From NCBI RefSeq assembly GCF_949152215.1, contig NZ_OX424407.1:1-64000 (forward strand): a DNA stretch of 64,000 nucleotides, written 5' to 3'. The translations under genes and the position numbers were made by a program. How positions within the stretch are numbered: the first letter of the stretch is position 1; each line of letters begins with the position of its first letter. Below the pieces are notes generated by a model. That model was given only the letters and a program-made list of their open reading frames with translations, was not told the origin of the DNA and made no database searches. The stretch comes from Lancefieldella sp. Marseille-Q7238 (GTDB lineage: Bacteria; Actinomycetota; Coriobacteriia; Coriobacteriales; Atopobiaceae). Shown here piece after piece: positions 1-64,000 of this stretch.

Positions 1-129
1 ATTCTACCCAAGCTCTCCAAAGCTCCCACAAGAACTTTAAAATTTATTGAAAAACAATAAATTGATATTGAAATTCGATATGAATTAGCTATCATGATGA
101 TACGAGAGATTGCGATTGTGGGAGGTTAT
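1..129. other. AT-rich upstream region
   Basis: No gene is visible. The sequence is AT-rich from about 35 to 95 and leads into the Shine-Dalgarno GGAGG at 121-125 of the next gene. It probably carries that gene's promoter, but I cannot pick a convincing -35/-10 pair. The first 30 bases may belong to something outside the window. Confidence 0.3.
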
Positions 130-588
130 ATGACGTATCGAGAAACATCGCTGATATTGAAGCTAGTGAATGCGGCCGCCGCTGTCGCCTGCATAGTTGT
201 TGCTGTTGTGGTTATTCCTCAGCTTGAACAGGGAAACCGTTTACCTCTCGGCGCAACGCCGGCGTTTGCACTGGGCATTCTTCCGCTTTTAGCAGTCGCG
301 CTCACCTCATGGAGGCTTTTCTCGCGTATTGCACAAGGCGAACTTTTTTCCAAGGAGAACGCCTATCTGCTTCGCTTGATGAGTTATTTCGCCGCGGCAG
401 ACGCGCTCTTGTGGCTTGTGTTGTTGGTGGCGTATCTCGTGGCAGTTTCACCTGTGGCCTTTTCTGTTGTCGCATCTCTTTCCGTAGCGCTCATTTTTGC
501 AATCTCTCTGACCGTTATTGCCGCGGCGCTTTCCCTGTTCACTACCAGAGCGTCATCCTTGAAGGATGAGAATGACCTGGTGATTTAG
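130..588 (+). CDS. DUF2975 family membrane protein
   Basis: This 152-residue integral membrane protein has four predicted hydrophobic helices (about residues 13-30, 44-63, 83-105 and 112-138) and a short charged C-terminus. The layout and the 'F-S-x-E-N' segment after helix 2 fit DUF2975, whose function is unknown. I chose the ATG at 130 because GGAGG lies 4 bases upstream; an in-frame ATG at 94 lacks a ribosome-binding site. Its stop codon directly abuts the ATG of a small HTH regulator, a pairing that is common for this family and suggests the regulator and membrane protein act as a unit. A DUF4173 membrane protein follows, so all three probably form one operon. Confidence 0.8.
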   Translation: MTYRETSLILKLVNAAAAVACIVVAVVVIPQLEQGNRLPLGATPAFALGILPLLAVALTSWRLFSRIAQGELFSKENAYLLRLMSYFAAADALLWLVLLVAYLVAVSPVAFSVVASLSVALIFAISLTVIAAALSLFTTRASSLKDENDLVI

Positions 589-804
589 ATGGATTCGATT
601 GCAGTCAATCTGGATGTCGTTCTTGCGAAACGCAAAATGAGCCTGACCGAGCTGTCCGAACGCGTGGGCGTGACCCTTGCCAACCTTTCAATCTTAAAAA
701 CAGGAAAGGCAAAGGCTATTCGCTTCTCAACACTGGCGGCAATCTGCCGTGAGCTTGACTGTCAGCCCGGCGAGCTTTTGGAATTCATACCGGATACCGT
801 GTAG
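589..804 (+). CDS. Small Cro/CI-type HTH regulator (YozG-like)
   Basis: This 71-residue protein is little more than one helix-turn-helix domain. The recognition region reads 'SERVGVTLANLSILKTGKA' and the tail 'ALxRELDCQPGELLEF' type sequence (here 'CRELDCQPGELLEF') is characteristic of the short YozG-like Xre family. The gene starts on the base after the upstream DUF2975 stop codon, so translation is probably coupled. It presumably binds DNA as a dimer and may regulate its own operon. No operator could be identified, and no ligand-binding domain is present. Confidence 0.85.
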   Translation: MDSIAVNLDVVLAKRKMSLTELSERVGVTLANLSILKTGKAKAIRFSTLAAICRELDCQPGELLEFIPDTV

Positions 805-821
805 TCCGAAAGGAATGTAGC

Positions 822-2372
822 ATGTCATATCCCGTACCGCCCGAGGGTCTTCCTCAAGACCCTGGCGAGAGCTTTACTAAAAAACAGTCCGTTGCGCTGA
901 CGCATCGAGACCAGGTGGGCATTGGTTTGGCCACGCTTCTTTCTGTCCTGTGGGTGCTTTGCGCCGACGGGAACCTTGAAACAGCTCGTTTCTCATTGGA
1001 ATTTTTTACGATTGGCGGCGTTGGCTTGACCCTCTATATGCTTACTACGCTGGCAGTACTCGTCTTTTTACAGGGAGGCCTCAAGCGCCTGGGACGGATT
1101 ACCAGAATACTTCTGGCAGCAACGGCGCTTGCTGCAATCGTTCCGTCCATCAGCGCAAATCATGACCTTCGCTCGGCAAACGCCCTCGTGTTGCTTATGC
1201 TTTATATGCTCGATTTTTTACTGATCAGCGGATGTTCGGAGCGTATCGTTTTAACCATGCACGGCTGGATTGCTTCTGTCAGCTTCTTTTGCAGACATCA
1301 GTTTGCCCATGCTGGGATGGCGTATCGCGCATTGCGGAAGAAGCCGATTGCCAGTGAGCGTACCCGGGCGATTATCATAGGCATAGCTCTTGCGGGCTGC
1401 ATTCTTCTTGTGGTGTTACCACTGCTCTTCTCGGCTGATGAGGTTTTTGCCCGCATAGTTGATACGTTTTTTGACTGGAATCTGGAGAGTGGCGGCGTAT
1501 GGCTTGTGCGAATCATACGAATTGCCGTCATTGTTTCGATTACGTTTTCACTGCTCTATGCCGTTATACATGCGCTTGGCAAAGACTGTGCGCTAGGCGA
1601 GAAGCTCAATAAACCGCAGGTATCAAACGTGCTTATCGCGACGACGCTCGTTCTGATTGATGCGGTATATGCACTCTTTGTTTTCGTTCAAATCACCTAT
1701 CTTTTTGGCGGTGTTGAGGCGAGTGCCCTACACGGAGGCTACGCACAGTATGCGCGATCGGGTTTCTTTGAGCTTGTCGTTGTGACGGCAATCAATCTTG
1801 CCCTGACGCTGCTTGCGCTTGCAGTAAGAAAACGGGAAGAACGTACAGCGATAAGCTCGACTTTACTCTACGTCCTTCTCGCCATGACCCTTGTGATGCT
1901 GGTATCTGCCGCGCAGAGAATGACCCTGTATACCGTAGAGTTTGGTCTTTCAATGCTGCGTGCTATGACCTATATGGGCATGGTTGCGATTTTAGCGCTT
2001 GTGATCATTGCGGCCGTGCGTATACACAAGCCGAATGTACCCGTCTTTAAGCTGGGCGTTTTCTGTCTGTCTGTCATTTGGCTGGTGTTTGCTCTCAGCA
2101 ATCCTGCCGCTCGTATCGCCGCGTTTAATGTTGACGGCTACCTTGGAGGCTCTCTCAGGCAGATTGATGTGGAGTATCTGTATGAGCTTGGTCCTGATTC
2201 CGTACCGGCGCTCAAGAAGCTCGCGTCAATTTCTGGTACGGACGCTGCAAAGGAAGAAGCGCGGATGTGTCTTGACGGCATGAGCTGCTTTTACGGACAA
2301 ACTCCCTGGTCATACCGGACGATACGCGAGATGATCCCAAACTACTTTCCTGTTTACCCATCAGAACAGTGA
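822..2372 (+). CDS. DUF4173 domain polytopic membrane protein
   Basis: The 516-residue protein has about ten to twelve hydrophobic segments spread over residues 30-435, followed by a soluble tail of roughly 80 residues. Overall order and the tail motif 'NVDGYLGGSLRQIDVEYL' match the DUF4173/DUF4153 family, which has no established biochemical function. It begins 17 bases after the HTH gene, with AAAGGA just upstream of the ATG, so it is likely the third gene of the DUF2975-HTH cassette. Two copies of the word GCGAGAAG (1597, and 1875 on the minus strand) fall inside it. The cassette resembles regulator-plus-membrane-protein pairs found near stress or envelope functions, but this is only context. 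Confidence 0.8.
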   Translation: MSYPVPPEGLPQDPGESFTKKQSVALTHRDQVGIGLATLLSVLWVLCADGNLETARFSLEFFTIGGVGLTLYMLTTLAVLVFLQGGLKRLGRITRILLAATALAAIVPSISANHDLRSANALVLLMLYMLDFLLISGCSERIVLTMHGWIASVSFFCRHQFAHAGMAYRALRKKPIASERTRAIIIGIALAGCILLVVLPLLFSADEVFARIVDTFFDWNLESGGVWLVRIIRIAVIVSITFSLLYAVIHALGKDCALGEKLNKPQVSNVLIATTLVLIDAVYALFVFVQITYLFGGVEASALHGGYAQYARSGFFELVVVTAINLALTLLALAVRKREERTAISSTLLYVLLAMTLVMLVSAAQRMTLYTVEFGLSMLRAMTYMGMVAILALVIIAAVRIHKPNVPVFKLGVFCLSVIWLVFALSNPAARIAAFNVDGYLGGSLRQIDVEYLYELGPDSVPALKKLASISGTDAAKEEARMCLDGMSCFYGQTPWSYRTIREMIPNYFPVYPSEQ

Positions 2373-2466
2373 GCTTCATGGAGAAGTCTCAAAAAATACC
2401 TAAAATAAGCTGTTGCACTACGTAGAAAGTCCTTGCTTGGGTAAACTAAAAGGCTAGGAAAAGTTG

Positions 2467-2490
2467 GCCGGCAGAGACTGCTCTGCCGGC
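2467..2490 (+). promoter_or_regulatory. Hairpin in the uvrA 5' leader
   Basis: A perfect 10-bp inverted repeat (GCCGGCAGAG, loop ACTG, CTCTGCCGGC) ends 23 bases before the uvrA ATG. No T-run follows, so it does not look like a standard terminator for the upstream gene. It could be an mRNA stabiliser, a leader element or a protein-binding site. I saw no SOS box beside it. Confidence 0.5.
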
Positions 2491-2513
2491 ACTGATATAC
2501 CAGGTGAGGAAGT

Positions 2514-5387
2514 ATGGCGTCAAACAAAATTGCGATTCGTGGTGCGCGCGAGCATAATCTTGCGGATGTGGATATTGATATTCCCCGCGATAAGCTGGTA
2601 GTTATTACCGGTCTTTCGGGATCGGGAAAGTCAAGTCTTGCGTTTGATACCATCTATGCCGAGGGTCAGCGTCGCTATGTCGAATCGCTTTCAAGCTATG
2701 CACGCCAATTTTTAGGTCAAATGGATAAGCCCGATCTGGATTCTATTGACGGTCTTTCTCCTGCTGTTTCCATTGACCAAAAAACTACCAGCAGAAATCC
2801 TCGCTCAACGGTCGGTACAGTTACTGAAATCTACGATTACCTGCGACTTTTATACGCTCGTATCGGCATTCCGCATTGCCCTGAGTGCGGTCGTGTGATT
2901 GAGCGTCAAACTACCGATCAGGTAGCCGACAAGATTCTTGAGGCGGGGAAGGGTCGCCGTGCGTTGGTTTTGGCTCCTGTTGTCTTGGGCCGCAAGGGCG
3001 AATATACCAAGCTGTTTGAAGATCTGAGGCGTGAAGGATTTTCCCGCGTGCGCGTGGATGGAGAGGTACGTGAGCTTGATGGAGAAGAGATCAAGCTGGG
3101 TAAGACTCTCAAACACACCATTGAAGTTGTGGTGGATCGTATTGTCATCAGGGCCGATTCGCTGGGACGCGTGGTTGAAGCGGTTGAGCAGGCTACTAAG
3201 CTCGCCCAAGGCAAAGTAGGCGTATTTCTTCTTGCGGATCGCAATGATCCGGAGCATATGCCTGATGAGCTTTTGCAGTACTCGCTGGCACTGGCGTGCC
3301 CTATCCATGGGTACTCTATGGACGACCTGCAGCCGCGTGATTTCTCATTTAACGCTCCATATGGCGCGTGCCCTGATTGCGACGGATTGGGCATTCGCAA
3401 GATTATCGATGCGGCTGCCCTTATCACCGACCCCAAACTTTCCGTTTCCGAAGGTGTTTTCGGTAGCATTTTTGGTCATTCCAACTACTATCCGCAGATT
3501 CTTTCCGCTGTCTGCGCTCACTTGGGAGTTTCTGACAAAACGCCGTGGGAGAAGTTGCCAAAGCGTGTGCAAGACGCGCTGCTTGGCGGCTTAGGAGCAA
3601 CTAAAATCCGCGTTGATTACGTTACGCGCGACGGCCGCAATACCCACTGGTTCACCACGTTTGCAGGCGTGCGCAAGATACTGTTTGACAAGTATCAAGA
3701 TACGACCTCAGAAACAATGAAGACCCATCTTGATCACTACATTCGTGAGATGCCATGCTCCACATGCCACGGCGCGCGCTTAAAGCCTGAAATTTTGGCG
3801 GTTACCGTTGGCGAGAAGAACATCTGGGAAGTTACGGAGATGTCATGCCGAGAAAGCTTGCGGTTCTTCAAAGCTTTAACGCTTACGGAACGGCAGCATT
3901 TTATCGCAGGCCCCATTGTGAAAGAGATTGTGGCTCGCTTGCAATTTCTTGTGAATGTCGGCCTTGATTACCTGACGCTTTCTCGTGCTGCAGCTACGCT
4001 TTCCGGTGGCGAAGCGCAACGCATTCGCCTGGCGACACAGATAGGTGCTGGTCTTATGGGTGTGTTGTACATCTTGGACGAGCCTTCCATCGGCCTTCAC
4101 CAGCGCGACAACAATCGCTTGATAGAAACGCTGAAACAGCTTCGTGACCGCGGTAATACCGTATTGGTGGTGGAGCATGACGAAGATACGATCCGCGCGG
4201 CGGACTATGTGGTTGACATGGGACCTGGAGCGGGCGAGCTGGGAGGTAAGGTAGTTGCTGCCGGTACGCCGGAAGAGATTGTTGAAAATCCTGATTCCAT
4301 TACAGGCGCGTATCTTACTGGTCGGCGCCAAATCAGATTGCCGGAAAAGCGTCGCAAGCCGGGACGAGGCGCCCTCGCAATTACGGGAGCATCGGCAAAC
4401 AATCTCAAAGACGTGAGCGCCAAAATAGAGATAGGCACGCTGACTCTCGTGACAGGAGTTTCCGGTTCAGGTAAGTCTTCGCTGGTGACCGATACTCTCG
4501 CCCCTGCGCTGACCAATGCCGTTCATCATTCTAAGCGAGCCGTCGGGGAGTACAGGAAGCTTTCGGGCATTGACCGTATCGACAAAGTCATTGACATCGA
4601 TCAAAGCCCTATCGGCCGCACACCGCGGTCCAATCCCGCAACCTATATTGGCCTATGGGATGACTTGCGTGCCCTTTACGCCTCTGTTCCCGAATCTCGC
4701 GCCCGCGGATACTCGGCAGGACGCTTCTCATTCAACGTGCCGGGGGGACGCTGTGAAGCCTGCAAAGGCGACGGTCAAATCAAGATAGAAATGAACTTTC
4801 TGCCGGACATCTATGTGCCCTGCGAGGTCTGCCACGGTAAGCGCTACAACCGCGAGACCCTGGAGATTCTATATCACGGCAAGTCCGTTTCCGATGTGCT
4901 TGACATGACGGTTCATGAGGCGCTTGCGTTTTTCGCCAACATTCCACGCATCAAAAACAAACTTCAGACGCTGCACGATGTAGGCCTTGGCTACATTCAT
5001 TTGGGTCAGCCGGCTACCACGCTTTCCGGCGGCGAAGCTCAGCGCGTGAAACTGGCAAAGGAACTGCACCGTACACAGACGGGCAAGACGCTCTATATTT
5101 TGGACGAGCCTACTACAGGCCTTCATTTTGAAGACGTCCGCCAGCTGGTTGATGTGCTGGAGCGCCTTGTGGACGCCGGCAATACGGTACTGGTCATTGA
5201 GCATAACCTTGATGTTATTAAGATGGCGGACCGTATTATCGACATGGGCCCCGAAGGGGGAGACGGAGGAGGAACTGTAGTTGCCTACGGCACGCCTGAA
5301 CAGGTGGCTCAGATACCAGAGTCCTACACCGGCGCGTTTCTCGCTCCCATCCTTGAGCGGGATCGCAAGCGCCAGGCTCAGGAGTGA
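2514..5387 (+). CDS. uvrA: Excinuclease ABC subunit A
   Basis: UvrA is the damage-sensing ATPase of nucleotide excision repair; as a dimer it loads UvrB on lesions. The 957-residue length is normal. Both ABC ATPase modules are intact: Walker A motifs at residues 33-41 (GLSGSGKSS) and about 648 (GVSGSGKSS), and signatures LSGGEAQR near 494 and 837. Zinc-module cysteines are visible (CPxC near residue 122, CSTC near 410, CEAC and CEVC in the second half). The start follows GAGGA by a short gap. It heads a tight operon with ybaK, murJ and uvrC; uvrB is not in the window. Confidence 0.98.
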   Translation: MASNKIAIRGAREHNLADVDIDIPRDKLVVITGLSGSGKSSLAFDTIYAEGQRRYVESLSSYARQFLGQMDKPDLDSIDGLSPAVSIDQKTTSRNPRSTVGTVTEIYDYLRLLYARIGIPHCPECGRVIERQTTDQVADKILEAGKGRRALVLAPVVLGRKGEYTKLFEDLRREGFSRVRVDGEVRELDGEEIKLGKTLKHTIEVVVDRIVIRADSLGRVVEAVEQATKLAQGKVGVFLLADRNDPEHMPDELLQYSLALACPIHGYSMDDLQPRDFSFNAPYGACPDCDGLGIRKIIDAAALITDPKLSVSEGVFGSIFGHSNYYPQILSAVCAHLGVSDKTPWEKLPKRVQDALLGGLGATKIRVDYVTRDGRNTHWFTTFAGVRKILFDKYQDTTSETMKTHLDHYIREMPCSTCHGARLKPEILAVTVGEKNIWEVTEMSCRESLRFFKALTLTERQHFIAGPIVKEIVARLQFLVNVGLDYLTLSRAAATLSGGEAQRIRLATQIGAGLMGVLYILDEPSIGLHQRDNNRLIETLKQLRDRGNTVLVVEHDEDTIRAADYVVDMGPGAGELGGKVVAAGTPEEIVENPDSITGAYLTGRRQIRLPEKRRKPGRGALAITGASANNLKDVSAKIEIGTLTLVTGVSGSGKSSLVTDTLAPALTNAVHHSKRAVGEYRKLSGIDRIDKVIDIDQSPIGRTPRSNPATYIGLWDDLRALYASVPESRARGYSAGRFSFNVPGGRCEACKGDGQIKIEMNFLPDIYVPCEVCHGKRYNRETLEILYHGKSVSDVLDMTVHEALAFFANIPRIKNKLQTLHDVGLGYIHLGQPATTLSGGEAQRVKLAKELHRTQTGKTLYILDEPTTGLHFEDVRQLVDVLERLVDAGNTVLVIEHNLDVIKMADRIIDMGPEGGDGGGTVVAYGTPEQVAQIPESYTGAFLAPILERDRKRQAQE

Positions 5388-5394
5388 TGCTGAT

Positions 5395-5913
5395 ATGACC
5401 AGGCGTGAGAAGGCTCAGACAATCCAAAAGACGAACGCCATGCGTGAACTCGAAGCCGCTGGTGTTTCGTTTGAAGCGCACCGATACGATGTCGATGACA
5501 GTATTCCTTCAGGTGAGTTGGGCGTGCGTATTGCGGAATCGCTTGGCGAGAATAAAGATGCCTCGTTTAAAACGCTTGTATGCGAAGCGCCTGCCGGTGA
5601 GTATGTGGTGTGCTGCGTGCCTGTCGCGCAAGAACTTAACTTGAAAAAGGCTGCTTCTGCGGCGGGTAAAAAAAGTCTTTCGATGCTGCCGGTCAAAGAT
5701 CTTGAGGCCGTTACGGGGTATGTTCGGGGAGGCTGCACGCCAATCGGTATGAAGAAGCAGTTTCCCACGCTCATTGATGAGACCGCTCAGTTGTTTGATG
5801 TGATTAATGTGTCCGGCGGTCGCAAGGGTCTCGGCATCACCGTTTCGCCGATTGCACTAGCATCGTGTATTAAAGCAACATTTGCCGATATCGTTCGAGA
5901 GGCGAGGTCGTGA
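5395..5913 (+). CDS. ybaK: YbaK/EbsC-type aminoacyl-tRNA deacylase
   Basis: This 172-residue protein belongs to the YbaK/ProX editing-domain family, which hydrolyses mischarged tRNA such as Cys-tRNA(Pro). Family features are visible: 'DASFKTLVCE', 'LNLKKAASAAGKKSL', 'GYVRGGCTPIGMKKQFPT' and a final 'GRKGLGITVSP'-like stretch. I place the start at the ATG at 5395, where GGAG lies 10 bases upstream and 7 bases after the uvrA stop; the reading frame is open further upstream but overlaps uvrA. Its stop overlaps the GTG of murJ by 4 bases, implying translational coupling. Substrate specificity cannot be read from sequence. Confidence 0.9.
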   Translation: MTRREKAQTIQKTNAMRELEAAGVSFEAHRYDVDDSIPSGELGVRIAESLGENKDASFKTLVCEAPAGEYVVCCVPVAQELNLKKAASAAGKKSLSMLPVKDLEAVTGYVRGGCTPIGMKKQFPTLIDETAQLFDVINVSGGRKGLGITVSPIALASCIKATFADIVREARS

Positions 5914-7610
5914 GTTATCAGCCAAAACACATGCGCGAGATTACCGCGGAGCAGAATGAATTTCTGGAGCGCGAGGACGTTCTCGCTACGGTGTCGCAAG
6001 AGACGCTTGAAGAGGAACCGGGCCTTCTGCCTGAAGAGCGACAAAAGCAGGTGAGTCGCTCGGCTTCCATGATGAGTGTGCTGGTTATTATCAGTCGTTT
6101 AACCGGTTTCATGCGTACCTGGGCACAGGCTCTGGCTATGGGTGCTACGGTTTTGGCAAGTTGCTACTCCGTTGCCAACATACTGCCCGACCAGTTATAC
6201 GAACTTGTGGGCGCCGGCATGCTGACCACTGCATTTTTGCCCGTCTATATGTCTTTGAAAAAGAAAGTCGGCAGCGCGGAGGCCAATGCCTATACGTCCA
6301 ATCTGCTTTCAATTGTGGTCATGATTACGCTGCTCGTGTCCGTTTTAGGCTTCATTTTTGCGGGTCAGGTTATCTATACGCAGTCCTTCTCGGCGCGTGC
6401 CGACTTCGACTCTGAGCTGGCTGTCTACTTCTTCCGTTTCTTTGCCATCGAAGTGGTCCTCTATTGCTTCTCTACCATCTTTTCCGGGGTACTCAATGCG
6501 GAGCGCAGCTACTTTTGGCCGATGGCGGCCCCTATTTTCAATAACTTTGTGACGACGGTGTCTTTTCTTGCCTATGCGGCGTTAGCTGGCTCTCATCCGG
6601 GTCTTGGTCTTTTGATTTTGGCTCTGGGAAATCCGCTTGGCGTATTGGTGCAGGTATTGGTACAGATTCCCTCTCTTAAGAGAAACGGCATCAAGCTGAG
6701 GCCTCATATCGACTTCCACGACCCCGCGCTAAAAGATACGCTCAAGATTGGTGCCCCTGCCCTTATCGTTGTCGTTGCTAACTTCGTGACGGTATCGGTT
6801 CAGAATTCTTCGCAGCTTTCAATCAGCGTAGCTGGAAGCGCCATTGCAACCTATGCCCGTCTTTGGTACACCCTGCCCTATGCCATTTTGACGGTGCCGG
6901 TTACCACGGCGTTATTCACGGAGCTCTCAGAAAGCTGGGCAAAAGAGGATATCGCGGCGTTTAAGCGTGACTTAACCCAGGGCGTCTGCCAGATTCTCTT
7001 GTTTACGGTGCCGTTCATGCTCTACTTGATAGTGTTTTCGGTGCCGTTGGTCTCGATTATTTCGTCAGGCAGGTTTGAAACAAACGATATTCTGTTGACT
7101 GCCGAGTTCCTCAGCGGCCTTTCGTTGGCGCTGCCACTCTATGGCGTTGGCATGTACCTGCAGAAAGTCTGCTCAGCCATGCGTCATATGGTGCTCTATG
7201 CTGTCGCGGCGACGCTTGGCTCTGTCGTGCAGGTAATTATTCTTCTCGTGACAACACCCTATGTTGGACTTGGCTTTGTTGCGGCAACATCGATGATTTT
7301 TAACGTTGTGGTCGATGCAGTCATGTTTGTGGATTTGTGGAGAAAATTGGGACATATCGGATTCAAGTCCATGATGTTCTCCTTTGTACGTTCTTTGGGT
7401 CTTGGGCTTCTTGGCTCGGGTGTAGCCGTTCTTATCATGCGCGTGCTCGAGATAGCTATCGGCCCTGCTATTGGCTCTCCAATGCGAGGTCTTATGAACT
7501 GCGTCGCCGCTGGTATTCCAGCTGTCTTGGTGACCTATGGTTTAGCCGTAGCATTCAGATTCCCCGAAGCGGCGGCTATCCGTTCGCTGCTTGGACGACT
7601 GAGGCGCTAA
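5910..7610 (+). CDS. murJ: Lipid II flippase MurJ
   Basis: MurJ moves lipid II across the cytoplasmic membrane for peptidoglycan synthesis. The 566-residue chain has a soluble head of about 50 residues and then roughly 14 hydrophobic helices, typical of the MOP/MVF superfamily. Diagnostic segments include 'SRLTGFMRTWAQALAMG' at the first helix and 'YELVGAGMLTTAFLPVY' shortly after. Translation appears to start at the GTG at 5910, overlapping the ybaK stop by 4 bases (GTGA). The acidic, glutamate-rich N-terminal extension is a little unusual. The next gene, uvrC, begins on the base after its stop codon. Confidence 0.93.
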   Translation: MSYQPKHMREITAEQNEFLEREDVLATVSQETLEEEPGLLPEERQKQVSRSASMMSVLVIISRLTGFMRTWAQALAMGATVLASCYSVANILPDQLYELVGAGMLTTAFLPVYMSLKKKVGSAEANAYTSNLLSIVVMITLLVSVLGFIFAGQVIYTQSFSARADFDSELAVYFFRFFAIEVVLYCFSTIFSGVLNAERSYFWPMAAPIFNNFVTTVSFLAYAALAGSHPGLGLLILALGNPLGVLVQVLVQIPSLKRNGIKLRPHIDFHDPALKDTLKIGAPALIVVVANFVTVSVQNSSQLSISVAGSAIATYARLWYTLPYAILTVPVTTALFTELSESWAKEDIAAFKRDLTQGVCQILLFTVPFMLYLIVFSVPLVSIISSGRFETNDILLTAEFLSGLSLALPLYGVGMYLQKVCSAMRHMVLYAVAATLGSVVQVIILLVTTPYVGLGFVAATSMIFNVVVDAVMFVDLWRKLGHIGFKSMMFSFVRSLGLGLLGSGVAVLIMRVLEIAIGPAIGSPMRGLMNCVAAGIPAVLVTYGLAVAFRFPEAAAIRSLLGRLRR

Positions 7611-9608
7611 ATGGCGGACATGTCGCGCCATAAAGATTTTGACAGCCTGGTTTCTCTGCGAGAACAGGTCAATCAGGTGCCGACAAGCCCCGGTTGCTAT
7701 CTGTGGAAAGACGGCTCTAATAAGGTTATTTACGTTGGAAAGGCTAAAAACCTGCGCAATCGCATGCGCCAATATGTGACGCTTCAAGATGATAGAGCGA
7801 AGATTCCCCTGATGATGCAGGTGGTACGAAGTTTTGACTATATCGTCGTAGAAAACGAGCATGAAGCACTGGTGCTGGAGAGGAACCTTATCGCCCAGTA
7901 CCGTCCCTACTTTAACGTTGACTTTAAGGACGATAAAAGCTATCCCTTCATCGCTATTACTGAAACGGACGCTTTTCCCGCCATTAAGTACACGCGCGAA
8001 AAACACAAGAAGGGTACGCGCTATTTTGGCCCGTATACGGATTCTTATGCCGCCCGCCAGACCATCGATACCCTGCGCAAAGTAGTCCCTATCTGCGCGG
8101 CCGGCTGTGTGGAATGGAAGAAATGCCGTCGTGAGCTTGAAAAGCATCCCGACGAAGCGTCTGTGGCCAATATGATTTTTGCGGAAAAGGGGAGACCGTG
8201 CTTTGACTATCATGTGGGTCGCGGACCGGGGGTGTGCGTGGGAGCTATCTCAACGGCAGAATACGTCAAGCATGTGCGGCAGGTAGAGAGCTTTTTGCGT
8301 GGCAATCGGTCCGAGATTGTGTCTGAGGTACAAAGCCAAATGCAGGAAGCGGCCGCCGAGCTTGATTTTGAGAGAGCAGCGCGCCTCAAGGGGCGTCTTG
8401 ATGCGCTGAGCGCCCTTGACGACCGCCAGCAGGTGATGTTTCCGGTTTCGGTCAACCTTGATCTTATCGGTTTTTATCGCGAAGAAACCATTTCCGCCGC
8501 TTGTGTCTTTGTGGTTCGCGAAGGCCGTACGATCCGCTCAGTTGAGTTCATTTTGGACAAAGGGCTTGATGTTTCTGAAGATGAGCTGGTTTCCGGTTTT
8601 GTCAAGCGCTACTATGACGAGACCGCAGACATTCCCTCAGAGGTTGATGTGCCTGTTGAACTCTCTGACGCGGCGCTCATTTCGGAGTGGCTGTCTCGTA
8701 AACGCGGGCACAGCTGCAACTTGCATCTTCCACAGCGTGGTGAGAAACACCGTCTGCTTGAGATGGCCTCTAAAAACGCGCGACACGCCCTCATGCGTCA
8801 TATGATTCGAACAGGTTATTCTGATGACCGTACCAATCAGGCGTTGCTGCAACTTGAGTCGGCTCTGGCGCTTGACGCGCCGCCCCTGCGTATAGAGTGC
8901 TTTGATATCTCTACGCTGCATGGCTCTTTTACGGTTGCGTCTATGGTGGTCTTTACCAACGGACGCCCTGATAAATCGCAGTATCGGCGGTTTAAGATTC
9001 ACGCTGAGCTTGATGAAGCGAATGATTTTGTTTCTATGTCAGAGGTGCTTGGCCGTCGGTATAGTCCTGAGCGCATGGCTGATACACGTTTCGGTTCTCG
9101 TCCTGATTTATTGGTGGTAGACGGAGGAAAGCCCCAGCTGACAGCCGCCTTGAACCAACTTGCGGAGCTTGGGCTGGATATTCCGGTGTGCGGTCTTGCT
9201 AAGTCCGACGAAGAGGTCTTTGTGCCGTGGGATGAAACGCCTATTGTGCTGCCGTCCGGTTCCGCGTCGCTTTACTTAATCAAGCAGGTGCGCGATGAGT
9301 CTCACCGCTTTGCCATCACGTTTCATCGTGAACTTCGCGACAAGGCCATGACAGTTTCAATCCTTGATGAGATTCCTGGTGTAGGGCCTAAGCGCAAACG
9401 AGATATCATGCGCTATTTTGGTTCATTCAAAAGGCTCAAAGCTGCATCGGCAGATGAGATTGCTCACGTCAAAGGTATATCAAAAGCGCTTGCCCAGAGT
9501 ATCTTTGACGAGCTTAAAGCATGGCAGAAAGAACCTTCGGACGTCGCAGACTCTGCAAGTACACTGAACGCTTCAGATGCAGGAATGGATGAGAATACAC
9601 GGCGTTGA
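7611..9608 (+). CDS. uvrC: Excinuclease ABC subunit C
   Basis: UvrC makes both incisions in nucleotide excision repair after UvrB is loaded. The 665-residue protein has a GIY-YIG nuclease domain at residues 20-100 ('SPGCYLWKDG...VIYVGKAKNLRNR'), a UVR motif near 240-270 that contacts UvrB, an RNase H-like nuclease domain (DISTLHG near 431, VVDGGKPQ near 502) and C-terminal helix-hairpin-helix motifs (IPGVGPKRKRDIMRYFG near 588). It starts immediately after the murJ stop, so uvrA and uvrC are probably cotranscribed with two envelope/tRNA genes between them. The last 25 residues are low-complexity and dispensable-looking. Confidence 0.97.
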   Translation: MADMSRHKDFDSLVSLREQVNQVPTSPGCYLWKDGSNKVIYVGKAKNLRNRMRQYVTLQDDRAKIPLMMQVVRSFDYIVVENEHEALVLERNLIAQYRPYFNVDFKDDKSYPFIAITETDAFPAIKYTREKHKKGTRYFGPYTDSYAARQTIDTLRKVVPICAAGCVEWKKCRRELEKHPDEASVANMIFAEKGRPCFDYHVGRGPGVCVGAISTAEYVKHVRQVESFLRGNRSEIVSEVQSQMQEAAAELDFERAARLKGRLDALSALDDRQQVMFPVSVNLDLIGFYREETISAACVFVVREGRTIRSVEFILDKGLDVSEDELVSGFVKRYYDETADIPSEVDVPVELSDAALISEWLSRKRGHSCNLHLPQRGEKHRLLEMASKNARHALMRHMIRTGYSDDRTNQALLQLESALALDAPPLRIECFDISTLHGSFTVASMVVFTNGRPDKSQYRRFKIHAELDEANDFVSMSEVLGRRYSPERMADTRFGSRPDLLVVDGGKPQLTAALNQLAELGLDIPVCGLAKSDEEVFVPWDETPIVLPSGSASLYLIKQVRDESHRFAITFHRELRDKAMTVSILDEIPGVGPKRKRDIMRYFGSFKRLKAASADEIAHVKGISKALAQSIFDELKAWQKEPSDVADSASTLNASDAGMDENTRR

Positions 9609-9717
9609 TTTGCGCTTTGAACATGTGAGGCATGTTGCGGTGCGCCGTTGAAATGTGCTACAGGCCGTTTTCTTTTCATTTTTCCGTAGCTTTAGCAGAT
9701 ATATTTTATACAATTAA

Positions 9718-9730
9718 TTCTGTAACAGAA
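9718..9730. promoter_or_regulatory. Palindromic candidate operator before surface-protein gene
   Basis: TTCTGT-A-ACAGAA is a perfect 13-base palindrome 40 bases before the ATG at 9771. It lies just downstream of an AT-rich TATACAAT stretch (about 9708-9715) that could be a -10 element. Position and symmetry suggest a binding site for a dimeric regulator. The regulator is unknown. Confidence 0.4.
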
Positions 9731-9770
9731 ACTATATCGCGTAAAAACAAGCAGTAAGAGAAGGTGGCGT

Positions 9771-12506
9771 ATGAAGAAGACAGGGTCTTTGATCTTAAGT
9801 TTGTTTCTGGCAGTCAGCCTGTCATTTTTAGGTGGCATGCCGCGGGCTCAAGCTCAAGAGATTGACTCTCCTATAACTCAGACATCTACCAATGAGCGAC
9901 AAGAGGATGCCGTATCAGAAGAGACATCGACAGATGCTGCGGCAAAGGAAGTAATCTCAGAGGAAAAGACATACAAAACGCCTGAGACAGATGCGAGTTC
10001 TAAGGCGCCCGCGGGCTCCGAAGCGCCTGTGAGTCCTGAGGCAGCGCAGGCGACATCGCTTCTTCGTGTGCCCGCTCAAGCAACTGTTTCAACGGAACAG
10101 GAATTAAAGGATGCTATCGCCGCTGCTCCCGCGGGACAAAAAACCGACATTGTTCTTTCCGGAGATATTACGGTGTCCGAAACTATTACCGTTCCTGCTG
10201 GGAAAGACGTGAGATTAACGACAAACGGAGCTTCAGCAAGTCTTGTAGCGGCGAGTCCCTCAATAAGCTATCTCATGTCGGTTGAGGCGACCGCAGCGCT
10301 TACCATCGACGGGGATGTTACCTTTGATGGTGCAAGCAAAGCCTACTACGTAACGTGCGCGGGAGCCTTGACGCTTGAAAATGGTGTCATGAAGAATGGC
10401 TCGAGTGCCTCTTCTCCTGCCGGTGGCGTGTATGTATACGGTTCTTCTGCTACTTTTACCATGAATGGCGGTACGATTTCCAACACGGAGCTTGTGTACT
10501 CCAATAACGGCGCCGTACACCTTGATAAGGGCGCAACAGGTACCATGAACGGCGGAACTATTGAGAACACTGCGATTAAAAATCAGTTTTCCGGTAGCGT
10601 TTTGGTTAGTCAGTCCAGCTTTACGATGACGGGTGGCACTATCACGGGCGGTGATGGTGGCCAGCAGATTCAGACGGCTGGTGGCGTTATGGTACTGGCG
10701 CTCGATCACAGCAATAAGGGTGTTACCTCGTCATTTACCATGACCGGTGGCGCCATCACAGGAAATAAAGCACCCTTCGGAGGCGGCGTATACGTTTATG
10801 GTGGCAGCCCTCAGTATGCCGATTTTCATTCCAAAGCATATTTCACCATGAACGGCGGCTCCATTGACAACAATAAAGCTACCGGTGTTGTAGCAGCTGA
10901 TGGCAGCTTTATAAGTGGTGGAGGAGGCGGCGTTTACGTTCAGTGCGGCGGCAACTTTACGCTCAATGACGGAAGCATCTCCAATAACATCGCAACCGGC
11001 ATGGGCGGCGCAGTGGCAACCTTTGACATGTTTACCGACTATTTTGGTAAGAAGCCCTACTCGGAGGCAGCCGGCCAGTATTACGACATTAACTACAAGA
11101 ACTGGCCTGATTTCTATCCCGCTTCCTTTACTATGAACGGCGGCTCCTTGAAGAATAATACCGCAACCGGTACCGATATCACCAGTGACGCAGGCTGCGG
11201 CGGCGCGGTCTACTCGGCATCTCATAACGTGGTGTTGAATGCTGGAGAAATTATCGGCAACAAAGCAGACCGTCAAGGCGGCGGAGCATATGTGGGTTCC
11301 GTGCCCTATTCGCTGACTGCCTACAATGCTGAAGTTACCTCCAATACCGCTTCCGTTATCGGCGGAGGCGCATGGTTTTGTCCCACGGGAGAGGCGTCCT
11401 TCTCGGTTAATGAAGGCTCGGCCGTATATGGTAATACCGCGGCTGGTGCTGGCGATGATATCGCTGCTGTTCGCATGCAGAACAACGGTGCCAAGACCAA
11501 CATCGCGGAGCGCATGCTTGGCGGAGGATCTTATAACTGGCATAAGGATGGCGGTATCCTGACACCTCACGTTCTCGGTGAACCTGATCCTGATGCACCT
11601 CGTGCCGATGCTGGTGGCGAGGCTGTCAAAGACGTGCATGATAGTACGGAGTCTTGGGCTCTGAAAGCGTCTCCCTCGGCTACAGGCATCGCTCTCGCAC
11701 ATGCCAAAGCCAAACTGACCATAAGCGACAACTCCGCGGCTCGCGGTGGTGGTATCGGCTCAAACGGTGAAGTTACTTTGGGCAATCCTGTGACCGAGGC
11801 TAAGCAGCTGACTGTCAAAAAAGTATGGAATACCACCCCAAGCCCTTCGGCTACTGTTCCTGAATCGCTGACAGTGTGGCTCGTTGTCAATGGCCAGCGT
11901 ACTGAAAGCGTTACGCTGAGCGCCGCGAACAATTGGACACATACGTTTACCGGTCTTCCAATGGACGCTGAGGCAACGATTGAAGAGGACGTGCCTGAAG
12001 GCTGGATGCAGACGACTGAAACCAAGGTGATAAGCTCCACGTCTACTGAGATTACCCTTACCAACACCATTAAACCGACCCCTGAGACCACCCATATCTC
12101 TGTCAAAAAAGTGTGGGTAGGAAAGAAGGGTTCGTCCGTTACCATCCATTTGTTGGCCGATGGCCAGGATACCGGTAAGACACTGACGCTTTCTGAAGCA
12201 AATGGTTGGTCTGGTACGTTTGATGCTCTCGAGAAGAATGCCGCTGACGGCCATGAAATCGCCTATACGGTAACGGAAGACGAGGTCTCTGGCTATACCT
12301 CAAAAGTAGAGGGAAGCGCTACTGACGGTTTTACCGTAACAAATACCGAGACGCCTCAGGACACACCAAAGCCCAAGAAAGATCGGCCCCGTAAAGTTCC
12401 TGACATGGGAGATACGAGCCTTTCAGGCGTGGTTATCCCGCTTGCTCTTGGAGCATGTATCCTTCTTGGTGCAGGAGTCTATCTCAGAAGAAGCAATGCG
12501 CAATAG
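9771..12506 (+). CDS. Secreted beta-helix surface protein with two Cna-B domains and a variant sorting signal
   Basis: This 911-residue protein is built for the cell surface. It has a signal peptide (residues 1-28, cleavage near AQA-QE), a low-complexity Glu/Ala/Thr-rich linker to about residue 100, then a right-handed beta-helix-like region (about 110-660) made of recurrent 'TMNGGTI', 'TMTGGAI' and 'TMNGGSI' rungs. Two Cna-B-like domains follow, each opening with 'VKKVW' (about 680-765 and 775-860). The C-terminus has a sorting-signal architecture: VPDMGD at 876-881, a hydrophobic segment, then RRSNAQ. The usual LPxTG threonine is replaced by methionine, which is odd. AGAAGG precedes the ATG. 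A role in adhesion is inferred; no ligand is known. Confidence 0.9.
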   Translation: MKKTGSLILSLFLAVSLSFLGGMPRAQAQEIDSPITQTSTNERQEDAVSEETSTDAAAKEVISEEKTYKTPETDASSKAPAGSEAPVSPEAAQATSLLRVPAQATVSTEQELKDAIAAAPAGQKTDIVLSGDITVSETITVPAGKDVRLTTNGASASLVAASPSISYLMSVEATAALTIDGDVTFDGASKAYYVTCAGALTLENGVMKNGSSASSPAGGVYVYGSSATFTMNGGTISNTELVYSNNGAVHLDKGATGTMNGGTIENTAIKNQFSGSVLVSQSSFTMTGGTITGGDGGQQIQTAGGVMVLALDHSNKGVTSSFTMTGGAITGNKAPFGGGVYVYGGSPQYADFHSKAYFTMNGGSIDNNKATGVVAADGSFISGGGGGVYVQCGGNFTLNDGSISNNIATGMGGAVATFDMFTDYFGKKPYSEAAGQYYDINYKNWPDFYPASFTMNGGSLKNNTATGTDITSDAGCGGAVYSASHNVVLNAGEIIGNKADRQGGGAYVGSVPYSLTAYNAEVTSNTASVIGGGAWFCPTGEASFSVNEGSAVYGNTAAGAGDDIAAVRMQNNGAKTNIAERMLGGGSYNWHKDGGILTPHVLGEPDPDAPRADAGGEAVKDVHDSTESWALKASPSATGIALAHAKAKLTISDNSAARGGGIGSNGEVTLGNPVTEAKQLTVKKVWNTTPSPSATVPESLTVWLVVNGQRTESVTLSAANNWTHTFTGLPMDAEATIEEDVPEGWMQTTETKVISSTSTEITLTNTIKPTPETTHISVKKVWVGKKGSSVTIHLLADGQDTGKTLTLSEANGWSGTFDALEKNAADGHEIAYTVTEDEVSGYTSKVEGSATDGFTVTNTETPQDTPKPKKDRPRKVPDMGDTSLSGVVIPLALGACILLGAGVYLRRSNAQ

Positions 12507-12580
12507 ACAGCGCATCAAAACAGACTTTGTGAGGTAGCAGAGGAGAGTCATTCTTCTCTTGTGATACGCAACCAGTGAAA

Positions 12581-12606
12581 CGCCGCCCGTAAGGGCGGCG
12601 TTTTTA
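12581..12606 (+). terminator. Rho-independent terminator of surface-protein gene
   Basis: CGCCGCCC-GTAA-GGGCGGCG (8-bp stem, 12581-12600) is followed directly by TTTTT. It ends the surface-protein transcript and separates it from the convergent minus-strand gene ending at 12619. Confidence 0.9.
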
Positions 12607-12618
12607 TGTGCTTTCACC

Positions 12619-14712
12619 TTAGTACAGAGTAATCTTATACAGGCGCATGTTGCCCTCGGAAAGTACAGTCTCAAGACCGGGTGTCTCATCGTTTATCTCT
12701 GAGATTCCCCGGAATGTACCGAGCTTGTAGTTATCTCCGATTACGCCGGGACTCTTGGGATTTTCAAGTATCAGGATATAGTGAATGTCAAGCTCTTTGG
12801 CGGTATTACGAACTTCTTCATCAGAAGCGATATACTTCAGACGCTTTCTCAGGATTGCTGACGCTGGTCTCTCTGAGCCGTCGTAGCCGGTTGGAAAACG
12901 CCAGATAACATGCACATTGTTGGTAGCGTAAGCCCAAAGGCTTCCGTCATAGGGGATATTTGCCACGCGTGCGCCGCGCGGAATAATGTTCTCAACGCGG
13001 CGTAAAAAGTCTCGCTCACGGTCGGTAAGCGGCTCTTTGTCGCCATATGAGGCTTCAGCTCCAGCTTTGTAGGCGGCAAACGCGTTAGTCGGTCGCGCGT
13101 GCTTTGAGGAAGGCATTGCAATGAGGCAGTTGCTCAAAACAAAGACAGTAACAACCGAGGCTCCGACGGCATATTTCCAAAATGGGCGCTTAAGCAGTGT
13201 ATCGATACGGCAAAGTTGGTCAAAGGCGGCGCATGCAAGTGTTCCTAGGCCGACCGCAGCAAGTGGCATGGCGGTAAGAGCTGCGCTTGCCGCGATACGG
13301 AAGGGATCGGTGTACCAAAAGCCCGAAAGAAGGCCTTTGACGGGAAAATCAAAGGTAATGATAAAAGCGCAAAGTAGTGAAACATAAAAGAAGGAAACAG
13401 AGAGCCAGCGTCCACGCTTGTTGGTAAACGTCCAAACGATGCCGATAAAGACCACAAGGGTAAGTGCCGGCTGCATAGAAACGAGCTCGCCTCCTGCGTA
13501 GGATTCCCCAATGTAGTCGAGGCCTATGGCATGGATAAGTGCGTTCAGAGGGTCGGAATAGGAATTCCACCAGAAATTGAGGGCGACGCCGCGTTTTACA
13601 ACTGCAAAGTAGAGTACGACCCAGATAAGCACGATGGCAGCAAAAAACACAGAAACAAGCGTCCGTGGATTGAGTTGCTTGCCAAAAAGGGTAACGTGTC
13701 GTTTTGACTGTCCAATACGGGCGAGACACCAGGGCAAGAGGATGATAATGCTTGAAAAAATGGTGGAGGCGTGCAGGACAGTAAGACTGATGCCGCCCAA
13801 AAGGAAGGTGACGACAAGCCACACAAGTTCGTGTTTGGGCGTTTTTGAGCGAGTCATCTGCATAAAAACCCAAAAGATGCTCGGCATGGTGCAGAAGGCA
13901 AGGGTGTTTGGATAGATAGGTCCGTAGATAAGAAGCGCCCACGGAAAGACGGCAAACGCGCCTGTGACAAAGGCGCCGGCGAGAAGTGCGCTGCGATTGC
14001 GGGGAAACGTCTTTGCAATGAAAGTCGTCATCGAAAGCGGCAGAAGAATAGCTGCTCCCACAAAGTTCAGAGCATTTCCGGCAATGGTCACGTCAGTGTG
14101 TATAAGCTGCGTTACCAGTGCCGTCAGGATATTCCATCCGCACGGATAAAACCCTAAAGGTCCGGGCTGCCAGGGGATGATGGCGGTGTCAGAGGTACTG
14201 TAAAAATCATAGCTGATAGAAGAGTAGCGTTGGGAATCAATCATAGCTTGAGTGACATCCAAATGGCGCGTAATGTCCCAGCCCTGCACGAAGGATCCGG
14301 CATTTGAAAGGGAAGTGACGTAAAGCAATGTTGTTGTTACAACGCCGACAGCCACATACATAAGAAGGATTTTCCAGTCGAGAGGGTCACAGGCAAAGAC
14401 AGTATTATTGGCGCTGTTGTTTGCGGTGCTGTTTGTACTACTCTTTGTACCGCGCTTCTTTAAGCTGATTCTTGCGGCAATATAGGCGATGCCCGCAACA
14501 AATAAAGGGATACCCAGCATGAATGGGAGGTACGCCGGAATATGCAAAGCGCTGAAAACCTCTCCGGTGATAAAGATAAGGCCGCAGCTGACAAGAGGAG
14601 CCGTAGGTAGTGCCCAGCTGATAGGCATACGGGATGCTTTGAGAAAGAGTGTGCCGGGAAGGTAAAGCAATGCGCAGAGCGCAAGGACGGCAAACCAAAA
14701 CTCAAACCACAT
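12619..14712 (-). CDS. DUF6541-like polytopic membrane protein
   Basis: The 697-residue protein has around twelve to fourteen hydrophobic helices over its first 510 residues and a soluble C-terminal part of about 180 residues. It resembles the DUF6541 family of actinobacteria, thought to be related to membrane glycosyltransferases of the GT-C type, but I see no motif that proves catalysis. The start is supported by CGGAG 6 bases upstream of the ATG. A Ser/Asn-rich loop (about 'GTKSSTNSTANNSANN') lies near residue 90. It stands alone between a terminator and the tRNA-Glu gene. A role in cell-envelope polysaccharide is a guess from fold and family. Confidence 0.7.
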   Translation of the reverse strand: MWFEFWFAVLALCALLYLPGTLFLKASRMPISWALPTAPLVSCGLIFITGEVFSALHIPAYLPFMLGIPLFVAGIAYIAARISLKKRGTKSSTNSTANNSANNTVFACDPLDWKILLMYVAVGVVTTTLLYVTSLSNAGSFVQGWDITRHLDVTQAMIDSQRYSSISYDFYSTSDTAIIPWQPGPLGFYPCGWNILTALVTQLIHTDVTIAGNALNFVGAAILLPLSMTTFIAKTFPRNRSALLAGAFVTGAFAVFPWALLIYGPIYPNTLAFCTMPSIFWVFMQMTRSKTPKHELVWLVVTFLLGGISLTVLHASTIFSSIIILLPWCLARIGQSKRHVTLFGKQLNPRTLVSVFFAAIVLIWVVLYFAVVKRGVALNFWWNSYSDPLNALIHAIGLDYIGESYAGGELVSMQPALTLVVFIGIVWTFTNKRGRWLSVSFFYVSLLCAFIITFDFPVKGLLSGFWYTDPFRIAASAALTAMPLAAVGLGTLACAAFDQLCRIDTLLKRPFWKYAVGASVVTVFVLSNCLIAMPSSKHARPTNAFAAYKAGAEASYGDKEPLTDRERDFLRRVENIIPRGARVANIPYDGSLWAYATNNVHVIWRFPTGYDGSERPASAILRKRLKYIASDEEVRNTAKELDIHYILILENPKSPGVIGDNYKLGTFRGISEINDETPGLETVLSEGNMRLYKITLY

Positions 14713-14845
14713 GAAATCTCCGAATCAAATCAAATTGATATGCCAAAGTCTTATCAGTATAGACGTCGTTTTCTGCCATGCTGATGATATCAGGAATTAC
14801 GACAATCTTTTCGCCGCCGAGCGTAGGTAAAAGTGTAGAAAACGT

Positions 14846-14869
14846 GAAAAGGGCCGCAAAGCAGCCCTT
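14846..14869 (-). terminator. Terminator of tRNA-Gln/tRNA-Glu transcript
   Basis: On the minus strand, AAGGGCTGC-TTT-GCGGCCCTT forms a nearly perfect hairpin followed by TTTTC. It lies just past the 3' end of tRNA-Glu and would end that transcript. Confidence 0.75.
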
Positions 14870-14876
14870 GAACAGT

Positions 14877-14953
14877 TGGTAGCCCGTACCAGATTCGAAC
14901 TGGTGATCTCCGCCTTGAGAGGGCGGCGTCCTGAACCGCTAGACGAACGGGCC
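14877..14953 (-). tRNA. tRNA-Glu (CTC)
   Basis: The reverse complement folds as a standard cloverleaf: acceptor GGCCCGT/ACGGGCT, anticodon loop CTCTCAA giving anticodon CTC, a TTCGAAT-type T loop, and an encoded CCA end. It reads GAG codons. It lies 20 bases downstream of tRNA-Gln and they probably share a transcript. Confidence 0.95.
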
Positions 14954-14973
14954 GTATGTTGTTTGGAAGGACA

Positions 14974-15047
14974 TGGCTGGGATAGAGAGAATCGAACTCC
15001 CGTTGACGGAACCAGAATCCGCTGTCCTACCGCTAGACGATATCCCA
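14974..15047 (-). tRNA. tRNA-Gln (CTG)
   Basis: The cloverleaf has acceptor TGGGATA/TATCCCA, anticodon loop TTCTGGT with anticodon CTG, T loop TTCGATT and an encoded CCA. A first base of U is typical of tRNA-Gln. It is the promoter-proximal member of the pair with tRNA-Glu. Confidence 0.95.
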
Positions 15048-15081
15048 AGATGTCATCCCTTACGCATAAGCGCGAGAAATA

Positions 15082-15110
15082 ACTATAAAGGAGCGGTGAT
15101 AGGTATGCAA
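15082..15110 (-). promoter_or_regulatory. Sigma-70-type promoter of tRNA-Gln/tRNA-Glu
   Basis: On the minus strand TTGCAT (-35) and TATAGT (-10) are separated by exactly 17 bases. Transcription would start about 28 bases before tRNA-Gln. This is the clearest promoter in the window. Confidence 0.8.
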
Positions 15111-15149
15111 GTGAGAATATCAAGAAATTTGAAATTCCCTTGTAAGCAA

Positions 15150-16787
15150 TCACTTTTTACGGTTTGGCATATCCATGCGTTTCGTATGGAGTACGTTTTT
15201 TGTGGCGGCCAAACATTCAGTGCATGCTGAGCAGGCTGTTTGAGCGCTAGGAGCTGCAGCAAGACCGCCTTTAGCAGTTTCTCGGAGTGTTGCCGGGAGC
15301 GCGGCGCCAACCTCTGCCATGGCGCGGACAACCTCGTCAAAGGGAATGGGGTTGCCGATGTTTGCAAGGGCGAGCTGCGCGGAACTGATAGCTGCAGCCA
15401 CTCCGATGGCATTGCGATCTTGGCAAGGATGTTCCACGAGTCCGCGCACAGGATCGCAGACCAGTCCTAACAGGTTGGAGAGGGCAATCGAAGCGGCGTC
15501 AAGACATTGCTTAGGGGTTCCGCCGAGAAGTTCAGTTAGGGCTGACGCGCTCATAGCCGCTGCAGAACCAACCTCAGCTTGGCATCCGCCTTCAGCGCCC
15601 GAAACGCTTGCGTTGGTAGTCAGAATAGCGCCAAGAGCCGCAGCATTCCAGAGCGCGAGAAGTATCCGGTCATCTGTTGCGTACAAATGATTTGCCACAG
15701 CGAGAACAGTTCCTGGTACAACGCCAGAGGCGCCTGCTGTAGGAGCCGCAACAATGACTCCCATGGTCGCCGAACGCTCAAGCACCGCCATGGCAAAAGC
15801 TACCGCCTGCGTTTGCACCGGACCCATGAGAGCGCCAATCAGAGCGGGGTCGCTCTGAGCAACGGCCTGTGCCTGCCCATACAGCAGCCCGCCAATGGAT
15901 TTTCTTGGGGTTTCAATTGTGTCGCGTACCTCGTCTTTCATGGTATTCAGCACGCGAACCATTTCTTTTTTACTGTCGGCTTCCGGTCTGAGAAACTTCT
16001 CGCGCCGTCGCATAACCTCGCCGATGGAGGCACCCTCACGTTCACAAAGGGCAAGCAATTCAGCACCGTTGTCAAAATTGATTGCGAGCGGACCGGCCGA
16101 TACGGTAGGCGCGGCTCCGGGAATAGAGACCTGAGCCGCGAGAGCCACATAGGGAGTTTTGCGGAAGAGATCGAGCGTGTGCGCCGATACCGCCTCATCA
16201 ATTTCAAAAATGGTGTACGCCATACCGCCGCGCGCTGCCCGGAACGTACGCATAGTTGCAACATTGATGTGTTGTTCCGCGAGAATGGCCGTCAGAGCAG
16301 CAAGAACGCCGGGAGTATCCTTATGAGAGACAAAAATTGTCGGCATGTCACCGGTCATACGGACGCGTGCGCCATTGACGCCGCTGATGCGGATGCGTCC
16401 GCCACCGATGGATTCTCCCATGACCGATACGCACGCTTCATCTGCGCCGTGCATGCGTGCCTCAACCGTATTAGGGTGGAGACTCTCGTCGTCGCCCTTC
16501 TCGACAATGTCAAAAGGAAGACCCTGTTCTTTGGCAAGAGCAAAGGAGTCGCGAACGCGCGCGTCGTCAGGTGAGAACCCAAGCATGCCGGCAATTAGGG
16601 CCTGGTCAGTGCCGTGCCCTTTATGCGTATGAGAAAATGAGTTATAGAGAAAGAACTCTACGCGCGCAAGCGGTTTTGGCGCCAGCGATCGCGCTACCAG
16701 TGCAATGCGAAGCGCGCCGGCGGTATGCGATGAGGAAGGGCCAACCATAATGGGTCCTAAAATCTCAAGCGCAGACATGGTCATCAT
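15150..16787 (-). CDS. sdaA: L-serine ammonia-lyase, fused beta-alpha type
   Basis: This iron-sulfur enzyme converts L-serine to pyruvate and ammonia. The 545-residue chain joins the beta part (residues 1 to about 215, with GPSSSHTAGA and an ACT-like segment near 145-215) to the alpha part (about 250-530). Cysteine ligands of the 4Fe-4S cluster are visible in 'CDPVRGLVEHPCQDRN', and substrate-loop glycines in 'APTAGASGVVPG'. The ATG is preceded by AAGGAG at 7 bases. It lies upstream of, but apparently not in, the tRNA transcript, and downstream of gltX by about 60 bases. Serine catabolism fits an asaccharolytic or amino-acid-fermenting lifestyle. An odd feature is the retained Cys-rich tail ('CSACTECLAATKNVL'). 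Confidence 0.95.
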   Translation of the reverse strand: MMTMSALEILGPIMVGPSSSHTAGALRIALVARSLAPKPLARVEFFLYNSFSHTHKGHGTDQALIAGMLGFSPDDARVRDSFALAKEQGLPFDIVEKGDDESLHPNTVEARMHGADEACVSVMGESIGGGRIRISGVNGARVRMTGDMPTIFVSHKDTPGVLAALTAILAEQHINVATMRTFRAARGGMAYTIFEIDEAVSAHTLDLFRKTPYVALAAQVSIPGAAPTVSAGPLAINFDNGAELLALCEREGASIGEVMRRREKFLRPEADSKKEMVRVLNTMKDEVRDTIETPRKSIGGLLYGQAQAVAQSDPALIGALMGPVQTQAVAFAMAVLERSATMGVIVAAPTAGASGVVPGTVLAVANHLYATDDRILLALWNAAALGAILTTNASVSGAEGGCQAEVGSAAAMSASALTELLGGTPKQCLDAASIALSNLLGLVCDPVRGLVEHPCQDRNAIGVAAAISSAQLALANIGNPIPFDEVVRAMAEVGAALPATLRETAKGGLAAAPSAQTACSACTECLAATKNVLHTKRMDMPNRKK

Positions 16788-16845
16788 AGAAAGCTCCTTG
16801 TATATACAGGAAGCGCGTGTGCAATGTCAGAACGAAGCGTACGCG

Positions 16846-18351
16846 CTATTGGGCTATCGCAAGCGCTCGCTTAAGGCGGATAAGAGCGGTTGTTTTGCCG
16901 AGAAGCGCCATGGACTCACCGAGTGGCGGAGAGACCATGTTGCCGCACTCGGCGACACGGATTGCTTGAAATACCACTCGTTTTTTGAGGTTAAGCTGTT
17001 CCGGCAAAATCTCAAGCGCTTCGTCAATGTGTACGGGAGTCCATTGCGAAACAGGTGAGAGCGTGGCATGCGCAGCCTCAAGAATCGTGTGTGCTCCTTC
17101 CTTGGCGAGACTCTTGGAGACGCTCTTCTCGTCAAAGGTAACTTCGTCTCCTTCGTAGAGGAATCGAGCCTTCTCTATAACGTCAGGGGAAACGGTAGTG
17201 CGAGGTTTGAGAATCTCGGAAAGCAGGTCATACCAAGCGGGGCGCGCGGTATAGAGCTTTTCGACATCTGCTTCAGTGTCGGAAGCGTTTTCAAGACCTG
17301 CGCGGATAAGCTCGGGGATGAGAACGTGCGTCGAGAACGTTTTATTGTCCATGGCTGAGAGATAGGTTGCGTTTATCCAGTTCAGACGCTCCGGATCTGA
17401 TTTTGCAGGATTTTTTGAAACGTGGTCGAGCGAAAACTGAGAAGCCAGGGTAGCGCGCGGAACGATGGTGGTTTCACCGTCCAACGACCAGCCGAGAAGT
17501 GCCAGATAATTGACGAAGGCATCGGAAAGATATCCCGCGTCACGATACTCTTCAACAGAGGTGGCACCGTGTCGTTTGGAAAGTTTTTTACCGTCAGGCC
17601 CCAAAATCATGGAAATATGCGCGAACTCAGGCACCGGCGCGCCGAGAGCTTCGTAGACCATGATCTGGCGGGGAGTATTGGACAGATGATCGTCGCCTCG
17701 GATGACGTGCGTGATACCCATCATGGCATCGTCAACGACGGTCGCGAAGTTGTAGGTTGGCGTACCGTCAGAGCGGAAGATGATAAAGTCGTCAAGCTCG
17801 CGAGCGTTGAATGTGACATCGCCATGCACCGCGTCATGAACAACAACATCGCCGCGGTCAAGCGGTACCTTGATTCGGATAGTGTAGGGCTCACCGGCCT
17901 CAATACGCACTTGAGCTTCAGCGGGGTCAATGTTTCTGCAGGTACGCTGATAGCCTTGGAATGGGTCATGGCGCTGCTCCGCCTCTTTTTTATCTGCGGC
18001 GAGTTTCTCGGGCGTGCAGAAGCACGGATATGCCTTGCCCTTTGCCAGCAGGGTGTGTGCGGCCTTACGGTAGATCTCCAGGCGTTCGGTTTGAGCGTAC
18101 GGTCCGAAGTCACCGCCCTTATCGGGGCCTTCATCCCAGTCAAGACCAAGCCAGCGCATGGCACGCAGGATGATCTGCGTATTCTCGTCAGTGGAACGTG
18201 CGGGATCGGTGTCATCGATGCGCAGAATGAAGGTACCGTTATTGGCGCGGGCAAAGGCCCAGTTATAGATAGCGGTGCGAGCGCCGCCGATATGCAGTTT
18301 TCCGGTGGGCGAGGGAGCAAAGCGTACGCGGACCTGTTTATTTTGGGACAA
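16846..18351 (-). CDS. gltX: Glutamyl-tRNA synthetase
   Basis: GltX charges tRNA-Glu (and tRNA-Gln if the transamidation pathway is used). The 501-residue class I synthetase has the HIGH-like motif in 'PSPTGKLHIGGARTA' at residues 15-29 and KLSKRHGATS near 255 as the KMSKS loop. The only workable start is a TTG at 18351 with AGGAGGAG immediately upstream (short spacing of about 4 bases from AGGAGG). Its closeness to tRNA-Glu and tRNA-Gln genes 2 kb away is suggestive but separated by sdaA. No glutaminyl-tRNA synthetase or GatCAB is in the window, so the discriminating or non-discriminating class is unresolved. Confidence 0.97.
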   Translation of the reverse strand: MSQNKQVRVRFAPSPTGKLHIGGARTAIYNWAFARANNGTFILRIDDTDPARSTDENTQIILRAMRWLGLDWDEGPDKGGDFGPYAQTERLEIYRKAAHTLLAKGKAYPCFCTPEKLAADKKEAEQRHDPFQGYQRTCRNIDPAEAQVRIEAGEPYTIRIKVPLDRGDVVVHDAVHGDVTFNARELDDFIIFRSDGTPTYNFATVVDDAMMGITHVIRGDDHLSNTPRQIMVYEALGAPVPEFAHISMILGPDGKKLSKRHGATSVEEYRDAGYLSDAFVNYLALLGWSLDGETTIVPRATLASQFSLDHVSKNPAKSDPERLNWINATYLSAMDNKTFSTHVLIPELIRAGLENASDTEADVEKLYTARPAWYDLLSEILKPRTTVSPDVIEKARFLYEGDEVTFDEKSVSKSLAKEGAHTILEAAHATLSPVSQWTPVHIDEALEILPEQLNLKKRVVFQAIRVAECGNMVSPPLGESMALLGKTTALIRLKRALAIAQ

Positions 18352-18482
18352 AACTCCTCCTAACAGTCGGCGTCTTCGGGGTAGGCAATCCGAAGGGCCA
18401 AAGATACATGGCTGGCCATGAAATAAAAACTACTCAATACTAGACAACTATGTAAGTATATAGCTCCAGCGATTTCAATGTA

Positions 18483-19454
18483 TTATGAGGCTCCAAACAT
18501 ATTGCGCTCGTTAAACTCAGCCTGAACGGTGCGAATCATGAGGTCAACGTCATCAAGACCAAGGTGCCGTTCAGCTTCGTTTGCCGCAAGCGTGCCGCGG
18601 CGTCGTGCCCAGTTCTCAAGGCTTGCGGGTCGTGACGCGGGGAGAAGAGAACGAAATTCCGGATCAAGGCGGCGGCAGATCTCACGGGTATCGATAGGGA
18701 TAATCTTACCTTCTTTGCGAGCTTCCGCATAGCCATCTATCTGCAGCATAAACCAGGAATCTTCAAAAGCGGCGTTATGCGCTATGAAGGGAACTTTTTT
18801 CATCACAGTCAGCAGCGCCTTTTGAGCGGCTTTGTTTGAGCGAAATGTCGGCTTTCCCTCAAGATCTTGCCAGGTGATATGGTGAATCTCTGTCAGAGGT
18901 ACGCCCTTCTCGCGGTAGAACTCTGGCATTCCGAAATAAGCTGTATGAGGGTTAACCGGTACCGTCTGAGGACCAAGATTCCAGAACTCAAACCCAACAT
19001 TGATGATGTAACCCTGATCGGGAAAGCGAGACGTCGTCTCAATGTCGATACCCAAAACGGTTCCTGAAACCGGCTTTTCATGGTAGGCGAGCGTCAGGTC
19101 GGTAAGCGTGGGTCCGGCAGTCTTCATGACGCCAGCCTCACGGCGATGCTGCAGTTTTGCTACACCTCGCGCAGTATCTTCAGTGGTGAGTCCACGCGCG
19201 AGTGACACACCGTTGGCGTTTCTCAGACGCTCGGCGCCGTACAGGTCGCAGACCTCGCGGTTACGGTCGGCGAGCTGACGCACGAGGTCAAAAGAGAACG
19301 GAAGGCTGTCCTTTGGAGCCGCGTTCCAGGCATCAAGCAGTGTCTTAAGGGCGTCTTCATTTTTGAGACGCTCTGCGGTCAGTGCGGCGTCATCGTTCAA
19401 AAACCCTGGTATCAAGTATGCACTGGCGTGTTCGATTGCCTGACTGAGTTCCAT
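18483..19454 (-). CDS. DEDD-type 3'-5' exonuclease domain protein
   Basis: The 323-residue protein has an N-terminal region of about 140 residues with no recognised fold and a C-terminal DnaQ/RNase T-like exonuclease domain. The metal-binding motifs are visible: 'GIDIETT' (motif I), 'IAHNAAFEDSWFM' (motif II) and 'HLGLDDVDLMIR' (motif III region). I chose the ATG at 19454, which has AAGGCAGG upstream; a GTG 33 bases earlier lacks a ribosome-binding site. It is divergent from the M18 peptidase. The substrate (RNA or DNA) is unknown. Proteins of this kind may trim RNA or act in repair. Confidence 0.75.
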   Translation of the reverse strand: MELSQAIEHASAYLIPGFLNDDAALTAERLKNEDALKTLLDAWNAAPKDSLPFSFDLVRQLADRNREVCDLYGAERLRNANGVSLARGLTTEDTARGVAKLQHRREAGVMKTAGPTLTDLTLAYHEKPVSGTVLGIDIETTSRFPDQGYIINVGFEFWNLGPQTVPVNPHTAYFGMPEFYREKGVPLTEIHHITWQDLEGKPTFRSNKAAQKALLTVMKKVPFIAHNAAFEDSWFMLQIDGYAEARKEGKIIPIDTREICRRLDPEFRSLLPASRPASLENWARRRGTLAANEAERHLGLDDVDLMIRTVQAEFNERNMFGAS

Positions 19455-19658
19455 GGTACCTGCCTTACTGTGGAGTATCGCGCCCACGAAATCGGGTGCA
19501 CGCGTACATCGCGAATTTTTTGTCAGATACTAGGGTAGTGCATGAGCACGTCGAAAACGTACGAGCTTGATGATTTTCTCGCCTGTCACGCAAAAGCTAT
19601 GATTATGTTTGATTGCATGCTAGGCTTAATGCGAATATACAACTTTGAAGGAGTGACC

Positions 19659-21020
19659 TTGTTGTCTGTGACAAAAGAAGACCTCGCAGTTTCTCGTGAT
19701 TTGCTTGAGTTTATCGATCGAAGCCCTTCAATGTTTCACACTGCAACAACCGTGCGTGCACATCTTGAGGCGGCTGGCTACGTCTATCTTCCCGAGGGCG
19801 CTGCGTGGAAGGTTGTTCGCGGTGGCCGGTACCTTACCGTGCGGAATAATTCTTCTGTCATCGCATGGAAGGTTGGCGAGAAGTTTGACAAAGCTGATGA
19901 TTTTGACGGCACCGCGCCGTATCATTTTCAGATTGCCGTCGCTCACGGCGACTCTCCCTCCTATAAGGTGAAAGCGGTGCCTGAGTTAAAGGGTGAACAA
20001 GATACCCTGCGTCTTTCTGTGGAAGCCTATGGAGGCATGATTGATCATACCTGGCTGGACAGACCGCTTGGTCTTGCTGGTCGCGTACTGGTACGTTGTG
20101 GTTCCAAGATTGAGTCACGCCTGATTACTATAGAACGAGATATTGCCCTCATTCCCAGCCTAGCAATCCATTTAGATCGTAAGTCGGGACTGGCTCCTGA
20201 GCTTAATCGAGCTGTCGATCTCATGCCGCTTTTCTCGGTTGGCGAGCTGTCTGAAGGTGCATTCAGACAGATGATTGCCATGGAGGCGGGAGTTGACGCA
20301 AGCAATGTCCTTTCATTCGACCTCTTCCTCGTTGATCATACCGGTGGACGTATCTGGGGTTACAAGGATGAGTTTGTATCCGCAGGGCATCTGGATGATT
20401 TGCAGTCCGCCTATGCCGCGTTGAAGGCATTTCTTGCATCTGATAACGACTCAGATATTTCCGTCTACGCTTGCTTTGATAATGAAGAGGTGGGCTCCAA
20501 TACCAAGCAAGGAGCCATGTCTACGTTTTTACGTGACACGCTTGTGCGCATTAACAGCGCGCTTGGCTTGAGCGAAGACGATTTTCATCGTGCTCTTGCA
20601 GCTTCAATGTTGGTGAGCTGTGACAATGCTCACGCGCTGCATCCGGCTCATCCCGAGAAGTACGATAGCACCAACCAATGCAGACTTAACGGAGGCATTG
20701 TCATTAAGGAGGCTGCCCGCCAGTCGTACTGTACGGACGCGGTAAGTCGTGCTGTTTTTGAGGAGATACTGTCAGCTCGTAACCTACCTTACCAGGTCTT
20801 TGCTAATCGTAGCGACATGCCGGGCGGTTCGACTTTGGGCAATCTCTCAAATATACAAGTGAGCATGCACGGCATTGATGTAGGACTGCCTCAGCTTGCC
20901 ATGCATTCAGTCTTTGAGACGACAGGGTCGCGCGATACAGCTTTGGGAATACAGGCTCTTCTGGCATTCTATGATGCTGATATTGTCATTTCCGAAGCGG
21001 ATAGCATAAAAATATCGTAG
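19659..21020 (+). CDS. M18 family aminopeptidase
   Basis: This dinuclear-metal aminopeptidase releases N-terminal residues, with acidic residues preferred in many M18 enzymes. The key motifs are present: 'HGDSPSYKVK', 'GGMIDHTWLDRPLGLAGRV', 'CFDNEEVGS' and 'DNAHALHPAHPEKYD', matching metal and catalytic positions. The frame is open from an ATG at 19542, but homology starts near 'SRDLLEFIDRSPSMFHT'. A TTG at 19659 with GAAGGAG 5 bases upstream gives a 453-residue protein of normal family length, so I prefer it. The alternative start would add 39 residues with no family match. It runs convergent to the MFS gene, with stops only 17 bases apart. Confidence 0.9.
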   Translation: MLSVTKEDLAVSRDLLEFIDRSPSMFHTATTVRAHLEAAGYVYLPEGAAWKVVRGGRYLTVRNNSSVIAWKVGEKFDKADDFDGTAPYHFQIAVAHGDSPSYKVKAVPELKGEQDTLRLSVEAYGGMIDHTWLDRPLGLAGRVLVRCGSKIESRLITIERDIALIPSLAIHLDRKSGLAPELNRAVDLMPLFSVGELSEGAFRQMIAMEAGVDASNVLSFDLFLVDHTGGRIWGYKDEFVSAGHLDDLQSAYAALKAFLASDNDSDISVYACFDNEEVGSNTKQGAMSTFLRDTLVRINSALGLSEDDFHRALAASMLVSCDNAHALHPAHPEKYDSTNQCRLNGGIVIKEAARQSYCTDAVSRAVFEEILSARNLPYQVFANRSDMPGGSTLGNLSNIQVSMHGIDVGLPQLAMHSVFETTGSRDTALGIQALLAFYDADIVISEADSIKIS

Positions 21021-21037
21021 TACATGTTCTGTTTTAA

Positions 21038-22357
21038 TCACCTCATGCGATGTACCCAACGCGCCCCTCTAAGCGCGAATAGGGAAAGAACCAGGCAGCT
21101 GAGCATGAGGGCAAAGCCAAGGACAAAAAGGATATCGTAGCCGGCAGTCGAACCGTCAACGATAAGGCTCCATACCACCAAAGCGATTGCCGACATAAGC
21201 GAGCTGACAACAGCGATTCGAGAGTAGATGAGCGTATAGTCCTTGGTACCGAAGACCGCGCGAACCAGGATGGGCGTCTCAACGGTAGTCATGGCATACA
21301 CTACGCCAAAGAGAAAAGCCCCCGCAAGCATGAGAGGCAATGAGGCTATCTTGATCCAGAGCAGCGCTAGACCGGCAATACCACAGAAGATGCCGGCGTA
21401 ACAAGCGACTTTTTCCGACTTGTCATTTAGAGCTCCGAGTGCTACCTTCCCAAGGGCTTGTCCGACCATGACGGCGCCCGCGATAAGGCCACCGGCAGCG
21501 GCAATCTCAGGCGCAGTATCGGAAAATGTAGCGGCGTAGCTGGGGAAAAATTGTGAGATTTGCTGATTGAGCGTGATAAGGGCGTAGAATGCCCCAATCA
21601 TAAAGAAGGCCGGCATGCGCAAAGCCCTGTTTGCCGGAATACCTTCATCAAGGGTTGATTTTGCACACGAGTTGGTGCTGGCATTGACACTGGCACTAGC
21701 ATCGACGCTATCAGCGTTTTTCTCACCTGACCCCATAGGAAGAAGCCCAAGATCGGAAGGCCTGTCGCGGACAATACAGAAGGTAAAGGGCAGCGTACAT
21801 ACGAGAATGATTGCGGCGAAGATGAAATAGCACATGCGCCATCCCTCGGCTCCGCTTGCTATAAGAGCTGACCCAATGGGGTTAAAAAGAGCGCCTCCGA
21901 TACCGGTAAAGGCAAAGCAAAAACCAATAAAGAAGCCGACTCGCTCTGAGAACCAGTTGCCTATGAGTGTCGGCACAGCCAAAAAGATAAGGCCTGGCAA
22001 ACCAATTCCGATGATGACGCCGCAAACGTAAAGCTGCCAGACTGACTGTACTAGTCCCATGGTGCCGTAGGCAAGGCCGCAAAGGAGCGTATCTATCGTG
22101 AGAACCATGCGCATGCTGTGCGCCTTCAGCAGCCGACCCGTGATGGGAAGGGCAATCATCATCGTAAGGCAGATAACGGAAAAGACGAGTGAAAAGCTGA
22201 CTTTCGGTACGTTGAAATACTGAGTGACCGGCGTAATGAATATGCCAAAACACGTCAGAATGATTGCGCAGGGAAAAAACATGATGGCGACGCATGCCGC
22301 CACAATGGCATACGCATAGTTTTGCCCGTGGCGGGGCGTGGCTGTGGGTTGTGACAT
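21038..22357 (-). CDS. MFS transporter (OFA-like)
   Basis: This 439-residue transporter has twelve hydrophobic helices in two halves, with a hydrophilic Ser/Ala-rich loop near residues 215-240. The spacing and segments such as 'GIGLPGLIFLAVPTLIGNWFSERVGFFIG' at helices 4-5 resemble the oxalate/formate antiporter-like branch of the major facilitator superfamily, whose members move small carboxylates. The substrate is not predictable. AAGGA lies 6 bases before the ATG. It is a single gene, followed at its 3' end by the convergent peptidase. A hairpin made of the GCGAGAAG word lies just upstream. Confidence 0.85.
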   Translation of the reverse strand: MSQPTATPRHGQNYAYAIVAACVAIMFFPCAIILTCFGIFITPVTQYFNVPKVSFSLVFSVICLTMMIALPITGRLLKAHSMRMVLTIDTLLCGLAYGTMGLVQSVWQLYVCGVIIGIGLPGLIFLAVPTLIGNWFSERVGFFIGFCFAFTGIGGALFNPIGSALIASGAEGWRMCYFIFAAIILVCTLPFTFCIVRDRPSDLGLLPMGSGEKNADSVDASASVNASTNSCAKSTLDEGIPANRALRMPAFFMIGAFYALITLNQQISQFFPSYAATFSDTAPEIAAAGGLIAGAVMVGQALGKVALGALNDKSEKVACYAGIFCGIAGLALLWIKIASLPLMLAGAFLFGVVYAMTTVETPILVRAVFGTKDYTLIYSRIAVVSSLMSAIALVVWSLIVDGSTAGYDILFVLGFALMLSCLVLSLFALRGARWVHRMR

Positions 22358-22408
22358 AGCAATCCTTTTGCTCGGTAATTTTGTCAGCTATTGTACCTGA
22401 TTGTCCAA

Positions 22409-22444
22409 ACGCCCTTCTCGCCAAAGATATAGCGAGAAGGGCGT
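22409..22444. terminator. 13-bp inverted repeat built from GCGAGAAG, likely terminator
   Basis: ACGCCCTTCTCGC and GCGAGAAGGGCGT are perfect complements separated by 10 bases. The structure sits between the end of the DUF438 gene and the start of the MFS gene (both minus strand), so it could end the DUF438 transcript. No long T-run follows. Each arm contains the word that recurs across the window. Confidence 0.55.
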
Positions 22445-22534
22445 GTACGTGTAGCTGAGGCATAGTTCGTTTCAAAAACGTGCTGATGCTTTATGCGCTG
22501 GAGCGGGAGCGGCCTGGTACGTCAGCGCCGCTTT

Positions 22535-24220
22535 TTATGAGTCAGATCCGCGGCGGTTTTCTCCTTCGAGCGCTTTGATGGGTCCGATGTCTTGCGTGGT
22601 CTCAAGAGCGCCGAGGTAGTTGCCCGCATCATCACGGACGGCAAAATAGCGGACGTACAGAAACTTTCCCACGGCCTTGAACCAGAACTCTGAGACATCG
22701 CGCTTGCCGCTCTTGAACTCAGTTAAGATTCGCCGCACAACTTCTTGGCTTTTAGGCGGATGGCAGTCATACACATCACGACCAAGACAGCTCTTAGGAC
22801 GCGGGAAGGCGCGGGTGTCTCCATGGCTGAAGTAGCGGGTCTTATCGTTGGCATCCACAAAGGTAATATCTAGAGGAATGGTCGCAAAAATGCCTTCAAG
22901 CTGAGCAAGAGTGAGCTCACCCGTGGACAGGCGAATCGTTCCATCTGGCGATGTAGCTGCATGAGAGGCTTCCTCTGAGCGATTGTCCGCGTAGTCGCCA
23001 CTTGCCACGGCTTCCATCTCTTTGAGCTTGTCGTTTGCAAGCTCGAGCGGGTCTGCATGCCAAGCGGGAGGATTGACGCCAAAGGCGTGACCGAACTCAT
23101 TTTCCTCTGCGGCAATTTGAGTCCATTGCGTCGCGGAGAGATGCTCAAGGGAGAGCGGAATCAAAACGTTTTCTTCCTTGCTTACCATAGACTCGGCGTC
23201 CTCAACGGCTTCGTCAAGATAGTCGGCTACACCTGATAAAAGCTGGGAGTCATATGTGCCGTAAGCGGTTTCAAGCAGAGCTTCGGCGCCGTGTACAGCA
23301 TTTCTTACCTCGTCGTCTTTGCCCCACATGACTTTAGAGGGTCCGGTGATATCGTGACGCTCAAGGTGGGGAAAGAGCAGCTCTTCTTTGCGCTTGTAAT
23401 GAATGAACACCTCGCTGAAAGTTGCTATATCGGCTTTCAAAAGAGCGACGATGCCACTGCGCTCATCTGCGGAAGCGGTGTCGGTTAGTGTACGGACTCG
23501 TCTGACATCGGGTTTTACGCGGTCATTGATGAACGACATGATGCGTTCGTTTTCCTGACGCATGGTCCATATGGGATGACCGGGCGTTTCTTCAGCGGCT
23601 CCGGTAGATACGCAAGAAACATGGCCTTCAAAGAGCGACGCATGAACATCACAGAGGCGAAGGACTTTCTCCATAGGGACACCGCCGGCGATAAGTTCCT
23701 GCTCAGCAGTGGAAATCTCGCCGCCAGAAACGTCTTTGAAGTTGCGGGCAAAGTCCTCGCGAACGCTTTCAATATCTTCACCGTCATTTAGGCGCTCCAG
23801 GTATTGGGCGATGAGAGCTTTGCGCTCTTCGGGAGTCTTGGCGAGAGGGATGTCATTTGCTGCGAGAGGCGCCTCGGCGGTACCAGCGGTGTCAGCGCCG
23901 TCTTTTTCGCTGGCGCCGGTGACAAAGGCCGCGGTGGCTTTAGCGGCCGCGACGACGGATGAGCCAAGATTGTTTTTATCCGCTACGTCCTCATCTCCTT
24001 TAATGACAAATCCATGGGCGCGAAAAACGTTTTTGAGTTCTTCAAGATCGACGCCCTTATGAGCGCAACCCTTGGGGATAGTCATAAAGCGACCCATCGT
24101 CTGCAGACGACCGGGCTCGGTGATTTCCTTAAATCCGTTGTCGGCCATAAGGCCTTTGATGACAGGAAACTCCGTGCAAATCTCATAGACGGACTTATCC
24201 AGATCCAAAACATTGCTCAT
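22535..24220 (-). CDS. DUF438 protein with DUF1858, hemerythrin-like and PAS domains
   Basis: This 561-residue cytoplasmic protein is a multi-domain sensor-like protein. Residues 1-75 match DUF1858 ('VYEICTEFPVIKGLMADNGF'). A DUF438 region follows near 130-200. A hemerythrin-like four-helix segment at about 215-370 has candidate metal ligands in 'GHPIWTMRQENERIM', 'HYKRKEELLFPHLER' and 'HLSATQW' plus 'EENEFGH'. A PAS-like domain ends the protein (about 430-545, 'IDLTFVDANDKTRYFSHG' type). AAAGGAG sits 6 bases before the ATG. Proteins of this set are usually linked to oxygen or nitric oxide sensing or to anaerobic metabolism, but the ligand is unproven. A perfect palindrome lies in its promoter region. 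Confidence 0.88.
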   Translation of the reverse strand: MSNVLDLDKSVYEICTEFPVIKGLMADNGFKEITEPGRLQTMGRFMTIPKGCAHKGVDLEELKNVFRAHGFVIKGDEDVADKNNLGSSVVAAAKATAAFVTGASEKDGADTAGTAEAPLAANDIPLAKTPEERKALIAQYLERLNDGEDIESVREDFARNFKDVSGGEISTAEQELIAGGVPMEKVLRLCDVHASLFEGHVSCVSTGAAEETPGHPIWTMRQENERIMSFINDRVKPDVRRVRTLTDTASADERSGIVALLKADIATFSEVFIHYKRKEELLFPHLERHDITGPSKVMWGKDDEVRNAVHGAEALLETAYGTYDSQLLSGVADYLDEAVEDAESMVSKEENVLIPLSLEHLSATQWTQIAAEENEFGHAFGVNPPAWHADPLELANDKLKEMEAVASGDYADNRSEEASHAATSPDGTIRLSTGELTLAQLEGIFATIPLDITFVDANDKTRYFSHGDTRAFPRPKSCLGRDVYDCHPPKSQEVVRRILTEFKSGKRDVSEFWFKAVGKFLYVRYFAVRDDAGNYLGALETTQDIGPIKALEGENRRGSDS

Positions 24221-24358
24221 GTGTACTCCTTTCGAGTGACTTGAGGCAGGCGGCTATCGGTTACAGCGTGCAAGCAGAATCGTATAGAGCCATACGCAAA
24301 AGTCTACTCCGGTTTACTTTATCGAGGAGCAGTTTGGCAGATTCTTACCGAGAAGAAC

Positions 24359-24372
24359 GTTGTAATTACAAC
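24359..24372. promoter_or_regulatory. 14-bp perfect palindrome upstream of DUF438 gene
   Basis: GTTGTAATTACAAC is fully palindromic and lies about 140 bases before the DUF438 start, in the only intergenic gap upstream of it. It has the half-site shape TTGTAA/TTACAA expected for a dimeric regulator. No specific regulator can be named. Confidence 0.45.
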
Positions 24373-24411
24373 ATTTTAGAGGATTTGACAGATATCGCTC
24401 TTTTTTGCCTG

Positions 24412-25542
24412 TTACGCAGCCTTTCCAAGTGTGAAGCGCAAAAGCACGGGATTATGATCGCTGTAGGCAAAGCCTGTATCAATGTTTTCTGCCTGTGCTT
24501 TCACGTTATCGGAAACAATCCAGCCGTCAACTGTGGTGGTGTAGGTGTGTCCTTTGGTATAGGGAATGTCGTCACCGCGGCAGCTGGGGACGTCGGCCAG
24601 ATTATCGGCTTTAACTACGGAGAATCCTTCCGGCAAGTCGGAATCCTTGAGCTCAGCAACCCAATCTGGGACTTGTTGGTCGGATGGGTACAAAGAAAGG
24701 GAACCTGCAAGCGCGTGGTTCCAATCGCCGCCAGCGATGACGTAGTTGCCCTTGGCTCGTTCCTCGGTAAGAATATCCCGAAGCATGGCAAGTTGTTTGG
24801 CACGCATGGTGCCTCCGGCATCGTAAGCGGACATATGCGAGTTGATAAGTACCAGCTCGTGTCCGTCATCGGTGGGATAACGCGTGACCATAAAACAACG
24901 ATCCAAATCAAAGAATTTTGCAAAGAATGACTGGTCAACAGGATAGCTACGCCGTGTGCTTTCTGTGGCTGCTACGCTAGAGAGGGTCATAAGACCCGCG
25001 TCCACGCTTCCGTGGAATTCAGGAATCGGGTAGGCAAGAAAGCCGGTATGGAAGTTTTGCGCGTAGTAGGAGGCGTCCTCAGAAAACTTTGAGTTTGTCG
25101 CCTGCACCTGATTAACGTGATAGCTCCTGTCAGAGTTTCTGTCTACTTCCTGAAAGAGCATAAAATCGGGAGCCGTCCCATTATGAAGTGAGGCAACAGT
25201 GTCAAGCGCGCCTTTGGTGCATGTCTCAACGGAATCTTTGCTGACTGCGCGGCCGTGCTCGCCTTTAGTGCGCGTTCCGTCAGCCATAATGCCCTCGTCC
25301 ATAAAGAAGGTATAGTCGGGAGTGTAGGCGCCAAATCCAATATTGTACGTTGACGCGGTGTATTCTTTTCCAACCTCGACACGGGTAGTAGCAGGGGAGG
25401 CTCCGTCATTGGCAATCGATGTATTGTCAGGGATGCGATAGTAGTTAAGCTGCAGGTACAGAAGATATCCGCCAAAAACGAGTGCGATGGTGATACCAAG
25501 GCCAAGCAAGACTTTAAGAGTCCTCAGGACGTATTTTTTCAT
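24412..25542 (-). CDS. Membrane-anchored endonuclease/exonuclease/phosphatase family protein
   Basis: The 376-residue protein has an N-terminal hydrophobic anchor (residues 10-30) and an extracytoplasmic EEP domain. Hallmark motifs are visible: 'FQEVDRNSDRSYH' (metal-binding Glu), 'INSHMSAYD', 'AGGDWNHAL' and a final 'YSDHNPVLLRFTL' (catalytic Asp-His). The family includes DNases, sphingomyelinases and phosphoinositide phosphatases, so the exact substrate is open. AGGAGG lies 5 bases before the ATG. It is a single gene, divergent from tgt. Surface location suggests nuclease or phosphodiesterase scavenging, but that is inference. Confidence 0.85.
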   Translation of the reverse strand: MKKYVLRTLKVLLGLGITIALVFGGYLLYLQLNYYRIPDNTSIANDGASPATTRVEVGKEYTASTYNIGFGAYTPDYTFFMDEGIMADGTRTKGEHGRAVSKDSVETCTKGALDTVASLHNGTAPDFMLFQEVDRNSDRSYHVNQVQATNSKFSEDASYYAQNFHTGFLAYPIPEFHGSVDAGLMTLSSVAATESTRRSYPVDQSFFAKFFDLDRCFMVTRYPTDDGHELVLINSHMSAYDAGGTMRAKQLAMLRDILTEERAKGNYVIAGGDWNHALAGSLSLYPSDQQVPDWVAELKDSDLPEGFSVVKADNLADVPSCRGDDIPYTKGHTYTTTVDGWIVSDNVKAQAENIDTGFAYSDHNPVLLRFTLGKAA

Positions 25543-25721
25543 GTAGCCTCCTACGTGAGCAATGACACACTGTTATTTTTGCGTGACACAACGTGCTCTA
25601 CACTGCTGCTATCTGCAAGGTATTCGTATCGTACGAGTTACATCATAGCGCGCTGCAACCATTTTGAGTGTGAAGGATCGTTGAGCGCCGCTCGCAAGAC
25701 ATAGTACGCTATGCTTTTACA

Positions 25722-25739
25722 GCGAGAAGTGCTTCTCGC
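25722..25739. repeat. Inverted pair of the GCGAGAAG word
   Basis: GCGAGAAG, TG, CTTCTCGC forms an 8-bp inverted repeat 33 bases before tgt. It lies between divergent genes, so it is not in a position to end either transcript. It could be a leader hairpin of tgt. A nearly identical pair occurs at 52505-52526. Confidence 0.7.
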
Positions 25740-25771
25740 CGTGCTGTCTATGAGTAAGGATTTTGGAATAT

Positions 25772-27010
25772 ATGCCGACCACCAACGTACAAAAGATTGC
25801 TAAGGGCCAAAAAAAATCCGGGTTTACGACGGAAGTGCAGTGTGTACATCAAGAGCTGTGGGCTTCCGAGAAAGACCCCGCATGGTTTACCTATGATGTG
25901 CTTGCTGAAGACCCGACAACGCACGCGCGCGCCGGCGTTTTCCATACGCCACATGGAGATATTCCCACGCCTATCTTTATGCCGGTCGGCACGAAGGCGA
26001 CGGTCAAAGGTCTTTTGCCCGGCGTTGTTGAGAGCTTGGGAACCAAGATTTTGCTCGCCAATACCTACCATTTAAGCCAGCGGCCTGGCGATGAGCTTAT
26101 TGCAGAGTTGGGGGGTCTCCACGCGTTCATGTGCTGGAACAAGCCAATTCTGACGGATTCCGGCGGCTTTCAAGTATTTTCGCACGAGGAATTTATGAAG
26201 CTCTCAAATGAAGGTGTGAAGTTTCGCGCGGTAGACTATGACGGCGCCTGGTCGTGGTGGACGCCGGAGACCAATATGCAGATCGCTCAAAATCTCGGCG
26301 CAGATATTGTTATGCAGCTTGATCAGTGCGTAGGTTACCCGTCGTCACGCAGTAAGGTTGAGCGTTCCGTTGAACTTTCCAGCCTGTGGGCGGATCGCTG
26401 TTTTCATGCTCATACAAGGCCGGACCAGGCGCTTTTTGGAATCGTGCAAGGTGGTATGCACCTTGATTTGCGCCGTCGTTCAATTGAGCACCTGGAGCAG
26501 GCGGGAGATTTTCCCGGATATGGTATCGGCGGCTATTCCGTAGGAGAGCCGCATAAGGTGATGTTTGAAACGCTTGAACCTTTATGCGCGGAGTATATGC
26601 CACGCACTAAGCCTCGCTATCTCATGGGCGTTGGCAATCCGACAACGCTGATACGCGGTGTGGCTGCGGGTATCGATATGTTTGACTGCGTGTTGCCCAC
26701 ACGGACGGCTCGCATGGGCACAGCGTTTTCATACGGCGGCCGCATGAATCTGAAGAACGCCCAATACGCTCATGACGCAGACCCTCTTGATGATCAGTGC
26801 AGCTGCCCGGTCTGCAGGGGAGGCTATACGCGCGCCTACCTTAATCATTTGGTACGCCAGCATGAGATGCTCGCCGGTGAGTTGCTCTCGATGCACAACA
26901 TTTATTTCCTGCTTGATCTTATGCGCCGTGCGCGTGAGTCTATCCTTGCGGGGAACTATGGTGAATTCGTGACAAAATGGCTGGAGTCGGGCGCAGTTAA
27001 AGACTTCTGA
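25772..27010 (+). CDS. tgt: tRNA-guanine transglycosylase (queuine/preQ1)
   Basis: Tgt exchanges guanine-34 for a queuosine precursor in tRNAs with GUN anticodons. The 412-residue enzyme has 'TDSGGFQVFS' (catalytic Asp) and the C-terminal zinc site 'CSCPVCRGGYTRAYLNHL' with a downstream histidine. 'GIVQGGMHLDLRRRSI' and 'GGYSVGEP' are also typical. I chose the ATG at 25772; a TTG 9 bases upstream is possible. The family's homology begins about 30 residues in, so there is a short unshared N-terminal extension. A hairpin of GCGAGAAG words lies in its leader. No other queuosine gene is in the window. Confidence 0.96.
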   Translation: MPTTNVQKIAKGQKKSGFTTEVQCVHQELWASEKDPAWFTYDVLAEDPTTHARAGVFHTPHGDIPTPIFMPVGTKATVKGLLPGVVESLGTKILLANTYHLSQRPGDELIAELGGLHAFMCWNKPILTDSGGFQVFSHEEFMKLSNEGVKFRAVDYDGAWSWWTPETNMQIAQNLGADIVMQLDQCVGYPSSRSKVERSVELSSLWADRCFHAHTRPDQALFGIVQGGMHLDLRRRSIEHLEQAGDFPGYGIGGYSVGEPHKVMFETLEPLCAEYMPRTKPRYLMGVGNPTTLIRGVAAGIDMFDCVLPTRTARMGTAFSYGGRMNLKNAQYAHDADPLDDQCSCPVCRGGYTRAYLNHLVRQHEMLAGELLSMHNIYFLLDLMRRARESILAGNYGEFVTKWLESGAVKDF

Positions 27011-27181
27011 CAATGTGAGCTTGGCAGTGCGGGTACAATAGGGAGCGATAAACACGTGCGGGCGTCCAAGATGCCCCGGGCTGGCTTATGCCGCCATGAC
27101 TAAAGAAGGCTTGTATGCATCCCGTTACCTGGCCGACAATCCCAGGCGCAGATACCCTTAGAGAGAAATGGGGCGTCGCGC

Positions 27182-30100
27182 ATGGCTAATATTACTTCCA
27201 GTTCCCGTTGGAATATCCTGCCCCAAGATTCCAAACTTGAGCAGGAGTTTATTCAGAAGCTCTCCGTCAGCCCTTTGGTGGCGCGCGTTCTTGTTGCGCG
27301 CGGTTTTACTACGGTTGAAGCGGCTCAGGCGTTTTTGACGCCTCAGCTCGAACGAGACTGGCTTGATCCACTCACGATTCCTGGCATGGATGAGGTCGCC
27401 TCGCGTGTACAAAAGGCTATCGAAGAACATCAGCGTATTGCGGTATTCGGGGATTTTGATGTCGATGGCATGAGTTCTACCTGCCTTCTGACGCTGGCGC
27501 TGCGCACGTTTGGCGCTGAGGTCAGGCCCTACATTCCTCATCGTTTTGGCGAGGGATACGGTCTTTCTTCCAAGGCGCTTGAGCGGGTATTTGCCGATGG
27601 AGTCCCTGACCTTATTATTACCGTCGACAATGGAATTGCCGCAGCCGCAGAAGTTGAAGGGCTCCAAAGGCGCGGCGTCGATGTTGCCATCACCGACCAT
27701 CATGAGCCGGCTGAACTCGTGCCCCAAGGGGTGCCGGTGACCGATCCCAAGCTGACAGCCGACTGTCCTTCTCGAGAACTTGCCGGTGCGGGTGTGGCAC
27801 TCAAGCTCGTAGGAGAGTTGGGACGGCGCCTGGGGAAGCCTGATTTGTGGAAAGACTATCTTGATATTGCGACGCTGGGAACTCTTTCTGACATGATGCT
27901 TCTGAATTCAGAAAACCGCGCGCTTGTTGCGGCCGGTATCAGTCGGATACGCGAAGGCAAGAGACCGGGTCTCGTGGCTCTTGCGGCCATCTCAAACCAA
28001 AACATAGCAGAGATGACCGCCGACAGTCTTCCATTTTCTATCATCCCCCGACTAAACGCCGCAGGGCGCATGGGTTCTACAGAACTCGCGCTGTACCTGC
28101 TGTTGTCTGAGGATCCTCAAGAAGCGGCCATGCTTGCAGGCAAGCTTGAAGAGATCAATACCGACCGCAGAACCATTGAGTCCCAGCTGACTGAAGAGGC
28201 TCTTCTGCAGGCAAAAGAGATTTATGACGGCGGCCGCGCCATCGTTTTGGCAGGCGAAGGCTGGCATGAGGGTGTCAAAGGCATTGTCGCCTCCCGTGTG
28301 GTCAATCGCTACCATGTACCCTGCATCCTCTTTACCATTGACAACGGGATAGCCCGCGGTTCCGGCCGCTCCATCGGCTCGGTTGATCTTTTTCACGCGG
28401 TCGAGCAGTGCTCTGATTTGCTTGTTCGTTTTGGCGGGCACCAGGGCGCCGTTGGCGTTACGATACAAGCCGAGAAGCTCGATGAATTCCGCCGTCGCTT
28501 ATCTGCGGTTCTCGCCCGTCTTCCGGAAGACGAATTTGAATTAACGGGAGAAGTGACTGCCTTAGTCAAGCTCTCCGAGATAAACGTCTCATCCATTGAG
28601 GCTCTCGAAGCTCTTCAACCCTTTGGACAAGGTAACAAGAAACCTCTCTTTGCTGTACAAGGCGTTTCTATGCGCAATCGTAATCGCGTTGGCGCGGCAG
28701 GAGTGCATCTTACGTTTATGGCAACTGACGGTTCCTCCTCAGTGGCTTCCATTATGTTCAGGGCTCCCCATGTTGAAGCCGCATCTGAATATGACGGCGC
28801 GGTTGACCTGGTTTTTGAAGCTGTCAGTGAAACGTGGCAGGGGCGCACCAAGCCAAAGCTCATGGTAAAAGACATCCTCTACCGGGATGATTCTCAAAAT
28901 CCAGCTGAACGAGGATCCTTTTTATCTACAGACGAGCGTGCTCTTGTTACATCTGTACCGGATACAAACTGTACGGCTCAAGAGGAAAACGCGGGTGTCC
29001 AGAGACGGGCGGAACTTGCGCTGCTTGGCTCGCAAGAACTCACCGATACGCTTCGTCAGTTGTTGATTGGCAACGCCTCGCTTCTTCCGGCACAAAAAAG
29101 AACGCTTGACGTATTGGATGAGGGAGACTCTGCCTTGTGTGTTATGGCAACGGGTAGGGGAAAGTCTCTCATTTTTCATATCCATGCGGTCCGCCGAGCG
29201 CTTCTCGCCCATACTGCAAGCTTATTCGTATATCCGCTGCGGGCGCTCGTAAACGATCAGGCGTATCATTTTGAGAGCGCGTTTGCGACGCTCGGCGTTA
29301 CGGCGGCAACCCTTACCGGTGAAACCGCGCAGGACGACCGAAAAAAGATCTTCCGGTCGTTAGCAGAAGGTTCTGTCGATGTCATTCTGACGACACCGGA
29401 GTTCCTCTCCTTTCATGGAGCGGAATTCGCCGAAGCAAAACGCGTTGGTTTTGTGGTTATCGATGAAGCTCACCATATTGGTCAGGCGGCAGCGGAAGGG
29501 CGCCATGCCTACGCTAAGATGCCTCTCATCTTGCAGCAACTTGAGCATCCGCAGGTTCTGGCTCTTACCGCAACCGCGAAATCCGATACCGCCAAGACTA
29601 TCTGCCACCTTTGTGCCATTTCTGAAAACTATGTCATCAAGGACGCGACAGTCAGAGACAATCTTCGTCTGAGGGACGCCCGCGAAATACAGGACAGAGA
29701 AGCGGCTCTTACCTGTATTGTCGCTTCTGGCGAGAAGTGCGTCGCATACGTCAATTCCCGCGAACAGGCGCAGTCAATCTGCCGTATGCTCCGTCATGCT
29801 ATCCCTGACATGGGGTATGAAATCGCGTTTTATCATGCAGGACTGTCTCGTCAAACACGCGCCGCCGTCGAGCGCGCGTTCAGAAAGGGAGAAGTTACAT
29901 GTGTTGTGGCAACCAGCGCGTTTGGTGAGGGTATCAATGTCGCCGACATCCGCCATGTTGTCTTGTACCATCTGCCGTTCGGACGTGTCGCATACAATCA
30001 GCAAAGTGGCCGCGCCGGTCGTGACGGACAGCCTGCCCATATACACCTGTTCTTTGGTGCTCATGACATGCGCATTAACGAACGCATTCTGTCATCTTTC

Positions 30101-30535
30101 GCGCCGGATCGCGCCGCGCTCATACCGGTGTACCGTGCGCTTATGACGCTGTTCCGCCGCGCACAAAAGACCAGCTCAACCCTTCAGGCGTCAGATGAAG
30201 AGATAGCCTCTTGTGCCTGTGAGATTGAGCCGCGGTGCAAAGCTGACGCAAACAGCGTCGCCTGCGCGCTTGACATCTTTTGCGAACTTGGCTTTCTTAC
30301 TTTGCAAGGCTTTGACGCAAAGCGTAACATTTCAATGAATCCTGTAGCGGCACCTATGGATTTGTATGCTTCAACTCGATATGCTGAAGGCTTGAAAACG
30401 CGGGAATCGTTTGAGGCGTTTGCGCAATGGGCGCTTTCCGCGTCACCGGACGAGTTGCTCGGTGCTGTGAACAAGCCCATTTTTCCTGATTTTGGTGAAG
30501 AGGTTGACGGAGGGGAGGATGTTTCACATGGGTGA
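27182..30535 (+). CDS. recJ: RecJ exonuclease fused to RecQ-like superfamily 2 helicase
   Basis: At 1117 residues this is about twice a usual RecJ. The first ~560 residues form a DHH/DHHA1 single-strand exonuclease: DFDVDG near 89-94, DHH at about 172, then 'GRGSGRSIGSVDLFHAVEQC' and 'FGGHQGAVG'. From about 620 a superfamily 2 helicase follows: 'ATGRGKS' Walker A near 657, 'VIDEAHH' near 760, 'LALTATAKSDT', and a C-terminal helicase half with 'ATSAFGEGINVADIRHVV' and 'QQSGRAGRDGQ'. Such unwinding and degrading activities act together in RecF-pathway recombination, so the fusion would couple them. The gene overlaps relA by 8 bases. A RecQ zinc region is not obvious, although several cysteines lie near 1010-1035. 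Confidence 0.93.
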   Translation: MANITSSSRWNILPQDSKLEQEFIQKLSVSPLVARVLVARGFTTVEAAQAFLTPQLERDWLDPLTIPGMDEVASRVQKAIEEHQRIAVFGDFDVDGMSSTCLLTLALRTFGAEVRPYIPHRFGEGYGLSSKALERVFADGVPDLIITVDNGIAAAAEVEGLQRRGVDVAITDHHEPAELVPQGVPVTDPKLTADCPSRELAGAGVALKLVGELGRRLGKPDLWKDYLDIATLGTLSDMMLLNSENRALVAAGISRIREGKRPGLVALAAISNQNIAEMTADSLPFSIIPRLNAAGRMGSTELALYLLLSEDPQEAAMLAGKLEEINTDRRTIESQLTEEALLQAKEIYDGGRAIVLAGEGWHEGVKGIVASRVVNRYHVPCILFTIDNGIARGSGRSIGSVDLFHAVEQCSDLLVRFGGHQGAVGVTIQAEKLDEFRRRLSAVLARLPEDEFELTGEVTALVKLSEINVSSIEALEALQPFGQGNKKPLFAVQGVSMRNRNRVGAAGVHLTFMATDGSSSVASIMFRAPHVEAASEYDGAVDLVFEAVSETWQGRTKPKLMVKDILYRDDSQNPAERGSFLSTDERALVTSVPDTNCTAQEENAGVQRRAELALLGSQELTDTLRQLLIGNASLLPAQKRTLDVLDEGDSALCVMATGRGKSLIFHIHAVRRALLAHTASLFVYPLRALVNDQAYHFESAFATLGVTAATLTGETAQDDRKKIFRSLAEGSVDVILTTPEFLSFHGAEFAEAKRVGFVVIDEAHHIGQAAAEGRHAYAKMPLILQQLEHPQVLALTATAKSDTAKTICHLCAISENYVIKDATVRDNLRLRDAREIQDREAALTCIVASGEKCVAYVNSREQAQSICRMLRHAIPDMGYEIAFYHAGLSRQTRAAVERAFRKGEVTCVVATSAFGEGINVADIRHVVLYHLPFGRVAYNQQSGRAGRDGQPAHIHLFFGAHDMRINERILSSFAPDRAALIPVYRALMTLFRRAQKTSSTLQASDEEIASCACEIEPRCKADANSVACALDIFCELGFLTLQGFDAKRNISMNPVAAPMDLYASTRYAEGLKTRESFEAFAQWALSASPDELLGAVNKPIFPDFGEEVDGGEDVSHG

Positions 30536-32933
30536 ACAAAAGACTCCGCATGAGCATGTAGAGCAGAGGTCATCGGCAGGACAGAGCAAAGAAGCGACAG
30601 CTGCAAAGACTCGTTCTGTTCCTGGCGCCGATAATTTCAGGCTGCTTGAAAATGCTTGCCGCACCTATCTCGTTCCGGAATCTTGCGAGAAGATCAACAA
30701 TGCCTATCGTTTTGCCGCTGAGTACCATAAAAACCAGCGCCGCCGCTCCGGAGAACCCTACATCAATCATCCGGTTGAGGTGGCGCTCATATTGGCGCAA
30801 GATCTCCACATGGATGAAGATACTATCTGCGCTGCCCTCTTGCATGACACCGTTGAAGATACGTCTGCCACACTGTCAGAGTTGACGGTGCGTTTTGGCG
30901 AGCAGGTCGCTGAACTTGTCGATGGCGTCACCAAGCTTACCTCCATTGAGGTCTCCTCTATGGACGAAAAGCAGGCGTTGAATCTCAGAAAAATGTTTCT
31001 CGCCATGTCGAAGGACATTCGCGTAGTCATTATTAAGCTCGCTGACCGTCTGCACAATATGAGGACGCTGGCGGCTTTGGCTCCCGACAGACGTCTTTTC
31101 AAAGCGCGCGAAACCATGGACGTATACGCGCCGCTTGCTGACCGTCTTGGCATTTCATCAGTAAAATGGGAGCTTGAGGATTTGTCTTTCTTCTGGCTTG
31201 AGCCCGAAGAATACCAGCGCATTGCTCGCATGGTGCAGGATTCCCGCGCGCAGCGCGAGGACGATACCAACGCAGCAATCAAAACGCTTACGGATGAGTT
31301 GGACTCTGTTGGTCTGAAAAACTTCCAGATTACCGGACGCCCCAAGCATCTGTGGTCGATTTATCAAAAAATGGTGCGTAAGGGTCGGGAGTTTTCCGAC
31401 ATTTACGATCTTATCGCTTTGCGCGTCATCACCCAGTCGGTGCGCGACTGCTATTCGGTGCTCGGAGCTGTGCACTCACTGTGGCATCCGTTGCCCGGCC
31501 GCTTTAAGGACTATATCGCTACGCCTAAGGCAAACCTGTACCAGTCATTGCATACTACAGTCATCGGTCCCGATGGGCGTCCCATTGAGATTCAGATTCG
31601 CACGGCTGAGATGCACGAGGCTTCCGAATACGGTATCGCCGCGCACTGGCTCTATAAGAAAGAAGGCAATTCCAAGGGTCAGATGTCGTCTGAAGATCGT
31701 ATGGTCAACTCGACTATCAACTGGATTCGCCGCAGTCTTGACTGGGCGGTTGAAGACGATATCGACAATCCGCATGAATTTCTCAATGATCTTCGCGTTG
31801 ACCTTTTTGAACACGAGATCTTTGTATTTACGCCGAAAGGTGAGGTTATTAGTCTGCGGCGCAATTCGACGCCCTTGGATTTCGCGTATGCAGTCCACAC
31901 GGAAGTCGGCAATCATTGTGTTGGCGCTAAGGTCAACGGATCGGTCGTTCCGCTTACGCATACGCTTGAGATAGGCGACCGCGTTGAGATACTCACCAAC
32001 AAAAACGCGCGTCCTTCTCGCGACTGGATGACGCTTGTACAAACGCCATCTGCTCGCGCTAAGATCCGCAAGTATTTCGCGGAAGCGTCAAAGTCTGACG
32101 ATACCGAACGCGGTCGTTCGGAACTTGCAAAAGAGCTGCGCAAGCGCGGATACGGCATCTCAACCATGCGTACCACTAAGGCTCTAGCCAAGGTGATTGA
32201 GCAATTCGACTATCATACGGTCGATGATTTGTTTGCCGGCATCGGAGCGGGCAAGTGCTCTATTAAGCAGGTAGTCAACAAGGTCAGCGAAATTCTCGAA
32301 GAGGGAACTCCTGAAGCGCTTGCGCAGGCGGAGCGCGAACGCGAACAGCGCGCCGCCAAAGAAAAGGCGCTCCTGCAGAACAAGCCGCTTACGACCGCCT
32401 ATGCCATTTCTCGGACTTCTCGTGACAACAAGCGCAAGCGCAACAATTGCGGTGTGGTGGTACAGGGAGATTCCGATCTTTTGGTACATCTTGCGCATTG
32501 CTGCAATCCTGTCGCGGGAGACGATATCGTTGGCTTTGTAACCCGGGGGCGCGGCGTTTCGGTGCATCGCGCAAACTGTCCCAACGTGCGCGACCTTCTG
32601 ACCGAGAAAAACGCCAACCGAATTATCGACGTCGCATGGGATACGTCCGGCGCGACCGAGTTTCGTGTTGAGATTGTTGTGGAAGCAACCGACCGCACAA
32701 GCCTGCTGAAAGACATCACCATAGCCTTGTCGGATTCAGGCGCGAACATCCTGTCCGCGGCAACGCAAGTCGGCGGTCAGGGCATTGTGCGCATGCGCTT
32801 TTTGGTGGCCATTTCTGACGCCAGCCTTCTGGATACGCTTCTTGCGGCCGTGGCGCTTGTACCTTCAGTTTATGACGCGCGCCGTATTATGCCTGGTGAA
32901 GGCGCTAATCAAATGAAGAAACGGAGAGGTTGA
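30528..32933 (+). CDS. relA: RelA/SpoT homologue, (p)ppGpp synthetase/hydrolase
   Basis: This 801-residue protein controls the stringent response by making, and probably degrading, (p)ppGpp. Domains in order: HD hydrolase ('LLHDTVEDT' near 104-112, with the intact HDxxED set), synthetase ('RPKHLWSIYQKM' and 'DIYDLIALRVI' near 270-300), TGS (about 427-490), and a C-terminal ACT domain (about 710-790) before a short basic tail. The intact HD motif suggests a bifunctional Rel enzyme. I chose the ATG at 30528, with AGGGGAGG 9 bases upstream; the ATG at 30519 is too close to that site. It overlaps recJ by 8 bases and its stop overlaps the next start. Confidence 0.97.
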   Translation: MGEQKTPHEHVEQRSSAGQSKEATAAKTRSVPGADNFRLLENACRTYLVPESCEKINNAYRFAAEYHKNQRRRSGEPYINHPVEVALILAQDLHMDEDTICAALLHDTVEDTSATLSELTVRFGEQVAELVDGVTKLTSIEVSSMDEKQALNLRKMFLAMSKDIRVVIIKLADRLHNMRTLAALAPDRRLFKARETMDVYAPLADRLGISSVKWELEDLSFFWLEPEEYQRIARMVQDSRAQREDDTNAAIKTLTDELDSVGLKNFQITGRPKHLWSIYQKMVRKGREFSDIYDLIALRVITQSVRDCYSVLGAVHSLWHPLPGRFKDYIATPKANLYQSLHTTVIGPDGRPIEIQIRTAEMHEASEYGIAAHWLYKKEGNSKGQMSSEDRMVNSTINWIRRSLDWAVEDDIDNPHEFLNDLRVDLFEHEIFVFTPKGEVISLRRNSTPLDFAYAVHTEVGNHCVGAKVNGSVVPLTHTLEIGDRVEILTNKNARPSRDWMTLVQTPSARAKIRKYFAEASKSDDTERGRSELAKELRKRGYGISTMRTTKALAKVIEQFDYHTVDDLFAGIGAGKCSIKQVVNKVSEILEEGTPEALAQAEREREQRAAKEKALLQNKPLTTAYAISRTSRDNKRKRNNCGVVVQGDSDLLVHLAHCCNPVAGDDIVGFVTRGRGVSVHRANCPNVRDLLTEKNANRIIDVAWDTSGATEFRVEIVVEATDRTSLLKDITIALSDSGANILSAATQVGGQGIVRMRFLVAISDASLLDTLLAAVALVPSVYDARRIMPGEGANQMKKRRG

Positions 32934-33718
32934 TGGCACAATCCACTCAGATGAGCGGCCACGGTTGCTGTGGTGGACATGAAGAGCACGGGCACCGAGA
33001 AGAACATGAGTGCTGCGGCGGCCACGAGGGTCATGAGGGTTCTTGCTGCGGCGGCCATGAGGAGCATCACCATGGTGGAGGCTGCTGCGGTGGTTGCGGG
33101 CATCATCATGATCGAGTAGGCGTTTTTCGCGTTGGTCCGCTTGAAACGAACTGTTATGTGTATATATCTGGCGATGACTGCATGGTCATTGACCCGGGCG
33201 CTTCAGGAGCCAAGATTGCCTCGCAGCTTGTAGGTCTCAATCTCAAATATATTGTAGCAACGCATGGACACGCCGATCATGTAGGGGGCGTAAAGACTCT
33301 TAAGCTGGCTGCGGGTGGAACCTATCTCATCAATCAAGAAGATGACGAGCGCGCTCGCCACGCCTCTGAAAGCAATCCTGTATATGATGACGCTCCCAAT
33401 CCAGACGGGTATCTTGCGGAAGGGGATACGCTTGAAATTGGCACGGCGACGTTTCGCGTCATGGAAACGCCCGGCCATACGCCCGGCGGCATTTGCCTTG
33501 TGGGTGGCGGCACGGCAAAAGGAGCCGTTTTTGTTGGAGATACGCTCTTTCAAGGTTCAGTTGGTCGGACAGATCTTGAAGGGGGAGACGCAACGATTCT
33601 GGCAGCATCTTTGTATCGCCTGACGCATGAGCTTGATCCTACGTCTCTTATTCTTCCGGGGCATGGTGCGCAGACCGAACTGGCTCAAGAGATTGAACAA
33701 AATCCGTTTCTCTCGTAA
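32933..33718 (+). CDS. Metallo-beta-lactamase-fold hydrolase with Cys/His-rich metal-binding head
   Basis: Residues 62-261 form a glyoxalase II-like MBL hydrolase: THGHADH at 110-116, 'ETPGHTPGG', 'VFVGDTLF' and 'LPGHGAQT' supply the metal ligands. Residues 9-60 are a head with four CC-G-G units (C12, C27, C38, C51), nine cysteines and about fourteen histidines, no ordinary fold and repetitive DNA. This kind of head is expected to bind metals such as Ni, Zn or Co. Start at the ATG at 32933, sharing a base with the relA stop. Ordinary homologues in this position after relA lack such a head as far as I know. Possible roles are metal storage, metal delivery to the active site, or sensing; none is shown. 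Confidence 0.9.
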   Translation: MAQSTQMSGHGCCGGHEEHGHREEHECCGGHEGHEGSCCGGHEEHHHGGGCCGGCGHHHDRVGVFRVGPLETNCYVYISGDDCMVIDPGASGAKIASQLVGLNLKYIVATHGHADHVGGVKTLKLAAGGTYLINQEDDERARHASESNPVYDDAPNPDGYLAEGDTLEIGTATFRVMETPGHTPGGICLVGGGTAKGAVFVGDTLFQGSVGRTDLEGGDATILAASLYRLTHELDPTSLILPGHGAQTELAQEIEQNPFLS

Positions 33719-33755
33719 AAACGAGTGAAAACTCTTGCAAAAACGTTTCTTTCGC

Positions 33756-33784
33756 AAGACAAGCGCGCATGAGACTGGTATAGT
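33756..33784 (+). promoter_or_regulatory. Candidate promoter of tRNA-Leu
   Basis: AAGACA (-35) and TATAGT (-10, preceded by TGG) are 17 bases apart. Transcription would start about 12-15 bases before the tRNA. Confidence 0.55.
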
Positions 33785-33802
33785 ACCCATGCGTAAGTTT
33801 TG

Positions 33803-33889
33803 GCCCGAGTGGCGGAATTGGCAGACGCGGGGGTCTCAAAAACCCCTAAGGGCAACCTTGTGTGGGTTCAAGTCCCACCTCGGGCACCA
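33803..33889 (+). tRNA. tRNA-Leu (CAA)
   Basis: The gene has a seven-base-pair acceptor GCCCGAG/CTCGGGC, anticodon loop CTCAAAA with anticodon CAA, a long variable arm as expected for tRNA-Leu, T loop TTCAAGT and an encoded CCA. It reads UUG codons. Confidence 0.95.
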
Positions 33890-33900
33890 TCTTACGAGAG

Positions 33901-33926
33901 GAAGAGCGCGCATTTGCATGCTCTTC
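33901..33926 (+). terminator. Possible terminator after tRNA-Leu
   Basis: GAAGAGC and GCTCTTC are 7-bp complements 12 bases apart, shortly after the tRNA. The next T-run (TTTT) is 8 bases further on, so termination strength is doubtful. The arm resembles but does not equal the recurrent GCGAGAAG word. Confidence 0.4.
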
Positions 33927-34060
33927 TCAGCACCTTTTGTGAGATGTTTTCACAAGTCGTTTTATGGCTTGCATGGATGCCTGCGCAGAGGTATCCTGTT
34001 CAGGTGCTTTTTGAAGCGGGACTGAGCGTGAGTCCCCACCTACACGGCGCATGTTGCAGC

Positions 34061-34144
34061 TGTCTGGTCAGACAATTTAGATTTCAGCCGTCATTTGACT
34101 GTTGCCTTGTCTCCCAGATGCCTTTGTGCGCTGGGATTTTTTAT
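34061..34144 (+). promoter_or_regulatory. infC-rpmI-rplT leader with attenuator hairpin
   Basis: The 300 bases between tRNA-Leu and infC contain a TGTCTG-GT-CAGACA hairpin (34061-34074) and then a terminator-like hairpin TCCCAG/CTGGGA (34112-34136) followed by seven T residues, all upstream of infC's ribosome-binding site. A terminator in this place fits the autoregulated leaders known for this operon in other bacteria, where ribosomal protein L20 controls readthrough. Whether L20 does so here is inferred. Confidence 0.65.
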
Positions 34145-34188
34145 TGCGGTAGCTTGAGCAGCTATCGCGCGAAGGGAAGGTGTAGAAG

Positions 34189-34767
34189 ATAGCCAAGAAC
34201 GATGGACCTCGCATTAATGAGGAAATTACCGGCCGCACGTGTCGTCTGATTGATGCTGACGGAAGCCAGCTCGGACTCTTTGGCGTACATGACGCGCTGA
34301 GGCGGGCACGTGAGCACGGAATGGATTTGGTAGAGATCGCTCCAAATGCCGAACCTCCCGTATGCAAGATTCTGGATTACAGCAAGTTCCGCTACGAGCA
34401 GGATCGAAAGGCCAAAGCCGCCCGTAAGAACCAGGTCAAAATTGAGGTCAAGGAAATGAAGTTCCGCCCCAAGATTGACGTCGGCGATTACGAGACCAAG
34501 AAGGGACACGTCCTTCGGTTCTTGAAGAAGGGCGCACGCGTTAAGATCACAATCATGTTCCGTGGTCGCGAGATGGCTCACCCCGAGCAGGGACGTCTGG
34601 TTCTTGATCGTCTTGCAGAAGATCTGAAGCCGTACGCTACTATCGAGCAAAAGCCGCTCATGGAAGGCCGTAATATGCACATGCTCGTCGCGCCGATTAA
34701 GGGCGCATTTGACGAGAAACCCGAAGGTGCCGCAGAGAGCACTGACGCCGCAACAAAGGAGAATTAG
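34189..34767 (+). CDS. infC: Translation initiation factor IF-3
   Basis: IF-3 binds the 30S subunit and enforces start-codon choice. Homology begins at '[16 protein letters not shown]', well before the first ATG (34321). The best start is an ATA at 34189, eight bases after the strong site GGGAAGG, giving a 192-residue protein that opens (M)[11 protein letters not shown]. An ATT at 34213 is the main alternative but lacks a good ribosome-binding site. Non-AUG starts such as AUU are known for infC in other bacteria and allow IF-3 to repress its own synthesis. The C-terminal tail is acidic and low-complexity. rpmI begins one base after the stop codon. Confidence 0.9.
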
Positions 34768-34768
34768 T

Positions 34769-34969
34769 ATGCCTAAGATGAAAACACACAAAGGATCGGC
34801 CAAGCGTTTCCGCCGTACTGGTACGGGCAAGATTATGCGTGCCAAGGCCTTCAAGAGCCACATCCTTACCAAGAAGTCCCAGAAGCGCATTCGCGGTTTC
34901 CGCAAAGAAGCCGTCCTTTCCGCTGCCGATACGGCCGTGGTTTCTCAGCGCATTGGCGCCAAGAACTAA
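34769..34969 (+). CDS. rpmI: 50S ribosomal protein L35
   Basis: This 66-residue basic protein has the L35 signature '[22 protein letters not shown]'-type opening and '[15 protein letters not shown]'. AAGGAG precedes the ATG inside the end of infC. It is the second gene of infC-rpmI-rplT. Confidence 0.97.
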
Positions 34970-35024
34970 CGCGTCGCACATACTGATAACATTACTGATA
35001 CTGTCAACAAGGAGTTGATGAGAT

Positions 35025-35384
35025 ATGGCACGAGTTAAGCGCGCAATGGCCGGTCGCAAGAAGCGTCAGACGCTTGTCGAGCGTACTAAAGGTTACTATG
35101 GAGTTCGTTCCCGCACGTTCCGCGGCATGAAGGAGCAGGCGCAGCATTCCGGCCAGTATGCCTATCGTGATCGCCGTAATAAGAAACGTGATTTCCGTGC
35201 GCTGTGGATTCAGCGCATTAACGCCGCGGCGCGTCTGAATGATCTTTCATACAGCAAGTTTATGCATGGCCTGAAAGTGGCCGGCGTTGAGCTCGACCGT
35301 AAGGTCCTCGCTGAGATTGCCTACACTGATGATCAGGCGTTTACTGACCTTGCCGAAGTCGCGAAGAAGGCGCTTGCTGAGTAG
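35025..35384 (+). CDS. rplT: 50S ribosomal protein L20
   Basis: The 119-residue protein begins '[18 protein letters not shown]' and contains '[16 protein letters not shown]' and '[20 protein letters not shown]', all typical of L20. L20 binds 23S rRNA early in 50S assembly and in several bacteria represses this operon through the infC leader. AAGGAG sits 11 bases before the start. Confidence 0.98.
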
Positions 35385-35461
35385 TCAGCGATGCTGCACC
35401 GCGCTCGATAAGGCATGTTGCGATACACTACAACATACCAGAATATACTAAGCATACATGT

Positions 35462-35494
35462 AAATCCCATCGGCCTTGCCGGTGGGATTTTCTT
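35462..35494 (+). terminator. Terminator of infC-rpmI-rplT
   Basis: AAATCCCATCGGC, CTT, GCCGGTGGGATTT forms a long, almost perfect hairpin, and the last arm runs into a TTTTC tail. It ends the ribosomal-protein operon about 80 bases after rplT. Confidence 0.9.
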
Positions 35495-35599
35495 AGTGCA
35501 TGCTATTATTCTGAAATCCTCATGCGCATCGGTGCGGGCCTAGGTGACACCAAGACACCTGTATTCGAGCAGGGGCGGGGAAGTGTAGAGTAGGAAAGT

Positions 35600-35662
35600 A
35601 TGACGGGTGGAGGAAGGCATGACGTACAGGAAAGCGAAAGCATGATGGGCAGGGAAGCATGA
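35600..35662 (+). CDS. 20-codon upstream ORF, translationally coupled
   Basis: An ATG at 35600 preceded by TAGGAAAG opens a 20-residue frame (MTGGGRHDVQESESMMGREA) whose TGA overlaps the ATG of the following membrane-protein gene (ATGA at 35659). This arrangement could be a leader peptide that controls translation of the next gene. No relatives are known to me, and short frames like this arise by chance, so confidence is low. Confidence 0.35.
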   Translation: MTGGGRHDVQESESMMGREA

Positions 35663-35907
35663 CAAAGAGAAAAAGTCCCATGCGCTCACGCTTTGATGAT
35701 ATGCGCGACAGCGCTAAGCGCGCAATCCTGTATGGCATCGGCATCGTTTTAGCGATAGTCTTTGTGAGGCTGGCGTTTGCCTATGCGCTTATACTTCCTC
35801 GGCTTGTCATCGCCCGCTTTACGTCTGATTTGTTGGGAACAGGACTCATACTTGTCGTCATCGTACTTTTTGTCGTCCTAGCCTTGCTGCACAGACGTAA
35901 GAACTGA
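35659..35907 (+). CDS. Small two-helix membrane protein, unrecognised
   Basis: The 82-residue protein has a basic, arginine-rich N-terminus (residues 1-20), two hydrophobic helices (about 22-45 and 56-76) and a basic tail (HRRKN). I do not recognise the family. GGGAAG precedes the ATG. It may be coupled to a 20-codon frame upstream. It is convergent with the glycosyl-phosphate transferase gene, whose stop is 20 bases away. Confidence 0.65.
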   Translation: MTKRKSPMRSRFDDMRDSAKRAILYGIGIVLAIVFVRLAFAYALILPRLVIARFTSDLLGTGLILVVIVLFVVLALLHRRKN

Positions 35908-35927
35908 AGAAAGATTAGTCCTTTTTA

Positions 35928-37151
35928 TCAGCTTTGCTTTTTTGGGGACTTATCACCATGATGAATGCCGGCGGCTTCTTCAAGCTCTTCAACACGCTCA
36001 TGCTCGCGCTCATGGAGCTGTTCAATCTCAGCTTCGAAGTCGGGGTCAGCTGGGGTAATAAGTTCGTCTTTGCCGGTTCCGGGGTCGGTGTGATGAAGCA
36101 GCACCGGCTCAAAGAGGTGGAGATGCTTCGCGAATACGGCAGACATTGCAAGCAGCATTAAGAAAATAGCAATACGAGGCAGGGCATTTACCTGCGTCAT
36201 TATGAGCGACCCAATGCAGAGAAGACCGGTCCAGCCGTATATGACACAGACAGCCTGGCGCTGGTTGTAGCCGGCGGCAATAAGCCTGTGGTGGATGTGG
36301 CCACGATCGGCGGTAGCAAAGCTTACATGAGCGCGGGTGCGTCTTACGATAGCGGAAAACGTATCAATGATGGGGATACCGGCGACCACAAGAGGCACGA
36401 TGATGGTAGTAAGTCCCGCAATTCTCGTGACGGAAAGCAGCGATATGGTGCCAAGGGCAAAACCAAGCGTCAGCGCGCCTGAGTCTCCCATAAAGATAGT
36501 TGCCGGATAGAAATTATGTACCAGAAAGCCCAAGGTAGAGCCTGCAACGGCAAGGCTTAAGGCAGCGGCGTCAAAGCGCCCTGCCCACATGGAAAGTACA
36601 AACATAGTGCTTGAAGCGATGCAGGAAACACCGGCGGCCAGACCGTCGAGTCCATCGATGAGGTTGATGATGTTTGTCCATGCGACAAGATAAAGCACGG
36701 TGGCGGGGTAGGTAAGCCAGCCCAATGAGATAAAGTTTCCGCTGCTCAGCGGATCAGCGACCTTACCGATAACAAGTCCGCCGGCGGCTGCGAGACAGGC
36801 CGCTAGTACCTGACCGGAAAGTTTTTGCAATGGTTTGAGAGAAATAATGTCGTCTACAAGACCGGTGGTAAAAATGATAACAAAAGCAAGGCCCAGAAGA
36901 TATACATTGACATTTTTATCAAAGCGACCGTTTTTACCGAGCACTATGAGGTAGAGAACTAGCGCCCCGATAAGACCAACGAACAAGGCGACGCCTCCCA
37001 TGCGGGCTACAGGCTTTTTATTGACGCGGCGCCGATTTGGTTTGTCGATAATACCGAGATTCCAGGCAAGTTTTCGCACGAAAGGAGTAACAATGCAGGA
37101 GAGCAGCGTGGCAACGAGAAAGACCCCAAGCAGCAGCAACCAAAGGTCCAC
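35928..37151 (-). CDS. MraY/WecA/TagO-family polyprenyl-phosphate sugar-phosphate transferase
   Basis: The enzyme transfers a sugar 1-phosphate, usually GlcNAc-1-P, from a UDP sugar to a polyprenyl phosphate, the first step of several cell-wall glycopolymers. The 407-residue protein has about ten membrane helices with catalytic features 'GLVDDIISL', 'NLIDGLDGLA', 'FMGDSGA' and 'DRGHIHHRL', the last typical of the WecA/TagO branch rather than MraY. I prefer a GTG start at 37151 because AAGGGG lies 6 bases upstream; the ATG 33 bases earlier has no such site. The acidic tail ('ELEEAAGIHHGDK') is long. No polymer pathway genes lie nearby. Confidence 0.88.
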   Translation of the reverse strand: MDLWLLLLGVFLVATLLSCIVTPFVRKLAWNLGIIDKPNRRRVNKKPVARMGGVALFVGLIGALVLYLIVLGKNGRFDKNVNVYLLGLAFVIIFTTGLVDDIISLKPLQKLSGQVLAACLAAAGGLVIGKVADPLSSGNFISLGWLTYPATVLYLVAWTNIINLIDGLDGLAAGVSCIASSTMFVLSMWAGRFDAAALSLAVAGSTLGFLVHNFYPATIFMGDSGALTLGFALGTISLLSVTRIAGLTTIIVPLVVAGIPIIDTFSAIVRRTRAHVSFATADRGHIHHRLIAAGYNQRQAVCVIYGWTGLLCIGSLIMTQVNALPRIAIFLMLLAMSAVFAKHLHLFEPVLLHHTDPGTGKDELITPADPDFEAEIEQLHEREHERVEELEEAAGIHHGDKSPKKQS

Positions 37152-37276
37152 GCCAAGCCCCTTCCATTCCAACAAAAACAGCATTTAACTGCTAAAACTC
37201 ACATCCTATTAATTTTCTCATGTAATAGAAACAAGTCAAGACTTTATTAAATCGTAGAATTTTATATAGTGAAGTT

Positions 37277-37443
37277 GTCCCTTCTCCGCAGCCAAAACTG
37301 GGTGAACCGACAAGTTTTACGAGGGAGCCTGATTCCCGTGCTAGTACAGGTATTCTCCGTTGTTGAGAAAGCTGGAAAAGACGGGTGCGGCACCCACCTT
37401 ATGAAGGTGGGTTCATAATATGGCTGCGGGGAAGGTTTTTTTT
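37277..37443 (+). ncRNA. ssrS: 6S RNA candidate
   Basis: A roughly 165-base transcript is bounded by a 14-bp closing stem (CCTTCTCCGCAGCC at 37280-37293 with GGCTGCGGGGAAGG at 37422-37435, one G-U), followed by a run of eight T. Inside are a CCCACCTT-ATG-AAGGTGGG hairpin on the 3' side (37393-37411) and a central CCCGT/ACGGG-closed stem-loop (37335-37385), with unpaired bulges between. This closed-stem, open-bubble, terminal-loop layout with a 3'-side CCCACCTT hairpin matches 6S RNA, which binds sigma-70 RNA polymerase. A -10-like TATAGT at 37265-37270 precedes it. I have no alignment to confirm it. Confidence 0.75.
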
Positions 37444-37584
37444 GGGTTCTTTGAGCTTATTTTTAAGGTATGTCCGTATATGCGTTGACATGACTCCAAA
37501 GAATCGCCACAATACGATATGCACTTGCGTGCGGATTGCCGCGTGTTGGTTCTTGTGGCACGTATGCAATGTGCAGTATGAGTT

Positions 37585-37660
37585 GGGGATATAGCTCAGT
37601 TGGGAGAGCGCTGCCTTCGCAAGGCAGAGGCCGAGGGTTCGAATCCCTTTATCTCCACCA
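37585..37660 (+). tRNA. tRNA-Ala (CGC)
   Basis: The cloverleaf has acceptor GGGGATA/TATCTCC, anticodon stem CTGCC/GGCAG with loop TTCGCAA, giving anticodon CGC, T loop TTCGAAT and an encoded CCA. It reads GCG codons. Confidence 0.95.
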
Positions 37661-37774
37661 GGCAACGTTCACGCGCAGCGCTTCTCGCCTGCGCGTTTTT
37701 TGTACGACGAGAGCCCATCGGGTTCATGGGAGCTCATGGGTTTATTGGTGGTAAGGCAGGGTTTGTATTACACA

Positions 37775-38818
37775 ATGGATGCAGCATCGCACAATGGACA
37801 TATACGTCGGGCATTAGGGCAAGGTCTGCCTAGCGCTCACTACGCTGCCTATGATGCGTGTACGCTGTGTCCTCGTCGTTGTCGCGCCAAGCGCAATGAA
37901 GGTAAAGCGGGGTTTTGCGGCGCGTCGAGCACTATGCGCATTGCCCGCGCCGCCTTGCATTTCTGGGAGGAGCCCCCTCTGTCAGGAAACTCAGGGTCGG
38001 GGGCTGTGTTTTTTACGGGATGCCCGCTTCGGTGTGTGTTCTGTCAAAATCATCAAATCTCTCAAGAAGGATTTGGACTGGCGGTACCTGTGGAGCGGCT
38101 CGCGCAGATAATGCTCGAACTGCAAGACCAAGGGGCGCTTAATATCAACCTTGTTACGCCCTTGCATTTTGCGCCGCAGATTCGCGAAGCTGTTCTCGCT
38201 GCCAAACAAGCTGGACTCATGCTTCCTGTCGTATGTAATACTTCGGGATATGAACTTGCGCAGGTGGTGCGCGCTATGGCCGATGTCATTGATATCTGGC
38301 TTACCGATTTCAAATATGCTGACGCTGCTCTCGCGCAAGAGCTCTCATACGCTCGGGACTATCCTGAGGTGGCAGCCGCGGCGCTGGAAGAGATGTGTGA
38401 CCTTTTGCGCTCACGCGGAGGACGCAATGTGAATGCGGATGGCAGCATGCGACGGGGCATTATCGTGCGTCACCTCGTGCTTCCCGGGCATGCTGACGAT
38501 TCGTGCAGGGTGCTTGACCGCGTATGGGATATCTGCGCTAATGAGGTTGATGTGTCTATCATGAATCAGTACACACCCAACGAGCGCTGTCGCAAAGCCA
38601 AGGGATCTCTTGCCCAAACGCTCTCTGATGAAGAGTATGAAATAGTTATCTGTCATGCTGATGACCTTGGCTTCGAGAAAATCTGGTGGCAGGAGGGAGG
38701 CACAGTGTCTGAAAGTTTTGTGCCAGCCTTTGACGCCACAGGTGTTGAGGGCCCGTCCCTTTTGGATTCCGGATGCCGTGCTGTCGATGCCGAGAAGCCC
38801 GATGCGAAAAAGGAGTAA
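37775..38818 (+). CDS. Radical SAM protein related to pyruvate formate-lyase-activating enzymes
   Basis: The 347-residue protein has the radical SAM cluster motif in 'GCPLRCVFCQNHQIS' (CxxxCxxC) and upstream conserved cysteines in 'CTLCPRRCRAKRNEGKAGFC', a layout seen in the uncharacterised PflA-related family COG1313. 'FKYAD' and the 'RHLVLPGH' segment also fit. The partner substrate is unknown. I chose the ATG at 37775, but its ribosome-binding site is weak; a TTG at 37763, next to AAGGCAGGG, is a fair alternative. The gene ends two bases before a small coiled-coil protein, so these two are cotranscribed. Confidence 0.85.
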   Translation: MDAASHNGHIRRALGQGLPSAHYAAYDACTLCPRRCRAKRNEGKAGFCGASSTMRIARAALHFWEEPPLSGNSGSGAVFFTGCPLRCVFCQNHQISQEGFGLAVPVERLAQIMLELQDQGALNINLVTPLHFAPQIREAVLAAKQAGLMLPVVCNTSGYELAQVVRAMADVIDIWLTDFKYADAALAQELSYARDYPEVAAAALEEMCDLLRSRGGRNVNADGSMRRGIIVRHLVLPGHADDSCRVLDRVWDICANEVDVSIMNQYTPNERCRKAKGSLAQTLSDEEYEIVICHADDLGFEKIWWQEGGTVSESFVPAFDATGVEGPSLLDSGCRAVDAEKPDAKKE

Positions 38819-38820
38819 GT

Positions 38821-39150
38821 ATGTCCGGTGATATGAATCCTCTTTCCGAGGAGGAGCGCGCTGAGCTGGAGCGGCTCAGACAGGAGAAGCGCGTCCGCGA
38901 AGAGGCCAGGCGTAACGCCGCTGAACGCGCGGAGCTGGAACAGCTTCGCGCCGAACGTACATATCGTGAGCATGAAGTTGGAAAAGCTCGCCAAAAAGAT
39001 CAGCAGATTGCGCAGGCTCGCGCACGCGGAGCGCGCCTTATGCAGCCGGATGAGGATGATCTTAAGATGCCGCTTGGGCAGAAGATTGTCATACTCTCTG
39101 TAGTTCTTATCGCCATACTTTTCTTTATTGCGTCATACGTAGTACGATAA
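38821..39150 (+). CDS. Tail-anchored coiled-coil protein, unrecognised
   Basis: The 109-residue protein is almost entirely charged heptad-like helix (residues 8-70, rich in Glu, Arg and Leu) followed by a single C-terminal membrane helix (about 86-106). That makes it a tail-anchored coiled-coil protein. AAAAAGGAG lies 6 bases before the ATG, two bases after the radical SAM stop. I do not recognise a family. It may anchor or scaffold the radical SAM protein, but that is only suggested by the tight spacing. Confidence 0.7.
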   Translation: MSGDMNPLSEEERAELERLRQEKRVREEARRNAAERAELEQLRAERTYREHEVGKARQKDQQIAQARARGARLMQPDEDDLKMPLGQKIVILSVVLIAILFFIASYVVR

Positions 39151-39202
39151 CGGGCAACTTGCAGCGTTACTATGGAAGCCCACCTGAGGGGGACTGAGCA
39201 TT

Positions 39203-40699
39203 ATGTCATTGACTGATCGCACCAAGCCGTCGGACGTGTGTCTGAACACGGATCTCTACGAAATTACCATGGCGCAAGGCTATTGGGAATCGGGTATGGT
39301 GGACAATGAAGCTTGCTTTACCGCGTTTTTCCGCGAGAACCCTTTCAACGGCGGGTACGCTATTGCCTGCGGCATCGGTCAAGTTGCAGAGCTTGTGGAA
39401 AACTTCGTGTTTGAAGATGACGATATCAACTATCTTTCCGAGGTTCCTTCTCCCGGAGGAGGCAAACTTTTTAAACCTGAGTTCCTTGAATTTCTGCGCA
39501 ACCATCGCTTGAATCTCACCATTGACGCCGTTCCTGAGGGAGAAATTGTTTTTCCGCGCGAGCCCATGGTGCGTGTGATGGGTCCTATCATCGACTGTCA
39601 GCTCATTGAGACCGCCCTTTTGAATCTTGTGAATTTCCAAACGCTGGTTGCCACCAAGACCGCTCGCGTGATTCGAGCGGCTCAGGGCAATCCTGTTTCG
39701 GACTTTGGTCTTCGCCGAGCTCAAGGTCCTGACGGTGGCCTTGCCGTGGCGCGCGCATCCTACATCGCTGGCGCTTCAAGTACGTCAAACGTGCTTGCCG
39801 GAAAGATTTACGGTATTCCGGTGTTCGGCACACATGCTCACTCGTGGGTCATGTCGTTTCCTACCGAGCTCGACGCTTTTCGCGCCTTCGCCTGCTCATT
39901 CCCAAAGAACTGCGCGCTTCTTCTGGATACCTACGACGTTCATGAAGGCATCAAAAACGCCATTATTGTGGGCAAAGAAATGGAAGCGCGTGGCGAGAAG
40001 CTTGGCGCTATTCGCATCGATTCGGGAGACCTCGCAAAGCTGGCAAAGGAGACCCGCGCCGCCTTTGATGAGGCCGGCCTTCCTTATGTAAAAATTTCCG
40101 TATCCAACGATTTGGATGAATATACTATCCAATCGCTGTTCGCGCAGGGAGCTCCCATTGATTCGTTTGGCGTAGGTACCAAACTTGCTACCTGCGACCC
40201 GCAGCCCTCCTTAGGCGGCGTCTACAAACTGACTGCCGTCCGCGATGACAAAGAAGAGCACTGGAAGCCGGTCATCAAACTTTCCGAAATGGCGTACAAG
40301 CGCACTATCCCCGGTATCCAGCGCATCCGTCGCTATTACGACGCAAATGGCTGCCCTGCGGGCGATATGATTTATGACGAAGCGACGCTTACATCCCGCG
40401 ACGCTCAGCCGTCTGTGGCTGTCGCCGATATTCTCGATCCCTACTCTACGCATAAGCTTGTCGGCACTTCTCACGAACTTATGGCGCGCGTGGTGGAGGA
40501 GGGCGTGCGCTTTGGAGAGGCGGAAACCATTGAAGTGGCGCGCGACCGCTGCCATAACGCGCTCATGCACCTGGACGCCGCTTATACGCGTTTCTTAAAT
40601 CCTCAGGTGTATCCTGTCGGTCTTGAGAGAGGTCTTGCAAACTTGCGTCATGAACTTGCGGTGGAGCATGTTCATGCCGCCACAGCTACCAGCGAATAA
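39203..40699 (+). CDS. pncB: Nicotinate phosphoribosyltransferase
   Basis: This enzyme converts nicotinate and PRPP to nicotinate mononucleotide in NAD salvage. The 498-residue chain has the family's opening 'NTDLYEITMAQGYW', 'FFRENPFNGGYAIACG', 'TKTARVIRAAQGNPVSDFGLRRAQGPDGG' and the 'GTKLATC' and 'DSGDLAKLAKETR' motifs. The ATG at 39203 follows GAGGGG at about 10 bases. It is a single gene in a 50-base gap from its neighbour. NAD salvage suggests limited de novo NAD synthesis, but no biosynthetic genes are here to compare. Confidence 0.95.
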   Translation: MSLTDRTKPSDVCLNTDLYEITMAQGYWESGMVDNEACFTAFFRENPFNGGYAIACGIGQVAELVENFVFEDDDINYLSEVPSPGGGKLFKPEFLEFLRNHRLNLTIDAVPEGEIVFPREPMVRVMGPIIDCQLIETALLNLVNFQTLVATKTARVIRAAQGNPVSDFGLRRAQGPDGGLAVARASYIAGASSTSNVLAGKIYGIPVFGTHAHSWVMSFPTELDAFRAFACSFPKNCALLLDTYDVHEGIKNAIIVGKEMEARGEKLGAIRIDSGDLAKLAKETRAAFDEAGLPYVKISVSNDLDEYTIQSLFAQGAPIDSFGVGTKLATCDPQPSLGGVYKLTAVRDDKEEHWKPVIKLSEMAYKRTIPGIQRIRRYYDANGCPAGDMIYDEATLTSRDAQPSVAVADILDPYSTHKLVGTSHELMARVVEEGVRFGEAETIEVARDRCHNALMHLDAAYTRFLNPQVYPVGLERGLANLRHELAVEHVHAATATSE

Positions 40700-40807
40700 G
40701 TGGTACAATAACCGGCCGATTGCCAACAGAAAAACGCGTGGGCGATTGGATGCGATTCCATCTTCGGATCCGTATATGTTGAGGGCGTTTTGACACAAGG
40801 AGTTTTT

Positions 40808-42649
40808 ATGCGCGAGAAGATCGAGCAACTGGTACGTGCAGCATTAGCAGATGCGCAGAAAGCAGGGGATTTACCTCAGTTTGAGGTGGAAGAACTCGGT
40901 CTTGAGCGACCGGCTGATGCCGCTCATGGCGATTGGACTTCTGCCGTTGCTATGCGTTCCGCTCGCCTTGCTCATAAATCTCCGCGTGATATCGCGGCGG
41001 CAATCGTGGCGCACATGCCAAAAGATTCTGAGATTGAGCGCGTAGAGATTGCCGGCCCGGGATTTGTGAACTTCTACCTTTCGACCGCCGCGGGCAATGA
41101 GATTTTCCGCACCATCCGCAATCAGGGTTCAGAGTTCGGCAAATCAGATTTTGGCAAGGGCACCAAGATTCAGGTGGAATACATTTCCGCTAATCCCGTC
41201 GGCCCGCTCCATGTTGGCCACGGCCGTTGGGCGGCTCTGGGCGATTCGCTATGCCGTGTGTTTGCGCACGCCGGTTATGACGTCGAGCGTGAGTACTACA
41301 TCAACGACCACGGCTCTCAGATGGATGTCTTCGGCTCTTCCATCTCAAAGCGCTATCTTCAGTTGGATGAGATTGTCTCTCAGAAGGGCGTGGCGTTTCA
41401 GGAGGCCTATCAATTGCTCCTTGACGACCGCGAAGCGTTTATTGAGGACGAGGACGACTCTCGTCCTGAGACCCATCCGTATATGGACGCTTTCAACGAG
41501 TCGCTCGGCGGCAACGCCTATGGCGGCGACTACATTATTGACCTCGCAAAACATTTCTACGAAGAAGACGGAAACGCTTGGGCAGACGCTCCCGAAGAAG
41601 ATCGCATGGCCGATTTCCGCGAGCGCGGCTACAAGCTGATGCTTGATTCTATTCGAGCAACGTGCCATAACGCCCGCTCCGACTTTGATGTATGGTTCTC
41701 TGAGCGCTCGCTGTATGCGCCCGATGAAAACGGCAAGTCCGCTGTTGACCGTGCCCTTGAGACCCTTGATACCATGGGATATCTCTATCACGAAGACAAT
41801 GCTCTCTTTTTCCGCTCCACCAAGTTTGGTGACGATAAGGACCGCGTGCTCATAAAGTCTAACGGGGAGTATACGTATTTCGCCTCCGACGTGGCCTATC
41901 ACTGGAATAAATTCCAGCGCGTCGATCATGTCATTGATATCTGGGGAGCCGATCACCATGGCTATATCCAGCGCGTTGACTCCGCCTGCACGGCGCTTGG
42001 CTATCCCGGACAGTTTGAGGTTCTTCTCGGCCAGTTTGTCAATTTGCTGCGCAATGGAACTCCCGTCAAGATGTCTAAGCGCAAGGGGACCGGTATTCCC
42101 TTTGACGAGCTGCTCAGTGAGGTAAGCGTAGACGCGACGCGCTATACGCTGATGTCAAAATCGTCCAACCAGATGATTGATTTCGATATCGAGCAGGTCA
42201 AGCGTCAAGACAGTTCAAATCCCGTGTATTACGTACAGTACGCCCATGCGCGCATTTGCTCCATTCTTCGTCGTGGCGCCGGTGTTTCTTTGGACGAGGC
42301 ACGTGAGCTCGGTATGGATAAAGTTGCTGAACAAGCCATTGGTGACACGTACGACTTGAGTCTTCTTTCCGATCCCACTGAGCTGGCGCTTTCCCGCAAG
42401 CTCTCTGAATTCCCAACGCTTATTGAGAATTGCGCTCGGGATCGCGCGCCGTTCCGCATCACGCACTATATCGAGGAGCTTGCCTCTGATTTCCACGGAT
42501 TCTATACGGTCTGTCAGGTGCTTCCTTCCGAAGGTCGTCCCATTGACGAGGAGCTTTCTCGCGCTCGTTTGGTGGCGTGCGACGCGACGCGTAGAGTGCT
42601 TGCGCTGGCGTTGAATCTCATCGGCGTGAGCGCCCCCGTGAGTATGTAG
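40808..42649 (+). CDS. argS: Arginyl-tRNA synthetase
   Basis: ArgS charges tRNA-Arg. The 613-residue class I synthetase has the N-terminal Add1 domain (residues 1-100), the HIGH-type motif in 'NPVGPLHVGHGRWAALGD' and KMSKRKGTG as the KMSKS loop, then a helical anticodon-binding C-terminal domain. AAGGAG precedes the ATG by 5 bases. It seems to be a single transcription unit after pncB. Downstream is an 11-bp inverted repeat (42745-42782). tRNA-Arg (TCT) is also in the window, 16 kb away. Confidence 0.97.
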   Translation: MREKIEQLVRAALADAQKAGDLPQFEVEELGLERPADAAHGDWTSAVAMRSARLAHKSPRDIAAAIVAHMPKDSEIERVEIAGPGFVNFYLSTAAGNEIFRTIRNQGSEFGKSDFGKGTKIQVEYISANPVGPLHVGHGRWAALGDSLCRVFAHAGYDVEREYYINDHGSQMDVFGSSISKRYLQLDEIVSQKGVAFQEAYQLLLDDREAFIEDEDDSRPETHPYMDAFNESLGGNAYGGDYIIDLAKHFYEEDGNAWADAPEEDRMADFRERGYKLMLDSIRATCHNARSDFDVWFSERSLYAPDENGKSAVDRALETLDTMGYLYHEDNALFFRSTKFGDDKDRVLIKSNGEYTYFASDVAYHWNKFQRVDHVIDIWGADHHGYIQRVDSACTALGYPGQFEVLLGQFVNLLRNGTPVKMSKRKGTGIPFDELLSEVSVDATRYTLMSKSSNQMIDFDIEQVKRQDSSNPVYYVQYAHARICSILRRGAGVSLDEARELGMDKVAEQAIGDTYDLSLLSDPTELALSRKLSEFPTLIENCARDRAPFRITHYIEELASDFHGFYTVCQVLPSEGRPIDEELSRARLVACDATRRVLALALNLIGVSAPVSM

Positions 42650-42744
42650 TGAGCGTGTAGTTACAATTTTCAACACGATAATTCGGCGAACGGTAAAAGA
42701 ATAAAAAAGATAGTTACGTCATTTTTATTCACAGTAGTTAAGAA

Positions 42745-42782
42745 ACGGGCTTATGGCAAAAAACTTCATGTCATAAGCCCGT
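42745..42782. terminator. Inverted repeat after argS
   Basis: ACGGGCTTATG and CATAAGCCCGT are perfect 11-bp complements separated by 16 bases, about 95 bases after argS. There is no T-run after the second arm. It may be a terminator with an atypical tail, or an operator-like site for the downstream MarR-type gene. Confidence 0.5.
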
Positions 42783-42907
42783 AATTATATGCATTGCAGA
42801 ACTTGAAAACTATTGTTGTATTCCCATGTAATCTACTATGTTTTGGGAGTATACTAAGCATGTGAACATAAATAGCTAATCGTTCGGGCATAGAACGGAG
42901 GTCTAAG

Positions 42908-43588
42908 ATGGAGCTTCGGGAGTACATGTCCATCCGCAGATCCTACAACCTGGTGAGAAGATCTGTTCCAGCAAACAGACGTTTAACATTTGAAGAATTT
43001 GCTATTTTATGTCGTTTGAATGTAAGAAATCTTTCAATCAAGACGTCCGAGATTGCTGAGTACCAAGGGGCGCTTCGCCCAACTATTACGCATCGCACCT
43101 CACACTTAGCGAAGCTTGGATATATTAACCGTAAAGAAGGCTCCGATGACAGGCGCAACGTGGTGTGCGAGCTTTCCGAAAGAGGCCGCACAGCCGTTTT
43201 TGACCTAGCTCGCCTTACCTGCGCCCGCATTGCTCCGGGGCAAGCTCTTTCGCGCACATCAGCAGAACGAATCTGCATGTATGTTGACGCTATGGGGTCT
43301 GTGTTTTGCCGTGCGGGAGATTTGGTTCTTTTGTGCCTGCAAGATGCTCCCAAAGGTACCCTTACGGTAAACGAACTCGTAGAAGAGCTTGGGTTGCTTC
43401 AGCCTACCGTGTCGATGTCAATTACATCTCTTGCCGGCGAAGGTCTTATTCAGAGATTGAGGAATCACGCTCTTTCGCGCCGCACTACTACCGTTACTCT
43501 TACCGAAGAGGGGAGGAAGGAGGCACGTGCACTTCGCCAGCAAATATCTCGGCTGGTAGTTAAAAGGAAGGCGCGCGTTAGCGTCTAG
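42908..43588 (+). CDS. Tandem MarR-type winged-helix regulator
   Basis: The 226-residue protein carries two MarR-like winged helices in one chain. The first (about 25-100) has recognition-helix text 'RPTITHRTSHLAKLGYINRKEGSDDRRNVV'-type sequence split across helix and wing. The second (about 137-215) has 'LQPTVSMSITSLAGEGLI' and the wing 'LSRRTTTVTLTEEG'. Ordinary MarR proteins carry one domain and dimerise, so this is a single-chain pseudo-dimer. A TATACT -10 element lies at 42850-42855. It lies between argS and rho and has no obvious target gene. Its effector is unknown; a C-terminal effector domain is absent. Confidence 0.8.
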   Translation: MELREYMSIRRSYNLVRRSVPANRRLTFEEFAILCRLNVRNLSIKTSEIAEYQGALRPTITHRTSHLAKLGYINRKEGSDDRRNVVCELSERGRTAVFDLARLTCARIAPGQALSRTSAERICMYVDAMGSVFCRAGDLVLLCLQDAPKGTLTVNELVEELGLLQPTVSMSITSLAGEGLIQRLRNHALSRRTTTVTLTEEGRKEARALRQQISRLVVKRKARVSV

Positions 43589-43628
43589 TGTACATTTCCC
43601 CCAGTGTATACAGAGCTAGCGTCTTACA

Positions 43629-43673
43629 TGCCCGTTTTGTGTCCAAAATTTGTTTTTGGATGCAAGACGGGCA
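43629..43673 (+). promoter_or_regulatory. Long imperfect hairpin between the MarR-type gene and rho
   Basis: TGCCCGT and ACGGGCA close a stem that continues inward (TTGTGTCCAAAA against TTTTTGGATGCAA) for about 20 bp with two or three mismatches and a loop of 4-6 bases. It could terminate the upstream regulator gene or form part of the rho leader. The candidate rho -10 TATAGT lies just after it. Confidence 0.55.
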
Positions 43674-43682
43674 CAATCGTGC

Positions 43683-43688
43683 TATAGT
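43683..43688 (+). promoter_or_regulatory. Candidate rho -10 element
   Basis: TATAGT in the context GCTATAGT lies 120 bases before rho. The matching -35 is weak and would lie inside the preceding hairpin. The same GCTATAGT occurs at 46021-46028, upstream of the gene that follows rho. Confidence 0.45.
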
Positions 43689-43807
43689 CACTCTGTTCGC
43701 AGAAATTTTTACGAACTTATCGCGCTTTATATGCGTTTTATTCTCTCGCATGTGAAAAAGAGATTAATGAGTATGTATTTTGGATTAAAAATAGAGAGGC
43801 ATAGTGT

Positions 43808-45832
43808 ATGACGGATGAAAATCCCGTTTCTGCCCCAGAGTCTGCTGATGAGCCGGTAGTTACTCCTAAGCGTCGTCGTGGCCGCCCTCGTAAATCGGAG
43901 GTTGCGGCACAAACCGAACCCACTTTGACAGAAGAAGTGAAGCCTCGTCGTGGCCGTCCGCGCAAGAGCAAAACTGAAGTTGCGGATTCTTCTGCCTCTA
44001 CAGTTTCCGATACCCCCGCAGTACCTAAGCGTCGCCGCGGCCGTCCGCGTAAGAGCGAGACCGAAGCTGCCGCTCGTCTTAGCGAAGCAGACGCTTTGGA
44101 GTGTAGCGGCTCCGCTGAGACGGCACCTGCTGTAGAGACAGCTGATACACCAACTGCTACAGAAGCACATGCATCCGCATCCGTAGCTTCGGAGTCTTCT
44201 GATAAGAGCGCCACAAAGTCCGCTTCTGTGGCAGCAGCACCCAAGCGCCGTCGCGGCCGTCCGCGCAAGAGCGAATCGGTTGAAGAAGAAATGAACCGTC
44301 TTGTTTCTGAGGCAAGCGTTGCAAGTTCCGAGCCGACGGCTCAACCGGTGACAACGATTGCAGCAACAGAAACGGAAACCGGATTAGACGAATCCGGCAG
44401 CCCTTCTGCAACAACTTCTATACGAGTGCATCGCCGTCATACCAGTGATAGTCGCGACAGTGGTGACAGTCAGCAACAGGGCAAGGGCGTTGTACGCGAG
44501 AATTACCGCGACCGTCGCCAAAATAACCAGCGGAATAACAAGCGCCGCCCTCAGACTCCTTCCGAACCGTCTCTTACCCGCGAGATGCTTGAGGGAATGA
44601 AAGTTGCCGAACTTCGCACAAAGGCTGCCGAGTATGGCCTTACATATCTAGGCGTTCGTAAACCCGATCTCATTGAAATGATATATAGCGCCGCTGCAGC
44701 TGCAGAGGGTTTCCGTACTGTCGAAGGAATTCTCCAGATTGGTCCTGAAGGATACGGCTGGGTGCGTACGGGCAATTACATGGAGGGAGACGATGACGCC
44801 TTCGTCCATCAGCAAATCATTCGCTATTTAGGGCTTCGTCAGGGAGATAAGATTACCGGTACGGTTGGCCCTGGCCGCTCCAATAGCAAATATCCGCCGC
44901 TGCACCGCGTTTTGTCGGTCAACGATGGACCGGTTGAGAACCTTAAGGCGCGTCCGCGTTTCCGTGATTTGACGCCGATTTTCCCCGATGAACCGCTGAA
45001 GCTTGAACATGGTAAGAATTCCATTACCGGACGAGCCATCGACCTCGTCGCTCCTATCGGCAAGGGTCAGCGTGGCCTTATTGTGTCGCCGCCAAAGGCA
45101 GGTAAAACAACTATCTTAAAGAAGATCTGCCAATCCATTTCGGAAAACAATCCTGAAGTTTATCTCTTCTGCCTTCTTGTGGACGAGCGTCCCGAAGAAG
45201 TAACCGATATGGAACGCTCTATCAAAGGAACGGTAGTTGCTTCAACCTTTGATATGCCTGCGGAGAATCACACGGCCGTTTCCGAGCTCGTGATTGAGCG
45301 GGCAAAGCGCCTTGTAGAACAGGGAAAGGACGTCGTCGTTATTCTCGATTCCATTACGCGTCTTGCGCGTGCGTACAACCTTGCTATTCCTGCTTCCGGC
45401 CGCATTCTTTCAGGAGGTGTTGATTCTGCAGCGCTGTATCCGCCAAAGAAATTTTTGGGCGCGGCACGCAATATTGAAGGCGGAGGTTCGCTGACCATTA
45501 TCGCATCGGCGCTCGTTGATACGGGATCAAAAATGGATGAGGTTATCTTTGAGGAGTTCAAGGGTACCGGCAACATGGAGCTTAAGCTTGATCGCGATCT
45601 TGCTGATCGCAGAATCTTCCCGGCAATCGATCCTGTCGCTTCCGGTACGCGCAATGAAGATTTGCTCATAAAGTCTGATTACCAGCCTCTTATTTGGGGC
45701 TTGCGCCGCTCGCTTGCCAACATGCCTACCACTGAGCGGGCTACCAGCGCGCTCATCAAGGGGCTTCAGCAGACCTCGGATAATGAGGACTTCCTTATCC
45801 GTTCGGCAAAAAGGGCCGCTGAGCTCGCGTAA
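43808..45832 (+). CDS. rho: Transcription termination factor Rho with AT-hook-like N-terminal repeats
   Basis: Rho is the hexameric RNA-translocating ATPase that ends transcription. The conserved core begins near residue 255 ('LTREMLEGMKVAELRTKA') and has the RNA-binding domain, Walker A 'SPPKAGKTT' and 'DSITRLARAYN'. The 674-residue total is about 250 longer than an E. coli-type Rho because of a disordered, Glu/Ala/Ser-rich head. That head holds four near-identical basic motifs of the form KRRRGRPRKS (21-30, about 46-54, 74-83 and 146-155), which match the AT-hook core RGRP. Extensions of Rho are known in actinobacteria, but four AT-hook-like units are remarkable. It may bind DNA or RNA more tightly, or tether Rho near the gene. 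Confidence 0.96.
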   Translation: MTDENPVSAPESADEPVVTPKRRRGRPRKSEVAAQTEPTLTEEVKPRRGRPRKSKTEVADSSASTVSDTPAVPKRRRGRPRKSETEAAARLSEADALECSGSAETAPAVETADTPTATEAHASASVASESSDKSATKSASVAAAPKRRRGRPRKSESVEEEMNRLVSEASVASSEPTAQPVTTIAATETETGLDESGSPSATTSIRVHRRHTSDSRDSGDSQQQGKGVVRENYRDRRQNNQRNNKRRPQTPSEPSLTREMLEGMKVAELRTKAAEYGLTYLGVRKPDLIEMIYSAAAAAEGFRTVEGILQIGPEGYGWVRTGNYMEGDDDAFVHQQIIRYLGLRQGDKITGTVGPGRSNSKYPPLHRVLSVNDGPVENLKARPRFRDLTPIFPDEPLKLEHGKNSITGRAIDLVAPIGKGQRGLIVSPPKAGKTTILKKICQSISENNPEVYLFCLLVDERPEEVTDMERSIKGTVVASTFDMPAENHTAVSELVIERAKRLVEQGKDVVVILDSITRLARAYNLAIPASGRILSGGVDSAALYPPKKFLGAARNIEGGGSLTIIASALVDTGSKMDEVIFEEFKGTGNMELKLDRDLADRRIFPAIDPVASGTRNEDLLIKSDYQPLIWGLRRSLANMPTTERATSALIKGLQQTSDNEDFLIRSAKRAAELA

Positions 45833-46186
45833 TTTCGTATTTTGGCGCATAGGTAGCGTATTTTCGGCAAAGAGAAGTTTATAGCGAGAAGTCTTTGGGC
45901 GTGTTTGCCTGAGGGCTTCTCGCATATACGTCTCATTTTTGCTCAGAAATGATGAGCCTTAGAGATTTTTGCTTTTCGTGATGATTTTTGTAAAAGATGG
46001 CGCACGACCGATAAAAGTACGCTATAGTGCAGATAGCATAAATGCTGCAACGGATACACGAAGATAAGACGAACCCCATGCCGTTGCATACATATGTGAG
46101 ACCCAGGGATGCTTGGGTTGATTATTCTGTATGTATAAGGGTCATCGTCTTTCTTCCGCTTTATGTAGCGTGTAGGAGGAGCTTGT
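45833..46186 (+). other. 354-base intergenic region after rho
   Basis: An inverted pair of the GCGAGAAG word (45884-45891 and 45916-45923) is followed by a TTTTT run at 45936, a plausible rho terminator. GCTATAGT at 46021 is a candidate -10 for the following gene. GCAACGG (46047-46053) and CCGTTGC (46081-46087) could form a leader stem. No open frame here looks real. Confidence 0.5.
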
Positions 46187-47497
46187 ATGACAAAGCGTAG
46201 AAATCCAGCCGTTATAGCTGGCCTTTTAGGAGGATTGGCGCTGGCGGTAACGCCGGTCTCTGCGCATGCCGCCACGTTTGACTCCATTGATTCTCCGGCG
46301 CTTTTTATCGCTGCCTGCGTGGTCGGCGGCCTTTCCTTTGTGGGGATGATTTCAGGGATTTCATGGCTTATTGCCAATCACAGGCAGCAGAGGCAGGAAC
46401 AGAGAAGGCTTTCATGTGAGGGCGAGTCGGCTTCTCAGTACGAACGGCAGCATTCTCATACGATCAACGATAACAATAAAAGCAAGATAATCTTTGTTGA
46501 TACCACTCATTCGTCGCTTGCGGAATACAAACCGCGCCACATGCGCGCTTTAGAGTGGAACGCGACGGGCGCTATTCGTGTTCAAAAGGTCGCAACTGCT
46601 CCGAAGCCGGCGCGTGCTCCCTTGCCGGTTCGTGCCAAGAGTCAGCCAACGGTCAAAGCTCATCGCAAAGCAGCGCATGCGGCAAAAGACTATGAGCAAG
46701 TTGCGGAAAATTACCTGAACCTCCTCTCGTTTCGAGAGCGTATGGCTTCTCGCGCACGCGGCGCCGCCGACGTGTTGCGGGAGCGTTTAAGCGGAAATCC
46801 GATGGAAGGGTTACCAGTTATTCCGCGCGCGGACGGTACGGTCGGTGATGTGGGGACAAGCTGGTGGACCGCGGGCGTGGGAGAACAAAACATTACCCAT
46901 GACTTTGGCATCACAGCAATCGAAGCCGAAGCAATTCCTGACAGCTTTGCTGCAACAAAATTCGAGAATTCCATTTCAGCCGTGGGCACATCTTCGGATA
47001 TCTCCGAGCGTATTGCCTTTGTTGACCAGGGAATATTCCCAGAAAAAAGGACGGTTTCGGAGCTGTCGCATAAAGATGATTGGGAACTTGCGCTCGAGGC
47101 GCTTGATAAGAAGCTTTCCGTCAATCCTGCAGGCGTTATCCGCGATCCCATTGAAGTGATTCCAAACAATCAGGTTTCGCATGTGAGCGCTCCCTCTCGA
47201 ACAACAGGGTCTTTAAAAATTGAAGCAGCGACTCATGTTGATAAGCTTTTCGCTGATATCGAAGAAGAAATGCGTAAGGATGCCGCCAAGGAAGAGCAGC
47301 GTCCGACACGCGAGCTGTTCCGCCTGATTGATGGTGGCACTAACGCGCTGAAACGTATTCCTACGCCGGCGGAAAGCGCCGCTGAGGCCGCTGCAGCGAA
47401 AGCATCTGCGCAGGCAAGCGCATCCTTCTCGCAACAAGAAGGCTCGTATCGCCCAAGGCACTTCTCGCCGGCTCCGCTTCGCGCGATTGAAGCGTAG
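46187..47497 (+). CDS. Signal-bearing single-pass membrane protein, unrecognised
   Basis: This 436-residue protein has a signal-peptide-like start (residues 1-28, cleavage near AHA-A), then one membrane helix (about residues 38-63), then a long hydrophilic region with few hydrophobic stretches. The region contains a basic, proline-rich stretch (about 140-175), a mixed helical middle and an Ala-rich tail. No domain is recognised. GTAGGAGGAGC gives a strong ribosome-binding site before the ATG. It is flanked by rho and by an ABC transporter operon that starts 160 bases later, so it is probably its own unit. It may be a lineage-specific envelope protein. Confidence 0.65.
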   Translation: MTKRRNPAVIAGLLGGLALAVTPVSAHAATFDSIDSPALFIAACVVGGLSFVGMISGISWLIANHRQQRQEQRRLSCEGESASQYERQHSHTINDNNKSKIIFVDTTHSSLAEYKPRHMRALEWNATGAIRVQKVATAPKPARAPLPVRAKSQPTVKAHRKAAHAAKDYEQVAENYLNLLSFRERMASRARGAADVLRERLSGNPMEGLPVIPRADGTVGDVGTSWWTAGVGEQNITHDFGITAIEAEAIPDSFAATKFENSISAVGTSSDISERIAFVDQGIFPEKRTVSELSHKDDWELALEALDKKLSVNPAGVIRDPIEVIPNNQVSHVSAPSRTTGSLKIEAATHVDKLFADIEEEMRKDAAKEEQRPTRELFRLIDGGTNALKRIPTPAESAAEAAAAKASAQASASFSQQEGSYRPRHFSPAPLRAIEA

Positions 47498-47658
47498 AGA
47501 CAAGCTCTCAAAGGTTCGCAAGCAGAAAAGTTACAAAAAGAAAAACTTACCCGTGTTGTGTCCGGCTAGCGCGCGGCGCAGCCCTACACTTTCCCGATAC
47601 AGTAAGTCGCCGTAGAGCGATGCGGCAGGTTACAGCAGATTGGGAAGGGGTTATAAGC

Positions 47659-48840
47659 ATGGCGGACGCATATATGTCGCGACGGTATTTTTTGGGGACG
47701 GCGGCATCTCTTGCGGCCTCACTGGCGCTTGCCGGATGCGACGCGCAGCCGGTTGACGACAAGCATGTCCGCGTCGGTGTTATGGGCCCCTTCACGGGCG
47801 ATGTTGCTCAATATGGAATTGCCGTTCGCAGCGGTATTTTGTTGTACTTCAAGCAGTTTAACGAGCAAGGAGGAGCCAACGGCAAATGCGTTGAGCCGAT
47901 TGTCGAAGATGAGAAGGGCGACGCGACAGAAGCGATTCTTGTATACAACAAACTGCTTGACGAGGGTGTGAGTGCCATTATCGGCGACGTAACCTCAACG
48001 CCCACTATCGCGCTGGCTCAAAAGTCAGTTTTGGATACGATACCGTGTGTGAGTGCTTCAGCTACCGCGGGTGATGTAGTTGTTTATGGTAACAACATGT
48101 TTCGCGTCTGCATTACCGACCCTTTTCAGGGGCGTGTTATGGCGGAGTTTGCCCACAAGCAAGGCTATACGAATGTGGGAACTATCTTTAACTCCGGCGG
48201 TGATTATGAAACCGGCGTAAGTGAGGCATTTGTCAAGCATGCTGAAGAGCTTGGGATAGAAATTTCCTCGCAGCAGGGATATCCGCAGGGCGCGGTCGAC
48301 TTTAATGCGCAGCTTACAACTATCATTTCCAAACATCCCGACGCTATTTTTTGTCCTAATTATTACCAAGATGACGGCAAAATCGTGACGCAGGCCCGGC
48401 AACTCGGGTATACCGGCGTTATGCTGGGGTCTGACGGCTGGCCCAATATCATCGGGGGAGAGCAGGACTATGCTTCTCCAGCGGATCTGAATAACTGTTT
48501 CTATAATTCGTCTTTTGTGGCGTCAAATAAAGACGAGAAGGTCACGAAGTTTGTTGACGCCTATCAAAAGGAATACGGCTCTGCTCCGACCAACTTCTGT
48601 GCGCTTGGCTATGATGCGGCCATGATTATGTGCCAGGCAATTTCTCGTGCTGAGCAATCGGGGCAAAAAACCGGATCAAAGCCATATCGAGAAGCGATTA
48701 TCCACGCAATTGCCTCGGAGAAAGTTGACGGCGTTACAGGCACCATTTCGTATAACGGTACCGGCGACCCCGTAAAATCGACGCTCATTATTGCCTTTCA
48801 AGACGGCAATGAGGTTATTTACGACACCATCAATGGCTAG
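47659..48840 (+). CDS. livJ: Branched-chain amino acid ABC transporter, substrate-binding lipoprotein
   Basis: The 393-residue binding protein matches type I periplasmic-binding proteins (Peripla_BP_6) of the Leu/Ile/Val family. Its signal has both a Tat-type SRRYFLG near residues 7-13 and a lipobox LAGC, with Cys-29 as the likely lipidation site, so a Tat-exported lipoprotein is plausible. Mature-domain features include 'GVMGPFTGDVAQYG' and 'NEQGGANGKCVEPIVEDEKGD'. I prefer the ATG at 47659, eight bases after AAGGGG, over an upstream frame extension. It heads a five-gene operon. The substrate may be branched-chain amino acids or another amino acid or amide. Confidence 0.9.
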   Translation: MADAYMSRRYFLGTAASLAASLALAGCDAQPVDDKHVRVGVMGPFTGDVAQYGIAVRSGILLYFKQFNEQGGANGKCVEPIVEDEKGDATEAILVYNKLLDEGVSAIIGDVTSTPTIALAQKSVLDTIPCVSASATAGDVVVYGNNMFRVCITDPFQGRVMAEFAHKQGYTNVGTIFNSGGDYETGVSEAFVKHAEELGIEISSQQGYPQGAVDFNAQLTTIISKHPDAIFCPNYYQDDGKIVTQARQLGYTGVMLGSDGWPNIIGGEQDYASPADLNNCFYNSSFVASNKDEKVTKFVDAYQKEYGSAPTNFCALGYDAAMIMCQAISRAEQSGQKTGSKPYREAIIHAIASEKVDGVTGTISYNGTGDPVKSTLIIAFQDGNEVIYDTING

Positions 48841-48852
48841 GGAGTGAGATTG

Positions 48853-49728
48853 GTGACATTCATAACACAAGTTTTGAACGGCCTGCAGCTTGGCAGTATC
48901 TATGCCCTTGTGGCTTTGGGTTATACGATGGTCTATGGCATCATCTTGCTGTTGAACTTCGCCCACGGCGACATCATTATGGTGGGCGCGTACCTTTCAT
49001 GGATTGCTATGGTACAGTTGCAGCTGCACCCCGCAATAGCGGCGCTTTTGGCAGTCGGCGGTTGTGTGGTGCTGGGTGTGACCATTGACAAGATTGCCTA
49101 CGCGCCGCTCAGGGAGGCGCCGCGCCTTTCTGTGCTGATTACCGCTATCGGCGTTTCATATTTTTTGGAGAGTGGCTCACAGCTGCTTTTTGGCGCTGAC
49201 GCGAAGGTGGTTCCGAATTTTGTCAATCTTACGACAGTGACGGTCGGTGGAGTGACCCTGTCTTTGGGAGCTATCCTGACCGTTGGAGTAACGTGTCTCT
49301 CAACCGCAGTTCTTACGGCCCTTGTTCAAAAAACGCGTCTTGGCAAAGCGATGCGCGCCGTGTCTGAGGACATGGGAGCGGCGCGGCTTATGGGCGTCAA
49401 TGTGAACAGCACTATTTCCTTTACTTTTGCTGTTGGCTCTGCGCTTGCCGGCATTGGCGCCATCCTCTACAGCATGGCCTATCATCAGGCGACTCCGACC
49501 ATGGGAGTCATGTTGGGAACGAAGGCATTTGTCGCGGCGGTGCTCGGAGGCATCGGATCTATTCCGGGAGCCGTTATCGGCGGATTGGTGGTCGGCTTTG
49601 CTGAGGTCGCTGTTTCTGCTGTCGGCTTGTCCGTCTGGCAGGACGCCGTTGTTTTTTTGCTGCTTATTATCGTTCTTGTCGTCAAGCCAACCGGGCTTCT
49701 CGGCCATGCTGTGACCGAGAAAGTGTAG
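48853..49728 (+). CDS. livH: Branched-chain amino acid ABC transporter permease LivH
   Basis: The 291-residue permease has about eight membrane helices and begins 'TFITQVLNGLQLGSIYALVALGYTMVYG', the usual LivH opening. 'AVSEDMGAARLMGVNVN' marks the coupling region. I chose a GTG start at 48853, 8 bases after GGGAG; a GTG 9 bases earlier is also possible. The gene is 12 bases from livJ and 9 from livM. Confidence 0.92.
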   Translation: MTFITQVLNGLQLGSIYALVALGYTMVYGIILLLNFAHGDIIMVGAYLSWIAMVQLQLHPAIAALLAVGGCVVLGVTIDKIAYAPLREAPRLSVLITAIGVSYFLESGSQLLFGADAKVVPNFVNLTTVTVGGVTLSLGAILTVGVTCLSTAVLTALVQKTRLGKAMRAVSEDMGAARLMGVNVNSTISFTFAVGSALAGIGAILYSMAYHQATPTMGVMLGTKAFVAAVLGGIGSIPGAVIGGLVVGFAEVAVSAVGLSVWQDAVVFLLLIIVLVVKPTGLLGHAVTEKV

Positions 49729-49737
49729 GAGGCTCCC

Positions 49738-50949
49738 ATGACAAAAGAGTACTCTCAAAAGAGCAATCCGGTTATTACAGCCAGCTCAGGCGCTCACACA
49801 ACGCGCCGCAGGCTTTCTATGGTGCAGCGCTACGTCATCAACACGTTGGTAGTCGCAGTCTTTATTTTTGGCGGCAATGCGCTGGTGGGAGGGGGCATAC
49901 TCTCTCGCTATCAGACCGTCGTTCTTGAGCAGGTGGGCATTTATGTGCTTATGGCGGTGTCGCTCAACATTGTGACGGGATATCTGGGTCAGCTGCCGCT
50001 TGGTCATGCGGGCTTCATGTCCATTGGCGGCTACGCATGCGCCATCTTCATTATCCGCGTGATGCCGCTCTTTGGACTGACGGCTACTGATATGGCTTCG
50101 GGCTCTCTGCCTGCTGTCGGCCTCTTTAGTGCCGGCCTTTTGGTTGGCGGCGTCACAGCGGCGCTTGCGGGCGTTGTTATAGGCATCCCCGCTCTGCGCC
50201 TCAAGGGAGATTACCTTGCCATCATTACACTCGGCTTTGCTGAGATTATCCGCGTTGTTTTGGTCAACATTGATTCAACGCTGGGCTTCAAGCTTACGGG
50301 TGGCGCTTCCGGGCTGACGGGTATTCCCGCGTATACCGGATTTCTCAATACCGCTCTCGTTGTGACATGCTCAATCTTTGCAATCCACACCCTTATGAAG
50401 TCCCGTCACGGTCGTGCGATTCTCGCCATTCGGGATAACGAGATAGCCGCAGAGGCGTCAGGCGTCAACACTACCTACTATAAGACGCTCGCCTTCGTAT
50501 TTTCTGCTTTTCTCGCGGGTATTGCGGGCGGTCTGTATGCCGGCTGCATCGGTGTTATGGCTCCGGCGAAGTTTGGCTTCATGAAGTCTGTCGAGATCCT
50601 GGTAATGGTTGTTTTGGGCGGTATGGGCTCAATGTTCGGCTCCGTTGTTTCTGCAGCCGTGCTGACCATTCTCCCCGAGGCGCTTCGCGCGTTTGCGGAT
50701 TACCGCATGCTCGCCTACGCGGCTGTGCTTATCTTGGTGATGATGTTTCGTCCTAAGGGGCTGTTCGGCACTTATGATTTTTCACTCAGCCGGATTATTG
50801 AGCGCATACTGAACCGAGATTATCCGTGGAACAAGGACGCTGCCAGCGATTTTGACGCGGATGAAGACAGCGCCGCGACTGTTCAATCCTCTGGCGAGAA
50901 GCACGGGCGTACCTCAGGGATTCTTCCTTCCCATAAGGAGGTGAACTAG
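49738..50949 (+). CDS. livM: Branched-chain amino acid ABC transporter permease LivM
   Basis: The second permease, 403 residues, has about eight to ten hydrophobic helices, with 'LSLNIVTGYLGQLPLGHAGFM'-type text and 'RDNEIAAEASGVNTTYYK' as the coupling region. The C-terminal 60 residues are charged and variable. Its last codons contain the ribosome-binding site of livG. It is an obligate partner of LivH. Confidence 0.93.
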   Translation: MTKEYSQKSNPVITASSGAHTTRRRLSMVQRYVINTLVVAVFIFGGNALVGGGILSRYQTVVLEQVGIYVLMAVSLNIVTGYLGQLPLGHAGFMSIGGYACAIFIIRVMPLFGLTATDMASGSLPAVGLFSAGLLVGGVTAALAGVVIGIPALRLKGDYLAIITLGFAEIIRVVLVNIDSTLGFKLTGGASGLTGIPAYTGFLNTALVVTCSIFAIHTLMKSRHGRAILAIRDNEIAAEASGVNTTYYKTLAFVFSAFLAGIAGGLYAGCIGVMAPAKFGFMKSVEILVMVVLGGMGSMFGSVVSAAVLTILPEALRAFADYRMLAYAAVLILVMMFRPKGLFGTYDFSLSRIIERILNRDYPWNKDAASDFDADEDSAATVQSSGEKHGRTSGILPSHKEVN

Positions 50950-50950
50950 C

Positions 50951-51781
50951 ATGTCAAAGTTGATTCGGCAGGAGTCGCCTAATCTTATTCCCGAGCGCGA
51001 TCTCCATGCTATTCCGGTACTTCAGGCTGAACACCTTGGTATTGATTTCGGCGGTCTTAAGGCTGTTGAAGACTTTAACATCGCTCTTGGTCCTACGGAG
51101 ATTTCAGGGATTATTGGGCCGAACGGAGCGGGAAAGACAACCGTTTTCAATCTGCTGACCAATGTGTATCGACCCACACGCGGCACGGTGCTGCTTGACG
51201 GCTATGACCTTGCCGGTAAAAGCGTTATTGAAACGAGCCATATGGGCATGGCGCGTACCTTTCAAAATATCCGTCTTTTTACCGAGATGACAGCACTCGA
51301 CAACGTACTGGTTGGTCTGGGACAAACGCTCTCAAGCCATTTTTTGCAAGATTTGTTCCGCACTCCAAAACACTGGAGTGAAGAAAAAGAAGCGCGGGAC
51401 CGTGCGATGGACCTTCTCGCGATTTTTGACATGCAGGCGCTGGCGCGCATGCAAGCGGGCAATCTTTCCTATGGAGATCAGCGCAAGCTTGAAATTCTGC
51501 GGGCGCTTGCAACCGATCCGAAAGTGCTGCTGCTTGACGAACCCGCGGCAGGTATGAACCCCAACGAAACGCATGAGCTCATGGAAAACGTGCTCAAGAT
51601 TCGTGATGATTTTAGCATCGCCGTGTTGCTGATTGAGCATGATATGTCGTTTGTTATGGGTGTCTGCGAGGGCCTGGCGGTGCTCGACCACGGCTCAATC
51701 ATCGCCAAAGGTACGCCCTCAGAGATTCAAAACAACCCGCGCGTTATCGAAGCATACCTGGGTACTCCGGAGGTACAGTAA
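50951..51781 (+). CDS. livG: Branched-chain amino acid ABC transporter ATP-binding protein LivG
   Basis: The 276-residue ATPase has Walker A GPNGAGKTT, signature 'LSYGDQRKLEI' and Walker B 'LLLDEPAAGMNPNE'. The A-G-M-N-P segment is typical of LivG. A perfect AAGGAGGTGA ribosome-binding site lies 6 bases before the ATG, inside the end of livM. Its stop abuts the ATG of livF. Confidence 0.95.
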   Translation: MSKLIRQESPNLIPERDLHAIPVLQAEHLGIDFGGLKAVEDFNIALGPTEISGIIGPNGAGKTTVFNLLTNVYRPTRGTVLLDGYDLAGKSVIETSHMGMARTFQNIRLFTEMTALDNVLVGLGQTLSSHFLQDLFRTPKHWSEEKEARDRAMDLLAIFDMQALARMQAGNLSYGDQRKLEILRALATDPKVLLLDEPAAGMNPNETHELMENVLKIRDDFSIAVLLIEHDMSFVMGVCEGLAVLDHGSIIAKGTPSEIQNNPRVIEAYLGTPEVQ

Positions 51782-52504
51782 ATGGCAGCCGCGTTAAACA
51801 TCCTGCTTTCCGTTACAGACCTGAACGTATCTTACGGTGCTATCCGCGCGGTCAGGGGCATCTCCTTTGAGATTTGCGAAGGGGAAATCGTGACCCTTAT
51901 TGGTGCAAACGGTGCGGGCAAGTCCACGACGCTTAACACTCTTTCCAGTTTGATCAAGCCTGATGCGGGTTCCATTGAGTTTTCCGGCCATAGCATTGTG
52001 GGAATGAAGCCCCATAAAATTGTTGAAGCTGGTCTGGCGCTTTGTCCTGAAGGCCGCCGTGTCTTTTCGCGCATGAGCGTTGCTGAAAATCTTCAGATGG
52101 GCGGCTATACGCGTTCAGATGAGGAAAACGCGGAGGCGCTTGACCTTGTGTACGAACATTTCCCACGTCTTCGCGAACGCCGCCGTCAAATGGCTGGCAC
52201 GCTTTCCGGTGGAGAGCAGCAGATGCTCGCTATGGGTCGCGCGTTGATGAGCCACCCCAAGCTGCTGATGCTTGATGAGCCTTCCATGGGCCTCGCGCCT
52301 ATCCTGATTGAGGAAATATTTGCTATTATTCGGGCGCTCGGTTCTCATGGCACCACTATTTTGCTCGTTGAGCAAAACGCCAATATGGCGCTCAATGTTG
52401 CTGACCGTGCCTATGTGCTGGAGATTGGCAAGGTTGTTAAAACTGGCACGGGCGACGCGCTTCTGCACGATGACGACGTGCGCAAAGCATATCTTGGCGG
52501 TTGA
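51782..52504 (+). CDS. livF: Branched-chain amino acid ABC transporter ATP-binding protein LivF
   Basis: The 240-residue ATPase has Walker A GANGAGKST, signature 'LSGGEQQMLAMGRAL' and 'MLDEPSMGLAPILI', the usual LivF set. It starts on the base after the livG stop. LivG and LivF form the heterodimeric ATPase of the importer. The operon ends at the hairpin just after its stop. Confidence 0.95.
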   Translation: MAAALNILLSVTDLNVSYGAIRAVRGISFEICEGEIVTLIGANGAGKSTTLNTLSSLIKPDAGSIEFSGHSIVGMKPHKIVEAGLALCPEGRRVFSRMSVAENLQMGGYTRSDEENAEALDLVYEHFPRLRERRRQMAGTLSGGEQQMLAMGRALMSHPKLLMLDEPSMGLAPILIEEIFAIIRALGSHGTTILLVEQNANMALNVADRAYVLEIGKVVKTGTGDALLHDDDVRKAYLGG

Positions 52505-52526
52505 GGGCGAGAAGTGCTTCTCGCCC
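52505..52526. terminator. GGGCGAGAAG inverted pair between livF and thrB
   Basis: GGGCGAGAAG, TG, CTTCTCGCCC is a 10-bp inverted repeat directly after the livF TGA. Its right arm includes the stop codon region of the convergent thrB gene. It may terminate both genes, although T-runs are missing on both sides. It is a close match to the pair at 25722. Confidence 0.6.
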
Positions 52527-53455
52527 TAAATCTCGTCAAAGGTATTGTGATGAATGGTGCCGTCGTCGCAGGTAATAGAGGTTCCTGCAAGTGACGGATT
52601 CAAGATTCGTATCCAGAGGTCGTTGCGGACCTTTTGAGCGTTTTCCACAACAGCTTGAGCAACAACGGGAGAGTCGCAGACGGCAATCATTGCGGCGCCC
52701 GATCCGGAAATAACAAAGGTGCTCGCGCGCGCCATCAGAGCCGCCTCACGAAGTGCCTCGTAGTCGGGAATTAGTTTCTTTCTGTAGGGTTCGTGTAACT
52801 TATCGACGCATGCGGTAGCGAGAAGACCCGCGTTGCCGGTTTCAAGAGCGGTGGTGACGGCCACTACGCGTCCCATTTGCCATACGGCGGTTTCCAGGGG
52901 AATCTCGGTAGGCATAATGTGGCGAGCGTCTTCGGTTTGAACTGAATAGGGAGGAGCGATTGCCACAAAAGAAAAGCCGCGCGCGATTTTAATGCGAGAG
53001 CAGACCGTGTGGCCGCCTTCGACAAAGGATGACGTCAGACCGCCGTAGATGGCGGGGGCAACGTTGTCAGGGTGTCCTTCGATGCGGCATGCCAAATCAA
53101 GCGCACGCTCCGGATCCCAACCGCCGTGAGACTCGCTGAGAGCGCAGGCGACACCTGCAATCACGCAGGCAGAACTCGAACCAAGCCCTCCTGAAAACGG
53201 GATGGGGGAGTCAATGGAGATATGCTTTGGCGTAGGATCGCTGCCGAGCTTATCGCATGCCTGCGTATACGCCTGCCATACGAGATTATCATCGTTTTGA
53301 AAGCGAAGCGGGCAGCCTGCAATCTCAAGGGTGTCGGCCTCTCTGAACTGAAACAGTGCTCGAAGATTGAAGGCAAGACCCAGGCAGTCAAACCCGACGC
53401 CTACGTTTGCCGAGGTAGCCGGTACCGAAACGGACAAAATGATATCTTTTTGCAT
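52526..53455 (-). CDS. thrB: Homoserine kinase
   Basis: ThrB phosphorylates homoserine on the way to threonine. The 309-residue GHMP kinase has 'VSVPATSANVGVGFDCLG' at the start and the phosphate-binding motif 'PFSGGLGSSSACVIAGVACAL', and later 'VISGSGAAMIAV'. I chose the ATG at 53455 with GAGG upstream; a TTG 12 bases earlier is in frame. The gene is read toward livF and its partner thrC lies upstream, with 74 bases between. The terminal Asp-Glu-Ile tail is short. Confidence 0.95.
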   Translation of the reverse strand: MQKDIILSVSVPATSANVGVGFDCLGLAFNLRALFQFREADTLEIAGCPLRFQNDDNLVWQAYTQACDKLGSDPTPKHISIDSPIPFSGGLGSSSACVIAGVACALSESHGGWDPERALDLACRIEGHPDNVAPAIYGGLTSSFVEGGHTVCSRIKIARGFSFVAIAPPYSVQTEDARHIMPTEIPLETAVWQMGRVVAVTTALETGNAGLLATACVDKLHEPYRKKLIPDYEALREAALMARASTFVISGSGAAMIAVCDSPVVAQAVVENAQKVRNDLWIRILNPSLAGTSITCDDGTIHHNTFDEI

Positions 53456-53529
53456 AGTGCGCCTCAATTATTCTGACAGTTCTGCTTTCAGGTACCACAG
53501 ACGGCGAAGCTCCAAGTAGCTTAAACGCG

Positions 53530-55026
53530 TCAACTGAATATCCTTGAGCAGGCTGTTGTCACAAACCTCTCCATTTGATTTTGATCACACACACCGGTAT
53601 GAATAATAGCGTTATCACGAAGTCTCGAAAGCGTAATTGGGGGAACGGTGCCGGTGTATTCGGCGAGCGCGTCCATGCAGGCGAAGTCGTCAAGGTTCTC
53701 AGGCTTTCTCCCAAGCGCAGCTAAGACGTCAGACGAGAATTTATACGGGCTTGCGGTAGACAGGCATACCAGCGCTTTATTCCGCGTGGACAGGTGGGGG
53801 GCGACTCGCTCGAGCACGCACCTCGCCACCGCGGTATGCGGATCGATTAGCACATGCTCCTCTTCCCAGGTGGAACGAATGGTCGCAGCGGTTTCAGCAT
53901 CGGTAGCAAAGCCACAGTCAAAAATCGCCCGAATGCGGTCGAGCAGCTGCGCCGAAACCGTATAGACGCCCTTCTCGCGAAGGTTTCGCATCAAAAAGGC
54001 GATAAGGTTGGTGTCTTTGTCCGAGGCGTAGTACAGAAGTCGTTCAAGGTTTGATGAAACGATAATGTCCATCGAGGGCGACATGGTCTTTTTAAAGGCG
54101 CGACGCCGATCATATGTGCCCGTTTGAATAAAATCCGTAAGAACCTTGTTCGCATTGGAGGCTACGATGAGTCTGTCTACGGGCAGTCCGAGTGTCTTGG
54201 CAAAGTATCCCGCAAGGACGTCGCCGAAGTTTCCTGTCGGCACGCAAAAGCTCACTCGGTCGCCCAGGGAAATGGCACCGCGGCGAACAAGCTGCGCGTA
54301 GGCGTCAAAGTAATAGGTGATTTGAGGAACAAGGCGACCTATATTGATAGAGTTTGCACTGGAGAGCGCCGTATTGGCGCTACGAAGGTGCTCAGCAAGC
54401 TCGCTATCGGCAAAAATGCGCTTCACCTCGGTCTGCGCATTGTCAAAGGTGCCCCGAACAGCGCATACGGCAACGTTTGACCCGGTTTGCGTGGTCATTT
54501 GAAGGCGCTGGATATCTGAGACCTTGCCTTCGGGATAAAAGACGCTCACTCCCAGTCCGGGAATATCCTTGAAACCCTCAAGCGCCGCCTTGCCGGTGTC
54601 TCCTGACGTTGCCGTGACAATCATGACATTGCGCTTCCTGCCGGCAAGCGCTTTTGTAAACAAACGGGGAAGCATTTGCAGCGCAATGTCCTTGAAGGCT
54701 GAAGTGGGTCCGTGAAAGAGCTCAAGCAGCCAGTGATTTCCTAGTGGTGTGACAGGCGTAATCGCAGGCGTATCCCATTGCGGCCCATAGGCGCCTTGGA
54801 TACACTCATCAATCTCCTCCGAAGTGTAGTCTGCGAGAAGCGTCGAAAGAACGTCGTGGGCGGTGGCATGAAAATCCTGTCCTGAAATGCGGGTTAGATC
54901 CAGGGCTTTTGTGCCAAGCGCGTCGGAGACAAAGAGACCTCCATCGGGAGCGATGCCGCTTACAACGGCTTGTTTTGCGCTGACAGAAGAAAGGCTGCTG
55001 CGTGTGCTGTGGTACTGAACGTCCAT
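53530..55026 (-). CDS. thrC: Threonine synthase
   Basis: This PLP enzyme converts O-phosphohomoserine to threonine. The 498-residue chain has the lysine motif 'GPTSAFKDIALQ' and 'VTATSGDTGKAAL' for phosphate and cofactor binding. It opens with the usual 'YHSTRSS' segment. GGAGG lies 5 bases before the ATG. A promoter-like pair TTAAAA/TATGAT with a 17-base spacer lies upstream. It is likely cotranscribed with thrB downstream. Confidence 0.96.
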   Translation of the reverse strand: MDVQYHSTRSSLSSVSAKQAVVSGIAPDGGLFVSDALGTKALDLTRISGQDFHATAHDVLSTLLADYTSEEIDECIQGAYGPQWDTPAITPVTPLGNHWLLELFHGPTSAFKDIALQMLPRLFTKALAGRKRNVMIVTATSGDTGKAALEGFKDIPGLGVSVFYPEGKVSDIQRLQMTTQTGSNVAVCAVRGTFDNAQTEVKRIFADSELAEHLRSANTALSSANSINIGRLVPQITYYFDAYAQLVRRGAISLGDRVSFCVPTGNFGDVLAGYFAKTLGLPVDRLIVASNANKVLTDFIQTGTYDRRRAFKKTMSPSMDIIVSSNLERLLYYASDKDTNLIAFLMRNLREKGVYTVSAQLLDRIRAIFDCGFATDAETAATIRSTWEEEHVLIDPHTAVARCVLERVAPHLSTRNKALVCLSTASPYKFSSDVLAALGRKPENLDDFACMDALAEYTGTVPPITLSRLRDNAIIHTGVCDQNQMERFVTTACSRIFS

Positions 55027-55050
55027 GAATCCTCCGAAGATATGACTGCC

Positions 55051-55079
55051 ATCATAGTTTCGTGTTTCAAGTATTTTAA
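55051..55079 (-). promoter_or_regulatory. Candidate thrC promoter
   Basis: On the minus strand TTAAAA and TATGAT are separated by 17 bases, about 25 bases before the thrC ATG. The -35 is weak but the -10 is good. Confidence 0.5.
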
Positions 55080-55083
55080 CGGT

Positions 55084-55113
55084 CTGTCAGACTCGGCGTC
55101 CCTCACGTATTAT
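55084..55113 (+). promoter_or_regulatory. Candidate hom promoter
   Basis: CTGTCA and TATTAT are 18 bases apart on the plus strand, roughly 100 bases before hom, back-to-back with the thrC promoter. The leader between this and hom may hold a weak stem (GTCCGT/ACGGAC). Confidence 0.4.
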
Positions 55114-55217
55114 TGTTAACGGAATTTCAATGATAGGCGTTGACGCGGTCCGTGTACGCGGGCTGCACTGCTCAAACGGACGCACTGGTTTTCAAAGAAG
55201 GGAAGTGCCTCCTGGTA

Positions 55218-56396
55218 ATGAAAACACATAGAACTACAAGGCCGCTTAAGGTTGCCCTTTTGGGGTACGGTACGGTCGGCAAATCCGTAGCGCGCATTCT
55301 CGATGAGCGCGTGGATGAGGTAACACTCGCCGCTATTTTGATGCGTCCCGGATACACTCCTTCTGATGTTCGCATGACCGATTCATACGAGACTATCGTC
55401 TGCGATCCTACCATTGATGTCGTAGTTGAATGCATGGGCGGTCTTGAGCCTGCTCATGAGTATCTGCTTCGTGCACTTTTAGCCGGAAAGCATGTTGTTA
55501 CGTCAAACAAAGCGGTCGTCGCGGCATACTTTGCCGATTTCGTATCCGCGGGCGAGAAGAGCGGCGCCGCCCTTCGTATTGAAGCGTGCGTCGGCGGAGG
55601 CATTCCGTGGATTGCTGGCATTGAAAAGGCCAAGCGAATTGACGCTATTACCAGCTTTTACGGCATTATGAATGGCACCACAAACTATATTGTGTACTCA
55701 ATGCAAAAAGACGGTACCGATTTTGCTGAGGCGCTTGGCAAAGCGCAGGAGTTAGGGTATGCCGAGCGCGAGCCCTCCGCGGATATCGACGGTTTTGACG
55801 TTTGCGCCAAGACGGTTATTTCCGCAACGGTTGCCTTTGATACGCTGTGTACGACTGCGGTTCCTACCTCGGGTATCCGCAATCTTACCCGTCGCGATCT
55901 TGCGTTTTTCAGCAACCATGGACGTACCGTGAAACTGTTTGGCCACGGCGTATGTGAGGATGGGCGGTATGCGGTAGCGGTTGAGCCCGTGGCTGTTCCA
56001 ATCGAGTCCCTTGAATCGCATGTTGTTTCCAACTTCAATATGATTTCACTGACAGGCGCCACAATCGGTGAGCTGAAATTCTACGGACAAGGCGCCGGAG
56101 GTAATCCGACGGCGAACGCGGTTGTGCAGGACATTATCGATGTGGCGCGCGGAAATTATCCTGTATATCCATGTGCGCGCGCGGACGCACCGGCACTCAG
56201 GTACGATCCTGACCTTTTGCGCTCTTCGTATGTAATTCGCACCAACGCAGCCATTCCTGACAGTACGGTATATGAGCCGGGTGCCTATGTGGTACATGAT
56301 ATAATCGCCGTTCAAGCGCGAGAACTTCTCGAGGGCGCGCTCAAAACCGACTCTACATCGTTTATGGCGGCTCTGGGCGAGAGGGACCAATCATGA
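55218..56396 (+). CDS. hom: Homoserine dehydrogenase
   Basis: This enzyme reduces aspartate semialdehyde to homoserine. The 392-residue protein has the nucleotide motif GYGTVG at residues 16-21 and the catalytic lysine region 'ADIDGFDVCAKTVISA'. Many bacterial Hom proteins have about 430 residues with a C-terminal ACT domain; here the last 70 residues only loosely fit one, so regulation by threonine may differ. The ATG at 55218 is the likely start, although the frame is open for 26 further codons. Its stop overlaps lysC by 4 bases (ATGA). Confidence 0.9.
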   Translation: MKTHRTTRPLKVALLGYGTVGKSVARILDERVDEVTLAAILMRPGYTPSDVRMTDSYETIVCDPTIDVVVECMGGLEPAHEYLLRALLAGKHVVTSNKAVVAAYFADFVSAGEKSGAALRIEACVGGGIPWIAGIEKAKRIDAITSFYGIMNGTTNYIVYSMQKDGTDFAEALGKAQELGYAEREPSADIDGFDVCAKTVISATVAFDTLCTTAVPTSGIRNLTRRDLAFFSNHGRTVKLFGHGVCEDGRYAVAVEPVAVPIESLESHVVSNFNMISLTGATIGELKFYGQGAGGNPTANAVVQDIIDVARGNYPVYPCARADAPALRYDPDLLRSSYVIRTNAAIPDSTVYEPGAYVVHDIIAVQARELLEGALKTDSTSFMAALGERDQS

Positions 56397-57721
56397 TCAA
56401 AATTGTGAAATTCGGCGGGTCAAGCGTTGCGTCTTTCGAGCAATTCGAGAAGGTCAAGAATATTGTCGATGCCGATCCTGACCGCCGGTTTATCGTATCG
56501 TCAGCTGTCGGCAAGCGCTTTAGTGGCGATAATAAAATCACTGATCTTTTGCTGCTGGTGAACGCTCACATTGAATATCACGTTGACTGCACCTCTCTGC
56601 TTGCTGATATTCAGGCGCGCTTTCAAGAAATTGCTGACAGGTTGAGACTTTCGTGGCCTGTCGCTCAAAAATTTGATGAATTCGCCTCACATATCAAGAA
56701 GTATTCACCTGAGTTTGTCGTATCGCGTGGCGAATGGTTTACCTGCAACCTTTTGGCTGAGTATCTGGGGCTGCCGTTTGTCGACGCGGCTGATGTAATC
56801 GTATTTCACCACGATGGCACTGTGGATATGGAACGTACAGCCTCGCGTCTGCGGGATGTGGTTGCTCGCGAGGGTTCCTTTGTACTCCCCGGATTTTACG
56901 GCGCTACGGTTGACGGCGCCATCAAACTTTTTCAGCGCGGTGGTGGCGACATTACCGGTGCCGTTGTAGCGCGCTGCCTAGACGCGGGTCTCTATGAAAA
57001 CTGGACAGACGTCTCAGGTTTTCTTTCCGCCGATCCGCATGTGGTTGAGCATCCGCGTGCTATCGGACGCATTACCTTTGACGAGATGCGCGAACTTTCC
57101 TACATGGGCGCTTCGGTCTTGCAGGAAGAAGCTATCTTTCCCGTTCGTGAAGCCAATATCCCCATTCAAATCAAAAATACCAACAGCCCTTTGGACAAGG
57201 GTACCGTCATCCGTGAAACTGCTGACGGCGATGTGAGCGAGCATCTGATTACCGGTATTGCTGGCCGTAAGGACTTTATGGCCATACATGTCAAAAAGGC
57301 TCATATGTCCAATGAGGTGGGTGTCATTTCCCGGGCGCTTCATATAGCCGAGAGGTACGGCGTTTCTGTAGAGCATGTTCCTACGGGTGTCGATTCATTC
57401 GGCATTGTGGTCAATGCCGCCGATGTGCGCGATACCGTCTATTCCATCATCGCCGACATCCGCCATGAGATAGAGCCTGACGACATTACGATGGTAGACC
57501 GCTTGGCGCTGGTTTCTGTAGTCGGTCGTAATATGTCAAAGCGCTCCGGTACCTCCGGCAAAATCTTCGGAGCTTTGGGCGAGGCCGACATCAACATTCG
57601 CATGATTACGCAAAGCTCCGAAGAAATCAGTATTATCGTGGGCGTTGACAATGCGGATTTTGATCGCACGATTCGCGTCATTTACGAGCGTTTTGTCCGC
57701 GATGAAATGGTTTCGAGATAG
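56393..57721 (+). CDS. lysC: Aspartate kinase
   Basis: LysC starts the aspartate family pathway by phosphorylating aspartate. The 442-residue protein begins 'KIVKFGGSSVASFEQF' and has 'FYGATVDGAIKLFQRGGGD' in the kinase domain, then two ACT-like regions in the last 150 residues (about 300-440) that would bind an amino-acid effector. The overlap with hom implies coupling. asd follows 14 bases after its stop, giving three consecutive pathway steps in one operon. Confidence 0.94.
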   Translation: MIKIVKFGGSSVASFEQFEKVKNIVDADPDRRFIVSSAVGKRFSGDNKITDLLLLVNAHIEYHVDCTSLLADIQARFQEIADRLRLSWPVAQKFDEFASHIKKYSPEFVVSRGEWFTCNLLAEYLGLPFVDAADVIVFHHDGTVDMERTASRLRDVVAREGSFVLPGFYGATVDGAIKLFQRGGGDITGAVVARCLDAGLYENWTDVSGFLSADPHVVEHPRAIGRITFDEMRELSYMGASVLQEEAIFPVREANIPIQIKNTNSPLDKGTVIRETADGDVSEHLITGIAGRKDFMAIHVKKAHMSNEVGVISRALHIAERYGVSVEHVPTGVDSFGIVVNAADVRDTVYSIIADIRHEIEPDDITMVDRLALVSVVGRNMSKRSGTSGKIFGALGEADINIRMITQSSEEISIIVGVDNADFDRTIRVIYERFVRDEMVSR

Positions 57722-57735
57722 AGAGGCTCATACGT

Positions 57736-58857
57736 ATGATTGAAAACTCCGCTGTCCGTGCGGATGAGGGTGCCACCATCCATAGATGTGAAGGTCCCGC
57801 TAGCTCTCTAAAAAAGAATTCTGACGTCGCCGCAAACGGAAAAGTCGTAGCGATTGTAGGCGCTACCGGCGTGGTAGGTACGCAAATGATGCGCTGTCTG
57901 GAGGAACGCGCGTTTCCCGTTTCCCGACTGGTTCTGTTGGCCTCCGCTCGCTCCGCCGGAAGTTTCGTTGATTTTTGTGGCGAGAAGATCCAAGTGCTGG
58001 AAGCTGAGCCCGATGCTTTTGAAAACGTTGACATTGTGCTTGGAGCGGCAGGAGATGCTCAGGCAAAAGAACTTCTGCCCGAGGCGGTCAGGCGCGGCTG
58101 CGTGTGCGTGGATAATTCCCACGCGTTTCGTTTAGATCAGAATGTTCCTTTGGTCATTCCTGAGATTAATGCGGAAGATATCAAGGGACACCACGGTATT
58201 ATCGCCAACCCTAACTGCGCAACCATTATCGGCCTGGTGCCTCTCTGGCCGCTTCATCAGGCTGCGGGTGTAAAACGGCTGATTGTGTCTACCTATCAAG
58301 CCGCGTCGGGCGCCGGTCTGCCGGGACTCAAAGAGCTCGAACGTGAGATGGCATGTCTTGTCGCGAGCGAGCCAATAGAAAAGACTGCACCTTTCGCCTA
58401 CCAACTGGCCGCCAATCTGATTCCGCAAATTGGCGGCTTTGACGAGGCAGGGTATACCTCTGAAGAAATGAAGATGCAAAACGAAGGTCGAAAGATTATG
58501 CACTTGCCTGACCTGCGTGTAAGCTGCACCTGTGTGCGTGTGCCGGTCATGCGCTCTCACTCTGAAGCCATTACCGTTGAGTTTGAACGCCCGATTACCG
58601 CTGACGAAGCTCGTTTCGTACTTGAGGGCGCCCCTGGCGTCAAGGTTGTTGATGATCCGGCAGCGCTTGCTTACCCTATGCCGCTTGAAACGTCTGATCA
58701 AGATCTTGTGTATGTAGGACGTATTCGCGAGGATCTTTCCGCACCGGAAGGCACGCACGCACTGACCTTCTTCTGCTGTGGCGATCAAATCCGAAAAGGC
58801 GCCGCTACCAACGCCGTTCAGATTGCCGAGTATTTGAGAGAGACTCTTTATGTTTAA
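57736..58857 (+). CDS. asd: Aspartate-semialdehyde dehydrogenase
   Basis: Asd makes aspartate semialdehyde from aspartyl phosphate. The 373-residue enzyme has 'GKVVAIVGATGVVGTQM' (nucleotide fold, at about 35-50), catalytic Cys near 158 in 'NPNCATI', and 'SHAFRLDQNVPLVIPEIN'. An extra head of about 35 residues precedes the fold and has no family match. GAGAGG lies 10 bases before the ATG. It closes the hom-lysC-asd operon. Confidence 0.94.
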   Translation: MIENSAVRADEGATIHRCEGPASSLKKNSDVAANGKVVAIVGATGVVGTQMMRCLEERAFPVSRLVLLASARSAGSFVDFCGEKIQVLEAEPDAFENVDIVLGAAGDAQAKELLPEAVRRGCVCVDNSHAFRLDQNVPLVIPEINAEDIKGHHGIIANPNCATIIGLVPLWPLHQAAGVKRLIVSTYQAASGAGLPGLKELEREMACLVASEPIEKTAPFAYQLAANLIPQIGGFDEAGYTSEEMKMQNEGRKIMHLPDLRVSCTCVRVPVMRSHSEAITVEFERPITADEARFVLEGAPGVKVVDDPAALAYPMPLETSDQDLVYVGRIREDLSAPEGTHALTFFCCGDQIRKGAATNAVQIAEYLRETLYV

Positions 58858-58883
58858 CTCTTGGAGCGAAGTGTTGCATTTAC

Positions 58884-58915
58884 AATAAAAAGCCGCTCGA
58901 CTTAGCCGAGCGGCT
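58884..58915 (-). terminator. Terminator of tRNA-Arg (also possible asd end)
   Basis: AGCCGCTCG and CGAGCGGCT form a 9-bp stem with a 7-base loop. On the minus strand it is followed by TTTTATT, as expected for a terminator of tRNA-Arg. On the plus strand it sits 35 bases past asd and may also act there, although the T-run is poor. Confidence 0.8.
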
Positions 58916-58923
58916 GAAATTTC

Positions 58924-59000
58924 TGGTGTCCCCTAGGCGATTCGAACGCCTGACCTGCGGTTTAGAAGACCGATGCTCTATCCAACTGAGCTAAGGGGAC
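58924..59000 (-). tRNA. tRNA-Arg (TCT)
   Basis: The reverse complement has acceptor GTCCCCT/AGGGGAC, anticodon loop CTTCTAA with anticodon TCT, T loop TTCGAAT and an encoded CCA. It reads AGA and, by wobble, AGG codons. A perfect TATAAT at 59016-59021 (minus strand) is its likely -10. Confidence 0.95.
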
Positions 59001-59260
59001 GTATGTGCGCATTCAATTATAGCAACGGCACTACAAAAATCGATTGATAAAAGTGCGCAGAATTATTTCATCATGCGTAATTGTCGAAACGTGCACAGAC
59101 GCGTGCTGCGATTGTCTCTGTAAGCGCCGGCTACCTTTTATGGAATGCGAAAGTCGCCGGCGGAGCATGCGCTGCAAACTGTGCTATTCTTGCGGCGCTC
59201 GTTGTGAGTCCCATATTCTTTTTGGCATATAAAACCGGTACTCTTTGCTTTGGAGGCTTC

Positions 59261-60463
59261 ATGACCTACGATTTTGAATCTCGTGTTGACCGCAGTCGGG
59301 AGGGTTCCCGCAAGTGGAACGCCATGCGCAGCGCTCACCCTGAGTTGCCGCCGCATATTGTTCCATTTTCCGTTGCCGACATGGAGTTTCATACTGCTCC
59401 GGAGATTGTTGACGGTCTGAAGCGTTTCATTGATACGGCGGTGCTCGGGTATTCAGAGCCAACGGACGAGATGAAAGAAGCGGTGGCCAGCTGGATGGCG
59501 CGGCGACACAACTGGCATATTGAACCGGAATGGATTTTGAATTCCGCTGGCGTGGTTCCATCTATTTTTTCAGCGGTAGAAGAATTTACCAAGCCTGATG
59601 AGGGCGTTATCATTTTTACGCCGGTCTACCATCCGTTCTATCTGGCTGTGGAACACTCCCATCGTACGCTTGTCGAGTGCCCACTGATTCTGAATGATGA
59701 CCTCACATACGACATCGATTTTGATCTCTTTGAGAAGCTCGCGTCAGATGCCAGCAATACCTTGTTGATTTTTTGTTCGCCACACAATCCCGCAGGGCGC
59801 GTGTGGACGGAAGAAGAACTTCTCCGCATTGCCAAGATTGCCGAAAAATATGAACTGCTCGTAGTCTCTGACGAGATACACCATGACCTCATCATGCCGG
59901 GTTCGCGCCACACGGTTTTTGAAACGGTTACACCCTCTATCGTTGCGCGGACGATTACCTGCACTTCGCCCTCAAAGAGTTTCAACCTCGCCGGTACCCA
60001 GTTTTCAAACATCATCGTAAGTAATCCTGAGCTGCGAGAGCGTCTTAACACGCGCATGAACGAAAACCATACGACCTCCTGCAATCCCATCAGCTTCAAA
60101 GCCTGCGAGCTTGCCTACAACTATGCCGAAAAATGGCTTGACGCCTGCATCGTGGCTGTTGACGCCAATCAACACCACGTTATCAACTTTTTTGCCGAGA
60201 AGCACCCTGAAGTCCGTCTTATCCCCGTCAAGGGAACGTATCTTCAATGGCTTGATTTTCGTGCGTTGGGCCTTACGCATGAGGAGCTCGACGATTTTCT
60301 CGAGAACAAAGCGCAGCTTTTCTTTACTGACGGCGTGTTTTTTGGCAAGGCGGCCGATGGTTTTAAGAGATGGAACCTGGCGGCTCCGCGTGTGGAGATT
60401 GACGAGGCGCTTGAGCGTCTTGACAAAGCGTTGCTGGAGCTCGTGGGAAAAGAAAGTCTCTGA
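59261..60463 (+). CDS. patB: PatB/MalY-type C-S lyase (aminotransferase class I/II)
   Basis: This PLP enzyme is related to cystathionine beta-lyases of the PatB/MalY type, which break C-S bonds and can release sulfide or thiols. The 400-residue protein has the lysine in 'TCTSPSKSFNLAGTQFSNII' and 'FCSPHNPAGRVWTEEEL' as expected for fold type I. I use the ATG at 59261, five bases after GGAGG; the frame is open 60 codons further upstream but without homology. It stands alone between two tRNA loci. Members in oral actinobacteria may produce hydrogen sulfide, but that is only an analogy. Confidence 0.92.
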   Translation: MTYDFESRVDRSREGSRKWNAMRSAHPELPPHIVPFSVADMEFHTAPEIVDGLKRFIDTAVLGYSEPTDEMKEAVASWMARRHNWHIEPEWILNSAGVVPSIFSAVEEFTKPDEGVIIFTPVYHPFYLAVEHSHRTLVECPLILNDDLTYDIDFDLFEKLASDASNTLLIFCSPHNPAGRVWTEEELLRIAKIAEKYELLVVSDEIHHDLIMPGSRHTVFETVTPSIVARTITCTSPSKSFNLAGTQFSNIIVSNPELRERLNTRMNENHTTSCNPISFKACELAYNYAEKWLDACIVAVDANQHHVINFFAEKHPEVRLIPVKGTYLQWLDFRALGLTHEELDDFLENKAQLFFTDGVFFGKAADGFKRWNLAAPRVEIDEALERLDKALLELVGKESL

Positions 60464-60524
60464 GATAGTGTCTGCAATTCAATGACAGTTGAGAGAAGTC
60501 GCATGGAAAACTTGAAAATAGGGG

Positions 60525-60552
60525 TTGCATAATCGGCGAGTTCTGTAATAAT
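60525..60552 (+). promoter_or_regulatory. Candidate promoter of tRNA-His/tRNA-Lys
   Basis: TTGCAT (60525-60530) and TAATAAT (60546-60552) are 15-16 bases apart, just before the two tRNA genes. The -35 hexamer equals that of the tRNA-Gln promoter. The spacer is a little short. Confidence 0.5.
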
Positions 60553-60582
60553 GATTTAGCTGCTTCAAGAGGTGGCTAAACG

Positions 60583-60658
60583 GTGGGAGTAGCTCAGTTG
60601 GCAGAGCGACGGACCGTGGCTCCGTAGGTCGAGGGTTCGAGCCCCTTTTCCCACCCCA
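60583..60658 (+). tRNA. tRNA-His (GTG)
   Basis: The cloverleaf has acceptor GTGGGAG/TTCCCAC, anticodon stem ACGGA/TCCGT and loop CCGTGGC with anticodon GTG. A G at 60582 (the -1 position) faces the C73 discriminator, the identity pair of tRNA-His. CCA is encoded. Position 33 is C, where U is nearly universal. Confidence 0.93.
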
Positions 60659-60671
60659 TTTTGAAGCTTTT

Positions 60672-60747
<76 letters not shown>

Positions 60748-60757
60748 TTGCATTGAC

Positions 60758-60785
60758 GCACCCCGGCACCTGTCGGGGTGCTTTG
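60758..60785 (+). terminator. Terminator of tRNA-His/tRNA-Lys
   Basis: GCACCCCG and CGGGGTGC are perfect 8-bp complements separated by 8 bases and followed by TTTG. It lies just past tRNA-Lys. Confidence 0.85.
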
Positions 60786-60890
60786 TTATAGCGATTCGCT
60801 AGAAAACTCCCATTCTTGTGTGCCTAAAACAGAAAAATGCGTCATACTAGACAGTACATGTTTAATGCCTTTCGTCATGGAGGAATTGTC

Positions 60891-61928
60891 GTGATTTACA
60901 CAATGACATTGAACCCTGCGCTTGACTACGTAATGCAACCAAACACACTTGACATGGGCTTTACCAACCGCTCGCAAGCTGAGGAGCTGCATTGCGGCGG
61001 CAATGGCATTAACGTTTCCACGTTGCTGAACGAACTTGACGTGGTAACGGTCGCTATGGGCATCGTCGCGGGATTTACGGGCGATTATCTTCTGAGTGAC
61101 CTTCAAAAGCAGGGCATTCCCAGTAACTTTGTAAAACTTGATTCCGGCTTTACGCGCATCAATGTCAAGCTGGATGGCATCGTTATGACCATGGTTAATG
61201 GCATGGGGCCTCGCATCCCCGAGAAAAAAGTCGATGAGCTTTTGAGGCGCATGGACGTAGTTGGCTCGGGAGACACGCTGGTACTAACCGGCTCGATTCC
61301 AAATTCGCTTCCTGAGGACATCTATACGCGTCTGATGCAGCAACTTGCCGGCCGCGGTATTCAGTTTGTTGTTGACGCTCCCGGCCAGCTTCTCATGGAG
61401 GCTATCAAGGGACGTCCGTTCCTCATTAAGCCGAACAATCATGAAATTGGGCGCATTTTTAACGCCGCTCCGGAAACTCCGGAGGAGTGCGTTCCGTTTG
61501 CCCAACAACTGCAGGAGGGCGGCGCGCGTAACGTAATCGTTTCTTGCGGCGGTTCGGGATCGCTTCTTTTGGACGAATACGGCGAGACTCATGTGGTGCC
61601 TTCGGTGAAAATCCATCTGGTCAACGCAACCGGCGCCGGCGATTCTATGGTCGGTGGCTTTTTGGCCAAGACCACTCAGGGCTTTGATTATGAAACCTCG
61701 CTTATCTACGCGTCTGCTTGCGGTACGGCAACGGCAGCAAGCAAAGGCATCGCCAAGCGCGCTACCATCGATCGCGTTGTCACAGCCCTGTATAAGAAAA
61801 TGGGCCGCGAAATGCCTGCCGCAATCGCGGAAGAGATTAAGGCGAATCATGCAAAGGCTGATGCTCGCGAGAAAGACTGGCTTGGCATGCATCATTCGCA
61901 CACAAAGAGTGATTCCGGAGCAAAATAG
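60891..61928 (+). CDS. fruK: 1-phosphofructokinase-type sugar kinase (PfkB family)
   Basis: The protein phosphorylates a sugar phosphate, most likely fructose 1-phosphate to fructose 1,6-bisphosphate; LacC/tagatose-6-phosphate kinase is the main alternative. The 345-residue PfkB-type chain opens with 'IYTMTLNPALDYV' and has the catalytic 'NATGAGDSMVGGFLA'. I chose the GTG at 60891, six bases after GGAGGA. A charged tail of about 40 residues is extra. It lies 96 bases before ptsI, which supports a PTS-linked role, although no fructose permease is in the window. Confidence 0.85.
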   Translation: MIYTMTLNPALDYVMQPNTLDMGFTNRSQAEELHCGGNGINVSTLLNELDVVTVAMGIVAGFTGDYLLSDLQKQGIPSNFVKLDSGFTRINVKLDGIVMTMVNGMGPRIPEKKVDELLRRMDVVGSGDTLVLTGSIPNSLPEDIYTRLMQQLAGRGIQFVVDAPGQLLMEAIKGRPFLIKPNNHEIGRIFNAAPETPEECVPFAQQLQEGGARNVIVSCGGSGSLLLDEYGETHVVPSVKIHLVNATGAGDSMVGGFLAKTTQGFDYETSLIYASACGTATAASKGIAKRATIDRVVTALYKKMGREMPAAIAEEIKANHAKADAREKDWLGMHHSHTKSDSGAK

Positions 61929-62024
61929 CGGACACCTTACTGTTACATAGTTGGTTTGCCGCCGTACGTAAGGCGGTTGGGGGATGTAGGTGTGCCGCGT
62001 TAGCGGCGTATGTAAGGAGTGGTT

Positions 62025-63728
62025 ATGTACGAGGGAGTCAACGCGTCTAATGGTATTGGTATCGGAAATGCCCAAGTAGCTGTTGCGCCGGATCTTTCCT
62101 TTACGCCGCACCCTGTTGAGGATGCAGCCGCCGAGAAAGCCCGCTATGCTGAAGCTGTTGTCAAGTTTGTCGGACAGACAAACGCTCAGATTGAGCGCAT
62201 GACCAAGACCGTCGGTCCAGAAGCCGCGGCAATTATGGGAGCTCACATTGAGTTTGCCGAAGACGAGGGCATTAAAGATATGGTTATAGGCGCGATTGAC
62301 GGAGGAACCTGCGCGGAGCAGGCCGTCGTTGACGCCTATGATACGTACTACACCATGTTTTTAGGCATGGAGGACGAGCTCTTCCGTGAACGCGCAGCAG
62401 ACGTAGCTGACGTCAAAACGGGGCTGCTCGCTGACCTTCTCGGCAAAGACGTTGTAGATCTTTCAACGCTGCCCGAGAACTCCGTCATCGTTTGCCATGA
62501 GCTGACGCCTTCCATGACCGCTGACATTGACAAAGAGCATGTCTGCGGCATCATTACCGAAACAGGTGGCCGTACTTCTCACTCGGCGATTATCGCGCGC
62601 GCTCTTGAGATTCCCGCGGTTCTGTCCGTTGCTGACATTACCAAAAAGGTAGCGACCGGTGCGACGATTATTGTTGACGGAACGCACGGTAAGGTCATCT
62701 ATCATCCCTCCGACGCTGAACTTGCCGATTACACCGCTCAGGCAGAGGCATATGCTGCGGAAAAGGCCGCTCTTGAAGCATTTCGTGGTAAAGATACCGT
62801 AACGGCCGACGGTAAGAAGGTTCTCCTTGTTGCCAATATCGGTAATCCCGATGATGCGAACAGCGCTATTGAAGCTGACGCTGAAGGTGTAGGTCTCTTC
62901 CGTTCAGAGTTTCTGTTCATGGATGCCAAGGAGCTTCCGTCTGAAGAAGAGCAGTTCGTCGCCTACCAAAAGGTGGCTCTTCGTATGAAAGACAAGCCTG
63001 TCATCATCCGTACGCTTGATGTTGGTGGCGATAAGGACATCCCGTACCTCAATATGCAAAAGGAAGAGAACCCCTTTATGGGATTCCGCGCCATTCGCTA
63101 CTGCCTTAACAATCCGGAGCAGTATAGGGTTCAGCTGACGGCGCTGCTGCGCGCTTCTGCGTTCGGTGATATTAAAATTATGTTGCCGCTTGTGACTACC
63201 GTCGAGGAAGTTCGACAGGCAAAGGCTCTCGTTGAGGAGTGCAAGCACGATCTTGATGAGCGTGGTATTGCATACAACAAGGATATCGAAGTCGGAACCA
63301 TGATTGAGACCCCTGCTGCCTCTCTCATTGCTGACAAGCTGGCTCAAGAATGCGACTTTTTCTCTATCGGCACCAACGATCTTATCGGCTATACCATGTG
63401 CTCAGACCGAGGCAACGATCGCGTCGCCTATCTCTATGAGGTCTATCAGCCGGCAGTTCTTCGCTCGCTGAAGCGCGTTATTGAAGAGGGCAACAAAGCC
63501 GGTATTATGGTTGGTATGTGCGGTGAGGCCGCGGCCGATCCGTTGCTCATTCCGATTCTGATTTCCTTTGGCCTGGGTGAGTTCTCAGTGTCGGCTCCTT
63601 CCGTCCTCCGCACGCGCAAGACGCTTGCGGCGTGGAGCAAAGCAGAGGCTGATAATTTAACAAATCGTGCTCTTGAACTCGACACTTCGGCTGAAGTGCG
63701 CACGCTCCTTGAGGCTGAAGCTCGCTAG
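62025..63728 (+). CDS. ptsI: PTS enzyme I (phosphoenolpyruvate-protein phosphotransferase)
   Basis: Enzyme I takes phosphate from PEP and passes it to HPr to start PTS sugar uptake. The 567-residue protein has the HPr-binding N-domain (about 20-145), the active histidine in 'GGRTSHSAIIARALEIPAV' near 187-205, and a PEP-binding TIM barrel with 'GVGLFRSEFLFMD', 'GFRAIRYCL' and 'GMCGEAAADPLLIPIL'. AAGGAG precedes the ATG by 5 bases. HPr is not in the window. With the FruK-type kinase upstream, this suggests PTS-dependent sugar metabolism. Confidence 0.96.
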   Translation: MYEGVNASNGIGIGNAQVAVAPDLSFTPHPVEDAAAEKARYAEAVVKFVGQTNAQIERMTKTVGPEAAAIMGAHIEFAEDEGIKDMVIGAIDGGTCAEQAVVDAYDTYYTMFLGMEDELFRERAADVADVKTGLLADLLGKDVVDLSTLPENSVIVCHELTPSMTADIDKEHVCGIITETGGRTSHSAIIARALEIPAVLSVADITKKVATGATIIVDGTHGKVIYHPSDAELADYTAQAEAYAAEKAALEAFRGKDTVTADGKKVLLVANIGNPDDANSAIEADAEGVGLFRSEFLFMDAKELPSEEEQFVAYQKVALRMKDKPVIIRTLDVGGDKDIPYLNMQKEENPFMGFRAIRYCLNNPEQYRVQLTALLRASAFGDIKIMLPLVTTVEEVRQAKALVEECKHDLDERGIAYNKDIEVGTMIETPAASLIADKLAQECDFFSIGTNDLIGYTMCSDRGNDRVAYLYEVYQPAVLRSLKRVIEEGNKAGIMVGMCGEAAADPLLIPILISFGLGEFSVSAPSVLRTRKTLAAWSKAEADNLTNRALELDTSAEVRTLLEAEAR

Positions 63729-63750
63729 CTGCTGCCCGTATGCTTTATGT

Positions 63751-63786
63751 AAGCCTTGGCTGCTTTGCGGCAGTCAAGGCTTTTTG
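63751..63786 (+). terminator. Terminator of ptsI
   Basis: AAGCCTTGGCTGC and GCAGTCAAGGCTT form a 13-bp hairpin (one G-U), loop TTTGCG, ending in a TTTTT tail. It lies 22 bases after ptsI. Confidence 0.92.
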
Positions 63787-63851
63787 TTACAAAACGACGA
63801 CTTTCTCGCGTAACACCTTTTTACGTACTTGTGACAGATTTGAGCCGCGAC

Positions 63852-64000
63852 TTACGGCATGACAACGCGTAGCGCTCGCGGCAATACCTGTACCTCGTAG
63901 GTGTCGGCATAAGGGAGCTCTTCTCCATCGACCTGCACGGGAACAGGCTCCGCAAACGTTACTACAGCTCTGTCGATATGGCGCTGCTCAATGATGTTTG
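63852..64000 (-). CDS. C-terminal fragment of a diacylglycerol/lipid kinase-like protein
   Basis: The gene runs off the window. Only about 49 codons are present on the minus strand, read in frame to the TAA at 63852-63854. The visible residues 'EPVPVQVDGEELPY' and 'VQVLPRALRVVMP' match the end of the DAGK/YegS lipid kinase family, where the last strand carries a typical 'LPRALRVxxP' motif. It is convergent with ptsI. With so little sequence the substrate and true start cannot be judged. Confidence 0.6.
   Translation of the reverse strand, partial: NIIEQRHIDRAVVTFAEPVPVQVDGEELPYADTYEVQVLPRALRVVMP

Follow-up and report, generated by a model that had tools for sequence, protein, structure and literature searches.

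Judging from sequence comparison, the C-terminal motif VPDMGD of a 911-residue surface protein of Lancefieldella sp. Marseille-Q7238 probably functions as a variant sorting signal. The gene lies in the window, a 64-kb stretch at the start of a single-contig genome of 1,599,921 bp (hereafter G000). Among named genomes searched, one relative was recovered, Atopobium sp. oral taxon 199 F0494, with 100% identity in the best segment, which places the organism in or very close to that species. We consider it fairly likely that VPDMGD works as a variant LPXTG signal, which would be cleaved between Met and Gly and joined to the cell wall by a class B housekeeping sortase that takes either Thr or Met at P1. 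The observations behind this proposal are the motif itself, its recurrence, the exchange of Thr and Met from one orthologue to another and the sortases detected in the genomes; anchoring through Met by the class B sortase is our best reading of them. The features of the gene and its surroundings are listed in Table 1.

Table 1. Positions in the window of the surface protein gene, its parts and its flanking elements.
Feature	Position	Strand	Basis
Palindrome TTCTGT-A-ACAGAA, near chance level, function unsupported	9718..9730	.	Sequence and simulation
Sorting-signal surface protein, 911 aa, probable adhesin	9771..12506	+	ORF with ATG start; Pfam
Signal-peptide-like N-terminus, residues 1-29	9771..9857	+	By eye from translation
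Repetitive beta-rich region, residues 100-676, probable right-handed beta-helix	10068..11798	+	Single-sequence model, Foldseek
Cna_B domain 1	11811..12068	+	Domain match, E 2.3e-11
Cna_B domain 2	12096..12347	+	Domain match, E 8.9e-23
VPDMGD sorting motif with P1 Met; cleavage predicted to follow the Met	12396..12413	+	Sequence and pattern search
Hydrophobic segment of sorting signal	12429..12485	+	Sequence
Charged tail RRSNAQ	12486..12503	+	Sequence
Terminator-like stem-loop, 12 pairs, 8 G-C, 3' of the 9771-12506 gene	12577..12604	+	Stem-loop search

The C-terminus of the open reading frame, RPRKVPDMGDTSLSGVVIPLALGACILLGAGVYLRRSNAQ, consists of a proline motif, a hydrophobic stretch and an Arg-containing tail, and the complete sorting signal described by the first-pass annotation is confirmed in the translation. 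The protein resembles LPXTG proteins in its modular build, its surface type and its signal-peptide-like start, and its signal shares with those of LPXTG proteins (Pfam PF00746 Gram_pos_anchor, NCBIfam TIGR01167) the C-terminal P-x-x-G, the hydrophobic stretch and the positively charged tail. It departs from them in carrying Met instead of Thr at P1, and scored 13.8 bits against the TIGR01167 anchor model, below the cut-off of 15.9 bits. Pfam assigned Cna_B to the protein (E 7.2e-32), and its best PDB relative by sequence was the collagen adhesin 1d2p (E 7.2e-31). As in the B region of staphylococcal Cna (1d2p), Cna_B repeats stand ahead of the sorting signal, whereas the N-terminal region is repetitive and beta-rich, with no match to the collagen-binding region in the 1d2p sequence search. 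A single-sequence model of residues 100-676 was beta-rich with repeated short strands, at a mean pLDDT of 57 that denotes low confidence. In a Foldseek search with this model no hit reached E 0.001, and the best neighbours, all weaker than this, were mostly beta-helix proteins. Based on this model, the window protein is a probable beta-helix adhesin.

The first-pass annotation had left two possibilities, a sortase of altered specificity or a decayed motif, and expected that anchoring would be refuted if no other proteins carried the motif and the protein occurred only in culture fluid. On the sequence side this refutation fails, since other PxMGD and PxMSD signals exist, four more with Met in the same genome and others in relatives. 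A PxMGD pattern searched in the DNA of G000 gave six matches compared with one for the reversed control, and four of the six were C-terminal sorting signals. A profile built from ten signals of the genome recovered the same four and added IPDMSD as a fifth. In total, 12 sorting signals were found in G000, five with Met at P1 (VPDMGD, VPYMGD, LPQMGD, IPGMGD and IPDMSD) and seven with Thr (VPYTGD twice, LPVTGD, LPTTAG, LPETGD, LPHTGT and LPQTSD). The other four Met-type proteins are diverse; VWA domains together with GBS104-like tip-pilin domains occur in two of them, of which one has MucBP in addition, while the remaining two have an MBG domain and only a weak repeat match, respectively. Thus, Met-type signals such as VPDMGD recur in this genome above chance, and VPDMGD is not a lone decayed relic.

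We then compared the signals with those of relatives, of which G003 belongs to the same species as G000 and G001, G002 and G004 to the same genus. The numbers of Met and Thr signals read were five and seven in G000, five and five in G003, two and five in G002, one and eight in G001, and none and 12 in G004, the last of which counts against the Met reading. The window gene is 100% identical in G003, while its orthologue in G004, at 46-49% identity, ends in TPYTGD. A second case is a protein of 1360 residues, which carries VPYMGD in G000, G003 and G002 but TPYTGD in G001 and G004, the G000 protein being 37-38% identical to the G001 and G004 versions over the stretches available. Third, the LPQMGD protein of G000 has a counterpart with LPQTGD and 81% identity in G027, a member of another genus. 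This counterpart is a VWA surface protein (L165, G027:C1:1873114-1876242), and such identity across genera may reflect gene transfer. The IPDMSD motif is unchanged between G000 and G002 while 15 of the 28 tail residues differ (0.010 in a test of motif against tail), and the same test was not significant for VPYMGD (0.215 and 0.543); conservation of the motif relative to the tail therefore appears strong for IPDMSD only. The proposal that VPDMGD is a decayed motif is not supported.

Signals with Met at P1 also occur in other genera, as LPKMGD in G080, NPDMSD in G061 and IPAMSD in G130. We surveyed 140 genomes of the family with a Met-weighted profile and read 65 places outside the genus, with many more listed. 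P1 was Thr in 55 of these, Met in three, Ser in one and Ala in one, and five could not be parsed. Two of the five were read by eye as Met at P1, namely LPQMDD (L285, G071) and VADMSD (L300, G061), both with further changes in the motif. From these sequences, Met at P1 appears to be rare yet recurrent in the family and common in the species studied here. An enrichment of Met in the genus relative to the family was considered and is not significant (8/40 against 5/65, Fisher p 0.074), where the five include the two read by eye. These counts come from uneven ascertainment, with two of the searches built for Met; LPGMGD of G001, for example, came to light with the Met pattern although the mixed profile had not detected it, and eight profile rows at E 0.1 to 1, which held no signal or were unread, were left out.

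Two sortases of the Pfam family were found in G000, a class C enzyme in a pilus cluster and a class B enzyme (G000:C1:989904-990602, - strand). The cluster around the class C sortase holds three of the seven Thr signals. One of its genes, that of the VWA pilin ending in LPTTAG (L023 11734-14348 in G000:C1:886001-906000, - strand), is interrupted at a run of A and G homopolymers and occupies two frames, through either slipped-strand phase variation or a sequencing error. The class B enzyme scored 163.1 bits against the class B model TIGR03064, above the cut-off of 153.75; its PDB relatives are sortase B chains, and it contains the TLxTC catalytic motif and the downstream Arg (TLVTCNYSDQYGR). 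Matches to TIGR03064 at E 1e-6 were found in 138 of the 140 family genomes, 73 of them above the cut-off, and in all 101 genomes of good quality. G002 and G004 have one sortase each by Pfam, and that of G002 is class B. Since G002 carries both Met and Thr signals and a single sortase was found in it, one enzyme most likely serves both types, unless G002 has a further sortase that the Pfam family does not cover or that falls in a gap of the assembly.

We also considered whether residue x of the class B TLxTC motif acts as a gatekeeper of the S1 pocket that sets the choice at P1. Within the genus, x is Val or Ile in G000, G003 and G002 and Phe in G001 and G004. The genomes with Val or Ile (G000 and G002) have seven Met and 12 Thr signals and those with Phe (G001 and G004) have one and 20 (Fisher p 0.017, from four species that are not independent). 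Across 71 parsed sortase frames, which take in some class B sortases other than the housekeeping one, x is S, C, V, T, I, G, F or A. Because x varies so widely, it does not explain the P1 choice in the family, and the gatekeeper was rejected as a family-wide rule. Separately, in G061 (L187 71-1632) the NPDMSD gene starts 11 bp downstream of a gene for a class B-like sortase whose score is under the class B cut-off, and transposase-like ORFs, recognised by eye, come next; the sortase and the NPDMSD protein are possibly a dedicated P1-Met enzyme-substrate pair.

In the mechanism that we favor, the window protein would be exported and then held by its hydrophobic tail, the motif would be cut between Met and Gly, and the class B sortase, acting as a housekeeping enzyme that accepts both P1 Thr and P1 Met, would join the Met carboxyl to peptidoglycan to give a wall-linked product. 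That a class B sortase can serve several substrates by itself has a precedent in Clostridioides difficile SrtB, which PMC4155245 describes as a general sortase for several surface proteins with (S/P)PXTG. The substrates reported there all have Thr at P1, unlike those with Met in G000, and P4 is Ser or Pro in them compared with V, L, I or T here. Hydrophobic residues at P1 are known from class A enzymes: five of eight class A sortases took P1 Leu in vitro as well as or better than Thr, with the Leu sitting in a hydrophobic S1 pocket (PMC10763551). The present case is alike in that a hydrophobic residue would fill the S1 pocket instead of Thr, but that work concerns class A sortases and Leu in synthetic peptides, whereas here the signals with Met are natural ones and the enzyme proposed for them belongs to class B.

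Catalysis by class B enzymes is a point at which this mechanism meets tension. PMC11987632 proposes that the P1 Thr hydroxyl contributes to the oxyanion hole, and in a model of C. difficile SrtB this hydroxyl is hydrogen-bonded to the catalytic Arg (PMC5118464). Met at P1 cannot take these roles, which favors a different possibility, that the Met signals stay uncleaved, so that the proteins are held in the membrane by the hydrophobic segment and charged tail or are shed, and that PxMGD is the remnant of a former sortase signal. The same possibility fits the behavior of the NCBIfam LPXTG anchor model TIGR01167, which was passed by none of the five Met signals of G000 compared with both Thr signals tested. 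On the other hand, the same substitution occurs in five separate proteins of one genome with the rest of the motif intact, and these identical substitutions count against decay because random decay should give varied residues. Outside the genus as well, the non-Thr residues at P1 were mostly Met in the places parsed with the Met-weighted profile, and IPDMSD is intact over 15 changes in its tail. We therefore regard uncleaved signals as unlikely.

It seems more doubtful still that the Met-type signals have a transpeptidase of their own, distinct from the class B housekeeping sortase. Candidates for such an enzyme can be named, as a class C sortase is also encoded in G000 and the Met-type gene of G061 adjoins its own class B-like sortase. 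Against it, Pfam shows only the two sortases in G000 and the one in G002, where both signal types occur, although this count would miss a sortase hidden by a gap in the assembly or one that does not belong to the Pfam family, and by gene position none of the Met-type genes of G000 is near either sortase. The altered specificity put forward by the first-pass annotation thus stands in one part: a specificity that admits VPDMGD is supported by the recurrence, the relatives and the Thr/Met swaps, and a separate dedicated sortase is not needed, as judged from G002.

The first-pass annotation had further suggested that the palindrome upstream of the gene might allow regulated or phase-dependent display. 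This question is independent of anchoring. The palindrome is present exactly as noted, and with perfect arms of 6 bp and a distance of 40 bp to the start codon it would suit an operator or phase switch. It is also found in G003, which says little because the gene there is identical. Perfect repeats of this form, with arms of 6 bp around a loop of 1 nt, number 16 in the window, and the chance of at least one such repeat in simulated stretches of the length and composition of the upstream stretch was 0.06, or 0.29 with loops of 0-6. No other exact copy was found in G000, and copies with up to one mismatch (four places) were at the level of the reversed control (three). One contrary result, to which we give little weight, is that two-mismatch copies in the window (six, the site itself included) exceeded the counts in all 100 shuffles (mean 1.9). 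The G004 orthologue has no such repeat in the 260 bp ahead of it, and a palindrome regulon was rejected on the lack of recurrence at other promoters together with this lack of conservation. The suggestion accordingly finds no support, and a role of the palindrome in display is very improbable.

P1 Thr has been treated as a near-constant of sortase signals. Among open-access papers, none was found that mentions sortase together with LPXMG, and terms for PXMG variant motifs returned one unrelated paper. Since the curated anchor model misses all five Met signals here, Met-type proteins can be absent from lists of surface proteins. P1-Met signals might also provide a new enzyme-tag pair for protein ligation. 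More tentatively, and at slightly less than an even chance in our estimation, the class B housekeeping sortase of Atopobiaceae may be natively bispecific at P1, anchoring through Thr or Met with a catalysis independent of the Thr hydroxyl, in which case more than half of the non-pilus signals of the species (five of nine) would be linked to the wall via Met. A natural set of P1-Met signals, together with near-universal class B matches in the family, would make it possible to test directly whether the Thr hydroxyl has the catalytic role proposed for it.
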